Shown piece by piece: positions 1-64,000 of a stretch of DNA of 64,000 nucleotides. Location: NCBI RefSeq assembly GCF_000756715.1, contig NZ_CCSE01000001.1, positions 744,001-808,000 on the forward strand. The letters are read 5' to 3'. Source of the DNA: Jeotgalicoccus saudimassiliensis (lineage in GTDB: Bacteria; Bacillota; Bacilli; Staphylococcales; Salinicoccaceae). Each line of letters starts with the position of its first letter. Position 1 is the stretch's first letter. Both the position numbers and the translations under genes were made by a program. The notes under the pieces were generated by a model that ran no database searches, was not told where the DNA came from, and was given only the letters and a program-made list of their open reading frames with translations.

Positions 1-1
1 T

Positions 2-115
2 CCGCTCGATGTACTGCTCGAAAAAATGGTGATCTGCCGGGATATCGATTACAAGTTTAAATCGAGCTATCTCGACCGGGACGCGCTGTTTGAATTATTC
101 ATTCTTGAAATATAA
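2..115 (+). CDS. holA: DNA polymerase III delta subunit, C-terminal fragment
   Basis: Only the last 37 codons are inside the window; the reading frame is open from base 2 and stops with TAA at 113-115. The peptide ends in a leucine- and charge-rich helix resembling the C-terminal collar domain of HolA. The identification rests mainly on position: in staphylococci and bacilli holA lies immediately before the oppositely oriented rpsT. HolA loads the beta clamp as part of the clamp-loader complex. With so little sequence the call is positional rather than domain-based. Confidence 0.7.
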   Translation, partial: PLDVLLEKMVICRDIDYKFKSSYLDRDALFELFILEI

Positions 116-125
116 AAGACAAAAT

Positions 126-154
126 AAAAAAACCTTCATAATGAAGGTTTTTTT
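126..154. terminator. Bidirectional terminator between holA and rpsT
   Basis: A 9-bp stem (AACCTTCAT / ATGAAGGTT) has an A-run on its left and a T-run on its right, so it can end transcription of both convergent genes. Confidence 0.85.
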
Positions 155-155
155 A

Positions 156-401
156 TTAGTTAGCCATTAATTTTGATTTCATACGGCTCGCTTTGTTAGC
201 ATGAATGTGATTGCGTTTAGCAGCTTTGTCAACAAGTTTGACAGCTTTAGAAACTAATTCAGCTTTGTTCTCAGCGTTCTCACTCTTAGCAGTTTCAGCT
301 TGTTTAACTGCAGTACGCATAGCGTTTTTCTGAGCGATATTAAGATTCTGAGCAGCTTCGTTAGTTTTTACACGTTTGATTGCTGATTTAATATTAGGCA
401 T
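156..401 (-). CDS. rpsT: 30S ribosomal protein S20
   Basis: This 81-residue basic, alanine- and lysine-rich helical protein begins MPNIKSAIKR, the standard S20 N-terminus, and is of normal S20 length. S20 binds 16S rRNA early in 30S assembly. A longer in-frame reading exists upstream, but the start at 401 is chosen because a strong Shine-Dalgarno (GGAGGTGACA) sits just before this ATG and homologues begin here. It is convergent with holA and divergent from lepA, as in other Bacillales. Its own promoter lies at 451-479. Confidence 0.97.
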   Translation of the reverse strand: MPNIKSAIKRVKTNEAAQNLNIAQKNAMRTAVKQAETAKSENAENKAELVSKAVKLVDKAAKRNHIHANKASRMKSKLMAN

Positions 402-450
402 AATGTCACCTCCGACATAAAGTTGTACAACTTTTATTGCAACAACAGAT

Positions 451-479
451 ATTTTACCAAATCTAAACTTATTATGCAA
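451..479 (-). promoter_or_regulatory. Sigma-A type promoter of rpsT
   Basis: On the reverse strand, TTGCAT and TAAAAT are separated by exactly 17 bases and lie about 50 bases upstream of the rpsT start. Confidence 0.65.
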
Positions 480-497
480 TAATCAATCCGAAATGAA

Positions 498-526
498 TTG
501 AAGTTAGTGCCATGCATTGATATAAT
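498..526 (+). promoter_or_regulatory. Sigma-A type promoter of lepA
   Basis: TTGAAG (498-503) and a perfect TATAAT (521-526) have a 17-base spacer, 36 bases upstream of the lepA ATG. Confidence 0.7.
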
Positions 527-562
527 TATAACATTGTAAACATGAAGAGAGTTGGATTTTAA

Positions 563-2386
563 ATGAACAATATGGAACGTTTGAAAAGACAGGAAAATAT
601 AAGGAACTTCTCTATCATTGCTCATATAGATCACGGTAAGTCATCTTTGGCTGATAGGTTACTCGAAAACACACGCTCGGTTGAAGGCCGGGATATGAAA
701 GCGCAGCTTTTGGATTCAATGGATATTGAAAGAGAACGCGGTATTACAATCAAGCTTAATGCTGTCCGTTTAAAGTATACGGCAAAAGACGGCGAGGAAT
801 ATACTTTCCATCTTATCGATACGCCGGGACACGTCGACTTCACATATGAAGTATCGCGTTCGCTCGCGGCATGTGAAGGGGCTATACTCGTCGTTGATGC
901 AGCGCAGGGTATCGAGGCGCAGACACTGGCTAACGTTTACCTTGCGCTCGATAACGACCTTGAGCTGATTCCGGTCGTAAACAAAATCGACCTGCCGGCA
1001 GCAGATCCGGACAGAGTTGCAGCAGAAGTTGAAGATGTTATCGGTCTGCCGCAGGAAGATGCGATCTACGCTTCTGCCAAGGCGAATATCGGTATTGAGG
1101 AAATACTCGAGCGAATCGTTCAGGAAGTTCCGGCACCGCAGGGTGACCCGGAGGCACCTTTAAAAGCGTTAATTTTTGACTCTGTATTCGACCCGTACCG
1201 CGGTGTTATTTCATCGATCAGAATTGTCGACGGCACTGTGAGAGCGGGAGATAAAATCCGTATGATGTCATCGGGCAAGGAATTCGAAGTTAACGAAGTC
1301 GGTATCAACACACCGAAACAGCTTGCTGTCGATGAACTGACTGTCGGCGATGTTGGATACATTTCGGCATCGATTAAAAAAGTCGGTGATTCACTTGTCG
1401 GTGATACGATTACAAGTGCCGAAAACCCTGCACCAAAACCGCTCCAGGGGTATAAGAAGATGAACCCGATGGTATTCTGCGGAATCTATCCAATCGATTC
1501 TTCAAAGTACAACGACCTGCGTGAAGCGCTTGAAAAGCTTGAACTGAACGACTCATCGCTTCAATATGAACCGGAGACATCACAGGCGTTAGGTTTCGGC
1601 TTCCGTACGGGATTCCTCGGCCTTCTGCACATGGAAATTGTTCAGGAGAGAATTGAGAGAGAATTCGGTATCGACCTGATTGCGACAGCACCGTCTGTTA
1701 TATACAGCGTCGACCTGACTGACGGCACTGAAGTCAGAGTGGATAACCCGGCACAGATGCCGGACCCGCAAAAAATCGACAAAATTCATGAGCCATACGT
1801 TAAAGCGCAGATTATGGTACCGAACGATTATGTCGGTGCAGTAATGGAACTCTGCCAGAAAAAACGCGGTAACTTTATGACGATGGATTATCTCGATGAT
1901 GTGCGTGTTAACATCATTTACGAAATTCCGTTATCGGAAATTGTGTTCGACTTCTTCGATCAGCTGAAGTCTCACACGAAAGGCTACGCATCGCTTGATT
2001 ATGACCTGATCGGATACAAGGAATCGAAACTTGTGAAGATGGACATTCTGCTTAATTCTGAAAAAGTTGATGCTCTGAGCTTTATCGTTCACAGAGACTT
2101 TGCATACGACCGCGGAAAAGCAATTGTCGACAAGCTTAAAAATATCATTCCGAGACAGCAGTTCGAAGTGCCTGTACAGGCGGCAATCGGACAGAAGATT
2201 GTATCGAGAACGAATATTAAGTCGATGGGTAAAAACGTTCTGTCGAAATGTTACGGCGGAGACATATCGCGTAAGAAGAAATTATTAGAGAAACAAAAAG
2301 AAGGTAAGAAGAAGATGAAAGCTGTAGGAAGTGTTGAAATTCCACAGGAAGCTTTCCTTGCCGTCTTAAAAATGGATGATGAATAA
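563..2386 (+). CDS. lepA: Elongation factor 4 (ribosomal back-translocase GTPase)
   Basis: The 607-residue protein matches the usual LepA length. The G domain shows AHIDHGKSS (residues 20-28), DTPGH near 83 and NKID near 136; EF-Tu-like and EF-G-like domains follow. The C-terminal LepA-specific domain contains the conserved [20 protein letters not shown] segment. LepA acts on stalled or mistranslocated ribosomes under stress. It has its own promoter and is followed by a hairpin before hemW, so read-through into hemW is probably partial. The conserved lepA-hemW neighbourhood supports the call. Confidence 0.98.
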
Positions 2387-2397
2387 AAAACACCCGG

Positions 2398-2421
2398 AGG
2401 AGAAATCATTTGATTTCTCCT
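2398..2421 (+). terminator. Hairpin between lepA and hemW
   Basis: An 11-bp perfect inverted repeat (AGGAGAAATCA / TGATTTCTCCT) with almost no loop is followed by TAATTTTA. The short T-run suggests an attenuating or partial terminator rather than a complete stop. Confidence 0.5.
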
Positions 2422-2441
2422 CTAATTTTAGGAGGAATTTA

Positions 2442-3554
2442 ATGGATAGTATGTATGTCCATATCCCGTTCTGCAACCGCATCTGCACATATTGCGACTT
2501 CAACAAGGTGCTCATTAAAAATCAGCCGGTCGATGATTATATTACGGCGCTGATTGCCGAACTGAAATCGCACGGCAGACAGACGCTTAAAACGATATAC
2601 GTCGGCGGGGGAACGCCTACAGCTTTAACAGTTGAACAGCTGGACCGCCTGCTTAAATTTATGACGGATCAGTTTACGGTAACGGATGAATTTACATTTG
2701 AAGCCAATCCCGACGAACTGACGACAGACAAACTCGATGTGCTGCATAACTACGGTGTAAACCGGGTAAGCCTTGGTGTGCAGACTTTTAATAACGACCT
2801 GTTAAAAGTACTCGGGCGTACGCACAACTTCGATGATATTTTCAAGAGTATCAACCATCTGGAGAAAATCGGTCTGACAAATTATTCGCTGGATCTGATG
2901 TATAATCTTCCCGGTGAAACATTTGAAGATATCGATATGAGTTTAAAATACGTCAGCGAACTGCAGCCGAAACACATTTCCTGGTACTCGCTGATTATTG
3001 AACCGCACACTGTTTTTTACAATAAAATCAATCAGGGCAAGATGAGTATCGCCGGCAGTCTGGAAGAAGGCGAAAAATACGATAAAGTCATCGGGGGACT
3101 GGGCGCACTCGGTTATCCGCAGTATGAGATATCAAACTTCGCTGTCAGTGAATACGAATCGATGCACAACAAGACATACTGGCTGAATGAACCATATATC
3201 GGTGCCGGCGCGGGCAGTCACGGTTATACAGGAAAATACAGATACTACAACATAAAACCGGTGAATCATTATATTAATAATATGAACGAACACGGTACCG
3301 TCGTAAAAGAAAAACTGGAGCTGACGGACAGCGATAAATTTGAAGAGGAAATGTTTTTGGGCCTGCGCTTAAATAAAGGTGTATCCGAGGCGCGTTTTAT
3401 GGAAAAATACGGCCTGCCTGTCGATGCAGTTTACGGCGATGTACTGAATCGTCTGACGGAGCGGAAACTCCTTAAAAGACATGATGGATATATTGCTTTA
3501 ACCGAAGCGGGGCGCATGATCGGCAACGATGTTTTCGTCGAATTTCTGCTGTAG
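2442..3554 (+). CDS. hemW: HemW-type radical SAM protein (heme chaperone family)
   Basis: This 370-residue radical SAM protein carries the CxxxCxxC cluster motif (CNRICTYC) near its N-terminus, the GGGTPT SAM-binding motif, and HNKTYW. The HNxxYW motif separates HemW from true coproporphyrinogen dehydrogenase HemN. HemW binds heme and is thought to deliver it to respiratory enzymes. The start at 2442 is preferred over an upstream in-frame ATG at 2376, because a perfect GGAGG lies just before it and the upstream part would run through the intergenic hairpin. It lies between lepA and the hrcA promoter, as in S. aureus. Confidence 0.93.
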   Translation: MDSMYVHIPFCNRICTYCDFNKVLIKNQPVDDYITALIAELKSHGRQTLKTIYVGGGTPTALTVEQLDRLLKFMTDQFTVTDEFTFEANPDELTTDKLDVLHNYGVNRVSLGVQTFNNDLLKVLGRTHNFDDIFKSINHLEKIGLTNYSLDLMYNLPGETFEDIDMSLKYVSELQPKHISWYSLIIEPHTVFYNKINQGKMSIAGSLEEGEKYDKVIGGLGALGYPQYEISNFAVSEYESMHNKTYWLNEPYIGAGAGSHGYTGKYRYYNIKPVNHYINNMNEHGTVVKEKLELTDSDKFEEEMFLGLRLNKGVSEARFMEKYGLPVDAVYGDVLNRLTERKLLKRHDGYIALTEAGRMIGNDVFVEFLL

Positions 3555-3577
3555 AAAATTAATGCGGATGTTCCTTG

Positions 3578-3606
3578 TTGACATTCTTTGACCTATTTGA
3601 TAAATT
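3578..3606 (+). promoter_or_regulatory. Sigma-A promoter of the hrcA-grpE-dnaK operon
   Basis: A consensus TTGACA (3578-3583) and TAAATT (3601-3606) are separated by 17 bases, directly upstream of the CIRCE element. Confidence 0.8.
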
Positions 3607-3610
3607 ATAT

Positions 3611-3637
3611 TTAGCACTTAGGAGACAAGAGTGCTAA
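3611..3637 (+). promoter_or_regulatory. CIRCE operator (HrcA binding site)
   Basis: The inverted repeat TTAGCACTT-N9-GAGTGCTAA matches CIRCE (TTAGCACTC-N9-GAGTGCTAA) except for one base in the left arm. It covers the transcription start region, where HrcA would block initiation in unstressed cells. Confidence 0.97.
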
Positions 3638-3649
3638 CGAGGTGATTCT

Positions 3650-4618
3650 TTGCTGACGGAAAGGCAGGAAATCATACTTACATTTATCGTAGATGATTTC
3701 TTAAATGTAATGACACCCATAAGTTCTAAATATTTACTCGACAAATATAAGTTCGATGTTTCAAGCGCCACCATCAGAAATGAAATGGCAGTACTTGAAA
3801 AAGAAGGCTTTTTAATTAAGACGCATACGTCATCCGGACGGATGCCGTCGAGAAAAGCGCTTAAATTCTACATCGAAGAACTTAAACAGAACATTGAACA
3901 ATCACCGGCAAAGTCTTTTGAGCTCTATTCGGGCACTGACAATCTGGAAAATCTTACAGATGAACTTGCGCTGACAATAAGCGACCGGACGAAGTATTTA
4001 ACTCAGGTGTCGCTGAAGGCGGATAATGAAACTGTAAAAGGTCTCTATATTACGCCGCTGACGGATACAGCGAGTATCGCAATAATCGTTTTAAACAGCG
4101 GGTCAGTCAGGCAGATGCCTGTGAAAACGAACCGTGACGTAACGATTGATGATTTCCAGAAGCTGAGCAATATTTTTAATGAACTGCTGCTCGATAAAAA
4201 TCTTGGAGACACCCGTGTCATCTTAAAAAACAACGCTCACATCCCGCCGGAGATAAGAGGTCTGTATGATCAGGTAACCGCTCAGATTATGGCATCTGTC
4301 GATGCCGGAAAACGGACGATTGGTCATGCCGGGTTCAATTATTTACTGCAGGACATGAGAAACGAAGTGGAGACGCTTGAACACCTGTACGATGATATCG
4401 AGTCAGAAGCACTGTACAACTCGGTGGAACAGCGGGCATCAAACGATGTGGATATTTACTTCGGTGATGAACTGGATGAAAGTTATAAATCACTTTCAGT
4501 CGTTACAACGAATTTTGAGCATGCTGGACTGAGTGGTAATTTAATTGTTGTCGGTCCGGAACTGATGGGCTACAAAAATGTTATTAAATTACTTCACTCG
4601 TTAAAAAAAGGAGTGTAG
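3650..4618 (+). CDS. hrcA: Heat-inducible transcription repressor HrcA
   Basis: The 322-residue protein has an N-terminal winged helix (MLTERQEIIL; SSATIRNEMAVLEKEG near residues 38-54) followed by the GAF-like HrcA regulatory domain. It represses class I heat-shock genes through CIRCE, with GroE promoting its folding. Translation starts at a TTG with GAGGTG just upstream; no ATG alternative fits. It is the first gene of hrcA-grpE-dnaK-dnaJ and is autoregulated by the CIRCE element that ends 12 bases before its start. Confidence 0.97.
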   Translation: MLTERQEIILTFIVDDFLNVMTPISSKYLLDKYKFDVSSATIRNEMAVLEKEGFLIKTHTSSGRMPSRKALKFYIEELKQNIEQSPAKSFELYSGTDNLENLTDELALTISDRTKYLTQVSLKADNETVKGLYITPLTDTASIAIIVLNSGSVRQMPVKTNRDVTIDDFQKLSNIFNELLLDKNLGDTRVILKNNAHIPPEIRGLYDQVTAQIMASVDAGKRTIGHAGFNYLLQDMRNEVETLEHLYDDIESEALYNSVEQRASNDVDIYFGDELDESYKSLSVVTTNFEHAGLSGNLIVVGPELMGYKNVIKLLHSLKKGV

Positions 4619-4621
4619 GCA

Positions 4622-5236
4622 TTGACTAACGAAGAAGAAAAAGACACAGCTGTTAATGAAACTTCAGAAACTGCTCCGGAGGAAACGAAGGAGCAGGCTG
4701 ATACTGAAGCCGCAGCTGAAACTGAAAAAACGGAGACTGAAGAAGCTCCGGCAGAAGAAACTGCCAAAGAGACTGAAGAGGTTACAGAAGAAGACGAAAT
4801 TTCTGCATTGAAAGAACAGATCGAAGAAAGTGAGAACAAGTACTTGAAACTCTATGCAGAGTTTGAAAACTTTAAGCGCAGAAACCGCCAGGAAGCTGAA
4901 ATTAATAACAAGTACAAGGATCAGAAGTTTGCTGAAAATCTGCTGCCTGTACTCGACAATCTGGAACGCGCACTTGCAATCGACGGCACAGATGAAAGTT
5001 TTATCGCCTTAAACAAAGGTGTTGAAATGGTGTACAACAACCTTGTTGAAACACTGGAAAAACATGACATTAAAGCGATTGATGCTCTTGATCAGCCATT
5101 CGATCCGAACTTCCATCAGGCAGTAATGACCGAAGCGTCTGACAAAGACAGCGACATCGTGATTGAAGAATTCCAAAAAGGTTATATATTAAAAGACCGT
5201 GTCATCAGACCGACAATGGTTAAAGTAAGCGAATAA
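4622..5236 (+). CDS. grpE: Nucleotide exchange factor GrpE
   Basis: The 204-residue protein has a very acidic, Thr/Glu/Ala-rich N-terminal tail (about residues 1-60) followed by the GrpE coiled coil and beta-domain, with the typical YAEFENFKRR segment and the C-terminal VIRPTMVKVS motif. GrpE exchanges ADP on DnaK. Translation begins at a TTG three bases after the hrcA stop, indicating tight coupling. The long acidic tail is in keeping with the acid-rich proteins elsewhere in the window. Confidence 0.97.
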   Translation: MTNEEEKDTAVNETSETAPEETKEQADTEAAAETEKTETEEAPAEETAKETEEVTEEDEISALKEQIEESENKYLKLYAEFENFKRRNRQEAEINNKYKDQKFAENLLPVLDNLERALAIDGTDESFIALNKGVEMVYNNLVETLEKHDIKAIDALDQPFDPNFHQAVMTEASDKDSDIVIEEFQKGYILKDRVIRPTMVKVSE

Positions 5237-5264
5237 TATTTAAATTAATTGGAGGAATATATAA

Positions 5265-7106
<1,842 letters not shown>

Positions 7107-7120
7107 ATCTTCAACACTCA

Positions 7121-7154
7121 AGTCAAAGCCAAACGCATTGGCTTTGACTTTTTT
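7121..7154 (+). terminator. Terminator between dnaK and dnaJ
   Basis: A 12-bp perfect stem (AGTCAAAGCCAA / TTGGCTTTGACT) with a 5-base loop is followed by a T-run. It probably keeps DnaJ levels below DnaK levels. Confidence 0.85.
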
Positions 7155-7189
7155 AAATGGTATTATATTCACTGTTGGAGGGAAAAATT

Positions 7190-8311
7190 GTGGCTAAAAG
7201 AGACTTTTATGAAATACTCGGTTTAGATAAAAATGCAACACAGGATGAAATAAAGAAAGCGTACCGCAAACTGTCAAAGAAATATCATCCGGATATGAAA
7301 GATGGTTCCGATGAGAAATTTAAAGAAGTAGCGGAAGCATACGAAGTACTGTCAGATGATAACAAACGTGCGCAGTACGACCGTTTCGGCCATGAAGGCA
7401 TGAACTCACAAGGCGGCTTCGGCGGCGGTGGATTCGGAGGAGGCGGCGGTTTTGGCGGCTTCGAAGATATCTTCAGTTCATTTTTCGGCGGGGGCGGACA
7501 GCGTGATCCGAACGCACCGCAAAAAGGTGACGATCTGCAGTACACGATGACAATTTCATTTGAAGAAGCTGTTTTCGGTGCAACTAAAACAGTCACGATT
7601 AAAAAAGACGTTGTGTGTGATGTCTGTGACGGTGACGGGACTAAACCCGGCACATCAAAATCCACATGTAAAACATGTTCAGGTGCAGGTAATGTAGCAG
7701 TTGAACAGAACACACCATTTGGCCGCGTACAGACGCAGCGTACATGTCCGACATGTGGAGGTACAGGACAGGAAATCGAACACGCCTGCGACAAGTGTAA
7801 CGGACACGGCACAGTATCGAAAAATGTTGATATCGAAGTTACGATACCGGAAGGTATTGATAACGGCCAGCAGATCCGTCTGTCAGGTCAGGGTGAACCG
7901 GGTGTTAACGGCGGACCGGCCGGAGATCTGTATATCGTCTTCAGAGTGAAACAGGATAACAAATTCACGCGGGACGGCGACGACATTCACTACGAACTTA
8001 AAATTTCATTCGCCCAGGCAGCACTTGGTGACGAGCTGAAAGTTCCGACAATCAATTCGTCGGTAATGCTGACAATTCCTGCAGGTACACAGTCGGGCAG
8101 ACGCTTCAGACTGAAAGAAAAAGGTGTTAAAAACGTGCAGGGCTTCGGCTACGGTGACCAGTACGTTACTGTAACGGTTGTTACACCGACACGTCTGTCA
8201 GAGCAGGAACGCGAGGTATTTAAGAAACTGGCTGATATTAACGGTGAAGACATCAGCGAGCAGCAGGAAAATATTTTTGATAAAACAAAACGATTCTTTA
8301 AAGGTGAGTAG
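7190..8311 (+). CDS. dnaJ: Co-chaperone protein DnaJ (Hsp40)
   Basis: The 373-residue protein has an N-terminal J domain with the HPD motif (YHPDMKDG), a Gly/Phe-rich linker, four CxxCxGxG-type zinc repeats ([32 protein letters not shown]) and two C-terminal substrate-binding domains. It delivers clients to DnaK and stimulates its ATPase. The GTG start at 7190 is chosen because GTTGGAGGG precedes it and homologues begin with (M)[10 protein letters not shown]. It lies downstream of the dnaK terminator. Confidence 0.98.
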
Positions 8312-8314
8312 ACT

Positions 8315-9250
8315 ATGAAATGGCATGAAGTCAGTATAAGCACTAAGGAAGAGAACGAAGAGCAGTTTTCGATTTTCCTGAACACAATCTCAAAAGGTGT
8401 ATCAATCGAGCACTCCGTGGATATTTTAAAAGCAAAAACAGATAATTTTGACGAAAAGTTCCGTCTGGACCCGAAAGATTATCCGGACAGCGATATTAGA
8501 ATTCTCGTATATTTTGATGAAACATACGATATCGATGAACAGCTTGCAGAAATTAAGGCGTTTATCGACGAGGCGGTGCTCGTGCATAAAGAGGAAATTG
8601 AAATTAACAGCAGTATGATTGATGAAATGGACTGGGAAAATGAATGGAAGAAATACTTCCACAATTTCAAAGTCGGCAGAAACTTCTTCATCGTTCCTTC
8701 ATGGGAATATGCTGACGTCGATATTGCCGACAGCGACAAAGTGATTAAAATTGATCCGGGTATGGCTTTCGGTACAGGAGATCACGCGACGACAAGTCTG
8801 TGTCTGACATTCCTTGAAGATGTCATTAAACCTGAAGATAAAGTTATCGATGTCGGTACCGGTTCGGGTATTCTGTCAATCGGCGCTTATCTGCTCGGTG
8901 CACGCGATATTAAAGCGACTGACATCGATGAACTGTCACTGCAGGTATCAAAAGAAAACTTCGCACTGAATGACTGTGAGGAGAATATTACAGTTATGCC
9001 TGCAGATCTGCTGAAAGATGAAACGGATCAGTACGACGTCATTGTTGCAAATATACTTGCTCATATAATAGATGATATGATTGATGACGCATATAATCTG
9101 CTCAATAATAACGGTCGATTTATCGCGTCGGGTATTATTACAGAGAAGCGCGATGACATTATCAATCATATGAAACAGGCCGGATTTTCAATTACAGACG
9201 TACTTGAAGAAGAGGGCTGGGTTGCAATCTTAGCTGAGAAGGTGGCATAA
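8315..9250 (+). CDS. prmA: Ribosomal protein L11 methyltransferase
   Basis: The 311-residue protein has an N-terminal substrate-recognition domain and a class I SAM methyltransferase domain with DPGMAFGTGDHATT and IDVGTGSGILS, both PrmA signatures. PrmA trimethylates L11. It begins 3 bases after the dnaJ stop, and its stop overlaps the rsmE start by one base, giving a translationally coupled dnaJ-prmA-rsmE group as in Bacillus and Staphylococcus. Confidence 0.97.
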   Translation: MKWHEVSISTKEENEEQFSIFLNTISKGVSIEHSVDILKAKTDNFDEKFRLDPKDYPDSDIRILVYFDETYDIDEQLAEIKAFIDEAVLVHKEEIEINSSMIDEMDWENEWKKYFHNFKVGRNFFIVPSWEYADVDIADSDKVIKIDPGMAFGTGDHATTSLCLTFLEDVIKPEDKVIDVGTGSGILSIGAYLLGARDIKATDIDELSLQVSKENFALNDCEENITVMPADLLKDETDQYDVIVANILAHIIDDMIDDAYNLLNNNGRFIASGIITEKRDDIINHMKQAGFSITDVLEEEGWVAILAEKVA

Positions 9251-9966
9251 TGCAGCGTTATTTTATCGAAGGAACGGTATCGCTGAATGAAGACTGCGTG
9301 ATGGATGAAAAGCATATCCATCACATTAAAAATGTGATGCGTGCGAAAACCGGTGATGAGTTTAACGTCGTCGACAGTACGGGAAGCGCATATCTTGTGC
9401 GTCTGACTGACATTGATCCGGTAACATACACAGTGCTTGAATCGCTTCAGGCGGAAGTGGAGCTTCCGATAGATATAACATTGTATTCACCTTTATTAAA
9501 AGGGGATAAGATGGATGTTGTTATTCAGAAATCCACCGAACTCGGTGTGCATGAATTTATACTGTATAAAGCGGACCGCAGCGTCGTAAAACTCAATGGT
9601 AAAAAAGAGGCCAGCCGCCTGTCCCGCTATGAAAAAATTGCGCGCGAGGCTGCCGAACAGAGCAGGCGGACCAAAATTCCGGCAATATCATTTGCAGGCA
9701 GTTTAAAAGCGGTGGATTTTACAAAATATGATCTCGTCTTATTCGCATATGAAGATAATAATCTTACAGGACGTTCGATTAAAGATGTTCTCAAAGAGTA
9801 TAACGCCAAAACAGCGGCGGTCGTATTCGGGCCGGAAGGCGGATTTACAGAGGCGGAAGCGGCACTGTTCGGCACTTACGAAAACGTCGCACTCGGACGC
9901 AGAATTTTAAGAGCTGAAACAGCGCCGCTTTATGCACTTTCTGTTATCGGAAGCTACTATGAATAG
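9250..9966 (+). CDS. rsmE: 16S rRNA (uracil-1498-N3)-methyltransferase RsmE
   Basis: The 238-residue SPOUT methyltransferase has an N-terminal PUA-like domain (QRYFIEG) and C-terminal knot motifs VVFGPEGGF and LGRRILRAETA. It methylates U1498 of 16S rRNA. Its ATG overlaps the prmA stop. In S. aureus and B. subtilis the next gene is the tRNA methylthiotransferase mtaB; here it is absent and deoC follows. Confidence 0.96.
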   Translation: MQRYFIEGTVSLNEDCVMDEKHIHHIKNVMRAKTGDEFNVVDSTGSAYLVRLTDIDPVTYTVLESLQAEVELPIDITLYSPLLKGDKMDVVIQKSTELGVHEFILYKADRSVVKLNGKKEASRLSRYEKIAREAAEQSRRTKIPAISFAGSLKAVDFTKYDLVLFAYEDNNLTGRSIKDVLKEYNAKTAAVVFGPEGGFTEAEAALFGTYENVALGRRILRAETAPLYALSVIGSYYE

Positions 9967-10018
9967 CTGTTTTGTGCTATTATTACATGGAATATAAATT
10001 ATTGGGAGTGTCTTTAAA

Positions 10019-10684
10019 ATGAACGTAGCAAAATATATTGATCACACATTACTTAAACCGGAAGTGACGGATAAAGAAATCGCAGTATTATGCGAAGAAG
10101 CACACGAACACGGTTTCTTCAGCGTCTGCATTCAGCCTGCATGGGTTAAATTTGCAGCTGAGAAACTTGCAGACAGTGAAGTTAAAGTATGTACTGTAAT
10201 CGGCTTCCCTCACGGTGTGACAACTTCAGAGGTAAAAGCATTTGAAACGAAAGATGCGATTGCAAACGGTGCGGATGAAGTGGATATGGTCATCAACATC
10301 GGCCAGCTTAAAGCAGGCAACCTTGATTACGTTAAAGAAGATATCAAGAGCGTTGCAGACGCGGCAAACAAAGAAGCACTTGTTAAAGTAATCATTGAAT
10401 CTTCACTGCTTACTGAAGATGAAATCGTTACAGCTTCAAAACTTTCAAAAGAAGCAGGGGCTGACTTCGTTAAAACATCCACAGGATTCAACGGCGGCGG
10501 AGCGACAGTGGAAGCTGTAGCACTTATGCGTCTGACTGTAGGAGAAGACATGGGCGTTAAAGCAAGCGGCGGTGTCCGTTCTGCTGAAGATGCACTTAAG
10601 ATGATCGAGACAGGTGCAACGAGAATTGGTGCATCAAGCGGTATCGCAATTGTAAGCGGTGCAGTTTCAGACAGCGATTATTAA
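10019..10684 (+). CDS. deoC: Deoxyribose-phosphate aldolase
   Basis: The 221-residue TIM-barrel protein begins [14 protein letters not shown] and carries the Schiff-base lysine in DFVKTSTGF, with GVKASGGVR as the second conserved lysine region. DeoC cleaves deoxyribose-5-phosphate to acetaldehyde and glyceraldehyde-3-phosphate in deoxynucleoside salvage. It has its own ribosome site (GGGAG), and no terminator separates it from rsmE. Its location between rsmE and rpsU is unusual; cdd, in the same salvage network, lies about 5 kb downstream. Confidence 0.97.
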
Positions 10685-10691
10685 ATTTCAG

Positions 10692-10721
10692 TTGACTGAA
10701 AACCAAATAATATATTATAAT
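10692..10721 (+). promoter_or_regulatory. Sigma-A promoter of rpsU with palindrome over the -35 box
   Basis: TTGACT (10692-10697) and TATAAT (10716-10721) have an 18-base spacer. The -35 box lies at the centre of a perfect 7-bp-arm palindrome, TTTCAGT-TG-ACTGAAA (10686-10701). Confidence 0.7.
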
Positions 10722-10729
10722 ACTAAAGT

Positions 10730-10747
10730 ACATAGTACACACTATGT
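10730..10747 (+). promoter_or_regulatory. Hairpin in the rpsU 5' leader
   Basis: ACATAGT-ACAC-ACTATGT forms a perfect 7-bp stem at the predicted 5' end of the rpsU transcript. It may stabilise the mRNA or serve as a regulatory site. Confidence 0.45.
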
Positions 10748-10785
10748 GAATTAGCCTTTTGCATTATCGGAGGGAGGGAAAACAA

Positions 10786-10962
10786 ATGTCAAAAACAGTT
10801 GTTAAGCAAAACGAACCAATTGAAGATGCTCTTCGTCGTTTCAAGCGTACAGTATCTAAAAACGGTACGATTCAAGAAGCACGTAAAAGAGAGTTTTACG
10901 AAAAACCAAGCGTAAAACGTAAGAAGAAATCTGAAGCTGCGCGTAAGCGTAAGTTCAAGTAA
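10786..10962 (+). CDS. rpsU: 30S ribosomal protein S21
   Basis: The 58-residue, highly basic protein begins [20 protein letters not shown] and ends in a Lys/Arg-rich tail, matching S21 of Bacillales in length and sequence. S21 is a late-assembly 30S protein. The start at 10786 is supported by GGAGGGAGG upstream. It is monocistronic here, with its own promoter and a strong terminator. Confidence 0.98.
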
Positions 10963-10997
10963 TATCACTCTTCCCTCTGATAAGTGATATATTATAA

Positions 10998-11028
10998 AAC
11001 AGCGTACATAATTGTGCGCTGTTTTTTT
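10998..11028 (+). terminator. Terminator of rpsU
   Basis: A 10-bp stem (AACAGCGTAC / GTGCGCTGTT, one wobble) is followed by an uninterrupted T-run. Confidence 0.88.
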
Positions 11029-11087
11029 GCATCTCCATTTCATATTTGAGCGCAGTTAATGTATAATTGAAATCAAGAGGGATGTAC

Positions 11088-11771
11088 ATGGGAGGCTCGT
11101 ATTTATATATGACAAACAATATATTACAATTTTATATAGATGCAGTGACTTCACCCGTTGTCGCATTTCTATTATTATCAATATTCTTCCTTGGTTTGGT
11201 GTATCAGCTCTTCTCTGAAAGAATAAATATCGTCGGCATACTCGCCGTGTTATCGATTTTTATCTTCTTTTCGGGTCACCTTCTTTCCGGCGACGGTAAC
11301 ATGCTGACACTGATACTGATTCTCGTGAGCGGTTTTCTTATTCTGATTGAGTTTTTTATCATCGGAACACTGCTCGGTATTCTCGGCGTACTGGTATTCT
11401 GTGTGAGTATTTTAACAGTCAGCGGTAATGTATTATTGTACAGTATTTTCTTAGCCGTAATTTTTGTTATGGTGATTATAGAGTGGGTGATATTTGTGAA
11501 ACATAAGAAGCGTAAGATTCCTTTTCTCAGCCGTTTAATTTTAAACGATGCGACAGATAAAGAATCAGGTTATACATCATTCGATGACAGATCACATTTA
11601 GTCGGTGAAATCGCGGAATCGCACACAGTGCTCAGACCTTCCGGGACAATCCGTCTCGGTGACGAGCGCATCGATGCTGTTGCAGAAGGCTCGTATATTC
11701 CGGCTGATGTAAAAGTTAAGATTATTTTTGTGGAAGGTACAAGAGTTGTCGTCAGACCAGTGGAAGATTAA
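11088..11771 (+). CDS. yqeZ: NfeD-family membrane protein
   Basis: About 227 residues: several hydrophobic segments in the first two thirds, then a C-terminal soluble OB-fold (after about residue 150) typical of NfeD proteins, ending in TRVVVRPVED. The ClpP-like protease domain of long NfeD forms is missing, so this is the short form. NfeD partners the flotillin-like FloA encoded next. Start choice: ATG 11088 has AGAGGG six bases upstream. An in-frame TTG at 11067 lies inside a TATAAT box (11062-11067), so it is disfavoured; ATG 11109 is also possible. Confidence 0.88.
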   Translation: MGGSYLYMTNNILQFYIDAVTSPVVAFLLLSIFFLGLVYQLFSERINIVGILAVLSIFIFFSGHLLSGDGNMLTLILILVSGFLILIEFFIIGTLLGILGVLVFCVSILTVSGNVLLYSIFLAVIFVMVIIEWVIFVKHKKRKIPFLSRLILNDATDKESGYTSFDDRSHLVGEIAESHTVLRPSGTIRLGDERIDAVAEGSYIPADVKVKIIFVEGTRVVVRPVED

Positions 11772-11789
11772 AAACAAGGAGAGTGGAGA

Positions 11790-12797
11790 ATGAATTTAGC
11801 ATTTATTACAGGCGGTGCGATTTTTACGCTGCTGATTTTCGTCGTAGCAATTATTGTATTCGCATTTATCCTGTCATTTGTTCCAATCGGTTTATGGATC
11901 TCAGCAGTTGCTGCAGGTGTTAAAGTAGGAATCTTTACATTGGTGGGTATGCGTTTAAGAAGAGTTAAACCTAAACGCGTTATCGAACCGATGATTAAAG
12001 CGCACAAAGCGGGCATTCAGCTGACTACCAACCAGCTCGAGTCCCACTTCTTAGCGGGCGGTAACGTCGACCGCGTAGTGGACGCATTAATCGCTGCCCA
12101 GCGTGCAGATATCAACTTAACATTTGAGCGCTGTGCTGCAATTGACCTTGCAGGCCGTGACGTACTGGAAGCAGTACAGATGTCGGTTAATCCGAAAGTT
12201 ATCGAAACACCATTTATCGCAGGTGTTGCGGTTGATGGTATCGAAGTTAAAGCGAAAGCAAGAATTACAGTAAGAGCGAACATCGAACGTCTTGTCGGTG
12301 GTGCCGGAGAAGATACAATCATCGCACGTGTCGGTGAGGGTGTAATCTCAACTATCGGTTCTTCAACGAAACACGCAGAGGTTCTTGAAAACCCGGAACG
12401 TATTTCACAGACTGTATTAGCTAAAGGTCTCGATGCAGGTACAGCATTTGAAATTCTTTCGATTGATATTGCAGATGTGGATATCGGTAAAAACATCGGT
12501 GCGGATCTTCAGACGGAACAGGCTGAGGCAGATAAGAAAATTGCCCAGGCTAAAGCCGAAGAACGCCGCGCAATGGCTGTAGCGCAGGAGCAGGAAATGC
12601 AGGCCCGCGTACAGGAAATGAGAGCGAAAGTAGTAGAAGCAGAATCCAGAGTACCTCTTGCATTTGCCAAAGCATTGGAAGATGGAAATATATCAGCAGC
12701 TGATTATTACGATCTGAAAAATGTCGAAGCAGATACCAGCATGAGAGATTCAATTAACAAAATGACAAACCCTACACAGTTTAACGAAGAAGAATAG
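11790..12797 (+). CDS. floA: Flotillin-like protein FloA
   Basis: The 335-residue protein has an N-terminal membrane hairpin (roughly residues 5-55), an SPFH/band-7-like domain and a Glu/Ala/Gln-rich C-terminal coiled coil (about residues 225-300). FloA organises functional membrane microdomains that scaffold signalling and transport proteins. It follows the NfeD gene by 18 bases with GGAGAGTGG upstream. The pairing is conserved in Bacillales. Confidence 0.96.
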
Positions 12798-12810
12798 GGT
12801 GTGATATAGT

Positions 12811-13446
12811 ATGGAGCTTATTCCACTACTAATTATCGTCCTCGGTATAGTCTCATCAATAGCAGGAAGTAAGAAAAACAAAGAGCAGGAAGGTAAACGA
12901 AACATCGATACTTCTAAACTGGATAGAAGACAAAACTCTGCTCCGCGTAAGAGACAGCCTGACCGTGAGACGACAGCGAATGAACAAAAAGGGTTCTTCC
13001 AGACGCTGCAAGAGGCATTTGATGAAGAATTCAACACTGAGAATACAAAACAGCACCGGGAGAGAAAAACTGAATCTGCTCAGCCGGCAGCAGGTGCAAA
13101 CCGTGAGGTAACGTCCCGCAGCAGATCTGAACGACAGACAGCGGAACGCCCGGCGCGCGAAACAATCCAGAAAGCACGGGAACGTGCGGCTGAAACGACG
13201 AAAGAAGAGTACGACAGACGTTTCGGCAAAGCTGAGAAACCAATGAGTGATATTGCAGATGAAGTACGTCATTTATCCGGCGATGACAGCACGAAAATGC
13301 CTAAACGCAGCACGAAAAAGCCGGAACGTAAAATGTCATCAGATGATCTGGCATTTGATTCGAAATCATTTGTCAACGGCATCATTATGTCGGAGATCCT
13401 CGGTAAGCCGAAGTCCAAACAGAAATCACGCAGAAAACTTGGCTGA
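12811..13446 (+). CDS. Uncharacterised membrane-anchored charged protein, third gene of the NfeD-FloA operon
   Basis: The 211-residue protein has one N-terminal hydrophobic helix (residues 1-18), followed by a long low-complexity region rich in Lys, Arg, Glu, Gln and Thr, and a short ordered-looking C-terminus (about residues 165-211, with DDLAFDSKSFVNGIIMSEIL). It starts 13 bases after floA and is followed by a strong terminator, so it is co-transcribed with it. A gene of this kind occupies the same place in staphylococci. Function unknown; a FloA-associated adaptor is conceivable but not shown. Confidence 0.8.
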   Translation: MELIPLLIIVLGIVSSIAGSKKNKEQEGKRNIDTSKLDRRQNSAPRKRQPDRETTANEQKGFFQTLQEAFDEEFNTENTKQHRERKTESAQPAAGANREVTSRSRSERQTAERPARETIQKARERAAETTKEEYDRRFGKAEKPMSDIADEVRHLSGDDSTKMPKRSTKKPERKMSSDDLAFDSKSFVNGIIMSEILGKPKSKQKSRRKLG

Positions 13447-13463
13447 TATTTTATAAAACCAGG

Positions 13464-13494
13464 CGGGCAGGGAGAAATCCCTGCCCGTTTTTTT
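13464..13494 (+). terminator. Terminator of the NfeD-FloA operon
   Basis: A perfect 10-bp GC-rich stem (CGGGCAGGGA / TCCCTGCCCG) with a GAAA tetraloop is followed by seven T. Confidence 0.95.
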
Positions 13495-13628
13495 GTGCCG
13501 GAAGATACAGAACCGGCAGTTAAAAACCGGGTGGTAAACTATGTTCTCGGTATGTCCTGAATTAATTGCAGTCAGCTATTGATAGTGGTAAATTTAAATA
13601 GACAAGACTATTATAAAGGGGTTTGTAA

Positions 13629-14582
13629 ATGCCTAATATTATTAATATAGACAGCCTTGACGAAGCTCAGGCTTTAATAGGTGCAAATGATGCACACATC
13701 ACATATCTCGAGGAGGAATTCGACGTTAAGGTTCATACGCTCGGCAATGAAATTACAGTCAGCGGCGAAATCGAAGAGAACGTTGAACTTGTTGAGGATG
13801 TGCTGCTTCACTTATTAAAAATAATCCAGCGCGGTATGTCGATTTCTTTAAGAGATGTACAGTCGGCTGCAATGATGGCTAAAAACGATACCATCGAATA
13901 TTTACAAGATCTTTATAACGAGGAAATCGCAAAAGATGTAAAAGGCAAAAGCATTAAAGCGAAGACAACCGGACAGCGTATGTATGTCGACAACATCCGG
14001 AAACATGATTTAACGTTCGGTATCGGTCCGGCGGGTACAGGGAAAACGTTCCTCGCTGTCGTTATCGCATGCCAGATGCTCCGTGAAAACCAGATTAAAC
14101 GCATCGTACTGACGCGTCCTGCTGTTGAAGCCGGTGAAAACCTCGGTTTCCTGCCGGGTGACTTAAAAGAAAAGGTAGACCCTTATCTCCGTCCGTTGTA
14201 TGATGGTTTACACGCAGTGCTCGGTGCAGAAACGACTGACCGTCTGATTGAGCGCGGTGTTATAGAAGTTGCACCGCTTGCCTACATGCGCGGACGTACG
14301 CTTAATGAAGCATTTGTTATTCTCGATGAAGCGCAGAATACAACAGAAATGCAGATGAAAATGTTCCTTACACGTCTCGGATTCGGTTCTAAAATGGTCG
14401 TGACAGGTGACGAAACGCAAATTGACCTTCCGGGATCGACGAAGAGCGGACTGGTTGAATCGGTTAAACGCCTCGAGAATATTAAGGGGATCGCTATTAA
14501 ACGCATGGATGAAACAGATGTGGTGAGACATCCGCTCGTTTCCAAAATAATTCTTGCGTATGAAAAGGACACAAACTTATGA
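13629..14582 (+). CDS. phoH: PhoH family ATPase
   Basis: The 317-residue protein has an N-terminal KH-like/PhoH N domain and an ATPase core with Walker A GPAGTGKT (about residue 136) and Walker B FVILDEAQN. PhoH-family proteins are putative RNA-linked ATPases, often encoded beside ybeY and thought to work with it in rRNA maturation. A ribosome site (AAAGGGG) precedes the ATG. Its stop overlaps the ybeY start (ATGA), showing coupling. Confidence 0.95.
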   Translation: MPNIINIDSLDEAQALIGANDAHITYLEEEFDVKVHTLGNEITVSGEIEENVELVEDVLLHLLKIIQRGMSISLRDVQSAAMMAKNDTIEYLQDLYNEEIAKDVKGKSIKAKTTGQRMYVDNIRKHDLTFGIGPAGTGKTFLAVVIACQMLRENQIKRIVLTRPAVEAGENLGFLPGDLKEKVDPYLRPLYDGLHAVLGAETTDRLIERGVIEVAPLAYMRGRTLNEAFVILDEAQNTTEMQMKMFLTRLGFGSKMVVTGDETQIDLPGSTKSGLVESVKRLENIKGIAIKRMDETDVVRHPLVSKIILAYEKDTNL

Positions 14583-15040
14583 TTAATATAGATTTTATTA
14601 ACGATGATAATTTTGTAAATGACAACGAACTTAACGAAATTTCCGAGCTGTTAACTTTCGCATACGGCCATCTTGAAGAAGAAGGTGATGCAGAGGTTTC
14701 TGTATCATTTGTCTCCAATGAGGAAATTCAAAATATCAACAGGGATTACCGCAATAAAGACAGTGTCACGGACGTTATTTCTTTTGCGCTGGAAGAAGAT
14801 GATATGAACATTATACATGAAGATGCCCAGCGTACACTCGGCGACATCATCATCAGTACCGACCGTGCAAAAGAACAGGCGGAAGACTACGGTCACAGCT
14901 ACCGCCGCGAACTGCTGTTTTTAAGCCTTCACGGTTTCCTTCATCTGTTGGGTTACGATCATATGGAGAGTGATGAAGAAGCGGAAATGAACGGCAAACA
15001 GGAAGAGATTTTAAACGCTTTCGGTGTGACACGCGATTAA
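14579..15040 (+). CDS. ybeY: Endoribonuclease YbeY (rRNA maturation factor)
   Basis: The 153-residue UPF0054 metalloprotein contains the zinc site LHGFLHLLGYDH (H-x3-H-x5-H), diagnostic for YbeY. It takes part in 16S rRNA 3'-end maturation and ribosome quality control. It overlaps phoH by four bases and is followed after one base by dgkA. Confidence 0.97.
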   Translation: MINIDFINDDNFVNDNELNEISELLTFAYGHLEEEGDAEVSVSFVSNEEIQNINRDYRNKDSVTDVISFALEEDDMNIIHEDAQRTLGDIIISTDRAKEQAEDYGHSYRRELLFLSLHGFLHLLGYDHMESDEEAEMNGKQEEILNAFGVTRD

Positions 15041-15041
15041 T

Positions 15042-15377
15042 TTGAAGCGGTTTAAACATCCTCTCCATGGAATAATCCAGCTGTTCAGGAAAGATAAAAA
15101 ATTTTTACTGCACTGTATAATTGCAGCGGCAGCAGTGATTATCTGTTCGCTTGTAAACATTACCGCAGTGGAATGGTTATTTATTATAACCGCAATATTT
15201 TTAGTACTGATTACAGAAGTATTAAACAGTGCAATAGAATATACGGTGGATTTAGTTACCGGCGATTACCATATACTTGCCCGCTATGCGAAAGATATCG
15301 CAGCAGCGGCAGTACTCCTCGCGAGCATATATGCTGTAATCGTCGGTATGGTCATCCTCATACCGTATTTTGTTTAA
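15042..15377 (+). CDS. dgkA: Diacylglycerol/undecaprenol kinase family protein
   Basis: The 111-residue membrane protein has three predicted transmembrane helices and the conserved EVLNSAIEYTVD motif of the prokaryotic DgkA family. Gram-positive members mainly phosphorylate undecaprenol, recycling the lipid carrier of cell-wall synthesis. Translation starts at a TTG directly after the ybeY stop without a strong ribosome site, so it is probably coupled to ybeY. The ybeY-dgkA-cdd-era order matches S. aureus and B. subtilis. Confidence 0.95.
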   Translation: MKRFKHPLHGIIQLFRKDKKFLLHCIIAAAAVIICSLVNITAVEWLFIITAIFLVLITEVLNSAIEYTVDLVTGDYHILARYAKDIAAAAVLLASIYAVIVGMVILIPYFV

Positions 15378-15394
15378 AATAAGGAGGACATCAG

Positions 15395-15802
15395 ATGAAC
15401 GACGGAATTTTTAAAAAAGAATGGCTGACAGAAGTATTGGAAGCCCAGTCACGCGCGTATACTCCATACTCAAACTTTAACGTGGGCGCGCTGTTAATTA
15501 CAGAAGACGATGAATATATTTACGGTGCAAATATTGAAAACGCAGCTTATCCTGCGTCAATCTGCGCTGAGCGGACTGCACTTGTCAGCGCATATGCAAA
15601 CAACAAAAAGAAGTTTAAGGCAATCGTTATCGTAACGGATGCGCCCGGACCTGCGAGTCCGTGCGGTGTCTGCAGACAGGTGATGAAAGAATTGTGCCAT
15701 GATGAGATGCCTGTGTATTTAACGAGTAAAACAGGTGAAGTAATAAAACGGACGGTAGACGATCTGCTGCCGCTCGGTTTTAGCGGGAAGGATATGGACT
15801 AA
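15395..15802 (+). CDS. cdd: Cytidine deaminase
   Basis: The 135-residue homotetrameric-type enzyme contains the zinc motif CAERTA, with the catalytic glutamate, and PCGVCRQ. It converts cytidine and deoxycytidine to uridine and deoxyuridine in pyrimidine salvage. AAGGAGGACATCAG precedes the ATG. Its stop shares one base with the start of era. Confidence 0.98.
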
Positions 15803-16707
15803 TGGATTTTGGCGGATTTAAATCAGGTTTCGTCAGCATTATCGGGCGTCCAAACGTAGGTAAATCCACGTTTATGAATAAGGTTCTCGGACAGAAAGTC
15901 GCGATTATGTCGGACAAACCGCAGACGACAAGAAACAAAATACAAGGCGTATATACGAAAGATAATTCCCAGATGATTTTTATCGATACACCGGGAATCC
16001 ACAAACCGAAACATCAGCTCGGCGAGCATATGATGAAAGTCGCACGCAACACACTCCGTGAAACAGAAGTGATTCTGTTTATTATTAACGCTGCAGAGGA
16101 AATCGGCCGCGGTGACGAGTTTATTATCGATATGCTGAAAAACACGAAGACACCGATTATTTTAGTGCTGAACAAAATCGATCTGATTCATCCGGACGAT
16201 TTAATCAAACAGATTGAAGTATATAAAGATAAGCTGAATTTCAGCGATGTCGTACCGATTTCTGCACTGCAGGGCAACAATATCGACCGTCTTTTAGGCG
16301 TCATTGAATCACATCTTCCGGAAGGGCCGATGTACTATCCGGAAGACCGTATTACGGACCATCCGGAACACTTTATTGTAAGTGAACTAATCCGTGAAAA
16401 AGCACTGCACAGACTGAGTCAGGAACTGCCTCATGCAATCGGTGTGGAAGTCCTGAAGATGAAAGGCGACGACGGCGGTAAAGTCAGAGTTGAAGCATTG
16501 ATTTACGTTGAACGCGAATCGCAAAAAGGAATGGTTATCGGTAAAGGCGGTAAGATGCTGAAAGAAATCGGCCGTGAAGCACGCATGGATATCGAGAACC
16601 TGCTCGGCAGCAAAGTGTTTCTTGAACTGTGGGTTAAAGTGCAAAAAGACTGGCGCAATAAACCGACGTTCATCAGATCGCTCGGGTATAAAGACGAAGA
16701 ATACTAA
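15802..16707 (+). CDS. era: GTPase Era
   Basis: The 301-residue protein has an N-terminal GTPase domain ([29 protein letters not shown]) and a C-terminal KH domain (about residues 205-290, with [13 protein letters not shown]). Era binds the 3' end of 16S rRNA and checks 30S assembly. Its ATG overlaps the cdd stop, and recO follows after 14 bases. Confidence 0.98.
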
Positions 16708-16721
16708 AACTGGGTGAGATA

Positions 16722-17465
16722 ATGATCTATCAACAGACTGGTATGATGATCCGGCAGACGAGCTACAGCGAGTCCAGCCGGATTATTACTATACTGACAG
16801 AAAGCGGGGAGCAGGTACCGCTGATGGCGAGAGGATTCAATAAACCGAGAAACCAGTTTATTACGCTCCGCCAGGGGTATCTTGAAGCGCTGTTTACGTA
16901 CAACCGTTTTAAAGGAATGGGCACGCTGAACGATGTCGATGTCACTGAACGGTATAAAAATGTAAATGAAAATTTCGATGTTTATACTCATGCCAGCTAT
17001 ATACTGGAAGTGATTACAAGAGCGCTTGAAGATGATATAGCTGAACCGGGTTATTACAGACTGCTGAAAAAAGCATTTAAACTGCTTGATGAAGGCAATT
17101 CAACATATGGTGTGACATCGCTCGTGCTCGTAAAAATGCTGCCCGCTTACGGCGGTCAGCTAAATCTTGGCAGCTGTGCTGTCTGCGGCAGGAATGACTA
17201 CAAAAAATACAGTCACTATTCGTTTAAATATCACAATGTATTGTGCTGTGACTGTCTGACAGATGACACGCTGGAGCGTGCAATACCTGTCAGCAACAGG
17301 GTGCTGTACTTTGCACTGTACCTGCAGTTGGTCAGACTCGATGATATAAACAGCGTTAAACTGTCAAATGAAACCGGCAGGCAGCTGCTCAAATTTATCG
17401 AAGTGATTTACGATGAATACAGCGGTGTATATTTCAGAAGTAAAAAAATGATAGACCCGCAATAA
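16722..17465 (+). CDS. recO: DNA repair protein RecO
   Basis: The 247-residue protein has an N-terminal OB fold (QQTGMMIRQTSYSESSRI) and a zinc-binding segment (CAVCGRND ... CCDC, about residues 152-178). RecO works with RecR to load RecA on SSB-coated DNA. GGGTGAG precedes the start. It is the last gene of the phoH-recO group and ends at a strong bidirectional terminator. Confidence 0.96.
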   Translation: MIYQQTGMMIRQTSYSESSRIITILTESGEQVPLMARGFNKPRNQFITLRQGYLEALFTYNRFKGMGTLNDVDVTERYKNVNENFDVYTHASYILEVITRALEDDIAEPGYYRLLKKAFKLLDEGNSTYGVTSLVLVKMLPAYGGQLNLGSCAVCGRNDYKKYSHYSFKYHNVLCCDCLTDDTLERAIPVSNRVLYFALYLQLVRLDDINSVKLSNETGRQLLKFIEVIYDEYSGVYFRSKKMIDPQ

Positions 17466-17504
17466 AAAAGCGTCCCGATGAGATAATGTCATCGGGACGC
17501 TTTT
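17466..17504. terminator. Bidirectional terminator between recO and the SCO1 gene
   Basis: A 16-bp perfect stem (AAAAGCGTCCCGATGA / TCATCGGGACGCTTTT) with a 7-base loop, flanked by A- and T-runs, serves both convergent genes. Confidence 0.95.
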
Positions 17505-17511
17505 AAGTATA

Positions 17512-18117
17512 CTATTTCAAATTACCTGTCATCATTTTAACATCTTTAATAATTTCTTCTGTTTCAAATTTATTATCTCCTGCATCGACACCGGTATAGT
17601 CTTTGATCAGCGTGCCGTTTTCATCGATCAGATATATTGCTGTACCGTGGAGTACCTGGTTGGACCCGTCCTGCGGCAGCTTAATAATAGACTTGAAGTT
17701 GTTCAGCGCATAGTCCCGCATGTATTCAAATTCATATCCGGTGAGGAGATGCCACTCAATGGACTCTCCCGGGCTGTACCAGCTCATATATTCCGAGAGC
17801 ACTTCAGGTGTATCCGTATCGGGATCCACTGAAAAGCTTAACACACCGACATTTTCAAGATCCGCTTTTTCAAGATCCTGAGTCAGTTCGGTCATATTCT
17901 GTGTCATGGGCGGGCAGACTGTTATACATTGTGTGAAAATCAGGTTGGCCAGCCAGACTCTGCCTTCCATATTTTCGGATGTAAAAGTTTCATTATGCTG
18001 ATTAACAGCTTCAAATTCCTCAAGTGTATTGCCGTAGTATGACATCGGCTCAACTTTGTTACTGCCGCATGCAGCCAGTAACAAGACAAGCGCAATCAGC
18101 AGCGTGCTTCTAAACAT
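17512..18117 (-). CDS. SCO1/SenC family copper chaperone lipoprotein
   Basis: The 201-residue protein has a lipoprotein signal peptide with lipobox LAAC (Cys17) and a thioredoxin-fold SCO domain. It has the copper-binding CxxxC (Cys64 and Cys68 in TQCITVCPP) and the distal ligand His157 (VLHGTAIYLID). SCO proteins deliver copper to the CuA centre of cytochrome c oxidase. A GGAGG site precedes the ATG at 18117. The gene sits alone between recO and glyQS; S. aureus has no such gene there. It implies a CuA-type oxidase elsewhere. Confidence 0.95.
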   Translation of the reverse strand: MFRSTLLIALVLLLAACGSNKVEPMSYYGNTLEEFEAVNQHNETFTSENMEGRVWLANLIFTQCITVCPPMTQNMTELTQDLEKADLENVGVLSFSVDPDTDTPEVLSEYMSWYSPGESIEWHLLTGYEFEYMRDYALNNFKSIIKLPQDGSNQVLHGTAIYLIDENGTLIKDYTGVDAGDNKFETEEIIKDVKMMTGNLK

Positions 18118-18158
18118 AAGCGTCCTCCATTAAACTTAAATAATCTTAACTTTATGTA

Positions 18159-18189
18159 TAAAAGGGTGCCTCAAATAAATTGAGGCACC
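18159..18189 (-). terminator. Terminator of glyQS
   Basis: A 10-bp stem (GGTGCCTCAA / TTGAGGCACC) lies downstream of the glyQS stop, followed on the reverse strand by a short T-run. Confidence 0.75.
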
Positions 18190-18196
18190 GCAATTA

Positions 18197-19573
18197 TTAA
18201 AACTTAATTCTTGATGACAGGAAATCGTGAAGTTCGTCAATTGCAATACGAGTCTGTTCCATCGTATCACGGTCTCTTACTGTAACTTTTTTGTCTTCAA
18301 CTGAATCGAAATCGAATGTAATACAGTACGGCGTACCGATTTCATCCTGACGGCGGTAACGTTTACCGATTGACTGTGATTCATCGAATTCAATGTTAAA
18401 GTCAGCTGCAAGCAGGCTGTATACTTCCATCGCTTCGCTGCTTAATTTTTTCGATAAAGGAAGAACTGCCGCTTTATACGGTGCAAGAGCAGGGTGGAAA
18501 CGCAATACTGTGCGTGATTCACCGTTCTCAAGCTCTTCCTCTTCGTATGCATCTGTTAAGAATGCAAGCGTCATACGGTCGAGACCGAGTGACGGCTCGA
18601 TGCAGTAAGGAATATATTTTTCGTTCGTTTCAGGATCGTGATATCTGAAATCTTCTTTTGAGTGTTCCATGTGCTGTCTTAAGTCGTAGTCTGTACGGCT
18701 TGCAACACCCCAAAGTTCACCCCAGCCGAACGGGAATTTGTACTCGATATCAGTTGTTGCGTTCGAGTAGTGAGACAGTTCGTCTTCATCATGTTCTCTT
18801 AAACGTGTTCTTTCTTCGTTTAAGTTTAAATCTTTCAGCCATTTAACAGCGAAATCTTTCCAGTAAGTCTGCCATTCCATTTCAGTACCCGGCTTACAGA
18901 AGAACTCGAGTTCCATCTGGTCGAATTCACGTGTTCTGAATGTGAAGTTACCCGGTGTAATTTCGTTACGGAAGGATTTACCGATTTGTCCGATACCGAA
19001 TGGAAGTTTTTTACGCATTGAGCGCTGAACGTTTTTATAGTTTACGAAAATACCCTGTGCAGTTTCAGGACGCAGGAATAATTCGTTAGTTGAACCTTCA
19101 GTAACACCCTGGAATGTTTTGAACATTAAATTGAACTGGCGGATATCAGTATAGTCGTGTGCACCGCATGTCGGACAGTCGATGTTCTTGTCATCGATAA
19201 TTTCTTTCATTGCATCGAATGACAGACCGTCTGCAACAAAAGTATCGTCTTCTTTCTGCATAACATCTTCAATCAGTTTGTCTGCACGGTGACGTGACTT
19301 ACATGATTTACAGTCAATCATCGGGTCATTGAAGTTGTTTAAATGACCTGAAGCATCCCATGTTTTAGGGTTCATTAAGATTGCAGCATCCAGTCCGACG
19401 TTGTAAGGCGATTCCTGAATGAATTTTTTCCACCATGCAGCCTTAACGTTGTTTTTTAATTCGATGCCAAGTGGACCGTAATCCCATGTGTTGGCAAGTC
19501 CGCCATAGATTTCACTGCCGGGAAAAACAAATCCTCTTGTTTTTGCCAGGTTAACAATTGTGTCCATGTTCAT
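18197..19573 (-). CDS. glyQS: Glycine-tRNA ligase (single-chain class II, homodimeric type)
   Basis: The 458-residue class II synthetase starts [20 protein letters not shown]. It has motif 2 ([24 protein letters not shown]), a zinc-type CKSC/CPTC pair and an anticodon-binding domain at the C-terminus. It charges tRNA-Gly. This is the single-polypeptide alpha2 form used by staphylococci, not the two-subunit GlyQ/GlyS form. The first ATG (19573) has AAGGAG upstream. Expression is controlled by the T-box leader at 19611-19773. Confidence 0.98.
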
Positions 19574-19610
19574 AGTTAATGCAGCTCCTTTTAATTTTTA
19601 ATTTATATAT

Positions 19611-19773
19611 AAAAAGTCCCCGGACAGCATTAAAAAATGCTATCCAGGGACGAGCGTTGCCCGCGGTTCCACCCAATTTAGTAAGAAAACTCGCTTTTAT
19701 ATATAAAATTAATTATATTTGTTAAAATTATGCCATTTTTAGTTGCCGGGCTCACACCATTCCCAACTCGCTT
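19611..19773 (-). promoter_or_regulatory. T-box riboswitch leader of glyQS
   Basis: On the reverse strand the leader contains the T-box sequence GGGTGGAACCGCGGGCAAC (within 19651-19674) and the stem I apical motif GGAATGGTGTGAGCCC. A likely specifier GGC (Gly; 19732-19734 on the plus strand) lies on the 3' side of stem I. A terminator stem (19616-19651, GTCCC...GGGAC) ends in a T-run at 19611-19615. Uncharged tRNA-Gly would stabilise the antiterminator and allow glyQS transcription. Confidence 0.95.
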
Positions 19774-19779
19774 ACGGCT

Positions 19780-19808
19780 ATTATATAATTAGAGCAGAAT
19801 GAATGCAA
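19780..19808 (-). promoter_or_regulatory. Sigma-A promoter of the glyQS T-box leader
   Basis: On the reverse strand, TTGCAT and TATAAT are separated by 17 bases, immediately upstream of the T-box leader. Confidence 0.8.
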
Positions 19809-19870
19809 GTACGATGATATTTCTTTATCGCTATAAATATTATATAATATTAAATGTTGGGAGTGAGAAC

Positions 19871-20488
19871 GTGGAACTGAATGAACGCCAAGAAAAAATT
19901 CTAAGCATAGTAAAACAGCACGGGCCGATCACCGGCAGTAAAATCGCTGCACAGCTGTCATTGTCCCGTGCCACGCTGCGTCCGGATCTTGCCATTTTGA
20001 CGATGTCCGGCTTTTTGGATGCAAGACCCCGTGTCGGTTATTTTTATACGGGCAAGGAAACAAATGATGTCATAGCGCTTAAAGTAAATAATATTCTGGT
20101 GCGTGACGTACAGAGTCTGCCGATTTTAATTACGGCGGATACGAGTATTTATGATGCAATTGTCAAGATGTTCCTGGAAGATGTGGGTACGCTGTATGTA
20201 ATTGATGACGAACAGTCACTTACCGGTGTAATTTCAAGAAAAGATCTGTTAAAAGGCACGATGAGCTTTAAAGATACAGAAAACACACCGGTCAGCGCAG
20301 TGATGACCCGGAGTCCCAACATTGCGATGTGCTATCCGGATGATCTTCTCTTATACGTTGCGAAACAGATTATCGACAGGCAGATTGATTCACTGCCCGT
20401 TGTCGTGGAGAAGAACGGCAGAATCGAAGTCACAGGCAGAATTACCAAAACCAATATTACAAAAGTATTTGTAAACTTAATGGAGTGA
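19871..20488 (+). CDS. ccpN: CcpN-type transcriptional repressor (HTH plus CBS pair)
   Basis: The 205-residue protein has an N-terminal helix-turn-helix (NERQEKILSIVKQHGPITGS, SRATLRPDLAIL) and a tandem CBS pair (about residues 70-200) that senses nucleotides. CcpN represses gluconeogenic genes such as gapB and pckA in B. subtilis. The GTG start at 19871 follows TTGGGAG; a longer frame upstream would run through the divergent glyQS promoter and is rejected. It is followed by yqfL, its usual partner. Confidence 0.92.
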   Translation: MELNERQEKILSIVKQHGPITGSKIAAQLSLSRATLRPDLAILTMSGFLDARPRVGYFYTGKETNDVIALKVNNILVRDVQSLPILITADTSIYDAIVKMFLEDVGTLYVIDDEQSLTGVISRKDLLKGTMSFKDTENTPVSAVMTRSPNIAMCYPDDLLLYVAKQIIDRQIDSLPVVVEKNGRIEVTGRITKTNITKVFVNLME

Positions 20489-20495
20489 ATAATTA

Positions 20496-21320
20496 ATGTC
20501 GAATTTTAAAATTATCGTTGCATCAGACTCAGTCGGAGAAACAGGCGAACTCGTAACGAAAGCCTGCCTGTCACAATTTAAAATCGACTCGCCGGATAAT
20601 GTGATTGACCGTTATCCCTATGTGGATAATCAGGATGACGTTGACGATGTGATAGACCTGGCAAAAAGTAAAAATGCCCTTGTCGTTTATACGTTAATCA
20701 CACCGTCGCTTAGAAAATACATGGCTGCAGAGCTGGACAGAGAAGATATTTCATATATAGATGTAATGGGACCGCTGATGGATGAGATTTCAAATGCGAC
20801 CGGCCTTGAACCGTATAATGAGCCCGGGAGAGTACACCGTCTTGATGAAGATTACTTCAAGAAGATTGAAGCGATTGAATTTGCTGTTAAATATGATGAC
20901 GGTAAAGATACCAGCGGTCTCGAAAAGGCAGATATCATCCTGCTCGGTGTGTCGAGAACTTCGAAAACACCGTTGTCTCAGTTCCTCGCACTGAAAAAAT
21001 ATAAAGTAATGAACGTACCGCTCGTTCCGGAAGTGAAGCCACCGGCTGAACTGTTTGAAGTCGACCCTGACAAGTGTGTCGCTTTAAGAATTAACCCGGA
21101 TACGCTGAACAAAATACGTAAAGAGCGTCTAAGCCAGCTCGGCTTAAAGGATACAGCGATGTATGCCAACAGCACGCGCATCGAGGATGAATTAACATAC
21201 TTCGATGAAATTATCGGTAAAATCGGCTGTCCGGTAATCGATGTATCGGATAAGGCAATCGAAGAAACTGCGAATGCCATTATGAAATACGTGGATAGCG
21301 AGAGTAATATTAGAGGGTGA
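20496..21320 (+). CDS. yqfL: Pyruvate, phosphate dikinase regulatory protein (bifunctional kinase/phosphorylase)
   Basis: The 274-residue DUF299-family protein contains the P-loop-like [15 protein letters not shown] (about residue 150) and the N-terminal [10 protein letters not shown] motif. It inactivates PPDK by ADP-dependent phosphorylation and reactivates it by phosphorolysis. Its start lies 7 bases after ccpN with TGGAGTGA as ribosome site. The pair suggests coordinated control of pyruvate/PEP flux. Confidence 0.95.
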
Positions 21321-21324
21321 TTAT

Positions 21325-23076
21325 GTGAGAATACCCGAGGAAACCATAGCTAAAATAAAAGACGAGACCGACATTACCGAGCTGGTGGCAAGTTACATAA
21401 AACTTGAACGGCGCGGACGGAACTATGTTGGTCTCTGTCCGTTTCACGACGAAAAAACACCGTCTTTTTCAGTCAGCCCGGAAAAGCAGATCGCACATTG
21501 TTTCGGCTGTAAAAAAGGCGGCAACGTATTCCAGTTTCTGATGGAAATTGAGAATATGTCATTCGCTGAAGCGGCTGCAAAACTCGGAGAACCGCTGAAC
21601 ATAAAAATAGATACACAAACGAGCAATATTGCAGAAAGCGATATGACGTTTATCCGTATGCATGAATATATGACGGGACTGTACCATCAGCTGCTCGTCA
21701 ATACAAACGAAGGTGAAAAAGCGCTGCAGTATTTACTCGACCGGGGATTCCCGATGGAGTTAATCCGCTCGGAACAGATCGGTTATGCGCCGGATATGCC
21801 GAAGTTTGCAACGAATGCGCTGCTGGAACAGGGCTACAATGAAGAAACTGCCTATCAGGCCGGACTTGTCTCGAGAAATGAAGAAAACTTCTCATATTAC
21901 GACCGTTTTGTCGGCCGTATTATGATTCCCATTAAAAATCATCAGGGGCACCTGGTCGGTTATACCGCGAGAAGTATAGACGGCAGTGAACCGAAATATT
22001 TAAACACTCCCGAAACGGAAACCTTCAAAAAGCGCGAACTGTTTTTTAATCTGCACGATGCGAGAAAGCATGTGAGAAAACTTGATAATATCATTTTAAT
22101 GGAAGGGCATCTCGATGTTCTGAAAGTTAAAACGACGAAAGTTAAACATATCGTTGCAACGATGGGAACCGAACTCAGTCAGGAGAACGTGAGCCTGCTG
22201 GAAAGGCTGTCTTCAAACGTTACTATTATGTTTGACGGGGACTCAGCAGGCCGTAATGCCACGTTGAAAGTCGGGGACACACTGCTGAAACGCGGACTGA
22301 ATGTCTACGTACAGAAAATCCCGGATAAAATGGATCCGGATGAATATATCGAAACGTTCGGTGCTGAAAAGTTCGAGCAGTTTATCGCGGATGAGCAGCA
22401 GCATTATCTGCATTTTAAAGCGGAAGTGCTGCGTCATGAGGCTAAGGAGAACGACATGAAACTGACGCAGCACCTGAACACGCTGGCAGGGGACCTGCAG
22501 TTTGTCAGGGACCACCTGACGGCGGAACGGCTCATCGTAACCATCAGTTCGATTTTCGGTGTGGATAAGCAGGCGCTTTCCGGCATTATACCGGAACCCG
22601 TCAGACAGGAACCTGACTACCGTATTCCTGAACCTGTAAGGGAACAGATGACACTTCGTCAGAAAAAAGAGCGCTACTTAACTAAATTAATGATGGCTAA
22701 CCGCGAATTTCTGCTTGAATACAGGGATGCGCTTGATGAGAATGTCTTAACGTACCGTCCTTATTATGATATAATGAGAGGACTTTGTGCTTATTTTGAG
22801 GCGCACGGAGAATTCGATATTTCGATGGCCCTTAACTATCTTGATCCTGCACTGACGGACACACTCATAGAACTCGACGGAATGTCGATTCATGAAGACG
22901 TCTCACATAGTGAAATAAATGATTATCTTGAAGATTTAAGTGGTATAAGAAATAGTGAATACGAAAAACAGGAAATTTACCGCAAATTGGAAGTTGCGGA
23001 ACGTGACAACGATATGGAACTGCAGATTAAGCTGACTCAGCAGTTGATTGAGCTTAACCGGATACACAAAATGTAG
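21325..23076 (+). CDS. dnaG: DNA primase
   Basis: The 583-residue protein has a CHC2 zinc finger (CPFHDEKTPSF ... CFGCKKGG), a TOPRIM catalytic core (EGHLDVL, MFDGDSAGRNA) and a C-terminal helicase-binding domain. It makes RNA primers at the replication fork. The GTG start lies 4 bases after the yqfL stop, with GAGGGTGA as ribosome site. It precedes rpoD by 24 bases, preserving the dnaG-rpoD half of the macromolecular synthesis operon; rpsU is about 10 kb away. Confidence 0.97.
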   Translation: MRIPEETIAKIKDETDITELVASYIKLERRGRNYVGLCPFHDEKTPSFSVSPEKQIAHCFGCKKGGNVFQFLMEIENMSFAEAAAKLGEPLNIKIDTQTSNIAESDMTFIRMHEYMTGLYHQLLVNTNEGEKALQYLLDRGFPMELIRSEQIGYAPDMPKFATNALLEQGYNEETAYQAGLVSRNEENFSYYDRFVGRIMIPIKNHQGHLVGYTARSIDGSEPKYLNTPETETFKKRELFFNLHDARKHVRKLDNIILMEGHLDVLKVKTTKVKHIVATMGTELSQENVSLLERLSSNVTIMFDGDSAGRNATLKVGDTLLKRGLNVYVQKIPDKMDPDEYIETFGAEKFEQFIADEQQHYLHFKAEVLRHEAKENDMKLTQHLNTLAGDLQFVRDHLTAERLIVTISSIFGVDKQALSGIIPEPVRQEPDYRIPEPVREQMTLRQKKERYLTKLMMANREFLLEYRDALDENVLTYRPYYDIMRGLCAYFEAHGEFDISMALNYLDPALTDTLIELDGMSIHEDVSHSEINDYLEDLSGIRNSEYEKQEIYRKLEVAERDNDMELQIKLTQQLIELNRIHKM

Positions 23077-23100
23077 TTTTTATAACTTAGGAGGCACAGT

Positions 23101-24207
23101 ATGGCGAAGAAAAAAGCAATTACAGTTGAACCGAAAGAAGTGGATTTCACAACTGTCGAACAGGCAAAAGCGTTCCTGCTGGAAAAAGGGAAGAAAGACG
23201 GACAGCTGTCCCACGAAGAAGTTGCAGATAAGCTTGCAAACTTCGAACTGGATTCAGATGCAATGGATGAATTTTTCGAGGAACTGAACGAAAATGAAAT
23301 TCAGATGATCAATGAAAAAGACGCAGCTGATACAGATGAAAAACTCGATCTTTCTGATATGAGTGCACCTCCGGGCGTTAAAATCAACGACCCTGTGCGT
23401 ATGTACTTAAAAGAAATCGGCCGCGTGGATTTACTGACCGCAGCAGAAGAAGTGGAACTGGCAAAACGTATCGAACAGGGTGATGATATTGCCAGAAGCC
23501 GTCTTGCTGAAGCAAACCTCCGCCTTGTTGTAAGTATTGCAAAACGCTATGTCGGACGTGGAATGCTCTTCCTCGATTTAATTCAGGAAGGTAACATGGG
23601 TCTGATTAAAGCAGTGGAAAAATTCGACTTTACAAAAGGATTTAAATTCTCGACGTACGCAACGTGGTGGATCCGTCAGGCGATTACACGTGCGATTGCC
23701 GACCAGGCAAGAACGATCCGAATCCCTGTGCATATGGTCGAAACGATCAACAAACTGATTCGTATTCAACGCCAGCTGCTGCAGGATTTAGGACGTGAAC
23801 CGACACCGGAAGAAATCGGTGAAGAAATGGACCTGCCTGCTGAAAAGGTTCGTGAAATTCTTAAGATTGCACAGGAGCCTGTATCTCTTGAAACACCGAT
23901 TGGTGAAGAAGATGACAGTCATCTTGGTGACTTTATCGAAGACCAGGAAGCACAGAGCCCGTCGGATCATGCAGCGTATGAGCTGTTAAAAGAACAGCTT
24001 GAAGACGTACTCGATACTTTAACAGACCGTGAAGAAAATGTACTCCGTCTCCGTTTCGGACTGGACGACGGCCGAACGCGCACACTGGAAGAGGTAGGTA
24101 AAGTATTCGGTGTTACACGCGAACGTATCAGACAAATTGAAGCGAAGGCACTTCGTAAACTCAGACATCCGTCAAGAAGCAAGAAACTAAAAGACTTTAT
24201 GGATTAA
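23101..24207 (+). CDS. rpoD: Primary sigma factor SigA (RpoD)
   Basis: The 368-residue protein has region 1.1, region 1.2 ([16 protein letters not shown]), region 2 ([27 protein letters not shown]), region 3 and region 4 with [17 protein letters not shown] near the end. The length equals the S. aureus and B. subtilis SigA class. It directs RNA polymerase to the TTGACA/TATAAT promoters visible throughout this window. AGGAGG precedes the ATG. Confidence 0.99.
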
Positions 24208-24233
24208 GAGTGTAATATTTTATCAAAATTGTT

Positions 24234-24261
24234 TTGACTTTGACACAATTTGAGATACAAT
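24234..24261 (+). promoter_or_regulatory. Promoter region of the cytochrome c550 gene
   Basis: TTGACT (24234-24239) and TACAAT (24256-24261) have a 16-base spacer; an overlapping TTGACA (24240) with TATATA (24262) is an alternative. An inverted repeat TCAAAATTGT ... ACAATTTGA (24223-24253) overlaps the -35 region. Confidence 0.55.
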
Positions 24262-24304
24262 TATATATGAGATAACATGAATAACAGAAGAGGGGGTAAC
24301 ATTA

Positions 24305-24685
24305 ATGAATAAAAATCCTATAATTCCATTCTTACTGATTATTTTCTTAGGAATCGGACTTGTGTTCTTACTTTCAGGTTTAGGCGCAACTGACGACGGT
24401 GAAGAAGATGTAGCAACTGAAGAAGGTACTGAGGAATCAGGCGGCGGCGAAGAAGCTTCAAGCGGCGACGTTGATGCAGAAGGAATCGCTCGCGATAACT
24501 GTGCTTCATGTCACGGACAAGACTTCAGCGGCGCAATGGGTCCTGCATTAGCTGGAACTAGTCTTGATGAAGAAGGATTCACGTCAATCGTACGTGACGG
24601 ACAAGGCTCAATGCCTGCCTTCTCAGCAGATCAGATTGCTGACGAGGAGCTAACAGCTTTATACCAGTTCTTCTCTGAACAATAA
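24305..24685 (+). CDS. cccA: Membrane-anchored cytochrome c550
   Basis: The 126-residue protein has one N-terminal transmembrane anchor (about residues 7-27), a very acidic Gly/Glu/Asp linker (28-58), and a class I cytochrome c domain. The heme site is CASCH (Cys66, Cys69, His70) and Met103 (GSMPAF) is the probable axial ligand. It carries electrons to a cytochrome c oxidase at the outer membrane face. The location after rpoD is the same as B. subtilis cccA; S. aureus lacks it. It has its own promoter and terminator. Confidence 0.95.
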   Translation: MNKNPIIPFLLIIFLGIGLVFLLSGLGATDDGEEDVATEEGTEESGGGEEASSGDVDAEGIARDNCASCHGQDFSGAMGPALAGTSLDEEGFTSIVRDGQGSMPAFSADQIADEELTALYQFFSEQ

Positions 24686-24693
24686 TTACTTAT

Positions 24694-24726
24694 AAAAAAG
24701 ACTCTCAATGATGGGGGTCTTTTTTT
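24694..24726 (+). terminator. Terminator of cccA
   Basis: An A-rich/T-rich stem (AAAAAAGACTCTC / GGGGGTCTTTTTT with two G-T wobbles) ends in a T-run. Confidence 0.8.
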
Positions 24727-24743
24727 AATACAGGAGTGAGGAA

Positions 24744-25436
24744 ATGTTAAACCAAAGACTTAAGGCAGTATCGGATTATATTACCGGGGATGCGCTTGTT
24801 GATATCGGTTCTGATCATGCATATTTACCGATTTATGCTGTTGAAAATAACATTATTAAAAAAGCAATCTGCGGAGAAATTGTACGCGGACCATACGAAT
24901 CTTCTGTTAAAAACGTGCAGCAGCACAAGTTATCGGAGTTAATTAAAATCAGACTGGGTGACGGTTTATCCGTACTGCGCAGTATGGATGATGTCGATAC
25001 GATTACTATTTGCGGCATGGGTGGTCCGTTAATCGCCGAAATTATCGAGGAAGGCATGCAGTTTGTTCACGGCAAGCCCCGCTTTATTACACAGGCGAAT
25101 ACTTATCCGTACCCGATACGTAAAATTATGGCACAGCATAATTACAAAATTACAGATGAACTGCAGTTAAAGGACGGACCGTATTTCTATGATATTCTTG
25201 TCTTTGATTACTCGGAGGACCCTGTTGAATACAGCGAAGCCGAGCTGCGTTTCGGACCTGTAAATATTGACAAGAGAGAACCGGTGTTTATCGGCCAGCT
25301 GGAACGTGAAAAGAGTCATATAGAAAAAATATTAAATGGTATCAACGATAGAGAGAAGAATATAGATAAAGTCACGAGACTTGAATCTAATCTTAAATAT
25401 GTCGATGAGGTGCTCGGGAATGTTAAAGGTAAGTAA
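24744..25436 (+). CDS. trmK: tRNA (adenine-22-N1)-methyltransferase
   Basis: The 230-residue class I methyltransferase shows ALVDIGSDHAYLPI as SAM-binding motif I and ICGMGGPLIAEI, both TrmK family marks. It methylates A22 in the D-loop of tRNAs. GGAGTGAGG precedes the ATG. The end overlaps the start of the Nif3-like gene by 17 bases, as in the Bacillus yqfN-yqfO pair. Confidence 0.95.
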   Translation: MLNQRLKAVSDYITGDALVDIGSDHAYLPIYAVENNIIKKAICGEIVRGPYESSVKNVQQHKLSELIKIRLGDGLSVLRSMDDVDTITICGMGGPLIAEIIEEGMQFVHGKPRFITQANTYPYPIRKIMAQHNYKITDELQLKDGPYFYDILVFDYSEDPVEYSEAELRFGPVNIDKREPVFIGQLEREKSHIEKILNGINDREKNIDKVTRLESNLKYVDEVLGNVKGK

Positions 25437-26499
25437 TTTATTAAATCAGCTGAATGAAATTGCCCCGTTTTCAGACAGTGAGAAATGGGATAATACAGGT
25501 CTTTTGATCGGTGATGAAGATGATGAGGTGACGGGAATTTTAACGGCGCTCGACTGCAGTATGGAAACTGTTGATGAAGCTGTGATGATGAATGCGAATG
25601 TCATTATCAGTCATCACCCGCTTATTTTTCCCGATTTGTCGAAAGTCGTGAATAAAGGACCGGGCGCTGTGATTCGTAAACTGATTAAAAATGATATTAA
25701 TCTGATTGCAATGCATACGAACCTGGATCATCAAAAAAATGGTGTCAGCCATATGATTGCCAAAGCATTAGGCTACCCGGAAACTGAAATACTGCTGCCT
25801 GAAGTCGGTAATTTTAAAAAACTCAGAGTGAATATTAACGCTGAGGATAAAAATACCTTCAAGGATAATCTTTTGAAAAATGCGTCTGTCGGGAACATGG
25901 GGGATTATTCAGAAGTCAGTTTTGAGTATGAGGTACACGGACAGTTTAAGCCGGGCAGTACGTCCAATCCGACAATAGGGACACCCGGGACGCTTGAATA
26001 CGTGGATGAATATGTTATCGAATGTATTTTTGACGGAAGAGATCAACAAGCCGTGATCGATGCAGTTAAACGATATCATCCATACGAAGAGCCGGCGTAT
26101 GATATTTTCAGTCTTGACCGTAAGGCTGATACAGGTCTTGGCGTGATGTTTGACTACGGTGATACGCTAGGCAGTCTCGTTCAGTTAATCGAGGAGAAGA
26201 CCGGACTGAAAACTGTGAACGTCGTTAAAGGCAACGACCGTATCATTAAAAAAGCGGCAATTATCGGGGGTTCCGGCATGAGCTTTGCCGGTATGGTATT
26301 TAACAGCGGCGCAGATGTGCTGATTACCGGTGATGTGAAGTATCATGAAGCATATGATTCAAAACAGGCCGGTTATAACATTATCGATGCAGGACATTAT
26401 CTTGAAGTCTTAATGACAGAAGGACTGAGAGAACTGATTAAAGAACGCATTGATGTTCCTGTTAGTGCTTCCGGCGTATCAACAAACCCATTTGAATAA
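25420..26499 (+). CDS. yqfO: Nif3-like dinuclear metal protein (GTP cyclohydrolase I type 2 family)
   Basis: The 359-residue protein has the Nif3 metal motifs ISHHPLIF and AMHTNLDH in the N-terminal half and GGSGMSFAG plus DAGHYLEV in the C-terminal half. Between them (about residues 125-235) lies a PII/CutA1-like insert, as in long YqfO proteins. Its biochemical role is not settled. The start at 25420 follows GAGGTG; an upstream in-frame ATG would overlap trmK by 56 bases and lacks a good ribosome site. Confidence 0.93.
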   Translation: MLKVSNLLNQLNEIAPFSDSEKWDNTGLLIGDEDDEVTGILTALDCSMETVDEAVMMNANVIISHHPLIFPDLSKVVNKGPGAVIRKLIKNDINLIAMHTNLDHQKNGVSHMIAKALGYPETEILLPEVGNFKKLRVNINAEDKNTFKDNLLKNASVGNMGDYSEVSFEYEVHGQFKPGSTSNPTIGTPGTLEYVDEYVIECIFDGRDQQAVIDAVKRYHPYEEPAYDIFSLDRKADTGLGVMFDYGDTLGSLVQLIEEKTGLKTVNVVKGNDRIIKKAAIIGGSGMSFAGMVFNSGADVLITGDVKYHEAYDSKQAGYNIIDAGHYLEVLMTEGLRELIKERIDVPVSASGVSTNPFE

Positions 26500-26501
26500 A
26501 G

Positions 26502-26540
26502 AAAAATGCGGAATCTGAAATTCAGATTCCGCATTTTTTT
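26502..26540. terminator. Bidirectional terminator between yqfO and ispH
   Basis: An 18-bp stem (AAAAATGCGGAATCTGAA and its complement) with A- and T-run flanks lies between convergent genes. Confidence 0.92.
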
Positions 26541-27501
26541 ATTCCATAATTTTAACCGGTTCAGGGTTTTTAATCTTCGGCAGAATTTTAGCCATAGGTA
26601 CTGAAGACTTCGGCGCTTCCTGCTGTTCGATATTATAATTTTTAATATACGTAATGACTTCCTTCACAATAGGTGTCGGAGTTGAAGCGCCTGCTGTAAC
26701 TGCAACTTTTTCAACGCCCTCAAGCCATTCGTTTTTCAGGTCGTTTAAAGAACTGATACGGTAAGCATTCGTATGTGCGATTTCTTTCGATACCTGAGTC
26801 AGACGGTTTGAGTTGTTACTCTTAGGGTCGCCGACAACGATTAAGAGATCAGCTTCTCCTGCCTGTTCGGCAACTGCTTCCTGTCTGACCTGGGTCGCAA
26901 GACAGATTTCCTTATGCACTTCGATGTGCGGGAACTGAACTTTCAGCTCATCCATAATATGGCTGACATCCCACTGACTCATTGTCGTCTGGTTTGTTAC
27001 AATCAGTTTTTTATCAGTAAGGTACGCCGGCAGTTCTGCAACATCATCGAGAGTTTCAATTAAGTGAACGTGGTCCGGTGCAACACCCATAGCGCCTTCC
27101 GGTTCAGGATGGTCTTTTTTACCGATGTAAATGACATCGTAATCATCGGCAGTTTTTTCCCTGATCAGATCGTGGGTAAATTCTACATCCGGACAAGTTG
27201 CATCGATGCAGACAAGTCCTTTTTCCCTGGCACGTGCTTTGACCTGCGGTGAGACACCGTGTGCAGTAAAGATTACTGTACCGCTCTCGATCTGTTCGAG
27301 GATTTCCAGACGGTTAGGACCGTCAAGTGTGATGATGCCTTCTTCTTCAAATGCATCCGTCACATGTTTATTGTGTACAATCATGCCTAAAATATATATA
27401 GGACGCGGCAGTGACTGATCCAGTGAAGCATTGCGCGCAATCACCATTGCATCGACAACACCGTAACAGTAACCGCGCGGTGAGATTTTAATAATATCCA
27501 T
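26539..27501 (-). CDS. ispH: 4-hydroxy-3-methylbut-2-enyl diphosphate reductase
   Basis: The 320-residue iron-sulfur enzyme starts [19 protein letters not shown], whose Cys is a cluster ligand. Further conserved cysteines lie in [10 protein letters not shown] and [12 protein letters not shown], with AHGVSP and TAGASTP nearby. It catalyses the last step of the MEP pathway, giving IPP and DMAPP. Its presence with ispG shows this organism uses MEP rather than the mevalonate route of S. aureus. GGAGGAG precedes the ATG at 27501. The locus matches B. subtilis yqfP. Confidence 0.97.
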
Positions 27502-27525
27502 AAGTAGAACTCCTCCTTACATTTG

Positions 27526-27553
27526 ATTATACTTAATTTTACGGGATATTCAA
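27526..27553 (-). promoter_or_regulatory. Candidate promoter of ispH
   Basis: On the reverse strand, TTGAAT and TATAAT are separated by 16 bases, about 25 bases upstream of the ispH start. Confidence 0.5.
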
Positions 27554-27642
27554 ATCATCCAAATGGCTGAACGATTATTATAGCGTAAATATGCGTTTTT
27601 GGTTATAATTGATGAGGAGTTTGAAAGGGACAGGTGACATAT

Positions 27643-28980
27643 ATGTCAAATGCATTTAAAAGATTTGAATTTAACAATACGATGCTCGACACGATCGGGC
27701 GCATCGGGTTTACACACCCGACAATGGTACAGGAGCGCGTTATACCGCGTATCTTAAAAGGCAGCAACGTCGTAGCACAGTCGGCAACAGGCAGCGGGAA
27801 AAGCCACGCCTTTTTACTGCCGCTGATTTATAATATCGATGAAACACAAAAGACGCCGCAGGTCATCGTAATGGCGCCGACGAGAGAACTTGCAAAACAG
27901 CTGGAAGGTATGGCGAAAAAAGTTCTTGAGTCATATGAAGAAATCAGCTGCCGTGCATTTATCGGCGGAACGGAAATGAAACGAGACGAAGAACGTGCAC
28001 GTCAAAATCCGCAGCTTGTTATCGGTACACCGACGAGAATAAAAGATTTAATCGATAATCAGGCACTCGATATTCACGCAGCCAAAACTGTCGTAATCGA
28101 TGAAGCAGACCTGATGGTAGACCTCGGCTTTATGGCGGATGTTGACTATATTTCGAACCGCATTTCGACAGCAAGTCAGTTTCTTGTGTTTTCTGCCACT
28201 ATCCCTGAACCGTTAAAACACTTTATGGAAAAATATATTGGCGAGACGGAAATTATTGTAATTGATACGCCGCTTAACAAAGCGTCTATTCATTACAGTC
28301 TTGTACCTGTAAAAGGAACAGGCAGACTGGAGAAGACGCTTCAGCTGACACAAAATATTACACCGTATATCGGATTAATTTTTGCCAATTCACGTGAACG
28401 TGCCGACGAACTGTTTGCTTACTTAAAAGAAGCAGGAGTTAACGTCGGGTTATTCCACGGCGGACTGAAGCCCCGTGAGCGCAGTCAGGAAATTAAAAAG
28501 ATTGAAAATCTGGACTACCACTGGGTCGTTGCAAGTGATCTTGCAGCACGCGGACTTGACTTTGACGGAGCATCACATGTTATTAACTATGACATTCCGA
28601 AGCAGATAGAATTCTTTACACACAGAGTAGGGCGTGTCGGACGCGGTTCATACAGCGGTGTGGCGATTACACTTTACGAACCGAGTGAAGAGAACGAAAT
28701 CGATACACTTGAAGAAAAAGGATATGTATTCAATCATGAAGATATCCGCGGCGGTGAATTAAAATCAATTAAAGACCGTACGATGCGTGCAGGCAGAAGC
28801 AAACGTTCAAAAACAAACAAATCGCAAAACTACAAAGTACGCGCTCCTAAAAAAGTAAAGCCGGGATACAAGAAGAAAATCAAGTTCCAGAAAGAAGAAC
28901 TTGAGCGCCAGGAGCGCAGACGCTATGCCAAGGCTAAATCACGCAACGAAAAGAAAAGAAATAAAAAAGACAATAAGTAG
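27643..28980 (+). CDS. cshB: DEAD-box ATP-dependent RNA helicase CshB
   Basis: About 445 residues: Q motif region, motif I (AQSATGSGKS), Ia (APTRELA), II (DEAD in IDEADLMVD), III (SAT in FSATIP), V (ASDLAARGLDF) and VI (HRVGRVGRG), then a very basic Lys/Arg tail for RNA binding. CshB takes part in RNA remodelling at low temperature. ATG 27643 has AGGTGA five bases upstream; an in-frame GTG at 27634 is possible. It is followed by nfo after 12 bases, as in B. subtilis. Confidence 0.96.
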   Translation: MSNAFKRFEFNNTMLDTIGRIGFTHPTMVQERVIPRILKGSNVVAQSATGSGKSHAFLLPLIYNIDETQKTPQVIVMAPTRELAKQLEGMAKKVLESYEEISCRAFIGGTEMKRDEERARQNPQLVIGTPTRIKDLIDNQALDIHAAKTVVIDEADLMVDLGFMADVDYISNRISTASQFLVFSATIPEPLKHFMEKYIGETEIIVIDTPLNKASIHYSLVPVKGTGRLEKTLQLTQNITPYIGLIFANSRERADELFAYLKEAGVNVGLFHGGLKPRERSQEIKKIENLDYHWVVASDLAARGLDFDGASHVINYDIPKQIEFFTHRVGRVGRGSYSGVAITLYEPSEENEIDTLEEKGYVFNHEDIRGGELKSIKDRTMRAGRSKRSKTNKSQNYKVRAPKKVKPGYKKKIKFQKEELERQERRRYAKAKSRNEKKRNKKDNK

Positions 28981-28992
28981 AGGTTGATATAA

Positions 28993-29898
28993 ATGTTATT
29001 GGGATCACATGTTTCGATGAGCGGTAAGAAAATGCTGGAGGAGTCGGTGACGACTGCAGCTGGTTATGGTGCATCTACATTTATGATTTATACCGGTGCG
29101 CCGCAAAATACGCGCCGTAAAAAAATTGAAGATCTGAATATCGAAAAAGGGCAAAAAGCAATGGCGGAACTTGGTATTACAAATTTCGTCGTGCATGCGC
29201 CTTATATTATTAATATCGCAAATACTCAAAAAGATCATGTATTTAATTTAGGTGTTGAGTTTTTACAGGAAGAGATTGTCCGTACTGAGGCACTGGGCGC
29301 AAAACAGATTGTTCTTCATCCGGGCGCACATGTCGGAGCGGGCAGCGAAGCAGGAATCAAACAGATTATTAAAGGTCTGAATGAAGTGCTGTCAAACGAT
29401 AACGATGTTCAGATTGCACTTGAGACGATGGCAGGAAAAGGTTCTGAAATCGGACGTACTTTTGATGAGATTGCACACATTATGGACGGCGTCACGAACA
29501 ATGAACGTCTGAGCGTGACATTTGATACATGTCACGTTCACGATGCAGGCTACGATATTAGAAACGACTTTGACGGTGTGTTAAATGAGTTTGATAAAAT
29601 TGTCGGCATCGACCGCATTAAAGTGCTGCACATGAATGATTCCAAAAATCCTGTCGGCGCACATAAAGACAGACATGAAAACTTCGGCTTCGGCCACATC
29701 GGTTTCGATGCACTGAACTATATCATTAACCATCCGGAATTCACCGGCATTCCAAAAATTTTAGAAACTCCATTTGTCGGTCCGGATAAGAAAAATCGTG
29801 TTGCACCTTACAAACACGAAATTGACATGATTAAATCAGGGGAATTCGACCCGGGCTTATTAATTAAAATTAATCCTGACGTATCAGTACTGGAATAG
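28993..29898 (+). CDS. nfo: Endonuclease IV (AP endonuclease)
   Basis: The 301-residue TIM-barrel enzyme carries AP endonuclease family 2 motifs: [50 protein letters not shown], with the trinuclear zinc ligands visible. It incises abasic sites in base excision repair. AGAGGTTGAT precedes the ATG. It forms a two-gene unit with cshB and ends at a terminator. Confidence 0.98.
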
Positions 29899-29908
29899 TT
29901 AAATTCAC

Positions 29909-29936
29909 AGGGCACCTCCATCGGAGGTGCCCTTTT
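29909..29936 (+). terminator. Terminator of cshB-nfo
   Basis: An 11-bp perfect stem (AGGGCACCTCC / GGAGGTGCCCT) with a 3-base loop is followed by TTTT. Confidence 0.88.
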
Positions 29937-29950
29937 CGTAATGATTCCTA

Positions 29951-29979
29951 TTTACAAAACGGAACGATTACTGTAATAT
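29951..29979 (+). promoter_or_regulatory. Promoter and candidate zinc-responsive operator of the zinc transport operon
   Basis: TTTACA (29951-29956) and TAATAT (29974-29979) have a 17-base spacer. A perfect inverted repeat ATTAC-T-GTAAT (29967-29977) overlaps the -10 box. A further sequence at 29936-29950 (TCGTAATGATTCCTA) resembles the Bacillus/Staphylococcus Zur box (TCGTAAT-N-ATTACGA) in 12 of 15 positions. Zur control is an inference supported by the zur gene in the same operon. Confidence 0.5.
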
Positions 29980-30011
29980 ATATCAGGACATAATTAAAAG
30001 GAGTCTTGTTA

Positions 30012-30794
30012 ATGGCTGTGCCTGTATTTGAAATAAAAAATGTAACATATGAATATAAAGATAAGCTGGAAGCAACACCGGCTCTTCAAAACATTTCCTT
30101 TTCGATTAATGAAGGGGAATTTTTAGCGATTGTCGGGCCAAATGGTTCAGGTAAATCGACACTTTTAAAATTAATCCTCGGTGTGTATAAACTGCAGCAG
30201 GGTAATATACTGATCAACGGTAAAAACCGTAAATCATTTAATGCATGGCAGGAAATCGGCTACGTTTCACAAAAAGCCGCAGCTCACGCCAAAGGATTTC
30301 CAGCCACGGTAAAAGAAGTCGTACTGAGCGGTCTGACAAAAGAAAAAGGTCTGTTTAGACGATTTACTAAACAGGACAATGAACAGCTGGATAAAACATT
30401 AAAGCTGCTCGATATTGAACACATTAAACACCAGAACGTGTCGAATTTGTCAGGGGGGCAGGCCCAGCGTGTGTTTATCGCGCGGGCATTGATTAACGAA
30501 CCGTCTATTTTAGTGCTGGATGAACCGACTGAGGGCATCGACAGCAGACATGTTAAGGATTTTTACAACGTACTGTTAAAACTAAAAGAACAAAATGTAA
30601 CGATTCTGCTCGTGACACATGATATCGGTGTCGTCGTCGATAATGCCGATAAAGTGGCGTGTCTGAACGAACATCTTCATTTCCACGGTACGAATACGGA
30701 ATTCCAAAATCTCGGTGAGGCGGAGCTGTCGAAAATATACGGTTTCCCGCTGCAGCTTGTATCGCATAATCACCAGAGGGAGTGCTGTAAATGA
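30012..30794 (+). CDS. znuC: Zinc/metal ABC transporter ATP-binding protein
   Basis: The 260-residue ABC ATPase has Walker A GPNGSGKST, signature LSGGQAQR, Walker B ILVLDEP and the switch histidine in LLVTHD. It powers metal import together with the permease encoded next. ATG 30012 has GGAG eight bases upstream; TTG 30006 is too close to it. The zinc assignment comes from the znuC-znuB-zur arrangement shared with S. aureus. No substrate-binding lipoprotein is encoded here. Confidence 0.93.
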   Translation: MAVPVFEIKNVTYEYKDKLEATPALQNISFSINEGEFLAIVGPNGSGKSTLLKLILGVYKLQQGNILINGKNRKSFNAWQEIGYVSQKAAAHAKGFPATVKEVVLSGLTKEKGLFRRFTKQDNEQLDKTLKLLDIEHIKHQNVSNLSGGQAQRVFIARALINEPSILVLDEPTEGIDSRHVKDFYNVLLKLKEQNVTILLVTHDIGVVVDNADKVACLNEHLHFHGTNTEFQNLGEAELSKIYGFPLQLVSHNHQRECCK

Positions 30795-31636
30795 TCGAGG
30801 CAATTTTCAACTATGACTTTATGAAGTATTCATTTATAAGCGGTATTATTGTCGGGCTCATTGCACCGCTCCTCGGTACGTTTATCGTTGTGAGAAGACT
30901 GTCGCTGATTGCCGATGCACTTAGCCATGTTGCACTTGGCGGTATCGCATTCGGCGTGTATTTAACGTCGGTGTTTAATATCATTATCAATCCGGTTATA
31001 TCGGGTATCGTGTTTTCAGTTATCGGCGCTCTCGGCATTGAAAGACTGCGCGGCCTGTATAAACATTATTCCGAAATCGCCATCCCGATAATTATGAGTC
31101 TCGGTATTGCACTGAGCGTCCTGTTTTTGTCGCTCGCGAACGGCTTTAACCAGGATCTGTTCGGATATCTGTTCGGAAGCATCAGTGCAGTGAGTTTTAA
31201 TGATATGATACTCATCGGAATCATCGGCATTATCGTGCTGCTGTTTGTATTCTTCTTATATAAGGAAATGTTTTTCATATCATTCGATGAAGAATACGCA
31301 GGCGTAATGAAGTTAAGCAAATATATTCACATTATATTTATCGTACTAGTCGCGCTGGTTATCAGTGCATCCATGCGCATCGTCGGCATACTGCTTGTGA
31401 GCGCAATGATGACACTGCCGGTCGCGAGTGCTATGAGAATCACTTCAAGTTTCAAACAGCTTATGGCTGTCAGCATAATTTTCGGAGAGATTTCAGTAAT
31501 CGCAGGGCTGTTCCTCGGATTCCACCTGAATATCTCACCGGGCGGCACAATTGTACTTGTCTCAGTCGCAATATTACTATGTACGCTGGTACTAAATCGT
31601 GTAGGAGTTGTCAGGAATGCACAAAGAACTGGTTGA
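30791..31636 (+). CDS. znuB: Zinc/metal ABC transporter permease
   Basis: The 281-residue ABC-3 family membrane protein has about eight transmembrane segments and the conserved LIADALSHVALGGIAFG motif. It forms the membrane channel with ZnuC. It overlaps znuC by four bases (ATGA) and zur by 20 bases, so the three genes are translated as a tight unit. Confidence 0.93.
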   Translation: MIEAIFNYDFMKYSFISGIIVGLIAPLLGTFIVVRRLSLIADALSHVALGGIAFGVYLTSVFNIIINPVISGIVFSVIGALGIERLRGLYKHYSEIAIPIIMSLGIALSVLFLSLANGFNQDLFGYLFGSISAVSFNDMILIGIIGIIVLLFVFFLYKEMFFISFDEEYAGVMKLSKYIHIIFIVLVALVISASMRIVGILLVSAMMTLPVASAMRITSSFKQLMAVSIIFGEISVIAGLFLGFHLNISPGGTIVLVSVAILLCTLVLNRVGVVRNAQRTG

Positions 31637-32030
31637 CTATAAAGAGATGCTCAAAGAAGCGAAATTTAAAGTAACGAAAAAACGTCTTCGCATGATAGAG
31701 ATATTTATGGAAGACGAAAGATATTTATCTGCAAAAGAAATCCAGGAAATGATGAATCAGGACTATCCCGGGATCAGTTATGATACGATTTACCGTAATC
31801 TGCATACGCTTAAAGACATCAATGTACTGGAACAGACAACATTCAGCGGGGAAATGCAGTACAAAATATCCTGTACCGATCATCATCACCATCACTTCAT
31901 CTGTGAACAGTGCGGAGAGACAAAAGTCGTCCGGTACTGTCCGGTGGAAACGTGGGAAAACGAGCTGAACGGCGTTAAAATTAACAGCCACAAAATAGAA
32001 CTGTACGGTTTATGTGAAAAGTGTCAGTAA
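31617..32030 (+). CDS. zur: Fur-family regulator, zinc uptake regulator type
   Basis: The 137-residue protein has a winged-helix N-terminal domain (SYDTIYRNLHTLKD) and a dimerisation domain with a His cluster (TDHHHHHF) and two CxxC structural zinc sites (CEQC, CEKC). Zur represses zinc uptake genes when zinc is plentiful. ATG 31617 is chosen because GTAGGAG lies nine bases upstream. Co-transcription with the transporter implies feedback control. Confidence 0.93.
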   Translation: MHKELVDYKEMLKEAKFKVTKKRLRMIEIFMEDERYLSAKEIQEMMNQDYPGISYDTIYRNLHTLKDINVLEQTTFSGEMQYKISCTDHHHHHFICEQCGETKVVRYCPVETWENELNGVKINSHKIELYGLCEKCQ

Positions 32031-32044
32031 GTAAAAGATAAAAT

Positions 32045-32086
32045 AAAACCAGCCTGTAATCTTTAAAAGACTACAGGCTGGTTTTT
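32045..32086. terminator. Bidirectional terminator after zur
   Basis: A long stem (AAAACCAGCCTGTA... and its complement, one internal mismatch region) with A and T flanks serves zur and the reverse-strand small membrane gene. Confidence 0.88.
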
Positions 32087-32094
32087 AAGTATCA

Positions 32095-32286
32095 TTATTT
32101 ATCCGGCTCTTTATCCTCAGATTTTTTCGCGATGATGTTCTTTAAGATAACTGCTGCTGTGAGTATAATGACGAGCAGCACGGCCGTTGACGGGCGGATA
32201 ATTGTATCCGTAACCCAGAATGCGAGTACCGTAATAAGGATTAATGCGATAATGATAAGAAATATTATATTTAAACTTTTTTTCAT
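32095..32286 (-). CDS. Small membrane protein with two transmembrane segments
   Basis: The 63-residue protein has two hydrophobic helices (about residues 6-26 and 34-51) separated by a short polar turn, then a charged C-terminal tail (KKSEDKEPDK). The ATG at 32286 has AGGTG six bases upstream. It is supported by its ribosome site and the terminator that follows. No family recognised; function unknown. Confidence 0.65.
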   Translation of the reverse strand: MKKSLNIIFLIIIALILITVLAFWVTDTIIRPSTAVLLVIILTAAVILKNIIAKKSEDKEPDK

Positions 32287-32363
32287 GAACTGCACCTGAC
32301 TTTTATATTGTAATTGACTGACCGTTTAATAATATATTTTTACTTACAAAATAGCAAAGAACT

Positions 32364-32399
32364 AAAAAATCCCGCTGCATATTAAATGCAGCGGGATTT
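32364..32399 (-). terminator. Terminator of ispG
   Basis: A 14-bp perfect stem (AAATCCCGCTGCAT and its complement) is followed on the reverse strand by a T-run. Confidence 0.9.
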
Positions 32400-32405
32400 A
32401 TAACA

Positions 32406-33527
32406 CTATCTGGCTTCTGCTTCTTCCGCCTCTTTTTCAAGGCGCTGTTTCTCATGATATGCTTCTGCCATAATATCAATTTCCTTCTTAAGCTCGTCCA
32501 CCATAGTTTCCTCAGGTACTTTACGAACAGTCTTACCGTGCATGAAGAGTAATCCTTCACCGCGGGCACCGGCGATACCGATATCGGCTTCGCGCGCTTC
32601 ACCCGGACCGTTTACTGCACAGCCGAGTACTGCGACTTTAAGCGGAGCTTTAACGTGTGAAATATATTCTTCCATTTCGTTTGCTATTGATATCAGATCG
32701 ATTTCAATACGTCCGCATGTAGGACATGCAATCAGTGTGGCTGCGTTACTTGCAAGTCCGAAAACTTTCAGCAGCTCTTTACATACTTTAATTTCCTCAA
32801 CCGGATCGGCAGACAGTGAAATACGCATTGTGTTCCCGATACCTTTGGAAATAATAGTACCGAGTCCGGCAGCACTCTTAACAGTTCCTGCAAACAGCGT
32901 TCCGCTTTCTGTAATACCGATGTGGAGCGGGTAATCAAATGCCGCAGCAGCTTTTTCGTAAGCTTCAACCGCAAGGTTAACGTCCGATGCTTTCATCGAA
33001 ACGATAATGTCGTGGAAATCGAGGTCTTCTAAAATCTTAATGTGGTGCAGTGCACTTTCAACCATACCGTCGGCAGTAGGGTAGCCGTACTTTTTAATAA
33101 TATGACGTTCAAGACTACCTGCGTTAACCCCGATACGGATTGGAATACCTTTTTCCTTACAAGCTTTAACAACTTCTTCCACTTTTTCGCGGCGTCCGAT
33201 GTTACCCGGGTTAATACGGATTTTATCCGCTCCGCCTTCAACTGCGATTAATGCCAGCTTATAGTCGAAGTGGATATCGACAACAAGCGGTATATTGATA
33301 CGTTTTTTGATTTCTGCAATCGCAAGTGCATCTTCTTCTTTTGGACATGCAACGCGAACAATCTGACATCCTGCTTCTTCAAGCTCGTTAATCTGAGCAA
33401 CAGTTGCCTCAACATCATGTGTTTTCGTAGTTGTCATACTTTGAATGATAATTTCATCGGCGCCGCCGATAGTAAGATCGCCAACTTTAACTTTTCTAGT
33501 TTGTGTACGATGTGTAATTCCAGACAT
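32406..33527 (-). CDS. ispG: (E)-4-hydroxy-3-methylbut-2-enyl-diphosphate synthase (flavodoxin type)
   Basis: The 373-residue MEP-pathway enzyme has an N-terminal TIM barrel ([24 protein letters not shown]) and a C-terminal iron-sulfur domain with CPTCGR and [10 protein letters not shown]. It converts MEcPP to HMBPP, the substrate of IspH. ATG 33527 has GGGG about eight bases upstream. In B. subtilis ispG likewise follows zur; in S. aureus this gene is absent. Confidence 0.97.
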
Positions 33528-33569
33528 ATACAAGCCCCTAATCTAAAATTCTTTCTAATTTATAATCTT

Positions 33570-33598
33570 ATTATAATAAAAAACTGAGATAAATGTAA
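33570..33598 (-). promoter_or_regulatory. Promoter of ispG overlapped by an inverted repeat
   Basis: On the reverse strand, TTACAT and TATAAT are separated by 17 bases. A perfect inverted repeat TTATAAT-CTT-ATTATAA (33560-33576) covers the -10 box. It resembles Fur-family operators, but the 3-base centre differs from the single-base centre of PerR/Fur boxes. Confidence 0.55.
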
Positions 33599-33611
33599 CC
33601 ATCTTGCATTA

Positions 33612-34352
33612 CTAATGCGTTTTCTTTTGATCCGGCAGCTTTTTAAAGTAATAAATATACGGGAATAATGCAATAAGCAGCACTGCCCAGTAAAACATTC
33701 CGGTATACACTGCAGCAATTCCGATCGGCAGTGACAGCAGCATCATTATATATGAGCCGATTTTAAACCAGTTCATGTAATCTGTTTTCTTTTTCATTAA
33801 ACTTGCAACGAAGCTTAAGAAAAGTGACAGGAACAGCATTACAGTAAACAGCAGGAAGTAAATAACCACGACATAAATAGTAATATAAATTAATACATAA
33901 AAATATAAACTCGCAGACTGATCCGTGATAAACTGCTGCAGCGATTCATTATCTTTAATATCCCCGATAAAGCTGTAGCTGAACGTACCGTTTTGAATGT
34001 CGCTGATGAATATACCGTCGCGGAGAAAGGCAAACAGTATTTCACCATCCAGTGAATCTGCTTCGTCCTTTGATATTTCACCGGTAAACAGCACTTTGTG
34101 TTCATTCAGGGCTATCATTTTTTCATCACCCCGATATTCACCGCTGTCGATAACAAATTCCGGAATATCGCCGCTTACCTCATCCAGATTTGAAAATGTA
34201 TTCACAGTTGCCAGAAGTGAAGTAATAAAAGGCAGTGAAATAAAAACAGACAGCAGCAGTATGTTTAATAACAGGTACCGGAAGGGTACTGTACGAAACA
34301 GGGGATACTTTTTAAATGTTGCAAGACGTTTAATAAACTCAAAATATTTCAT
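33612..34352 (-). CDS. DUF1189 family membrane protein
   Basis: The 246-residue protein has an N-terminal segment MKYFEFIKRL, one early transmembrane helix, an extracellular domain of about 110 residues, and three to four C-terminal membrane helices. This is the DUF1189 layout. The family's function is unknown. A DUF1189 gene next to sodA is also found in staphylococci. The start at 34352 has AAGGATGAG upstream; a longer frame would cross the divergent intergenic palindrome. Confidence 0.85.
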   Translation of the reverse strand: MKYFEFIKRLATFKKYPLFRTVPFRYLLLNILLLSVFISLPFITSLLATVNTFSNLDEVSGDIPEFVIDSGEYRGDEKMIALNEHKVLFTGEISKDEADSLDGEILFAFLRDGIFISDIQNGTFSYSFIGDIKDNESLQQFITDQSASLYFYVLIYITIYVVVIYFLLFTVMLFLSLFLSFVASLMKKKTDYMNWFKIGSYIMMLLSLPIGIAAVYTGMFYWAVLLIALFPYIYYFKKLPDQKKTH

Positions 34353-34377
34353 GTTCTCATCCTTAAATCTGTATAAT

Positions 34378-34397
34378 AATAGGACCTTAGTCCTATT
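34378..34397. promoter_or_regulatory. Perfect 8-bp inverted repeat between DUF1189 and sodA
   Basis: AATAGGAC-CTTA-GTCCTATT is a perfect palindrome just upstream of the DUF1189 start. It could be an operator or a leader hairpin; no known regulator consensus was recognised. Confidence 0.4.
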
Positions 34398-34420
34398 TAA
34401 AGAAACATTAAGCAATCTAA

Positions 34421-34449
34421 TTGTTATTTTAACATCAAATTGCTATATT
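34421..34449 (+). promoter_or_regulatory. Promoter of sodA
   Basis: TTGTTA (34421-34426) and TATATT (34444-34449) have a 17-base spacer and an extended TGC directly before the -10 box. Confidence 0.72.
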
Positions 34450-34485
34450 TAGGATGTAAACAATTTTGAAGGGAGATTTTTATTT

Positions 34486-35088
34486 ATGGCTTTTGAATTA
34501 CCAAAATTACCATATGCTTATGATGCTTTAGAACCACACATCGACAAAGAAACGATGGAGATTCACCACTCTAAGCACCATAACACTTATGTAACAAAAT
34601 TAAACGACGCAGTTAAAGGTACTGATCTCGAGTCTAAATCGATCGAAGAAATTGTTAAAAACCTAGATGCTGTACCAGAAAACATCAAGACTGCGGTACG
34701 TAATAACGGTGGCGGACACCTTAACCACACATTCTTCTGGGAGTTACTTTCTCCGGAGAAAAAAGAATTATCAGGTGAATTAAAAGAAGCAATTGAATCT
34801 GCATTCGGTTCAGTTGATAAATTTAAAGAAGAATTTGAAGCAGCAGGCGCTGGCCGTTTTGGTTCAGGCTGGGCTTGGCTTGTAGTTAACAATGGTGCTT
34901 TAGAAATCACAAGCACTCCAAACCAGGACAACCCTGTTTCTGAAGGTAAAACTCCGGTATTCGGTGTTGACGTTTGGGAGCACGCTTACTACCTTAAATA
35001 CCAAAACAAGCGTCCTGAGTACTTAAGCGCTATTTGGAACGTAGTAGACTGGGATAAAGTTAACGAACTGTATCAGGCTGCTAAATAA
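34486..35088 (+). CDS. sodA: Superoxide dismutase (Mn/Fe family)
   Basis: The 200-residue protein shows metal ligands in [23 protein letters not shown] and [11 protein letters not shown]. The GGGH segment and a downstream Gln (NQDNP) fit the manganese-type subgroup. It dismutates superoxide in the cytoplasm. GAAGGGAG precedes the ATG. Codon use is strongly biased, as for an abundant protein. The order DUF1189-sodA-pbp3 matches S. aureus. Confidence 0.98.
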
Positions 35089-35101
35089 TAATACAAACAT
35101 G

Positions 35102-35133
35102 AAAGACGGTGGAATTTTTCCACTGTCTTTTTT
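35102..35133 (+). terminator. Terminator of sodA
   Basis: A 13-bp stem (AAAGACGGTGGAA / TTCCACTGTCTTT with one wobble) is followed by a T-run. Confidence 0.9.
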
Positions 35134-35200
35134 AATTTTAGTAAAGCGGCATTAAAATATGTTAAAATGATGTGGACTTTATAAAAGGGTTTGATGCAGG

Positions 35201-37384
35201 TTGAAACGGGCAAAAATTAAAAGCTTGGACGCTATAAACAAACAGGTTCTGAGATCACGTATTAATATTGTTATGCTGATAATATTTATTTTATTTTTAA
35301 TTCTTATTATACGTCTCGGATATCTGCAGATTGTTCTCGGTGATACATATCAGGAACAGGTGGAAAATGCGCAGTATGTTGAAATCAATCAGAGTGTCCC
35401 GCGCGGTGAAATTTATGACCGTAACGGCAATCTGCTTGTCGGCAACACTGCCGAGAAAGCAATATACTTTACGAGACACAGAAATATGTCGAACTTCGAG
35501 ATAATGAATGTTGCAGAAACGCTCAGTTCCTACATATCCATGGACACTGACCGTCTGTCGCTCCGCGATAAGCAGGATTACATTATTAATAACTATCCGG
35601 GAGAACTGTCGGCGATTATGCCTGAACAGGTAACGTTACTTGAGAATGGCGGAATTTCCCAAAGCGAGTTCAACGAAGATGCATACGATATTATAGATGA
35701 GGATTTCGCCGATTCTGTATTGAAGGAAGAAGATTTAAATATTATTGCTGTGTACGTGGAAATGGTTACAGCAAGGGAATTGAATCCGGTCATCATTAAA
35801 AGTGAAGATGTAACGGAGGAGGAGTTTGCGAAAGTAAATGAAGATCTCGATGAACTGGCAGGTATTTCAACAGGGCTCGACTGGCAGCGTACGTATCCTT
35901 ATGGTCCCGCACTCCGTACAGTATTCGGTGAAGTATCGACAAACGACGAAGGTCTGCCGCGTGAACTGGTTGAATATTACCAGGCACTCGGCTATTCACG
36001 AAACGACAGAGTAGGAAAATCATATCTCGAGTTCCAGTATGAAGACGTGCTCCGCGGTGAAAAACCCCAGGTGAAATACACGACTGACAAGTCCGGCAGA
36101 GTAACCGGCGAAGAAACAATTAAAGAAGGTAAAGCGGGAGACGATCTGTATCTTACTATAGATATTGAACTCCAGCTTGAACTTGAAAAAATTGCAGAAC
36201 ATCATTTAACAGGTATCCGTGAACTCGCGGAAGAAATTGTTGAAATGGATGAAGGACAGGGCGACATCGATTACACGATTATCCCGGAATACATCGATAC
36301 AGTTCAGCTCGTCGTACAGGACCCGAAAAACGGTGACATTCTTGCGATGGTCGGTAAACACATTAATGAAGACGGAGACATCGTCGATTACGACTATGGT
36401 ACGTTTACCGCAACATATGTACCGGGCTCATCCGTAAAGGGTGCAACAGTTGCAACAGGGTATCAGGAAGATGTGATTGAAACGGGAGAAACGCTGATTG
36501 ATGAACCGATGAAATTCTCCGGAACGGATACGGTAAGTTCATTCTTTAACCGTAACGATCAGGTGCCTATCGATGATCAGAGAGCATTAATGGTTTCTTC
36601 CAACACCTATATGTTTAAAATCGCACTTGCGATTATGGGTGAAGAGTATTCGAGAAACATGCCGCTGCCGACAGATGTGACGACTGCCGGTTATTCACTT
36701 CGAAACGGGCTGAATCAGTTCGGACTCGGAGTGTCAACGGGAATCGACCTGCCGAACGAAGCAGTGGGTCTTGCACCCCAGCTGAATAATCCGATGAACT
36801 ATCTGTACTTAAGTATCGGGCAGTACGACACGTATACAGCGCTGCAGCTGTCACAGTACATTTCAACATTTGCAGCTGACGGCAAACGCGTACAGCAGCA
36901 TCTGGCAAAAGAAATACGCGGCTCAAACGCCAATGACAAAGGTCCGGTATTAAATTCCTACGGTACAAACGTACTTAATACAGTACCGGTCTCAGAAGAT
37001 CAGCTGTCACAAATAAAAGCAGGCTTCTACGATGTATTTAATACACATGATGAGGCACGTGATATGTACGGTACAGGATGGGATGCCTATCATGAGCTGG
37101 AACCGAAAGCAGCCGGTAAGACCGGAACTGCCGAGAGTTTCAGAGATGGTGATCCTGTACTGAACCAGACATATCTCGGGTACGCTCCGTATGATAATCC
37201 GGACATGGCATTTTCAATTATCTTCCCGACGATGCCGAGTACCGTGCCGTTCTTCCCGGCACAATTTATGGGACAGGATGTTATCGAAAAGTATTACGAA
37301 ATATATTACGGACAGGAAAAAGAACCGCTTTACAATTATGATGCCGATGATTTTTATACTCAGCTCGAGTACGGCAGATATTAA
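35201..37384 (+). CDS. pbp3: Class B penicillin-binding protein (PBP3-like transpeptidase)
   Basis: The 727-residue protein has a short cytoplasmic head, one transmembrane anchor (about residues 22-44), a dimerisation/pedestal region starting QSVPRGEIYDRNG, and a transpeptidase domain with SxxK (Ser410-Lys413), SxN (Ser466-Asn468) and KTG (Lys640-Gly642). It cross-links peptidoglycan outside the membrane. Sequence blocks such as GYSRNDRVGKSYLE resemble S. aureus PBP3, which also follows sodA. Translation starts at TTG 35201 with AAAGGG about 12 bases upstream, a rather weak arrangement. Confidence 0.95.
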   Translation: MKRAKIKSLDAINKQVLRSRINIVMLIIFILFLILIIRLGYLQIVLGDTYQEQVENAQYVEINQSVPRGEIYDRNGNLLVGNTAEKAIYFTRHRNMSNFEIMNVAETLSSYISMDTDRLSLRDKQDYIINNYPGELSAIMPEQVTLLENGGISQSEFNEDAYDIIDEDFADSVLKEEDLNIIAVYVEMVTARELNPVIIKSEDVTEEEFAKVNEDLDELAGISTGLDWQRTYPYGPALRTVFGEVSTNDEGLPRELVEYYQALGYSRNDRVGKSYLEFQYEDVLRGEKPQVKYTTDKSGRVTGEETIKEGKAGDDLYLTIDIELQLELEKIAEHHLTGIRELAEEIVEMDEGQGDIDYTIIPEYIDTVQLVVQDPKNGDILAMVGKHINEDGDIVDYDYGTFTATYVPGSSVKGATVATGYQEDVIETGETLIDEPMKFSGTDTVSSFFNRNDQVPIDDQRALMVSSNTYMFKIALAIMGEEYSRNMPLPTDVTTAGYSLRNGLNQFGLGVSTGIDLPNEAVGLAPQLNNPMNYLYLSIGQYDTYTALQLSQYISTFAADGKRVQQHLAKEIRGSNANDKGPVLNSYGTNVLNTVPVSEDQLSQIKAGFYDVFNTHDEARDMYGTGWDAYHELEPKAAGKTGTAESFRDGDPVLNQTYLGYAPYDNPDMAFSIIFPTMPSTVPFFPAQFMGQDVIEKYYEIYYGQEKEPLYNYDADDFYTQLEYGRY

Positions 37385-37388
37385 TATG

Positions 37389-37422
37389 AAAGACCACAAT
37401 CCGCGGGATTGTGGTCTTTTTT
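37389..37422 (+). terminator. Terminator of pbp3
   Basis: A 14-bp perfect stem (AAAGACCACAATCC and its complement) with a GCG loop is followed by a T-run that ends directly before the Pho box. Confidence 0.93.
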
Positions 37423-37425
37423 GTA

Positions 37426-37464
37426 TTTACATAATCTTAACAATACATTTATTTTAGATTTACA
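37426..37464 (+). promoter_or_regulatory. PhoP box of the pst operon
   Basis: Four direct hexamers start exactly 11 bases apart: TTTACA (37426), TTAACA (37437), TTTATT (37448), TTTACA (37459). Three fit the B. subtilis PhoP consensus TT(A/C/T)A(C/T)A with 5-base gaps. A -10-like TAAGAT lies at 37487-37492, placing the last repeat at the -35 position, as in PhoP-activated promoters. Phosphate-starvation induction is inferred. Confidence 0.85.
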
Positions 37465-37528
37465 ATCACACGTTAGTATGTGTATGTAAGATATTTTAAC
37501 AGACAAATCAATTGGAGGAATTTTAGCT

Positions 37529-38515
37529 ATGAAGAAGAATTTATTTCTTGCTGCACTCCTGATGAGCTTAATGTTCATTCTGGCAGCTTGTTCCGGTTCG
37601 GGATCAGACAGCAGTGAAGAGGCATCAACAGACGAAGGTTCAGAAGACGGATCAGGTGCTGAAGTCAGCGGTAATATAAACGAAGATGATGAACAAATTG
37701 CAGGTGAAGGTTCATCAACAGTATTCCCTATACTTAACCTTTTAGTAGAAGATTTTAACGCTGACCACGGTGTAGCTGTTGAACTTGGCGGTAACGGTAC
37801 AGGTTCAGGATTCAGTGCACTGATAGAAGGTACTGCACAATTTGCTAACGCATCCCGCGGTATCGAGCAGGAAGAAATTGATGCTCTTGAAGACGCTGGA
37901 ATTGAATGGACAGAATTCCTTGTAGCTACTGACGGTTTAACTGTTGCAGTTAACCCGGCAAACGATTTTGTAGAAGATTTAACTTTTGAGGAACTGAACA
38001 TGATCTATTCAGGAGAAGCTGAAAACTGGTCGGATGTTCGTGAAGATTTCCCTGAAGAGCCGATCACAGCTTACGGTCCAGACCAGTCACATGGTACACA
38101 CGACTTCTTTAATGAAGAAGTAATGGACGAAGAGGGCGTTGATGCTCAGCTTATCCAGGATACAAACCAGGTCGTTTCATCTGTAGTAGGCGACGAGAAT
38201 GCAATCGGGTTCTTCGGTTTCAGTTTCTACCAGGCGAACGAAGATTCATTAAAAGCAGTTTCAATCTCAGGTCCTGACAGCGAAGAAGCTGTTGAGCCGA
38301 CATTTGAAAACGTAATGGACTTCTCTTACCCGTTATCACGTCCGTTATATATGTACGTAAATAACGCAGCACTTGAAGAGAACGAAACATTCCACACATT
38401 TATGGAATATACACTTAAGAATTCACAGTCAGCAGCGGAAGAAGTTGGATATGTACCTCTTGAAGATGAAGCACTTGAAGAAGAACTTTCCAAGCTTCCA
38501 AACCTTGAACAATAA
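37529..38515 (+). CDS. pstS: Phosphate ABC transporter substrate-binding lipoprotein
   Basis: The 328-residue protein has a lipoprotein signal peptide (lipobox LAAC, Cys21), an acidic Ser/Asp/Glu linker (about 22-58) and a PstS domain with phosphate-binding motifs GEGSSTVFP, GNGTGSGF and DQSHGTHDFF. It captures phosphate at the cell surface. GGAGG precedes the ATG. The mature protein is strikingly acidic, consistent with a salt-exposed surface. It is first in pstSCAB-phoU, behind a Pho box. Confidence 0.97.
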   Translation: MKKNLFLAALLMSLMFILAACSGSGSDSSEEASTDEGSEDGSGAEVSGNINEDDEQIAGEGSSTVFPILNLLVEDFNADHGVAVELGGNGTGSGFSALIEGTAQFANASRGIEQEEIDALEDAGIEWTEFLVATDGLTVAVNPANDFVEDLTFEELNMIYSGEAENWSDVREDFPEEPITAYGPDQSHGTHDFFNEEVMDEEGVDAQLIQDTNQVVSSVVGDENAIGFFGFSFYQANEDSLKAVSISGPDSEEAVEPTFENVMDFSYPLSRPLYMYVNNAALEENETFHTFMEYTLKNSQSAAEEVGYVPLEDEALEEELSKLPNLEQ

Positions 38516-38534
38516 GAACAAAATCTTATAACAG

Positions 38535-38568
38535 ATGGACGGGGATGTTTTTATCCCGTCCATTTTTA
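38535..38568 (+). terminator. Hairpin between pstS and pstC
   Basis: A 9-bp stem (ATGGACGGG / CCCGTCCAT) is followed by TTTTTAAA. It is probably a partial terminator or mRNA-stabilising structure that gives more PstS than membrane subunits. Confidence 0.7.
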
Positions 38569-38588
38569 AAGTAAAGAGAGGCTTTAAA

Positions 38589-39512
38589 ATGAGCAATAAC
38601 AAAATCAGAGATCAAATTATTAAAAATACAAGAAGTAAATCCAATATTGTTGAGAAATTGATTCCAGTCATTTTACTTTTAATTACTTCAGTTTCCATTC
38701 TCGCAACTATCGGTATTCTTTACACATTACTGTCAGAGTCATTTGAATTCTTTTCACGTGTGCCGATTACTGAGTTCCTGACTTCAGCTACATGGCAGCC
38801 ATACGTCGGAGAAGGCCAGTGGGGCATCTGGGCACTGATTATGGGCACGCTTAAAATTGTAGTAATCGCAGTGATATTCGCTGTACCGATCGGTCTTGGT
38901 GCTGCAATTTATTTAAGTGAATATGCTACTGAAAAAGTGAGACGTATTATCAAACCTGTATTGGAAGTGCTGGCAGGTATTCCGACTGTCGTTTACGGTT
39001 TCTTTGCAATCAACTTTGTTAACCCCATCCTCCAGGGTATATACAGTGGATTCGGATTGTACAATGCGGTATCAGCAGGTATCGTCGTAGGGATTATGAT
39101 TATTCCGATGATTGCGAGCTTAAGTGAAGACGCAATGAGTTCAGTGCCCCGTGCAATGAGGGAAGGCTCACTCGGTATGGGTGCAACACGATTTGAAACA
39201 GCTGTTAAAGTAGTACTTCCGGCAGCATTCTCAGGTATCGTTGCATCATTCGTATTAGCAATATCACGTGCAATCGGTGAAACGATGATCGTGTCAATTG
39301 CCGCAGGTTCAACACCAAACGCAAGTTTCGATGTGACTGAACCGCTGCAGACGATGACCGGATTTATCGTCCAGATTACTTCAGGTGATGCAGCATTTGG
39401 AACAAACTTATACTACAGCCTGTTTGCGGTCGGTATGACACTCTTCATTATGACACTTTTAATGAACGTCATCGCATCGTGGTTTACGAAGAAATATAAG
39501 GAGGAGTATTAA
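38589..39512 (+). CDS. pstC: Phosphate ABC transporter permease PstC
   Basis: The 307-residue membrane protein has about six transmembrane helices and the binding-protein-dependent transport motif (ALGMGATRFETAVKVVLPAA-type EAA loop near residue 200). It pairs with PstA to form the phosphate channel. ATG 38589 is preceded by AGAGAGG; an upstream in-frame ATG at 38535 lies in the intergenic hairpin and is rejected. Confidence 0.96.
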   Translation: MSNNKIRDQIIKNTRSKSNIVEKLIPVILLLITSVSILATIGILYTLLSESFEFFSRVPITEFLTSATWQPYVGEGQWGIWALIMGTLKIVVIAVIFAVPIGLGAAIYLSEYATEKVRRIIKPVLEVLAGIPTVVYGFFAINFVNPILQGIYSGFGLYNAVSAGIVVGIMIIPMIASLSEDAMSSVPRAMREGSLGMGATRFETAVKVVLPAAFSGIVASFVLAISRAIGETMIVSIAAGSTPNASFDVTEPLQTMTGFIVQITSGDAAFGTNLYYSLFAVGMTLFIMTLLMNVIASWFTKKYKEEY

Positions 39513-39514
39513 TA

Positions 39515-40393
39515 ATGACTTTAATAGATAAAGATATTATTGCCAGAAAACGCAGCCGCAGACAATCTGGTAACCAGCTTTTTAAATGGTTGTTCTTCCT
39601 GTGCACGATGTTCGGCCTTGCAGTACTCATAATGCTGATTACAGATACACTGATGGACGGCTGGAGCCGTCTCAACATGGACTTTCTGACGAACTTCAAC
39701 TCGTCGAGAGCATCGAACGCAGGATTTTTCGGGGCGATTATCGGCTCCTTGTGGCTGATGCTTGTCACGACACCTGTAGCAATCGTTCTGTCAGTCGGGA
39801 CAGCTTTATATCTGGAAGAATATGCACCAAAAAATAAATTTACAGATTTCATAAAAATAAATATTTCAAACCTGGCAGGCGTACCTTCAGTTGTATTTGG
39901 TCTTCTCGGCCTGGCAATGTTCGTCCGCGCGCTTGCACTTGGCAATTCGGTACTCGCAGCAGGACTGACACTTGCACTGATGATTCTTCCGGTGATCGTC
40001 GTCGCATCACAGGAAGCAATTCGTGCAGTGCCGGCATCTGTACGTGAAGCATCTATCGGTATGGGCGCAACGAAATGGCAGACAGTTTCAAGAATCATTT
40101 TACCGGCAGCAATTCCGGGAATTATTACCGGAATTATTTTAGCAATTTCACGTGCAATCGGTGAAACAGCACCGCTTGTAGTTATCGGAGTACCGACTAC
40201 ACTGCTCGTCACACCGACAAGTGTATTCGATTCATTCCAGGCAATGCCGATGCAGATATACAGCTGGGTTAAAATGCCGAACGAAGAGTTCCAGTATATT
40301 GCAGCAGCGGGCATTATCGTCCTGCTTGTTATCCTGCTTCTGATGAACTCGGTCGCGATCTTTATCCGCAATAAGTTTTCGCAAAGATATTAA
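39515..40393 (+). CDS. pstA: Phosphate ABC transporter permease PstA
   Basis: The 292-residue membrane protein has about six helices, the EAA loop (SIGMGATKWQTVSRIILPAA region) and the PstA motif SRAIGETAPLVVIG. It is the second channel subunit. AAGGAGGAG precedes the ATG and the gap to pstC is 2 bases. Confidence 0.96.
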   Translation: MTLIDKDIIARKRSRRQSGNQLFKWLFFLCTMFGLAVLIMLITDTLMDGWSRLNMDFLTNFNSSRASNAGFFGAIIGSLWLMLVTTPVAIVLSVGTALYLEEYAPKNKFTDFIKINISNLAGVPSVVFGLLGLAMFVRALALGNSVLAAGLTLALMILPVIVVASQEAIRAVPASVREASIGMGATKWQTVSRIILPAAIPGIITGIILAISRAIGETAPLVVIGVPTTLLVTPTSVFDSFQAMPMQIYSWVKMPNEEFQYIAAAGIIVLLVILLLMNSVAIFIRNKFSQRY

Positions 40394-40414
40394 TTAATTA
40401 GAGGAGTTTTAAAA

Positions 40415-41248
40415 ATGGTAGAACTAAAAACTACAGTTAAACAAAATACACAAAACGAGAATACAGAGCAGTCTCCGATTATCCAGGAAGATAAAAAGAT
40501 CGTCTTTCAGTCAAAAAACTTTAACCTCTGGTATGGTGATAACCACGCACTGCAGGACATTAATTTAACATTCCACGAAAACGACATCAATGCGATTATC
40601 GGACCGTCAGGATGCGGTAAGTCGACATTTGTTAAATCTTTAAACCGCATGACTGAGTTAGTACCAATCGTCCGTACTGAAGGGGAAATCGACTTCCGCG
40701 GCGATGATATTTTCAACAGCGGTATGTCAGTTGAGGAATTAAGAACACGTGTCGGCATGGTTTTCCAGAAACCGAACCCGTTCCCGAAGTCAATTTACGA
40801 TAACGTTGCATACGGACCGCGTGTACACGGCATTAAGAAGAAGTCTGTTCTTGACGAAGTGGTTGAAAAATCACTCCGCAGTGCATCGATCTGGGACGAA
40901 GTTAAAGACCGTCTTAACGACAATGCATACGGCCTGTCTGGCGGACAGCAGCAGCGTATCTGCATCGCACGTGCGCTTGCTGTAGAGCCGGAAGTTATTC
41001 TTATGGATGAACCGACAAGTGCGCTGGATCCAATTTCTACGACTAAGATTGAAGACTTAATGCAGGAACTTAAAAAAGATTACAGCATCATTATCGTTAC
41101 GCACAACATGCAGCAGGCTGCACGTGTGTCGGACAGAACTTCTTTCTTCTACCAGGGATACGTTGTTGAATCAGATGATACGAATGTTATTTTTGAAAAT
41201 CCTTCTGACAAGCGTACAGAAGACTACGTGTCAGGCAGATTCGGCTAA
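40415..41248 (+). CDS. pstB: Phosphate ABC transporter ATP-binding protein PstB
   Basis: The 277-residue ABC ATPase has Walker [10 protein letters not shown], signature LSGGQQQR and Walker [13 protein letters not shown], with the PstB-typical LNRMTEL and [12 protein letters not shown]. It has an N-terminal extension of about 35 polar residues. A single pstB is present here, as in S. aureus, unlike the pstBA/pstBB pair of B. subtilis. Confidence 0.98.
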
Positions 41249-41251
41249 TAT

Positions 41252-41905
41252 ATGACATTGTACCGTGAAAAGTTTCATGAGCAGCTTCATGCACTGATTA
41301 ACGAATGTATTAACCTTGGAGAAGAATGTCACAAACGACTGGCGCGTACGGTGGAAATTCTCGTTGCAGAAAACATCGATGAAGCACGTCAGGTCGTCCG
41401 CGACGATTCAGAAATTAATAAGATGGAAGCAGACATCAATGCGCATGCGATTAATTTAATTACGACACAGCAGCCGGTCGCGACAGATTTAAGAATGATC
41501 ATATCCTGTATAAAAATTGCAGATAATTTAGAACGTATTGCCGACAATATCAGCAATGTCGCAGAGGTCAGAAAACGTATTAAGATTACGAATGAACGTA
41601 CGCTGCTCCGATTTAAAACGATGGAGCGTCTCGCTTCATTAATGCTGGAAGATGTATATACTGCCTTTAAGGAAGATGACATGGATCTGCTGCACGAAAT
41701 TATTTTGAGAGATCAGGATATCGACGCAGTGTTTGTACAGATTACGACGTCGGACATATTCGAAGAGTCCGATGCATTCCTGACAGGACAAATTCAGCTG
41801 ACAGCGAAGTACCTCGAACGTATCGGCGACCACATCAAAAGTATCGCAGAACATATTTACTATATTCATACCGGTGACCCGTACGAAAAATCCAAAAGTG
41901 AATAG
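41252..41905 (+). CDS. phoU: Phosphate transport system regulator PhoU
   Basis: The 217-residue all-helical protein has two PhoU repeats, each with the metal-linked E/DxxxD motif region (IKIADNLERIADN and LERIGDHIKSIAEH). PhoU restrains phosphate uptake and Pho signalling when phosphate is sufficient. It starts 3 bases after pstB and ends the operon at a terminator. B. subtilis lacks phoU at this site, so the arrangement is staphylococcus-like. Confidence 0.97.
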   Translation: MTLYREKFHEQLHALINECINLGEECHKRLARTVEILVAENIDEARQVVRDDSEINKMEADINAHAINLITTQQPVATDLRMIISCIKIADNLERIADNISNVAEVRKRIKITNERTLLRFKTMERLASLMLEDVYTAFKEDDMDLLHEIILRDQDIDAVFVQITTSDIFEESDAFLTGQIQLTAKYLERIGDHIKSIAEHIYYIHTGDPYEKSKSE

Positions 41906-41910
41906 CTCTG

Positions 41911-41937
41911 AACCTCCAGTAATTCTGGAGGTTTTTT
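41911..41937 (+). terminator. Terminator of the pst operon
   Basis: A 9-bp perfect stem (AACCTCCAG / CTGGAGGTT) with a 5-base loop runs into six T. Confidence 0.92.
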
Positions 41938-41994
41938 CTTTATTCATATAGAATATATAATAAGTAAGAATTAAATAGTGAAGGGGTTTTATTA

Positions 41995-42567
41995 ATGTCG
42001 AAAAAAGAACTGCGTCAAAATATGATCAGTATTTTAAAGAATATGGATACGGATGATAAAAATGCTGCTGCAGATAATATAACAGTCCATGCAAAAGAAT
42101 ACATCGCATCACGCGGATTTAAAAGTGTCGGCATCGTGCTGCCGATGAAAATCGAATATGATACGTGGAAACTGATCGATGAACTGCTCGCAATGGATGT
42201 TGAAGTCTATTCACCGCAGTGTCATTACGACGATAAATCTATGACATTCCACCGCCTGACTTCAAGAGATGAAGTGACGACAGACGAGAAGAATATTCCA
42301 ATACCTGATACGGCTGCACCGGTTAACAACGATGTGGATCTGTTAATTGTACCCGGTCTGATCTTCAGTCCGGACGGTTACCGTATCGGCTACGGCGGCG
42401 GGTTTTACGACCGTTTCCTGACAAATTTCGGCGGTTCGACTGCGTCCTTAATTTTCAGTGAGCAGATTGGTGAAACGATCGTTATGGAACATGACCTGCC
42501 GGTGGATGCATTAATCACTGATAAAGAAATATTTAATGTTAAAGAAGTGAGAGAAAATGAAAAATAA
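41995..42567 (+). CDS. yqgN: 5-formyltetrahydrofolate cyclo-ligase
   Basis: The 190-residue enzyme starts MSKKELRQNM and has the signature YRIGYGGGFYDRFL near residue 130. It converts 5-formyl-THF to 5,10-methenyl-THF with ATP, recycling a folate storage form. AGGGG precedes the ATG. The rhomboid gene begins inside its last codons, as in the Bacillus yqgN-yqgP pair. Confidence 0.96.
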   Translation: MSKKELRQNMISILKNMDTDDKNAAADNITVHAKEYIASRGFKSVGIVLPMKIEYDTWKLIDELLAMDVEVYSPQCHYDDKSMTFHRLTSRDEVTTDEKNIPIPDTAAPVNNDVDLLIVPGLIFSPDGYRIGYGGGFYDRFLTNFGGSTASLIFSEQIGETIVMEHDLPVDALITDKEIFNVKEVRENEK

Positions 42568-43966
42568 ATGGCAGGCAGCATTCGAAGTTGCGAAATATAC
42601 AAATTATGATTTCCTTCATTATGATAATGACACAGAAATTATCTGGCTGAAGGATCGTAAGAAGAAGACGCTGATGTGTCTGATAGATCTGGACCTTCCG
42701 GACAGTGAACTGGAAGAAATTACTGATAACATTTTTAACTCCCAGGATAACCTGTCCGGTATTGCCGGATTTCCGGTTAAGGTAATTAATCTGTATCATC
42801 TGACAGGGAAAAAGTTCACACGGAAGTTCAAGTCGAAAACATTGAGAGTCAATCACCGTACTGTGAACAATCTGGAAAAAATAATATCCAATCCTTTCTA
42901 CAAGATAGATATGAAATACAAAAAGCCGAAAGATGATGCGTTTTACAAACGACGTCTGATGTCCCGTCACCCATTTGAAAAATATATGATTAAATTCACG
43001 CCGATGACATTGCTGCTCGTTACATTAAATACAATTGTACTGCTGATCAATTTAATCTTCGTACATCTCTTTAATACATACGAGCTGACGAATCTGCTGG
43101 CTGTGAGTCATTATGAAGTATCGTCAGGTGAATACTACAGACTCGTCACCAGTTCTTTTCTGCACGTCGGCATCAGCCATTTTCTGTTTAACATTTTTGC
43201 ACTGTATATACTCGGTAAATTTGTCGAAGGGATATACACTCCGTGGCATCTGTTGATTACGTATCTTGCAGCAGGCACCATCGCGAGCCTGTTTTCGCTT
43301 GTTTTCGTTACCGAAGGGATTTCACTTGGAGCGAGCGGGGCTGTATACGGACTGCTGGGATTAATTATTATGCATTTATTAATCACAAGACAGATTAAAA
43401 TTAAACTGATTATCCAAATCATCGCAGTATTTGCAGTGGTTTCAGCGTTATCCATGTTCCTTGCAAATATTAATCATTATGCACATATCGGGGGACTGAT
43501 TGTCGGCGCTCTGCTTGCTGTTATATATAATTTCCGCCGGATTAAGTTTAAATACACGCTGATTGCTGCCGCAGTTTTAGTTCTGTTTGCAATGTTCAGC
43601 CACTTCGGCATGAATCAGCAGACTTCCATTCACCCGATGGATGATGAAGCGATGTACTATTATAAAAAAGGTGATTACGACGAAGCGCTTGCAGTCGTAA
43701 ACAATTCAATCAATAAAGAAGTCGCAACAGACATGACCTATTATTTACTCGGTAAACTGTATATTGAGTCAGGTAATCCAGAAAAAGGGCAGGAGTATGT
43801 GGATAAAAGTTACGAAATGAACCCTGCAAATGAACTGGCAGCAAAAGAAAAAATACTTGAATTCAGAAAGGCCCAGGACTTCGAAAACATGAACGAAGCC
43901 ATAAGCAGACTGGATACACCGGTAGAAGACAAAGAGCTTCAGATACTCGTCGACGAAGCGAATTAA
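42557..43966 (+). CDS. gluP: Rhomboid intramembrane serine protease with C-terminal TPR repeats (GluP/YqgP type)
   Basis: The 469-residue protein has a cytosolic N-terminal domain (about 1-150), a six- to seven-helix rhomboid core with catalytic Ser260 (LGASGAVYG) and His310 (NHYAHIGG), and a C-terminal TPR region (about 360-469). B. subtilis YqgP cleaves the magnesium transporter MgtE. Other substrates are unknown. It overlaps yqgN by 11 bases. In B. subtilis and S. aureus yqgQ and glucokinase follow; here argGH follows. Confidence 0.95.
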   Translation: MKNKWQAAFEVAKYTNYDFLHYDNDTEIIWLKDRKKKTLMCLIDLDLPDSELEEITDNIFNSQDNLSGIAGFPVKVINLYHLTGKKFTRKFKSKTLRVNHRTVNNLEKIISNPFYKIDMKYKKPKDDAFYKRRLMSRHPFEKYMIKFTPMTLLLVTLNTIVLLINLIFVHLFNTYELTNLLAVSHYEVSSGEYYRLVTSSFLHVGISHFLFNIFALYILGKFVEGIYTPWHLLITYLAAGTIASLFSLVFVTEGISLGASGAVYGLLGLIIMHLLITRQIKIKLIIQIIAVFAVVSALSMFLANINHYAHIGGLIVGALLAVIYNFRRIKFKYTLIAAAVLVLFAMFSHFGMNQQTSIHPMDDEAMYYYKKGDYDEALAVVNNSINKEVATDMTYYLLGKLYIESGNPEKGQEYVDKSYEMNPANELAAKEKILEFRKAQDFENMNEAISRLDTPVEDKELQILVDEAN

Positions 43967-43970
43967 TATT

Positions 43971-44014
43971 TATGTATAATTATACTTGATTATGTAAGTT
44001 TATGATGATAGTAT
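43971..44014 (+). promoter_or_regulatory. Promoter and candidate ARG box of argGH
   Basis: TTGATT (43986-43991) and TAGTAT (44009-44014) have a 17-base spacer with an extended TGA. The -35 box is overlapped by TATGTATAATTATACTTG (43971-43988), centred on the perfect palindrome GTATAATTATAC. It resembles the ArgR/AhrC operator (TGAATWWWWATTCA core) imperfectly. Confidence 0.55.
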
Positions 44015-44056
44015 ATAAAATATCAATTAAACAAATAACTTATGAGGTGACAATAT

Positions 44057-45265
44057 ATGGCACAGAAAAAAGTAGTATTAGCATATTCAGGCGGGTTGGA
44101 CACAAGCGTAACGATTCAATGGTTTATCGATAAAGGATTCGATGTAGTAGCGGTATGTTTAGATGTCGGTGAAGGCAAGGACCTGGAACTGATTCATGAC
44201 AAAGCACTAAAAATGGGTGCCAGCGAATGTCACATCATAAACACGCAAAAAGAGTTTGCAGAAGACTTTGTTGCATATACAATTTACGGAAACTCAATGT
44301 ACGAAGAGAAGTATCCATTAGTTTCTGCATTGAGCCGTCCGTTAATTTCTAAAAAATTAGTGGAAATCGCCCACGAAACAAATGCGGACTATGTAGCCCA
44401 CGGCTGTACAGGTAAAGGGAACGACCAGGTTCGTTTCGAAGTGGCGATTAAATCACTGGATCCGACAATTAAAGTACTTGCACCGGTTCGTGAGTGGACA
44501 TGGTCAAGAGAAGAGGAAATTGAATACGCAAAAGAACACAACATTCCAATTCCAATCGATCTGGATTCACCGTACTCTGTAGACCAGAACTTATGGGGCA
44601 GAAGTAACGAGTGCGGTATCCTTGAAGATCCTTGGGCAGCCCCTCCGGAAGATGCATACGATTTAACAGTTAACATTAAAGATGCACCGGACGAAGCTGA
44701 AGAGTTATTAATTACTTACGAAAAAGGATTGCCGGTCGCAGTTAACGGTGAGAAGTTTGAACTTCACGAGTTAATTCTGCACCTGAACGGCGTTGCCGGG
44801 AAACACGGTATCGGCAGAATTGACCACGTTGAAAACAGACTTGTCGGTATTAAATCGAGAGAAATTTACGAAACACCCGCAGCGAAAGTTATCATGACTG
44901 CAAAACACGATCTTGAAACAATTACGCTGACTAAAGATATTGCCCACTTCAAACCGGTAGTAGAGCAGAAATATACAGAACAGGTGTATAACGGATTATG
45001 GTTCACTCCGTTATCAGACACGCTGAGAGCGACATTAAAAGACATGCAGCAGCCTGTAAACGGCGAAGTTCGTGTTGAATTATACAAAGGTAATGTAATT
45101 GTGAAAGGACGTAAGTCTGAGAACAGCCTTTATAATGAGAAACTTGCAACATACACGAAAGAAGATGCATTCAACCAGGAAGCATCTGTAGGATTCATCG
45201 AAATTTTCGGTCTTCCGACTAAAGTTAAAGCAATGCTTGAACAGGGAGTTGCTGTGGATGAGTAA
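44057..45265 (+). CDS. argG: Argininosuccinate synthase
   Basis: The 402-residue enzyme has the N-terminal PP-loop [24 protein letters not shown] and the synthetase-domain NEC motif [13 protein letters not shown]. It joins citrulline and aspartate using ATP in arginine synthesis. TATGAGGTGAC precedes the ATG. It overlaps argH by 8 bases. This position differs from S. aureus and from the B. subtilis arg clusters. Confidence 0.98.
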
Positions 45266-46631
45266 AAAAGCTTGGGGCGGCAGGTTCCAGGAAGAGTCAA
45301 TATCATGGGTGGAAGAGTTTAACGCTTCCATCCATTTTGATAAAGTTTTGATTGAAGAAGATATTAACGGCAGTATTGCCCACGCAAACATGCTTTGTGC
45401 ACAGGATATTATTACAGAAGAGGAGAACAGTCTTATTAAAGAAGGACTGCTCAGTATTCTGGATGATTATAATAACGGTAAATTGACATTCAGCGTATCG
45501 CAGGAAGACATTCATATGAATGTTGAAGCGAAGCTGATTGAAAAAATCGGTGCAGCTGGCGGGAAACTTCATACAGCCAGAAGCAGAAATGATCAGGTTG
45601 CAACGGATATGCATTTATATGTTAAAAAAGAAGTCAACACTGTCATTCAAAGTGTGGAACTGCTGCAGCAGACGATTATCAGGCTGGCCGAAAAGCATAT
45701 AGATGTCATCATGCCGGGCTACACACACCTGCAGCGGGCACAGCCGATACTTTTCTCTCATCACATACTGACTTATTTCTGGATGCTTGAACGCGACAAA
45801 TCACGTTTTAACGATTCATTAAAACGTATCGATGTATCTCCGCTCGGTGCGGGAGCAATCAGCGGTACAACATTTAATATCGACCGTTTCCAGACGAAGG
45901 ACGAACTCGGCTTTTCAGGTATTTACCACAACAGCATGGACGCAGTCAGCGACAGAGACTATATCGTGGAAACATTATCCAATATCTCGCTGACGATGGT
46001 CCACTTATCGAGATTGTCCGAAGAATTGATTTTCTGGACGACGGACGAGGCAAACTTCGTCACGCTGAGCGACGCGTTTACGACAGGCTCATCGATGATG
46101 CCGCAGAAGAAAAATCCGGATATGGCTGAATTAATCCGCGGTAAGAGCGGGCGTACAGCAGGACACCTTATGTCTATGCTGATGCTCTTAAAAGGCCTGC
46201 CGCTGACATACAACAAAGATATGCAGGAAGACAAGGAAGGCCTGTTTGATTCGTTAACAACGATTAAAGGCTCTCTTAAAATTATGAACGGCATGCTCGA
46301 CACGCTTACGATTAACGAGGAAGTGCTTGAAGAAGCAGTGACTGAAGACTTTTCGAATGCGACTGAGCTTGCGGACTATTTAGTGGCGAAAGGTATACCT
46401 TTCAGAGACTCTCATGAAATAGTCGGCAAACTGGTGCTGACATGTATTAATCAGAACATTTATCTGAAAGATATGCCGCTCGATGAATTTAAAGCAGCGA
46501 GCAGCGTCATTGAAGAAGATATCTATGAAATATTGTCACCTAAAGTTGTCGTAAACAGAAGAATCAGCTACGGCTCAACAGGGACTGAAGCTGTCAGACA
46601 GCAGCTTGAAACAGCCAAAAATCATTTATAA
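45258..46631 (+). CDS. argH: Argininosuccinate lyase
   Basis: The 457-residue fumarase-superfamily enzyme begins [11 protein letters not shown] and carries [21 protein letters not shown]-like [12 protein letters not shown] and the signature [12 protein letters not shown]. It releases arginine and fumarate. ATG 45258 gives the standard N-terminus; an upstream in-frame ATT/ATG reading would extend into argG. It is translationally coupled to argG. Confidence 0.98.
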
Positions 46632-46637
46632 CATTTA

Positions 46638-46674
46638 AAAACTCCCTTCCGGATTACCCGGAAGGGAGTTTTCT
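46638..46674. terminator. Bidirectional terminator between argH and yqgW
   Basis: A 15-bp perfect stem (AAAACTCCCTTCCGG and its complement) with a 5-base loop and T/A flanks separates convergent genes. Confidence 0.93.
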
Positions 46675-46689
46675 TATTCATTAATTTAA

Positions 46690-46926
46690 TTAACCAAGAT
46701 CCGGATAGCCGAATGTGAATATTGTTGCAAGTGTCCAGAGTCCAAAAACAAGAACTGTTACTGCGCTGAAGCCTGCACCAAGAAGGTTTTTAGCTTTCAT
46801 AGAGTTAACAAGTCCAAATACTCCAAATACTGCTACCAGGCCCATTAGAATCGCAAGTGCATTAATACCGATTCTGATGGAAACACCACCAATAGTAAAT
46901 AATTCTCCTGTATCGAAGAAAGGCAT
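46690..46926 (-). CDS. yqgW: DUF2759 family small membrane protein
   Basis: The 78-residue protein starts MPFFDTGELFTIGG and has two hydrophobic helices (about 20-42 and 52-72), matching the DUF2759 (YqgW) family. Function unknown. The start at 46926 is preceded by GGGGGTC; a longer upstream frame has no ribosome site. It is divergent from yqgX, as in B. subtilis. Confidence 0.82.
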   Translation of the reverse strand: MPFFDTGELFTIGGVSIRIGINALAILMGLVAVFGVFGLVNSMKAKNLLGAGFSAVTVLVFGLWTLATIFTFGYPDLG

Positions 46927-47025
46927 TATAATTGACCCCCTAATCTTTCTCTTTAAACAATCACTTAATAATATTGTATAATTAATATATACTTTTGTCG
47001 AGAACATTTTGGAGGGTGATTATTA

Positions 47026-47637
47026 ATGAAAATAACAAGAATGCCTTTAGGGGCTTTACAGACTAACTGCTATATCGTCGATAACGGTGAACGCCTGCTC
47101 GTAATTGATCCATCGGCGGAACCCGGTGCAATTATCGGCAAGCTGAAGGATATCGGACTGCCGGTCGACGGCATACTGCTGACACACACGCATTACGATC
47201 ACTTCGGCGCACTGGATGAAGTACAGGCATTTACAGGCGCAGATGTCTATATGTCGGACATAGAAACAGACTGGCTCACAGACATCTCTAAAAACGGCTC
47301 AATCCGCTTCACTGAGGAGATTACTTCCTCGGTGACACCGAATACCTTAAAAGAAGGTAAAGCGGCTGTAGGGGCCTTTAATTTCGATGTCATTCATACG
47401 CCAGGCCATTCACCGGGCTCACTGAGCTATAAATTCGATGATTTCGTCATTTCCGGAGACGTATTATTCAACAAAGGGGTCGGGCGTACTGATCTGTACG
47501 GCGGCAGCACAGCGGAGCTGATGCATTCAATCAGGGAAAAACTTTACAAACTTCCACCGGAAACGACGGTTTACGCAGGGCATAATATCCCGACAACAAT
47601 CGGTGATGAGAAAGAAAATAATCCGTACGTAAGATAG
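47026..47637 (+). CDS. yqgX: Metallo-beta-lactamase fold hydrolase (YqgX, glyoxalase II-like)
   Basis: The 203-residue protein has the zinc motif THTHYDH, HTPGHSPGS, SGDVLFNKGVGRTD and a C-terminal YAGH, giving the full dinuclear site. Members act as thioesterases such as hydroxyacylglutathione or bacillithiol-type hydrolases; the substrate here is not determined. TTGGAGGGTG precedes the ATG. Confidence 0.92.
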   Translation: MKITRMPLGALQTNCYIVDNGERLLVIDPSAEPGAIIGKLKDIGLPVDGILLTHTHYDHFGALDEVQAFTGADVYMSDIETDWLTDISKNGSIRFTEEITSSVTPNTLKEGKAAVGAFNFDVIHTPGHSPGSLSYKFDDFVISGDVLFNKGVGRTDLYGGSTAELMHSIREKLYKLPPETTVYAGHNIPTTIGDEKENNPYVR

Positions 47638-47647
47638 GCAGACACGA

Positions 47648-47684
47648 CAGTCCGAACATCAGATGATGTTCGGACTGCTTTTTT
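47648..47684 (+). terminator. Terminator of yqgX
   Basis: A 13-bp perfect stem (CAGTCCGAACATC and its complement) with an AGAT loop is followed by a T-run. Confidence 0.93.
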
Positions 47685-47728
47685 ATCTGTATTCAATAAT
47701 TTTAATATTTACTCATTGTAAACCAATT

Positions 47729-47762
47729 AAAAAAGCAGGGCACCGGAGTGCGCCTGCTTTTT
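47729..47762 (-). terminator. Terminator of yqgY
   Basis: A GC-rich hairpin (AAAAGCAGG ... CCTGCTTTT) with A and T flanks lies directly downstream of the reverse-strand yqgY stop. Confidence 0.82.
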
Positions 47763-47769
47763 AGTTTAA

Positions 47770-48018
47770 TTAGATTTCGTTACCAAATGATGGTTCAAGT
47801 AAGAATGTTGTGAAGTATGTAAAGCCGATGAAGAACAAGATTAAATATGCAGCAAATACGTACATGTACATTCTTTCAGTTAATTTCATATAGCCAAGTA
47901 ACACGAAGAATCCGGTCTGTGCTACGAAGAACAGTGAAACGCCTACCATATCTCCTACATAGAACAGAATTGCAAAAATTGCAGTCCAGAACCCAAGCAT
48001 TTTAAATACTTTATCCAT
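47770..48018 (-). CDS. yqgY: DUF2626 family small membrane protein
   Basis: The 82-residue protein begins MDKVFKMLGFWTAIFA and contains three hydrophobic segments with the conserved LTERMYMYVFAAYL block of DUF2626 (YqgY). Function unknown. ATG 48018 has GGGAGG nine bases upstream; the ATG at 48027 touches the ribosome site and is rejected. It lies upstream of comG on the opposite strand, as in B. subtilis. Confidence 0.88.
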   Translation of the reverse strand: MDKVFKMLGFWTAIFAILFYVGDMVGVSLFFVAQTGFFVLLGYMKLTERMYMYVFAAYLILFFIGFTYFTTFLLEPSFGNEI

Positions 48019-48179
48019 GTGATACATCCTCCCACCTGAATAATTTCACATATCATTAAATTCAATTATAGATAATAACAAGAGCAATGTAAATAGCAAT
48101 TCGCATAATTCCGCTGTAATTAAATTCCAAAACTATGGAGGTTTGTGTAAAAAGTAAACCAGTTTTGCTATTTTTGTAT

Positions 48180-48227
48180 TAAAGTAACTTTTTTAAAAGG
48201 AAAACGCACTTTTCGCCTATATATAGG
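48180..48227 (+). promoter_or_regulatory. Candidate ComK box and promoter of the comG operon
   Basis: A perfect AT-box AAAA-CGCAC-TTTT lies at 48201-48213. A weaker one, TAAA-GTAAC-TTTT (48180-48192), lies 8 bases upstream, one of the standard ComK spacings. A -10-like TATATA (within the palindrome CCTATATATAGG, 48216-48227) follows without a -35 box, as expected for an activator-dependent promoter. Confidence 0.5.
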
Positions 48228-48242
48228 GTAGGAGGTGTTTTT

Positions 48243-49235
48243 TTGAAGGAACTTGCAGAATCAATAATTAAGGATGCATATGACAGCAGCGCAAGTGATA
48301 TTCATATTACGTTTGAAAAATCAGGAGGCTCGGTAAAAAAGAGAGTCCGTGGAAAAATGATGTATGTCAGAACACTGGAGCCGGATATTTTAAAGCGGCT
48401 GATCAACTATTTAAAGTTCATTGCAGAACTGGACATCAACGAGCACAAAGTGCCGCAGAGCGGCAGAACTGACTTTTATATCGGTGAGCTGCTGTGCAGT
48501 ATACGCATCAGCACACTTCCGCTCTCGATTATGAAAGAAATTACAGTCATCAGACTGCTGAACACGAGTGCAGAAAAATCGTCGGCAGATCTTTTTTATA
48601 AAGATGAAGACTATGATTTCCTCTCGTCGTACATGAAGCTCTCACAGGGACTCATTCTCTTTACAGGACCGACAGGATCAGGGAAAAGTACCGTGATGTA
48701 CAGACTGGCAGCGGGCGTGGTTAAAGAAGGCTCGCGACAGATTATCAGCGTTGAAGACCCGGTTGAATTCGATATCGACGGACTGGTTCAGGTTGAAATT
48801 AACGATAAGGCCAAATTAACCTACGGTCCACTTATCAGGGGTGTGCTGCGCTGTGACCCCGACATTATAATGTTCGGGGAAATAAGGGACAGAATCATCG
48901 CAGAAGAGCTGTTGAAAACAAGCCTGTCCGGACATCTGGTACTCAGCACCTTCCACAGTAAAAGTGCACTGAGCACGCTGACACGTCTGAAAGATTACGG
49001 GCTGTACAAAGAGGAAATGGCGGAAAGTATTTCACTTATCGTCAATCAGCGGCTGATTCATACCGCGAAGGGTTCATATATTCTTTATGAATACATGGAT
49101 CAGGAAATGATTAAAACATATTTAAACGGCGGGACCGCCGCTTATTCGACAATTCAGGATAAGCTTCTTGAAATCTACCGTGAAGGAGCGCTGAGTGATG
49201 AAGAATATAACCATTACAAGAGGTCGTTCCAATAA
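48243..49235 (+). CDS. comGA: Competence pseudopilus assembly ATPase ComGA
   Basis: The 330-residue GspE/PilB-family ATPase has Walker A GPTGSGKST (about residue 143), VEDPVE and Walker B DIIMFGEIRD, followed by the SGHLVLSTFHS His box. It drives assembly of the ComGC pseudopilus for DNA uptake. The TTG start has GGAGGTG five bases upstream. It is first of the seven-gene comG operon and overlaps comGB by about 40 bases. Confidence 0.96.
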   Translation: MKELAESIIKDAYDSSASDIHITFEKSGGSVKKRVRGKMMYVRTLEPDILKRLINYLKFIAELDINEHKVPQSGRTDFYIGELLCSIRISTLPLSIMKEITVIRLLNTSAEKSSADLFYKDEDYDFLSSYMKLSQGLILFTGPTGSGKSTVMYRLAAGVVKEGSRQIISVEDPVEFDIDGLVQVEINDKAKLTYGPLIRGVLRCDPDIIMFGEIRDRIIAEELLKTSLSGHLVLSTFHSKSALSTLTRLKDYGLYKEEMAESISLIVNQRLIHTAKGSYILYEYMDQEMIKTYLNGGTAAYSTIQDKLLEIYREGALSDEEYNHYKRSFQ

Positions 49236-50253
49236 GCTCGGTAAATACGATGCACACTTTCTGCTGAAACTTTCAGCGCTTTTAAAAAACGGTTTTACGA
49301 TGCAGCAGGCGCTGATATTTCTGACCGAGCAGTACGAAGTCATCAGACGCGATGACAAAACGGCAATGCTCGGCCTGATAAACAGCGGCGCATCGCTCAG
49401 TGCTGTCCTCAGACATCTCGGTTTTTCAAAGTCGATTATTATGCAGGTATCATTCGCTGAAATTCACGGGGAAATTATATCGAATCTGGAACAGTCCGGA
49501 GAATATTTAACGACGCGGAAAAACACGGTTCAAAAGCTTGTTAAAACACTTCAGTATCCGCTCGTACTCGTGACAATATTTATAATTATGCTCATCCTGT
49601 TAAACTATACGGTTATTCCGCAGTTTAACGAGCTGTACAGCGCGATGCAGACAGAGAAAACGATGCTCGTCAACGTGCTTACGCTCATACTGAATTACCT
49701 GCCTTATGCGGCACTGGCCGTTACTGCTTTTGTTCTACTCGGCACAATGGTGCTCTTCATTATCATCAACCTTAAAAATACTGCACTCGCAGCGAAACTG
49801 CTGCTTAAATTACCGGTCGTGAAAACATATTTCAAATATTACGTCACATACACCTTCTCGCGTGAATTCGGATACTTTTTAAATAACGGACTCGAAGTAA
49901 AAGAAATTATTCTGCTGTTTAAAACGCAGACAATCAATCGTTATTTAAGTCTTGCGGCAGGGACTATAGAAACAGACCTCATGCAGGGCCGGTCTCTCGG
50001 AGATGCCATTACGGGAATGGAGATGCTCGACAAACGGCTCGCGGTGTTCGTCAATCACGGTGAATACAACAGCGACGTCGGACGGGAACTGATTATTTAC
50101 AGTGAATACTCATTGGAAAATATCATTATTAAAATCGAAAGCTTAACGAAGAAAATACAGCCCGTCATATTTTTAATTCTCGGGCTGTTAATCGTATGTC
50201 TGTATTTAGTCATCGTCATGCCGATTTTCGGCATGATGAGTAAAATTAACTAG
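49195..50253 (+). CDS. comGB: Competence pseudopilus membrane platform ComGB
   Basis: The 352-residue GspF-family protein has two T2SSF domains and transmembrane helices near residues 117-140, 160-190 and 320-345. It anchors the pseudopilus assembly machine in the membrane. GTG 49195 (AAGGAG six bases upstream) and ATG 49198 are both possible starts. It overlaps the end of comGA. Confidence 0.94.
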   Translation: MMKNITITRGRSNKLGKYDAHFLLKLSALLKNGFTMQQALIFLTEQYEVIRRDDKTAMLGLINSGASLSAVLRHLGFSKSIIMQVSFAEIHGEIISNLEQSGEYLTTRKNTVQKLVKTLQYPLVLVTIFIIMLILLNYTVIPQFNELYSAMQTEKTMLVNVLTLILNYLPYAALAVTAFVLLGTMVLFIIINLKNTALAAKLLLKLPVVKTYFKYYVTYTFSREFGYFLNNGLEVKEIILLFKTQTINRYLSLAAGTIETDLMQGRSLGDAITGMEMLDKRLAVFVNHGEYNSDVGRELIIYSEYSLENIIIKIESLTKKIQPVIFLILGLLIVCLYLVIVMPIFGMMSKIN

Positions 50254-50265
50254 GAGGAAATAATT

Positions 50266-50589
50266 ATGAGAAAAACGATGAACCGTAAGTTTAAGCAAAA
50301 AGAAGAGGGCTTTACACTGATTGAAATGCTGCTGGTGCTTCTCGTTATATCCGTGCTGATTATACTGATCATCCCGAATATCGCTGCACAGAGCAGAAAT
50401 GTACAGGACACAGGCTGCGAAGCACAGGTGCGCATGGTTCAGAGTCAGATTGAGGCATACACGCTGAATGAAGGCGGCAGACCATCATCCATTCAGGACC
50501 TCGTGCCGGAATACTTAACAGCTGAACAGGTCAGCTGCCAAAACGGAGAATCAATTACGATTACTAATGGCGAAGCAGCAAGAGAGTAA
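50266..50589 (+). CDS. comGC: Major competence pseudopilin ComGC
   Basis: The 107-residue type IV prepilin has a prepilin peptidase site EEG/FTLIEM (cleavage after Gly15, Glu at +5), a hydrophobic N-terminal helix, and two cysteines (TGCEAQ, VSCQNG) that can form the intramolecular disulfide. It is the main pseudopilus subunit. AGGAGG precedes the ATG. The comGD start lies inside its last codons. Confidence 0.97.
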   Translation: MRKTMNRKFKQKEEGFTLIEMLLVLLVISVLIILIIPNIAAQSRNVQDTGCEAQVRMVQSQIEAYTLNEGGRPSSIQDLVPEYLTAEQVSCQNGESITITNGEAARE

Positions 50590-50998
50590 CGGTTTTACGA
50601 TGATGGAAATGATGCTGACCCTGTTACTCGTCAGCATCATCCTGTCATTATCCGTGCCGCATTTACCAGTTTACCGGCAAAATGACACCGGTGATGAAAT
50701 CGAGACTGTCAGCTATGTTTTTCAGGGTGCCCAGATGCATGCGATGGCAACGGGCAGGTCTTACACCGTTCTGATGGATTACGATAAACAGTCAATCGAC
50801 GTCGTGGACCCCGACCGCAAAATAATATCGCAGTACAAACTGAAAGCATGCACTCTCGCCGAAGAGGGGATGAGCCGCTTCTCCTACAGACCGAACGGGG
50901 ATACCAGCGGTTTTGGTACGGTGTATCTGTCGTGCAGCGGCAGGACCGTGAAGTTTATTTTCCAGATCGTGAAAGGGAGGTTCCGAATTGAACAGTGA
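50567..50998 (+). CDS. comGD: Minor pseudopilin ComGD
   Basis: The 143-residue prepilin-like protein has the processing site SNG/FTMMEMM (Gly9/Phe10, Glu14 at +5) followed by a hydrophobic helix and a globular domain. It is needed for pseudopilus assembly. It overlaps comGC by 23 bases and comGE by 11. Confidence 0.93.
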   Translation: MAKQQESNGFTMMEMMLTLLLVSIILSLSVPHLPVYRQNDTGDEIETVSYVFQGAQMHAMATGRSYTVLMDYDKQSIDVVDPDRKIISQYKLKACTLAEEGMSRFSYRPNGDTSGFGTVYLSCSGRTVKFIFQIVKGRFRIEQ

Positions 50999-51245
50999 CG
51001 GATTTTTGTTATACGACAGTCTGCTGTCAATTATTATATTTACTGCCGTCGTTTTAATGATTCCGGGCATTCTTTATATATCAGTGACTGACTCGCTGAG
51101 CATGGAGCAGCTGACTGTCTGCCGTGAACTGTACAACATGAGTACACGTTATGACTCGGCCGAAAACTATATAAAGGCAGCGCGGAAATTTATGGAAGGG
51201 GCGGGGGTGCCGTGTGATGAACGGCTCAAAAAAATATGCAGCTGA
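50988..51245 (+). CDS. comGE: Minor pseudopilin ComGE
   Basis: The 85-residue protein starts at a TTG with AGGGAGG upstream and has SDG/FLLYDSLLSI, a prepilin-type cleavage site with Asp rather than Glu at +5, then a hydrophobic helix. Identification relies on position between comGD and comGF plus this N-terminus. The C-terminal part shows no recognised domain. Confidence 0.8.
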   Translation: MNSDGFLLYDSLLSIIIFTAVVLMIPGILYISVTDSLSMEQLTVCRELYNMSTRYDSAENYIKAARKFMEGAGVPCDERLKKICS

Positions 51246-51627
51246 CGGTTTCAGCTACATGGAAATACTTTTGTCGCTTATGACTGCATCGCTGATTATG
51301 GCTGTAATGCCGAATATACTGGTGATGTTCCAGTCACTGACACCCGTATCTGATTATTATGATACCGACATTTTCACACTGGATATTATCGACACGTACA
51401 ATGCAGCTGAAGAAATAGAAATCAGCGGACAGACAATCAGCTTTAACACCGGCAAAGACGAAGTGTCCTACCGTTATTCAAACGGCCGGATTATTAAAAG
51501 CGTAAACGGTGACGGCTTTGTCACGCTGATGTTTAATATCGAATCATTCACATTAACTGAAACAGATAAAACGATTACGCTTGAACTGAAAGGAGCTGCC
51601 AATGAAACGTTTATCTTCAGCCAATGA
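51214..51627 (+). CDS. comGF: Minor pseudopilin ComGF
   Basis: The 137-residue protein (or 136 from ATG 51217) has the prepilin site ADG/FSYMEILLSL with Glu at +5, a hydrophobic helix and a beta-rich C-terminal domain typical of ComGF. It overlaps comGE by 32 bases. The start region is purine-rich (GGGGCGGGGG) and acts as ribosome site. Confidence 0.88.
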   Translation: MMNGSKKYAADGFSYMEILLSLMTASLIMAVMPNILVMFQSLTPVSDYYDTDIFTLDIIDTYNAAEEIEISGQTISFNTGKDEVSYRYSNGRIIKSVNGDGFVTLMFNIESFTLTETDKTITLELKGAANETFIFSQ

Positions 51628-51775
51628 CGGATTTTTCAGCATATCCGTATACTTTTTACTTATATATTTAGCCGGAGTGTACTATCATTACTTTAATAGA
51701 TTTCAGCTGATACTGGATATCCGCATGAATCTTATTGAAATCTATATTTCTAGAATCCAACAAATAATAAACTAG
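51602..51775 (+). CDS. comGG: Short ComGG-like pseudopilin candidate
   Basis: This 57-residue frame starts at ATG 51602 inside comGF, with GGAGCTGCC just upstream. It encodes NDGFFSISVYFLLIYLAG, a Gly/Phe prepilin-like site followed by a hydrophobic helix, then a polar helix. It fills the comGG position and ends directly before aroK. It is much shorter than usual ComGG (over 100 residues), so it may be a reduced or degenerate version. Confidence 0.65.
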   Translation: MKRLSSANDGFFSISVYFLLIYLAGVYYHYFNRFQLILDIRMNLIEIYISRIQQIIN

Positions 51776-51787
51776 GTGATTATGCAT

Positions 51788-52294
51788 ATGATATTAATCG
51801 GCTTTATGGGATGCGGTAAAACAACTATCGCACACATACTTGGAAAACAGCTTAACAAAAAGGTCATCGATCTCGATGCAGTTATTCCTGAACTGGCAGG
51901 ACAGACGATTCCTGAAATTTTTGCGTCTGAAGGAGAAGCAGCTTTCAGGGAGTACGAATTTCAGGCGCTGAAACAAACCCTCGGGGAAGATGTAATTATT
52001 GCAACCGGCGGCGGGGTAGTGACGTACGGGAAGTCATACAGCACTTTAATTGAACTGAAAAACAGACCGGTTTATTTTTTGAATGCTCCGTTCGAAAAAT
52101 TGTATAAGCGTATTCAGCAGGATGAAAACCGCCCGCTCGGAAACCAGGACATCGAAAAAGTACGGGATCTTTATCAGTCGAGACTCGGGAAATATAAAGC
52201 ACTTTCAGATCTCGAGGTCAGCACGCTTCAGACCGTAGAAGAAACAGCCTCTGAAATCATCGCTCATATGAATCGTACGAATCACGGATCATGA
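51788..52294 (+). CDS. aroK: Shikimate kinase
   Basis: The 168-residue P-loop kinase begins MILIGFMGCGKTT and has shikimate-binding DLDAVIPE, a FREYE region, GGGVV and the ENRPLG lid. It phosphorylates shikimate in aromatic amino acid synthesis. ATG 51788 has AGGTGA eight bases upstream; two earlier in-frame starts are too close to it. It follows comGG with a 12-base gap, as in S. aureus (comG-aroK-gcvT). Confidence 0.94.
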   Translation: MILIGFMGCGKTTIAHILGKQLNKKVIDLDAVIPELAGQTIPEIFASEGEAAFREYEFQALKQTLGEDVIIATGGGVVTYGKSYSTLIELKNRPVYFLNAPFEKLYKRIQQDENRPLGNQDIEKVRDLYQSRLGKYKALSDLEVSTLQTVEETASEIIAHMNRTNHGS

Positions 52295-52303
52295 GTATTC
52301 AGC

Positions 52304-52333
52304 TTGCTATTTCAATTAAATTATGACTATAAT
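52304..52333 (+). promoter_or_regulatory. Promoter of the gcvT riboswitch leader
   Basis: TTGCTA (52304-52309) and TATAAT (52328-52333) have an 18-base spacer; transcription would start near 52340, at the 5' end of the riboswitch fold. Confidence 0.65.
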
Positions 52334-52339
52334 GTATAC

Positions 52340-52458
52340 GGATTCACAAGACAGTTACGGATGAATAATACTGGAGAGAACGCATTATGCGTCGCCGAAG
52401 GAGCAAGCCGATTCCGGTGAATCTCTCAGGCAAAAGGACAGTATTGCGACGTAATCCT
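52340..52458 (+). promoter_or_regulatory. Glycine riboswitch (single aptamer)
   Basis: The aptamer core shows GGAGAG (52373-52378), CGCCGAAGGAGCAA and TCTCAGGCAAAAGGAC, all glycine riboswitch hallmarks. P1 pairs AATACT (52367-52372) with AGTATT (52440-52445). An outer stem pairs GGATT (52340-52344) with AATCC (52453-52457). Only one aptamer is present instead of the common tandem. A terminator at 52471-52505 follows; glycine binding is expected to turn gcvT on. Confidence 0.93.
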
Positions 52459-52470
52459 GAAGATTATTTC

Positions 52471-52505
52471 AACAGGACAGCGAATAGTCACTGTCCTGTT
52501 TTATT
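52471..52505 (+). terminator. Riboswitch-controlled terminator before gcvT
   Basis: A 10-bp stem (AACAGGACAG / CTGTCCTGTT) followed by TTTATTTATTT forms the expression platform of the glycine riboswitch. Confidence 0.85.
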
Positions 52506-52525
52506 TATTTGAGGAGGAAATTGTA

Positions 52526-53608
52526 ATGAGTGAGTTAAAAAGAACACCTTTAAACGAGTACTATCATGAGAACGGTGCTAAACTGGTCGACTTCGGCGGC
52601 TGGGAAATGCCTGTTCAATTCTCAAGCATCAAAGAAGAACACACTGCAGTAAGAGAAGATGTCGGTATTTTCGATGTCAGCCACATGGGTGAAATCCGTG
52701 TAACAGGTTCACAGGCTGAAGAATTCTTAAACTATGCACTGACTAACGATGTTTCTAAGTTAACAGATGCAAAAGCTCAATACACTGCAATTGCGAATGA
52801 AAAAGGCGGCGTGATCGACGATCTTGTCATTTACAAGCTTGCTGAAAACGACTACCTGCTTATTCCTAACGCAGGCAATACTGAAGAAGACTTCGAATGG
52901 CTTTCAGCTATCGAAGGATACGATGTGAAAGTGGAAAACGTATCTGCAGACTACGGTCAGCTCGCTGTACAGGGTCCGAATGCAAGAGCGTTAGTACAAA
53001 AATTCACTGAAACTGATCTGTCAGACATGAAGATGTTCAATTTCGTAACTGATGCGAAAGTGGACGGTAAAGATGTAATTATTTCACAAAGCGGATACAC
53101 AGGAGAAGATGGTTTCGAACTATACTGTAAGCCTGAAGACACGCTTGACCTGTGGAAATTATTCAAAGACAACGGTGCCGTTGAATGCGGACTTGGTGCA
53201 CGTGATACACTGCGTCTTGAAGCGGGACTTCCACTTCACGGCCAGGACTTATCACCTGAAATCTCACCGCTTGAATCACGCATTGGATTTGCTGTTAAAG
53301 TAGACAAAGGCGATTTCATCGGTCAGCCGGTCTTAAAAGCACAAAAAGAAAACGGAATTCCACGCCGTCTGTCTCCATTTGAGATTACAGGCAAAGGAAT
53401 TGCACGTACAGACTACGAAGTTTTCGATAACGAAGGAAACAAAGTAGGGTATGTTACGAGCGGAACGCAGTCACCGACGACTAAACGTTCAATCGGTTTC
53501 GCATTAGTGGATACTGATTTCTACGAGCTTGATAAGGAATTCATCATCAAAGTCCGTAACAAAGAAGTACCTGCCAAATTCGTTAAATCACCATTCCACA
53601 AAAACTAA
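52526..53608 (+). CDS. gcvT: Aminomethyltransferase (glycine cleavage system T protein)
   Basis: The 360-residue protein starts MSELKRTPLNEYYHENGAKL and has folate-binding residues in DVSHMGEI, ISQSGYTGEDGFE and GLGARDTLRLEAGL. It transfers the aminomethyl carbon of glycine to tetrahydrofolate. GAGGAGG precedes the ATG. gcvPA and gcvPB, which normally follow, are absent: a terminator lies 17 bases after the stop. Either the P proteins are encoded elsewhere or the system is incomplete. Confidence 0.97.
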   Translation: MSELKRTPLNEYYHENGAKLVDFGGWEMPVQFSSIKEEHTAVREDVGIFDVSHMGEIRVTGSQAEEFLNYALTNDVSKLTDAKAQYTAIANEKGGVIDDLVIYKLAENDYLLIPNAGNTEEDFEWLSAIEGYDVKVENVSADYGQLAVQGPNARALVQKFTETDLSDMKMFNFVTDAKVDGKDVIISQSGYTGEDGFELYCKPEDTLDLWKLFKDNGAVECGLGARDTLRLEAGLPLHGQDLSPEISPLESRIGFAVKVDKGDFIGQPVLKAQKENGIPRRLSPFEITGKGIARTDYEVFDNEGNKVGYVTSGTQSPTTKRSIGFALVDTDFYELDKEFIIKVRNKEVPAKFVKSPFHKN

Positions 53609-53624
53609 TTCAATTTAAATTTTT

Positions 53625-53657
53625 AATCCTGCGGCTGTACAGCTGCAGGATTTTTTT
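53625..53657 (+). terminator. Terminator of gcvT
   Basis: A 12-bp stem (AATCCTGCGGCT / AGCTGCAGGATT, one wobble) with a GTAC loop is followed by seven T. Confidence 0.93.
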
Positions 53658-53673
53658 ATTTTAAATCAGCCGA

Positions 53674-53707
53674 CAAAAAAACGCCTGACCCAATCAGGTC
53701 AGACGTT
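53674..53707 (-). terminator. Terminator of the rhodanese gene
   Basis: A stem (AACGCCTGACC / GGTCAGACGTT, one mismatch) has a T-run on the reverse strand, just after the yqhL stop. Confidence 0.8.
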
Positions 53708-53719
53708 GTAATTATAATA

Positions 53720-54106
53720 TTAACGGTTTTTAGATTTAATCTTGCCCGTCCATTTGGAAATACCCTGTTTTAAAACATTGATATCTTTATGGCCGTCTTT
53801 TTTCAGCATACGTGCAGCACGCAGTGCCGTACGTCCATTTTGATCATATAAGTAAACAGGCTTGTCTTTACGTATGCCGCCTTTTTTCATCTGGAATGTC
53901 GAAATTGGAATATTTCTTGCTCCAAGAATATGACCGTGCTCGAAATTATCCTTCTCACGTAAATCGATCAGCTGCACTTTACGCAGGTCCTGATTGAATT
54001 CCGTCTCCGTTAACATGTTGACGCCTCTCATACTTAAAAATGCATTTATCACCAATGCAATGATGACAACTGCTAAAATTATTAATGCAATAATCCAGCT
54101 TTCCAC
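53720..54106 (-). CDS. yqhL: Membrane-anchored rhodanese-like protein without catalytic cysteine
   Basis: The 128-residue protein has one N-terminal transmembrane helix (about 4-24) and a rhodanese domain (LIDLREKDNFEHGHILGARNI; GRTALRAARML). The active-site loop position normally held by Cys is Asp88 (YLYDQNGRT), and the protein contains no cysteine at all. Sulfurtransferase activity is therefore not expected; a binding or scaffolding role is more likely. It lies 29 bases upstream-distal to the small membrane gene on the same strand. Confidence 0.88.
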   Translation of the reverse strand: MESWIIALIILAVVIIALVINAFLSMRGVNMLTETEFNQDLRKVQLIDLREKDNFEHGHILGARNIPISTFQMKKGGIRKDKPVYLYDQNGRTALRAARMLKKDGHKDINVLKQGISKWTGKIKSKNR

Positions 54107-54134
54107 TTAAAAACCTCTCCTTGTTATATATGTA

Positions 54135-54353
54135 TTATTTTTTACGGTATTTACGTTTGGCTCTGCGCAATGCTTTTTTATATTTCCTCTGATCTTCAGT
54201 TAAGATAAAGAAATAATAAATGCCGTAAACAATCGCGGCAAGCAGGAGCAGCAATATCAGTGAGTTGACAATCATGGCTAAGACTAAATCAAGATTCATC
54301 AAAAGTCCGATTGCAGCAACGGTCAGTACGATAATTACCAAAGCTCTTTTCAC
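54135..54353 (-). CDS. Small membrane protein with basic tail
   Basis: The 72-residue protein has two hydrophobic segments (about 4-22 and 26-50) and a very basic C-terminus (YKKALRRAKRKYRKK). It starts at GTG 54353, with GGGAG nine bases upstream, overlapping the yqhQ stop by three to four bases (GTGA), which supports translation. No family was recognised; the position suggests a YqhQ partner. Confidence 0.72.
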   Translation of the reverse strand: MKRALVIIVLTVAAIGLLMNLDLVLAMIVNSLILLLLLAAIVYGIYYFFILTEDQRKYKKALRRAKRKYRKK

Positions 54354-55258
54354 TTTTTTTCACTCCCTAAAAGATGGTTGAATGAATGTATTGCAACTTC
54401 CACCTGGTCGTTGTGCGGCTGCTTTGTCGTTAAATACTGAAGCCACAGGCCGGGGAGGCCGAGAAACTTAAACATCGGCACTTCACGAAGTCTGTTCGTC
54501 AGCTGCAGCACTTCAAATGACAGGCCGAGTACGACAGGTATCAGCAGAATTCTGTTGATTACTCTGACATAGAGCGGGTCGACCGGCACGAACATGTACA
54601 GAACGAAACCGACGAGCACGGTAAACAGTATAAACGAACTGCCGCACCGGTAATGAAGTCTTGATTCAGACTGTACATTTTCTACTGTTAGAGGCCTGTT
54701 TTGTTCAAAGCAGTTGATGACTTTATGCTCTGCACCGTGATACTGAAACAGCCGTTTTACCATCGGTGTCAGCGACAATATATATATGTAGCCGAGCAGA
54801 ATAATTAATTTTATCAGCGTTTCCAGTGCTACCTGGCCGAATTTTCCGGAAATAACACCGGAAAACACTTCGGCGACAAAAACCGGAATCAGTGTCAGTA
54901 TAAATTTACCGATGAAGAAGGTAAGTATACCGATAATTACAGTGGAAAGCACGACTTTCGCTGTATTCTGACTGCTTTTCTCGTCTGCAATTTTGTAATC
55001 CTCTCTCGGATCCCGGTCGTAACGGTCGGCGGCGAAGTCCATATGCTTCATGCCGTAAACGCTCGCTTCCAGTATTGCCACGTTGCCCCGGACGAGCGGA
55101 ATTTTTTTAAGTTTATTTAAGAACGGTTTTTCAGGGCGGGGCATGTCAAAGTAGTCGATGTCGCCGTTAGTCCGCCGTATAGCTGTCGCCATATGCGTTT
55201 TTGACTGGAACATGACGCCTTCAGGGACTGCCTGTCCGCCGTATATCAGTTTGGTCAT
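54350..55258 (-). CDS. yqhQ: DUF1385 family membrane protein YqhQ
   Basis: The 302-residue protein begins MTKLIYGGQAVPEGVMFQSK, the DUF1385 signature, followed by RRTNGDI and PLVRGNVAILEASVYGM, then several membrane helices and QYHGAEHKVINCFE with conserved His/Glu residues. Described as a metal-dependent-enzyme-like family of unsettled function. It overlaps the small membrane gene downstream and starts 15 bases after the lipoprotein gene, so the three form an operon. Confidence 0.9.
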   Translation of the reverse strand: MTKLIYGGQAVPEGVMFQSKTHMATAIRRTNGDIDYFDMPRPEKPFLNKLKKIPLVRGNVAILEASVYGMKHMDFAADRYDRDPREDYKIADEKSSQNTAKVVLSTVIIGILTFFIGKFILTLIPVFVAEVFSGVISGKFGQVALETLIKLIILLGYIYILSLTPMVKRLFQYHGAEHKVINCFEQNRPLTVENVQSESRLHYRCGSSFILFTVLVGFVLYMFVPVDPLYVRVINRILLIPVVLGLSFEVLQLTNRLREVPMFKFLGLPGLWLQYLTTKQPHNDQVEVAIHSFNHLLGSEKK

Positions 55259-55273
55259 TATGCTTCATTCTCT

Positions 55274-55834
55274 CTATAAGTATTCTGTGGCCGACTGCAG
55301 TCTGTCAATTGCTTCGTTCAGAAGGGTCTCGTCGTCTGCAGCCAGTGCATCGGCAATCTGGTTTACAGCTTCGGTAATTTCCTCATTGGCAAGAACGACA
55401 TTGGAATGTTCGCGTTCCAGAACTTCCGTCAGTTCAAGTTCACCGACAGCAGATTCATAAGTTTCTACTGTGTCTTTAACCGCATCTCTCGTTTTAATCA
55501 CTTCGCCGGTATTGACCTGATCGCCGCTGCGGTAAGCCGCAATGTGTTCATTTAACGTATTAAGATTTTTCGTAATACCGTCTGCATAAGCAGTCACGAT
55601 GTCAACATACTTTTCGACGTTCGGGTTGTCCCGGTCGCGTTCGAAGTTCACAATCTGTGTCTCGAGGTTGTCGAGATGCAGTGTCAGCTGCTTATTGCGG
55701 ACCTGTTCGGTCTGCAGCAGTCCTTCAAGTTCACTTTTATACTCTTCCTGCTCGATCAGTGTCTCCTCAGGCGAACTCCCGGAGCACCCCGCAGCAAGTA
55801 ATACTAGTAACGTTGCAGATAGTTTAAGTTTCAT
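55274..55834 (-). CDS. Predicted lipoprotein, helical
   Basis: The 186-residue protein has a lipoprotein signal peptide with lipobox LAAGC (Cys17). The mature part is acidic and almost entirely helical with heptad-like spacing. No enzymatic motif is seen. AGGAG lies eight bases before the ATG. It is the first gene of a reverse-strand set with yqhQ and shares its upstream region, including a long inverted repeat, with yqhT. Confidence 0.8.
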   Translation of the reverse strand: MKLKLSATLLVLLAAGCSGSSPEETLIEQEEYKSELEGLLQTEQVRNKQLTLHLDNLETQIVNFERDRDNPNVEKYVDIVTAYADGITKNLNTLNEHIAAYRSGDQVNTGEVIKTRDAVKDTVETYESAVGELELTEVLEREHSNVVLANEEITEAVNQIADALAADDETLLNEAIDRLQSATEYL

Positions 55835-55861
55835 CCCACATTCTCCTATATTTCATTAGAC

Positions 55862-55887
55862 TATTTTAACATGTTAACGTTAAAATA
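55862..55887. promoter_or_regulatory. Operator-like inverted repeat between divergent genes
   Basis: TATTTTAAC-ATGTTAAC-GTTAAAATA has perfect 9-bp arms. On the reverse strand it spans the gap between a TTTATA-like -35 and the TAAAAT -10 of the lipoprotein gene. A binding site for an unknown regulator is inferred. Confidence 0.5.
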
Positions 55888-55949
55888 TAAAAAGAAAATG
55901 AAATAGAGACCGGTTTCATGTAAAATGGTTATGGAGAGGTGACGGAGAA

Positions 55950-57005
55950 ATGATTAAATTTGATAAAGTACAACAGTTGATTGAGAGAGAAAACCTTGAT
56001 GCGTTACTCGTAATGAACGGTTATAACAGAAGATATTTAAGTAATTTTACCGGCTCCAGCGGGGCGCTTGTCATTACACCGAAGGGACGATATCTTATAT
56101 CGGATTTCAGGTATAAAGCACAGGGCGCTGAACAGGCTCAGGATTTCGAGTTTGTACTGCAGCAGGGAAGCCTGCTTGATTTCACAGCATCATTTATGAA
56201 ATCAAAGAACATTAAGCGTATTGGTTTCGAAGGGGAACACGTAAACTACAATACATACAGCAGGATTAAAGAAGATTTTGACACAGTACCGTTAACAGGT
56301 GAAGTGGAAAAAATCCGTTTAATCAAAACCGAAGCAGAGCTTGACCTGATTCAGAAAGCATGCGAAATCGCCGATCAGTCATACGAGTACATTTTAACGT
56401 TTGTTAAAGCGGGAATGACTGAACTGGAAGTTAAAAACGAACTTGAAGCGTACATGACAAAACTCGGTGCAAGCGGGCCAAGCTTCGATACGATTGTTGC
56501 GAGCGGTCACAGAGGCGCTCTGCCGCACGGTGTCGCGTCGGACAAAGTAATTGAATCAGGCGATATGGTAACATTGGACTTCGGCGCATATTACCAGGGC
56601 TATGCATCCGACATTACCCGCACATTCGGCGTCGGCTCGGTATCACCTGAAATGGAAAAAATCTACAACGTCGTGCTTGAGTCACAGCTCAAAGCACTGG
56701 ATGAGATTAAAGCAGGTATGTCAGGAAAAGAGGCGGATGCTGTTGCACGTGATGTAATCAGTGCTCACGGATACGGCGACAACTTCGGTCATTCACTCGG
56801 ACACGGCTTCGGACTTGAAGTACATGAATTGCCAGGTCTCGCTCAAAAAAGTACAATGACTTTAGAACCCGGTATGTGCGTCACTGTCGAACCCGGTATT
56901 TATGTAGACGGTCTCGGCGGTGTACGTATTGAAGATGACACACTGGTAACTGAATCCGGTCTAAAAAAATTAACACACAGCAGTAAAAAACTGTTTATCG
57001 TATAA
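55950..57005 (+). CDS. yqhT: Xaa-Pro peptidase (M24 family)
   Basis: The 351-residue protein has a creatinase-like N-terminal domain (about 1-125) and a pita-bread catalytic domain with metal ligands in [18 protein letters not shown] (two Asp), [14 protein letters not shown] (His), TVEPGIYV (Glu) and VRIEDD (Glu). It hydrolyses Xaa-Pro bonds. AGAGGTGACGG precedes the ATG. The neighbour efp encodes a factor for polyproline translation, the classic pairing. Confidence 0.96.
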
Positions 57006-57033
57006 GAGAGACAGATTATCTAGGAGGAAAAAC

Positions 57034-57591
57034 ATGATTTCAGTAAACGATTTTAAAACTGGACTTACAGTAGAAGTAGAAGGCAATATCTGGAGAGTAA
57101 TGGACTTCCAGCACGTTAAACCAGGTAAAGGTGCGGCATTCGTACGCAGTAAATTAAAAAACCTGCGTAACGGATCAATCCAGGAAAAAACTTTCAGAGC
57201 GGGCGAGAAAGTCGGCAGAGCACAAATTGACAACATGAAGATGCAGTACTTATATGCAGACGGCGACAGCTATGTATTTATGGACAACAACACTTACGAT
57301 CAGATTTCAATTCCTGCCGATCAGCTGGAACATGAACTTAAATTCCTTAAAGAAAATATGCCGGTATCGATTATGATGTACGGAAGCGAAACACTCGGAG
57401 TGGAACTGCCGAAAACTGTTGAGCTTGAAGTAACTGAGACTGAACCGGGAATTAAAGGGGACACTGCGAGCGGTGCATCCAAATCAGCTACACTTGAAAC
57501 AGGTATCACTATCCAGGTGCCTCTGTTTGTTAACCAGGGCGATATTCTTGTCGTTAACACAGAAGAAGGTTCTTACGTTTCAAGAGCATAA
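57034..57591 (+). CDS. efp: Elongation factor P
   Basis: The 185-residue three-domain protein has [12 protein letters not shown], with Lys32 at the tip that is modified in many bacteria, and the C-terminal signature [20 protein letters not shown] rescues ribosomes stalled at consecutive prolines. AGGAGG precedes the ATG. It lies 28 bases after yqhT, forming an operon. Confidence 0.98.
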
Positions 57592-57601
57592 TTACAAATA
57601 C

Positions 57602-57628
57602 AGAGCAGTAATTTTTTACTGCTCTTAA
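57602..57628 (+). terminator. Weak terminator after efp
   Basis: A 10-bp perfect stem (AGAGCAGTAA / TTACTGCTCT) is followed by a short T/A-rich stretch rather than a full T-run. Confidence 0.6.
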
Positions 57629-57635
57629 TTAATAC

Positions 57636-57664
57636 TTGAATTGGTATGACCACCTATGTAAAAT
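57636..57664 (+). promoter_or_regulatory. Promoter of accBC
   Basis: TTGAAT (57636-57641) and TAAAAT (57659-57664) have a 17-base spacer, 35 bases before the accB start. Confidence 0.68.
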
Positions 57665-57698
57665 GTAGTACATATTATTTTATGGGAGAGTAAAGCTA

Positions 57699-58136
57699 AT
57701 GAATTTAGAACAAGTCGATTCTTTAATTGAAAAAATGGAGCGCGCATCGCTTACTGAGATTTCTTATAAAGACAAAGATGTGGATATTAAACTGAAAAGA
57801 GAAATAACACAGGCTGTAACTCAGGCGCCTCAGCCGGTACAGACACAGGCAGCACCGCAGCAGGTACAGGCTCCGGCTAAAGAAGTTCAGCCCGAAGACG
57901 AAGGCATCGTTGTAAGAGCACCGATGGTCGGCACGTTCTATAAAGCGCCGTCACCGGAAGCGGATGCTTACGTTAAAGTAGGGGACAAAGTATCAAGCAC
58001 GTCTGTTGTTTGTATTTTGGAAGCAATGAAACTGTTCAACGAAATTCAGGCAGAAGTATCCGGTGAAGTAACTGAAATTCTAGTAGACGACGGAGATATG
58101 GTTGAATACAATCAGCCATTATTCAGATTACGATGA
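57699..58136 (+). CDS. accB: Acetyl-CoA carboxylase biotin carboxyl carrier protein
   Basis: The 145-residue protein has an N-terminal helical segment, a Gln/Pro/Ala-rich flexible linker (about 40-72) and a C-terminal biotinyl domain with the biotin lysine in LEAMKLFNE. It carries carboxybiotin in the first step of fatty acid synthesis. GGGAGAG precedes the ATG. Its stop overlaps accC by four bases. Confidence 0.98.
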   Translation: MNLEQVDSLIEKMERASLTEISYKDKDVDIKLKREITQAVTQAPQPVQTQAAPQQVQAPAKEVQPEDEGIVVRAPMVGTFYKAPSPEADAYVKVGDKVSSTSVVCILEAMKLFNEIQAEVSGEVTEILVDDGDMVEYNQPLFRLR

Positions 58137-59482
58137 TTAAAAAAGTACTCATAGCAAACCGCGGGGAAATTGCGGTACGTATCATCCGTGCATGTCACGA
58201 ACTTGGTATCGAGACTGTCAGTATATACTCTGAAGCAGACAAGGATAGTTTACACCGGAAACTAGCGACAGAATCTTACTGCATCGGACCAAAACTTTCC
58301 AAAGACAGCTACCTGGATATGATCGGTATTATTACGATTGCACAATCCACGGGCTGTGATGCCATTCACCCGGGTTACGGGTTCCTGGCTGAAAACAGTG
58401 ATTTCGCAGAAATGTGTGAATCATCAAGCCTGATCTTTATCGGACCGATGTCTGAGACGATTTCTCTTATGGGCGTTAAAGACGTAGCAAAGAAAACGAT
58501 GATCGAAGCAGACGTTCCGACAGTGCCGGGCAGCGACGGTGTGGTTAAATCCATCGAAGATGCTTATAAAATCGCTGATGAAATCGGCTATCCGATTATT
58601 ATTAAAGCAAGCCACGGCGGCGGCGGTAAAGGAATCAGAGTCGCACGCAATAAAGATGAACTGACACAAAACTATAAATTGACCGAGCAGGAAGCTGAGA
58701 GTGCATTCGGCAATAAGAGTCTTTATATTGAAAAATATATCGAGAACTTCCGCCACGTTGAAATTCAGGTGCTCGGAGACTACCACGGCAACGTCGTTCA
58801 TCTCGGTGAACGCGACTGTACAGTACAGCGCCGCATGCAGAAACTCGTAGAAGAAGCACCAAGTCCGGTGATCAGTGACAAGACGAGACGTGAAATGGGA
58901 GAAACTGCTGTCCGTGCAGCGAAAAGCATCGATTATATCGGTGCCGGTACTATTGAGTTCATCTATGACTTAAACGAGCAGAAATATTACTTCATGGAAA
59001 TGAACACCCGTATTCAGGTAGAGCACCCGGTAACAGAAATGATTACGGGCATTGACCTTGTAAAATCACAAATCCAGGTTGCTATGCATGAAGAGCTGCC
59101 GTTTAAACAGGAAGACATTAAATTCGAAGGACACGCATTTGAATTCAGAATCAATGCGGAGAACCCTTATAAGAACTTTATGCCTTCTGCAGGGAAGATT
59201 AAAGACTTCCTTCAGCCGGGCGGATTCGGTGTGAGAATGGATACTGCATCATATGCAGGCTACGTTATTCCGCCGTATTACGATTCGATGATTGCAAAAC
59301 TGATTGTACACGGCAAAGACCGCACAGAAGCAATCCAGACAGCAAAACGCGCACTCGGGGAATTCCAGATCAGCGGCATCGATACGACAATTCCGTTCCA
59401 CCAGAACATACTGTTAAACGATGACTTCCTGAATAATGATTACAACACTAACTTCTTAGCAGAACATGACATTATGAATTAA
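58133..59482 (+). CDS. accC: Acetyl-CoA carboxylase biotin carboxylase subunit
   Basis: The 449-residue ATP-grasp enzyme begins MIKKVLIANRGEIAVRI and has the glycine-rich ATP lid SHGGGGKG, VEIQVLGD and EMNTRIQVEHPVTE with catalytic Arg/Glu residues. It carboxylates the biotin of AccB. Coupled to accB by a 4-base overlap. A terminator follows, then an inserted lipoprotein gene before yqhY. Confidence 0.98.
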   Translation: MIKKVLIANRGEIAVRIIRACHELGIETVSIYSEADKDSLHRKLATESYCIGPKLSKDSYLDMIGIITIAQSTGCDAIHPGYGFLAENSDFAEMCESSSLIFIGPMSETISLMGVKDVAKKTMIEADVPTVPGSDGVVKSIEDAYKIADEIGYPIIIKASHGGGGKGIRVARNKDELTQNYKLTEQEAESAFGNKSLYIEKYIENFRHVEIQVLGDYHGNVVHLGERDCTVQRRMQKLVEEAPSPVISDKTRREMGETAVRAAKSIDYIGAGTIEFIYDLNEQKYYFMEMNTRIQVEHPVTEMITGIDLVKSQIQVAMHEELPFKQEDIKFEGHAFEFRINAENPYKNFMPSAGKIKDFLQPGGFGVRMDTASYAGYVIPPYYDSMIAKLIVHGKDRTEAIQTAKRALGEFQISGIDTTIPFHQNILLNDDFLNNDYNTNFLAEHDIMN

Positions 59483-59489
59483 TACTCTG

Positions 59490-59532
59490 AACCGTCTTTT
59501 CATTCCGTTTTGGGATGGATAGGCGGTTTTTA
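59490..59532 (+). terminator. Terminator of accBC
   Basis: AACCGTC pairs with GGCGGTT (one wobble), with an inner helix ATTCC/GGGAT in the intervening sequence, followed by TTTTTAT. Confidence 0.72.
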
Positions 59533-59706
59533 TCTTGTTAAAGTAAGCGAGGGAATTTTTAATATTGAGTAAGCGTGAGCAGCACAAATCCTGTTTGAAG
59601 CATTTCTGTACATAAATAAACAGAAAAGTCTAAAATTTAATAGCTTTCTCTCCTCGGATTCATTATAATTAATGTAAATATATTGAATTTAAGGGAGATA
59701 TGTAAA

Positions 59707-60459
59707 TTGAAGAAAATGCTGGTAATTGGTAGTTTATCGTCTGTGTTATTACTTGGTGCATGTGGTGCAGCAGAAGAAAGCGAAGATACTGTTGCAAACG
59801 ATGAAAATATAACAGCTATCGAAGAGGAGAACGAGCAGCTTAATCAGCAAATTGATGAGCTTGAGAATCAGGTCAGTGAACTGGAAAAACAAAACTCTGA
59901 AGAACAGGATAATAGTGATACTGGTGAGCTCGAAGAAGAAAACAAACAACTTAATGAACAGGTAGCAAACCTGGAAAATCAACTGTCGGAAAAGGATGAT
60001 CAAATAGCAAGTTTAGAATCCGGGCTTGAAGAAGCCGAAACTAAAGTAGAAGAAATGGAGCTCGCAGCGGCTGAAGCGGATCAGGAAGAACAGGCGGAGC
60101 CCGAAGAAGACGCTGCGGAAGAAACTGCATCTTCAGATTCAGAATCCGGTGATATCCCGAGAGAATGGGAATCTGCGTTGAACAGTGCGTATAACTATGC
60201 TGAAATTATGAGCATGTCAAAGGCGGGTATATACGATCAGCTTGTATCAGAATATGGAGAAGCATTCCCGGAAGAGGCTGCACAGTACGCAATTGATAAC
60301 ATTGAATTTGACTGGAATGCCAACGCCCTGAAATCAGCAGAAAATTATCAGGATATAATGAACATGTCACACTCCGCTATTTATGATCAGCTCGTCTCTG
60401 AATATGGTGAAAAATTCACACCGGAACAAGCGCAATATGCAGTTGATAATCTGGAATAA
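59707..60459 (+). CDS. Lipoprotein with coiled coil and two Ltp-type repeats
   Basis: The 250-residue protein has a lipoprotein signal (lipobox LGAC, Cys19), a long Glu/Gln/Asn heptad coiled coil (about 35-125), a Glu/Ala-rich acidic stretch, and two C-terminal repeats of about 47 residues (roughly 152-203 and 204-250). Both repeats contain an IYDQLVSEYGE core, the host cell surface-exposed lipoprotein (Ltp) motif. Ltp domains occur in phage TP-J34 superinfection-exclusion lipoprotein and in bacterial surface proteins. The TTG start has AAGGGAG nine bases upstream. It interrupts the usual accC-yqhY order. Confidence 0.85.
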   Translation: MKKMLVIGSLSSVLLLGACGAAEESEDTVANDENITAIEEENEQLNQQIDELENQVSELEKQNSEEQDNSDTGELEEENKQLNEQVANLENQLSEKDDQIASLESGLEEAETKVEEMELAAAEADQEEQAEPEEDAAEETASSDSESGDIPREWESALNSAYNYAEIMSMSKAGIYDQLVSEYGEAFPEEAAQYAIDNIEFDWNANALKSAENYQDIMNMSHSAIYDQLVSEYGEKFTPEQAQYAVDNLE

Positions 60460-60469
60460 TCAAAATATC

Positions 60470-60498
60470 GGTCGGCTTTTTTAAGCCGGTCATTTTTT
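60470..60498 (+). terminator. Terminator of the Ltp lipoprotein gene
   Basis: A 9-bp stem (GGTCGGCTT / AAGCCGGTC, two wobbles) with a short loop is followed by seven T. Confidence 0.8.
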
Positions 60499-60543
60499 TA
60501 TCCTTGGAAGTATGATGGCTGCGGTGGGGCAAGGTTGTTTTCT

Positions 60544-60690
60544 CGGGAATGAGGGTCGTTCATTGCGGAGAAAAGTCGCTTCCTCGGGAATGAGGGTCGT
60601 TCATTGCGGAGAAAAGTTGCTTTTCCGGGAATGAGGCGCACTCATTGCGGTGCAAACGCACTTTCCCGGGTGCAAAGTCGCTCACCCCGG
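60544..60690. repeat. 41-bp tandem repeat, about 3.5 copies
   Basis: Units begin with CGGG at 60544, 60585, 60626 and 60667, exactly 41 bases apart. Units 1 and 2 are nearly identical, unit 3 is diverged, and unit 4 is truncated. Each full unit can form a hairpin AATGAG-N5-(T/C)TCATT. The 400-base gap 60460-60859 otherwise holds only the terminator at its start and the yqhY promoter at its end. The region is richer in G+C than its surroundings; no credible gene was seen. Confidence 0.92.
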
Positions 60691-60811
60691 AATCGCCCCC
60701 GCACCCAATTGACTAAACCCGCAAATAGACATATATTTAAAGTAATAAAAACAGCATTTTTCACATTTCCCGAGCGCCCTCTATTGTTTATCAATCCATT
60801 CAGCAAACCAT

Positions 60812-60840
60812 TTAATATTACCGGCATCACGTGATATAAT
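60812..60840 (+). promoter_or_regulatory. Promoter of yqhY-nusB-xseAB-ispA
   Basis: TTAATA (60812-60817) and TATAAT (60835-60840) have a 17-base spacer and an extended TGA. The palindrome ATCACGTGAT (60826-60835) abuts the -10 box. Confidence 0.62.
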
Positions 60841-60859
60841 AAAACAGTGAGGTGATTGT

Positions 60860-61210
60860 ATGATTTTACAAAATCATAATACAAATTTAGGCAGCATCGA
60901 AATTTCCAGTGAAGTCATTGAAGTAATCGCAAGTATTGCGGTTGAGGAAACTAAAGGCGTTCACTCATTGCAAAATAATTTTGCCAGTGGTAATATCGAA
61001 AAGATTGGGAAGAAATTCCGCGGTCGCGGTGTTAAAGTCGAGACTAAAGATGATCAGATTCACATTGCGATTTACGTCGTATTATCAACTGACCGGAACG
61101 TTCACAGTGTAGCTGAGCGTATTCAGGAAAATGTTAAACAAGCTGTAAATGATATGCTCGAAGTCAAAGTTAACGAAACTAACGTACACATCGTTAATAT
61201 TATTAAATAA
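60860..61210 (+). CDS. yqhY: Asp23/Gls24 family protein
   Basis: The 116-residue protein has the Asp23 fold: LGSIEISSEVIEVIASIAVEETKGVHSL, a basic middle, VKVETKDDQIHIAIYVVL and a C-terminal VNVHIVNI-like strand. The B. subtilis orthologue, encoded next to accBC, influences lipid synthesis. GAGGTGATTGT precedes the ATG. Here it is separated from accC by 1.4 kb of inserted sequence and has its own promoter. Confidence 0.95.
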   Translation: MILQNHNTNLGSIEISSEVIEVIASIAVEETKGVHSLQNNFASGNIEKIGKKFRGRGVKVETKDDQIHIAIYVVLSTDRNVHSVAERIQENVKQAVNDMLEVKVNETNVHIVNIIK

Positions 61211-61236
61211 GTTAATAGATAGGTTTAGGTGTAAGC

Positions 61237-61620
61237 ATGAAAAGACATGAACAACGCAAGAAAGCATTTCAGCTGTTATTCCAGACAGACAAAAACGTCG
61301 TTGAACTGAAAGAAGCACGTTTTTACGAAGTGTACCAGACTGAAACATTTGTTAAATCGGTAGTCGATTACTACATTCACAACCAGGAAAAAGTAAATGA
61401 TGAAATCAGCCGTTACTTAACAGGATATACGATTGAACGTATATCAAAAGTTGAAAGAAATATATTACGCCTCGCAGTAAGCGAACTGCAAAGTCACGGC
61501 GCGCCTGTAAAGGTCGTTATTGACGAAGCGATTAAACTCGCTAAAAACTACGGTGACAAAGACAGCCACCGTTTCGTAAACGGGGTACTGAAGAACTTTG
61601 CCGTGCAGAATGAAGGTTAG
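61237..61620 (+). CDS. nusB: Transcription antitermination factor NusB
   Basis: The 127-residue helical protein begins MKRHEQRKKAFQLLFQ and contains RISKVERNILRLAVSEL and VIDEAIKLAKNYGDKDSHRFVNGVL, all NusB marks. It acts in rRNA antitermination with NusA, NusE and NusG. It follows yqhY by 26 bases. Confidence 0.97.
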   Translation: MKRHEQRKKAFQLLFQTDKNVVELKEARFYEVYQTETFVKSVVDYYIHNQEKVNDEISRYLTGYTIERISKVERNILRLAVSELQSHGAPVKVVIDEAIKLAKNYGDKDSHRFVNGVLKNFAVQNEG

Positions 61621-61626
61621 GTAAAA

Positions 61627-62967
61627 ATGGATAGTACAAAGTATTTATCAGTTCAGTCCTTAACAAAATATATTAAATATAAATTTGAAAAAGACCCGTA
61701 CCTGCAACGGGTCTTTCTTAAAGGTGAGCTGTCGAATGTGAAACATCATACGAACGGCCACATATATTTTTCTATAAAAGATGACAGGTCTGTCATCAGT
61801 GCGGTCATGTTCAGATACGACGCCGAAAAGCTGAATTTCAAACCCGAAGAGGGGCAGAATGTGCTTTTAGCTGGAAACATTACTCTGTACGAAGCCCGCG
61901 GCCAGTACCAGATTTACGTCAAGGAGATGCAGATTGACGGTATCGGCCAACTGTTTTTAAAACTTGAACAAAATAAAGAGCTGCTGAAGAAAAAAGGCTA
62001 TCTGAACCCGGAGCATAAAAAGCCGATTCCTGCTTTCCCGGAACACATTGCCATCGTGTCTTCCAGTACAAGTGCAGCTATTAAAGATATGATTACCACT
62101 TTATCACGCAGATATCCGCTGGTTAAAGTGACATTATTAAATACATACGTACAGGGCGGACGAAGTCAGGAGAGTGTCCTGACAAACTTAAGCCGTGCGG
62201 ACAAGCTTGGTGCGGATACAGTGATTCTCGCACGGGGCGGAGGGTCTATTGAAGATCTCTGGACGTTTAACGAGCTGGAAGTCGCGCTGCAGGTATTTAA
62301 TATGAATACACCGGTAATTACCGGTGTCGGCCACGAAACGGACATTACGCTTGTGGATTACGTGAGTGATCTGCGTGCACCGACGCCGACAGCTGCAGCG
62401 GAACAGGCAGTGCCGAACATGCGGGATTTACATCTCCGCCTCGGTGAACTCAAGAGGCAGTCCGACAGTCTCTTACTGACTAAAATTGACCGTTCCAAAA
62501 AACATCTCGAGAGTTTATCAAACTATTATAAGTTTAAAAATCCGAATTTATTATATACAGAGCAGACGGAAAAACTCAGAGATCTGACTTTGACGCTCGA
62601 CAACTATATGTCGATGTCGCTCCGTGAACACCGTTACACGCTCGATAAAACAAAAGCATCACTGTCGTATAACAACCCGGCTCCCCGTATTAAAGATTCA
62701 CAGGCGGAGCGGCTGAGAACAGAAGACGAGCTGAAACGCCGCATGAAAGCACTGCTTGGCCAGAAGGCAGAGCGGCTTGCCGGCAATATTAACATGCTGG
62801 AATCAGTCAGTCCGGTGCAGATATTAAAAAGAGGCTATTCTTATACGACGTTTAATAATAAAATAGTCACAGAAGCAGAAAACTTAAAAGTTGGCGATAT
62901 GATTGAAACTTCATTTAATCGGGGAACAGTCAGCGCGAAAGTGACAGAGGTGAATACAGATGACTAA
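61627..62967 (+). CDS. xseA: Exodeoxyribonuclease VII large subunit
   Basis: The 446-residue protein has an N-terminal OB fold (FLKGELSNVKHHTNGHIYFSIKDD), the catalytic domain with SSTSAAIKDM, ILARGGGSIEDLW and GVGHETDITL, and a long C-terminal coiled coil. With XseB it degrades single-stranded DNA. It overlaps xseB by 8 bases. Confidence 0.98.
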   Translation: MDSTKYLSVQSLTKYIKYKFEKDPYLQRVFLKGELSNVKHHTNGHIYFSIKDDRSVISAVMFRYDAEKLNFKPEEGQNVLLAGNITLYEARGQYQIYVKEMQIDGIGQLFLKLEQNKELLKKKGYLNPEHKKPIPAFPEHIAIVSSSTSAAIKDMITTLSRRYPLVKVTLLNTYVQGGRSQESVLTNLSRADKLGADTVILARGGGSIEDLWTFNELEVALQVFNMNTPVITGVGHETDITLVDYVSDLRAPTPTAAAEQAVPNMRDLHLRLGELKRQSDSLLLTKIDRSKKHLESLSNYYKFKNPNLLYTEQTEKLRDLTLTLDNYMSMSLREHRYTLDKTKASLSYNNPAPRIKDSQAERLRTEDELKRRMKALLGQKAERLAGNINMLESVSPVQILKRGYSYTTFNNKIVTEAENLKVGDMIETSFNRGTVSAKVTEVNTDD

Positions 62968-63169
62968 AAATGATCAGACTTTTGAAATGAAAATGACCAG
63001 ATTGGAAACAATCGTCAAGTCGCTGGACGAAGAGGAAGTATCTCTTGAGAAGTCGCTTGAGCTTTATCAGGAAGGTATTAAACTTTCACAGGAATGCGAC
63101 AACATACTGAAAAATGCAGAGTTAAAAGTTGAAGAACTGAATAAGGACACTGACAGCGATGGAGAATAA
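62960..63169 (+). CDS. xseB: Exodeoxyribonuclease VII small subunit
   Basis: The 69-residue helical protein has the family pattern FEMKMTRLETIVKSLDEEEV and LEKSLELYQEGIKL. It binds the coiled coil of XseA. GAGGTGAATACAG precedes the ATG. The ispA start overlaps its end by 11 bases. Confidence 0.96.
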   Translation: MTKNDQTFEMKMTRLETIVKSLDEEEVSLEKSLELYQEGIKLSQECDNILKNAELKVEELNKDTDSDGE

Positions 63170-64000
63170 CTTATCCGGCATCGCTAAAGTGAGAGCGAAC
63201 ATTCTCAATCACCTGAATACGTATCAGCATTCTGAAACGATTTACAACGCAAGTAAATATTCGATTGAAGCCGGCGGCAAGGGACTGCGTCCTCTGCTTT
63301 TATTTACTGTACTTGAAGCGCTGGGAGAATCTCCTGATAAAGGAATCAGCGCCGCATCCGCAATTGAAATGATTCATACGTATTCGCTTATTCACGACGA
63401 TCTGCCGGCGATGGATAACGATGACTTAAGACGCGGCAAGCCGACGAATCATATCGTCTTCGGTGAAGGTACTGCGATCCTCGCGGGAGATAATCTGCTG
63501 AACGAAAGCTTTAACGTGATTGCAAAAGATAAGGAATTAACTGCAGAAGTGAGAATCAGACTCGTTGAAACCATCTCAACTGCAAGTGGACAGTCGGGCA
63601 TGATCAGCGGACAGATGCTTGATATCGAGGCTGAAAAACGGGCAACAACGCTGGAAGAGCTTGAAACGATTCACGCATATAAAACCGGCGCACTGATAAA
63701 AGCACCGGTAACCGCAGCATGCATTATTGCAGATGCTGCGCAGGAAGTTACCCGCCGGCTTGAGAATTTCAGCGAGGTAATCGGTGTGCTTTTCCAGATA
63801 AAAGATGATATTTTAGACATGGAAGGAAATCCTGAACTGACAGGTAAAAATACAGGCAGTGACGTTAAAAAAGGCAAAGTCACTTATGTAAGCGAACTTG
63901 GACTGGACGGAGCAAAAGGTGCATTAGCTGACAAAGTTGACGAAGCGTACCGTATTCTTGACAGCCTGAATGAATTAATATCGACAGCAGGATTACGTAA
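63159..64000 (+). CDS. ispA: Farnesyl/geranyl-type polyprenyl diphosphate synthase, 3' end cut by the window
   Basis: About 280 codons are present and the frame is still open at base 64000; family members have about 290-300 residues, so little is missing. The first Asp-rich motif is HDDLPAMDNDD and the second KDDILD, with GGKGLRP near the N-terminus and GQMLDIEAE in the middle. It condenses IPP with allylic diphosphates, using the MEP products implied by ispG and ispH. ATG 63159 lies within xseB. Confidence 0.96.
   Translation, partial: MENNLSGIAKVRANILNHLNTYQHSETIYNASKYSIEAGGKGLRPLLLFTVLEALGESPDKGISAASAIEMIHTYSLIHDDLPAMDNDDLRRGKPTNHIVFGEGTAILAGDNLLNESFNVIAKDKELTAEVRIRLVETISTASGQSGMISGQMLDIEAEKRATTLEELETIHAYKTGALIKAPVTAACIIADAAQEVTRRLENFSEVIGVLFQIKDDILDMEGNPELTGKNTGSDVKKGKVTYVSELGLDGAKGALADKVDEAYRILDSLNELISTAGLR

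What the first reader, a model, noticed from the sequence alone, without database searches (positions are those of the whole stretch)
59533..60859. Insertion between accC and yqhY carrying an Ltp-repeat lipoprotein
accBC-yqhY-nusB-xseA is a conserved block in staphylococci and bacilli. Here about 1.4 kb separates accC from yqhY and contains a single lipoprotein gene plus a repeat array. The lipoprotein joins a lipobox, a long coiled coil and two Ltp-type repeats. Ltp domains are known from a streptococcal phage lipoprotein that blocks DNA injection by superinfecting phages, so a cell-surface anti-phage or envelope role is a testable hypothesis. The coiled coil could hold the repeats away from the membrane.
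Basis: partly seen in the sequence, partly recalled or inferred. Interest (0 to 1): 0.6.

Follow-up and report, generated by a model that had tools for sequence, protein, structure and literature searches.

The report
Stalked Ltp lipoprotein between core genes
A surface lipoprotein resembling a phage-encoded protein that stops rival phages from injecting DNA sits, on a long coiled-coil stalk, as a lone accessory gene between two core genes of a Jeotgalicoccus bacterium; it may be a cell-owned anti-phage protein, but its function is untested.

Summary
Window 59707-60459 (+) encodes 250 residues: lipobox, two coiled-coil segments (35-62, 73-124) and two Ltp repeats (PF07553, E 6e-49). The predicted repeats match solved Ltp of phage TP-J34 (4eqq; rmsd 1.2 A, 44% identity). 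It is an insertion: in 121 Staphylococcales genomes with colinear accC and yqhY the median gap is 47 nt; only 6 exceed 300 nt, all of this genus. Of 8 scorable genus genomes, 3 hold the intact gene there, 1 a remnant, 2 other content or a scar, 2 nothing. Two sister species carry a second gene in the slot. The stalked subfamily is one branch of the Ltp tree and occupies two other intergenic slots in Salinicoccus/Lacicoccus. The repeat array is unrelated: a 41-nt palindromic family with 62 matches at 9 places in the genome. Most likely it is a cell-encoded superinfection-exclusion lipoprotein that blocks phage DNA entry, with a coiled-coil spacer. Architecture, fold, charge, selection and distribution were tested; anti-phage activity was not. 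Strong constraint on the repeats keeps a conserved cellular ligand as a rival.

The parts
58133..59482 (+). accC, left flank (core)
   Evidence: ORF of 449 aa; match in 33 of 33 family genomes
59489..59529 (+). hairpin ending in a T run after accC, possible terminator
   Evidence: 59483-59535 folds at -22.6 kcal/mol; the consensus scan did not list it
59664..59669 (+). TATAAT, candidate -10 box of the lipoprotein gene; no good -35
   Evidence: read from sequence; not listed as a promoter by the scan
59707..60459 (+). stalked Ltp lipoprotein, 250 aa, TTG start
59707..59763 (+). signal peptide with lipobox LGAC; Cys19 expected to carry the lipid
   Evidence: sequence and pattern match
59809..60078 (+). 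coiled-coil stalk, residues 35-62 and 73-124
   Evidence: AF2 helices 32-67 and 71-128; best a/d hydrophobic fraction 0.88 and 0.67, each reached in 0 of 5000 shuffles; the two joined in one register are reached by 211 of 5000
60157..60306 (+). Ltp repeat 1, residues 151-200
   Evidence: PF07553; helices 152-168, 172-180, 189-198
60307..60456 (+). Ltp repeat 2, residues 201-250
   Evidence: PF07553 best stretch 202-249; helices 203-218, 222-230, 239-247
60470..60501 (+). intrinsic terminator-like site after the lipoprotein gene
   Evidence: 9-pair stem plus T run
60539..60670 (+). 41-nt palindromic tandem repeat array (genome-wide family)
60709..60737 (+). promoter-like site before yqhY (TTGACT-17-TATATT)
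   Evidence: 6 promoter-like sites found in the stretch, 4.1 expected, so weak alone; a similar sequence is seen in G003, G007 and G002
60860..61210 (+). yqhY (Asp23-type, name recalled), right flank (core)

Best explanation
It is a cell-encoded, accessory superinfection-exclusion-type lipoprotein. The signal peptide and lipobox send it to the outer face of the membrane, where Cys19 is lipidated. Two coiled-coil segments (about 94 helical residues, up to roughly 14 nm if extended) hold two acidic helix-turn-helix Ltp repeats away from the membrane. There the repeats would bind the basic end of the tape measure protein of an incoming siphophage and stop DNA entry, as reported for TP-J34 Ltp. 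Shown here: architecture, predicted fold, acidity, purifying selection on the repeats, insertion into a core intergenic slot, and patchy presence with remnants. Inferred: lipidation, surface position, coiled-coil oligomerisation, target and anti-phage effect.
For: PF07553 E 6e-49, two repeats; PHROG 4980 'superinfection exclusion' over residues 1-250, 1.9e-49. PDB 4eqq by sequence, 4e-18, and by fold, rmsd 1.2 A, target TM 0.90 and 0.93. Net charge -15 in the repeats, in line with the negative residues reported to meet the positive TMP end (PMC3952083, passages). Same anchor-spacer-repeat order as TP-J34 Ltp. Of 86 phage records with a match I opened 8; in 5 the homologue lies beside a repressor or integrase gene, in 2 it does not (50, 56), and 1 is unannotated (55). 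Patchy presence: a match in 17 of 33 family and 56 of 150 order genomes (divergent copies and remnants included), with a remnant and scars in the slot.
Against: No phage assay. No tape measure protein of a Jeotgalicoccus phage was examined. The repeats change very little within the genus (97% amino acids at 82% nucleotide identity), which suggests a constant partner rather than diverse phage proteins. PADLOC gave only weak matches (best 2.5e-5; 25 of 32 shown) to long coiled-coil proteins. The gene is not in a prophage-like place. In 70 loci outside the family, integrase-like neighbours recur in only 6 and repressor-like ones in 7 (phage genes were not searched for as such).
Confidence: 0.55

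Rival explanations
1. The Ltp repeats bind a conserved cell-envelope ligand (a wall polymer, a lipid or a host membrane protein). The protein is an envelope factor, and phage exclusion is a derived use by phages.
For: dN/dS 0.02 in the repeats against 0.19 in the stalk, versus J. psychrophilus. In 31 aligned relatives, 31 repeat positions are invariant and 22 more nearly so. Relatives at 65-75% in many Bacillota and some Actinomycetota contigs. The pneumococcal wall protein CbpL carries an Ltp domain without a lipobox, and its authors expect a protein or wall partner (PMC5137146, passages).
Against: The 31 rows were picked from the 80 best relatives of a scan seeded on this protein, so conservation is overstated; other Ltp proteins are far more divergent (39-46% in G001, G005, G006; 46-65% in the listed phages). 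The gene is dispensable: no match in 16 of 33 family genomes, with decay in the slot. No neighbour recurs in more than 7 of 70 loci, many of them short contigs. The family function tested in the papers seen is phage exclusion (PMC3952083).
Confidence: 0.22
2. It is a decaying relic of a former prophage or island, expressed little or not at all and without present function.
For: The slot decays in sisters: remnant in G002, scar in G003, no Ltp gene in G007; a second gene of the insert is missing here.
Against: Intact ORF, SD-like sequence, lipobox and terminator-like site. Repeat 1 is 100% identical in protein to J. halotolerans at 81% nucleotide identity, so it is under purifying selection.
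Confidence: 0.08
3. It is an adhesin or spacer lipoprotein for surface interaction in which the stalk is the working part and the repeats are only a cap.
For: Long, fast-evolving, very acidic stalk (-44 over residues 20-150); coiled-coil surface proteins often act as spacers (recalled).
Against: The stalk diverges fast (65% and 49% identity to the two genus copies) while the repeats hardly change (97% and 93%), so the constraint is on the repeats.
Confidence: 0.08

Closest known systems
Ltp of Streptococcus thermophilus phage TP-J34 (PDB 4eqq; PF07553)
   Same: Lipid anchor, spacer and two acidic helix-turn-helix repeats; 44% identity and rmsd 1.2 A over 101 columns
   Different: Spacer is a two-part coiled coil instead of a Ser-rich linker; lies between accC and yqhY, not in a lysogeny module; exclusion activity not shown
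Stalked Ltp lipoproteins of Salinicoccus and Lacicoccus
   Same: Same lipobox, coiled coil and repeats; one branch of the Ltp tree (100/98); 71-81% identity in the repeats
   Different: Located between pckA and metK (6 genomes) or ackA and a usp-like gene (2 genomes) (gene names recognised by eye)
CbpL of Streptococcus pneumoniae (PMC5137146, passages)
   Same: Surface-exposed protein with a C-terminal Ltp domain
   Different: Choline-binding anchor, no lipobox, a single Ltp domain of about 50 residues
STAR elements of staphylococci (PMC3532100), for the repeat array only
   Same: Intergenic repeats with a recurring spacing near 40 bp (14-bp repeats at least 40 bp apart), several loci per genome, locations differing between species
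   Different: The units here are 41-mers with a palindromic core; the STAR consensus is absent from the printed units

Membership tests
Lipoprotein_Ltp (PF07553) | Match to the curated profile above the gathering score | tested here: met
   164.4 bits against 23.2, two stretches
Lipoprotein_Ltp (PF07553) | Two helix-turn-helix repeats with the 4eqq fold | tested here: met
   predicted model
Lipoprotein_Ltp (PF07553) | Acidic repeat domain | tested here: met
   net charge -15 for residues 151-250
Lipoprotein_Ltp (PF07553) | Membrane-anchoring N-terminus (lipobox) | tested here: met
   MKKMLVIGSLSSVLLLGAC by sequence and pattern; lipidation itself not tested
Superinfection-exclusion system of the TP-J34 type | Blocks DNA injection of infecting phages | not testable with these tools
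   needs phage assays
Superinfection-exclusion system of the TP-J34 type | Binds the tape measure protein of the infecting phage | not testable with these tools
   no phage of this host was examined
Superinfection-exclusion system of the TP-J34 type | Encoded in a prophage lysogeny module | tested here: not met
   flanked by accC and yqhY; no integrase or repressor recognised by eye among the ORFs at 56000-64000; the rest of the window was not scanned
Superinfection-exclusion system of the TP-J34 type | Ser-rich spacer between anchor and repeats (prototype feature) | tested here: not met
   coiled-coil segments occupy this place
STAR elements (repeat array) | Consensus T(G/A/T)TGTTG(G/T)GGCCC(C/A) | tested here: not met
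   absent from the units printed, by reading
Core gene of the accC-yqhY block | Present at this place in most relatives | tested here: not met
   intact in 3 of 8 scorable genus genomes; outside the genus the largest of the 121 colinear gaps is 268 nt, too short for it

The most novel reading that the evidence does not exclude
Staphylococcales cells carry a domesticated, stalked form of phage Ltp that changes position among core intergenic slots without an evident mobile element and is repeatedly lost. Its coiled coil would act as a ruler, setting the repeats at a fixed height in the wall zone. The repeats recognise a conserved envelope component that many phages must pass or copy, which would explain both phage exclusion and the constraint on the repeats.
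Probability: 0.15. Interest if true: 0.65.

Novelty: new variant of a known kind. Interest (0 to 1): 0.42.

Why it matters
The Ltp proteins in the papers seen are mostly prophage genes, yet Ltp-repeat genes occur patchily in Staphylococcales assemblies (56 of 150 genomes; outside the family chromosome, prophage and plasmid were not told apart). A cell-owned form with a constrained head and a fast-changing stalk lets two things be tested: whether bacteria keep Ltp as a stand-alone exclusion protein, and whether the spacer sets its phage range. The second question is prompted by the report that Ltp without its lipid anchor has a wider range (PMC3952083, passages).

Tried and rejected
Repeat array as part of the inserted unit: rejected, since the same family has 62 matches at 9 places in the genome. 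The one Rfam match, mir-503 at E 0.21 and 20.7 bits against a cut-off of 54, was treated as chance. Known defence-system membership by PADLOC: only weak matches to long coiled-coil proteins. NCBIfam SA0632 family lipoprotein (8e-10, 38.2 bits against a cut-off of 70) covers residues 1-68 only, so it was rejected as the family name. The companion 180-aa protein of sister slots and the 104-aa protein of G007 have no usable Pfam, NCBIfam, PADLOC or PHROG match. A relic of the gene in the own pckA-metK slot was sought and not found; the one weak hit in that stretch (E 0.09) lies outside the slot. A recurrent neighbour was sought in 70 loci outside the family: the commonest non-self clusters were LexA/repressor-like (7 loci, at least one of them probably a true LexA), integrase-like (6), a SufC-like ATPase (6), and two others at 4 loci, one recombinase-like; names by recognition. 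The tree rests on 102 columns, its bootstrap had not settled, and several rows are long branches, so only the starred family branch is used. The lipobox count (21 of 81) is rough: start codons were picked automatically, L091 was started too late (compare), and some pattern matches lie in transmembrane segments; it is not used as a result. dN/dS was often undefined because synonymous sites are saturated.

Literature searched for the stalked form or for chromosomal Ltp function: (listings, the longer ones cut at 15 or 20 rows). No coiled-coil Ltp lipoprotein was seen in those listings. Seen as passages: PMC3952083, PMC5137146, PMC12322248, PMC6356513; as one section and abstract: PMC3532100; as abstract and outline: PMC11480721. 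Sun 2006 and Bebeacua 2013 were not read.

Full report
What is there. The interval between accC (ends 59482) and yqhY (starts 60860) is 1377 nt. It holds one ORF of 250 codons from a TTG at 59707, preceded by AAGGGAG, ending at 60459. A hairpin with a T run follows accC (-22.6 kcal/mol; not listed by the consensus scan) and a terminator-like site follows the ORF, so the gene may be its own transcription unit. A TATAAT lies at 59664-59669, but no good -35 box was found. A promoter-like site precedes yqhY at 60709; the scan found 6 such sites in the stretch against 4.1 expected, so it is weak evidence alone. The window lies in a 2.19 Mb genome in one contig. Two of its same-genus genomes have contigs of exactly the length of named Jeotgalicoccus halotolerans and J. 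psychrophilus records, so the genus is Jeotgalicoccus; the species was not identified.

The protein. Pfam finds PF07553 (Lipoprotein_Ltp) twice, E 6e-49, and PHROGs a superinfection-exclusion family over residues 1-250, 1.9e-49. The N-terminus MKKMLVIGSLSSVLLLGAC is a lipoprotein signal. Residues 35-62 and 73-124 have heptad patterns, each unmatched in 5000 shuffles; joined in one register they are matched by 211 of 5000, so there are two coiled-coil segments with a break. AlphaFold2 gives helices 32-67 and 71-128 and a confident pair of three-helix repeats at 152-198 and 203-247 (block pLDDT 95-98 from residue 151; pTM 0.44 overall, so stalk and head are not placed relative to each other). 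Foldseek puts the repeats on 4eqq, phage TP-J34 Ltp: rmsd 1.2 A, target TM 0.90 and 0.93, 44% identity; phmmer agrees, 4e-18. Net charge is -57 overall, -15 in the repeats.

It is an insertion. In 150 Staphylococcales genomes YqhY was found in 127 and the AccC C-terminus in 135. In the 121 with both in line, the median gap between matches is 47 nt; six exceed 300 nt, all in this genus, and the largest elsewhere is 268 nt. Of the nine genus genomes, the Ltp gene is intact in the slot in G000, G004 and G008. G002 keeps a piece of the repeats (start gone, repeats fused). G003 keeps only the start of a companion gene. G007 has the companion gene but no Ltp gene. G005 and G006 have gaps of 128 and 97 nt. 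G009 ends at a contig edge and cannot be scored. In G004 and G008 the slot holds two genes, a 180-aa protein followed by the lipoprotein; the first is missing in the window. That companion matches 4 of 33 family genomes, one of them at 31% identity, and no known family.

Where it came from. Relatives at 71-81% identity in the repeats occur in Salinicoccus and Lacicoccus, mostly in other fixed slots: pckA-metK in six genomes, ackA-usp in two, with a remnant of about 52 residues at pckA-metK in S. carnicancri, which also has a differently anchored copy elsewhere (flanking gene names recognised by eye). The own pckA-metK slot shows no relic. Eleven stalked copies form one branch of the repeat tree (100/98; few columns, bootstrap not settled). 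In an alignment of 31 of 81 proteins, columns 61-148 (the stalk) are filled only in the nine family rows; the other 50 proteins were not checked for a stalk in that way. The simplest history is one stalked lipoprotein, old in the family, relocated between core intergenic slots or passed between its genera, and lost several times. No mobile gene was recognised beside it, but distant parts of the window were not scanned for prophages.

Selection. Against J. halotolerans the repeats are 97% identical in amino acids but 82% in nucleotides (repeat 1: 100% and 81%), while the stalk is 65% identical in amino acids. Against J. psychrophilus dN/dS is 0.02 for the repeats and 0.19 for the stalk (several values were undefined through saturation). 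The head is under strong purifying selection; the stalk is loosely constrained in sequence, as expected of a spacer.

Function. TP-J34 Ltp consists of lipid anchor, Ser-rich spacer and repeat domain, prevents DNA injection, and is thought to act through negatively charged residues meeting the positively charged end of the tape measure protein (PMC3952083, passages). The window protein has the same order of parts and the same sign of charge. Of 86 phage records with a match I opened 8; in 5 the homologue lies beside a repressor or integrase gene, in 2 not, and 1 is unannotated. A cell-owned exclusion lipoprotein is therefore the best reading (0.55). Against it: no assay, and repeats so constrained within the genus that a conserved envelope ligand is a serious rival (0.22), as proposed in general terms for the Ltp domain of CbpL (PMC5137146, passages). 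The cross-phylum conservation seen is overstated by the way the rows were found: listed phage copies are 46-65% identical, and the copies of G001, G005 and G006 39-46%.

The repeat array. The 41-nt units contain a short palindrome (AATGA...TCATT) and recur as 62 matches at nine places in this genome, with 0 matches to the reversed control pattern. A like array lies in the slot of G008, while the G002 slot and a G005 locus have arrays of 42 and 41 nt with other sequences. They resemble STAR elements in layout (PMC3532100, background section) but not in consensus. They are not part of the lipoprotein system.

Verdict. The gene is a new variant of a known kind; its function is not shown.

Noticed in passing
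window 60539-60670; L179-L186: A 41-nt palindromic tandem repeat family, 62 core matches at 9 places in the genome; other Jeotgalicoccus genomes carry 41-42-nt arrays of different sequence (G002 slot, G005 in L080), so the period is nearly kept while the sequence changes.
   Followed up: partly
L062 (G007) 1-760: In G007 a roughly 650-nt segment with a 104-aa unknown gene lies between two similar copies of the accC 3' end, like a small element integrated at that gene end.
   Followed up: no
L062 825-1370; L063 and L066 (reverse strand): A 180-aa companion protein (MNNFLEVFNDEL...) precedes the lipoprotein in two sister species; no known family, 4 of 33 family genomes (one at 31% identity).
   Followed up: partly
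L080, L081 (G005, G006): Jeotgalicoccus species with an empty slot carry a different membrane-anchored protein with several divergent Ltp-like repeats elsewhere (about 45% identity).
   Followed up: no
L078 (S. carnicancri), L079 (G031): Three-repeat Ltp proteins with a transmembrane-type anchor and an acidic linker, outside the stalked branch in the tree.
   Followed up: no
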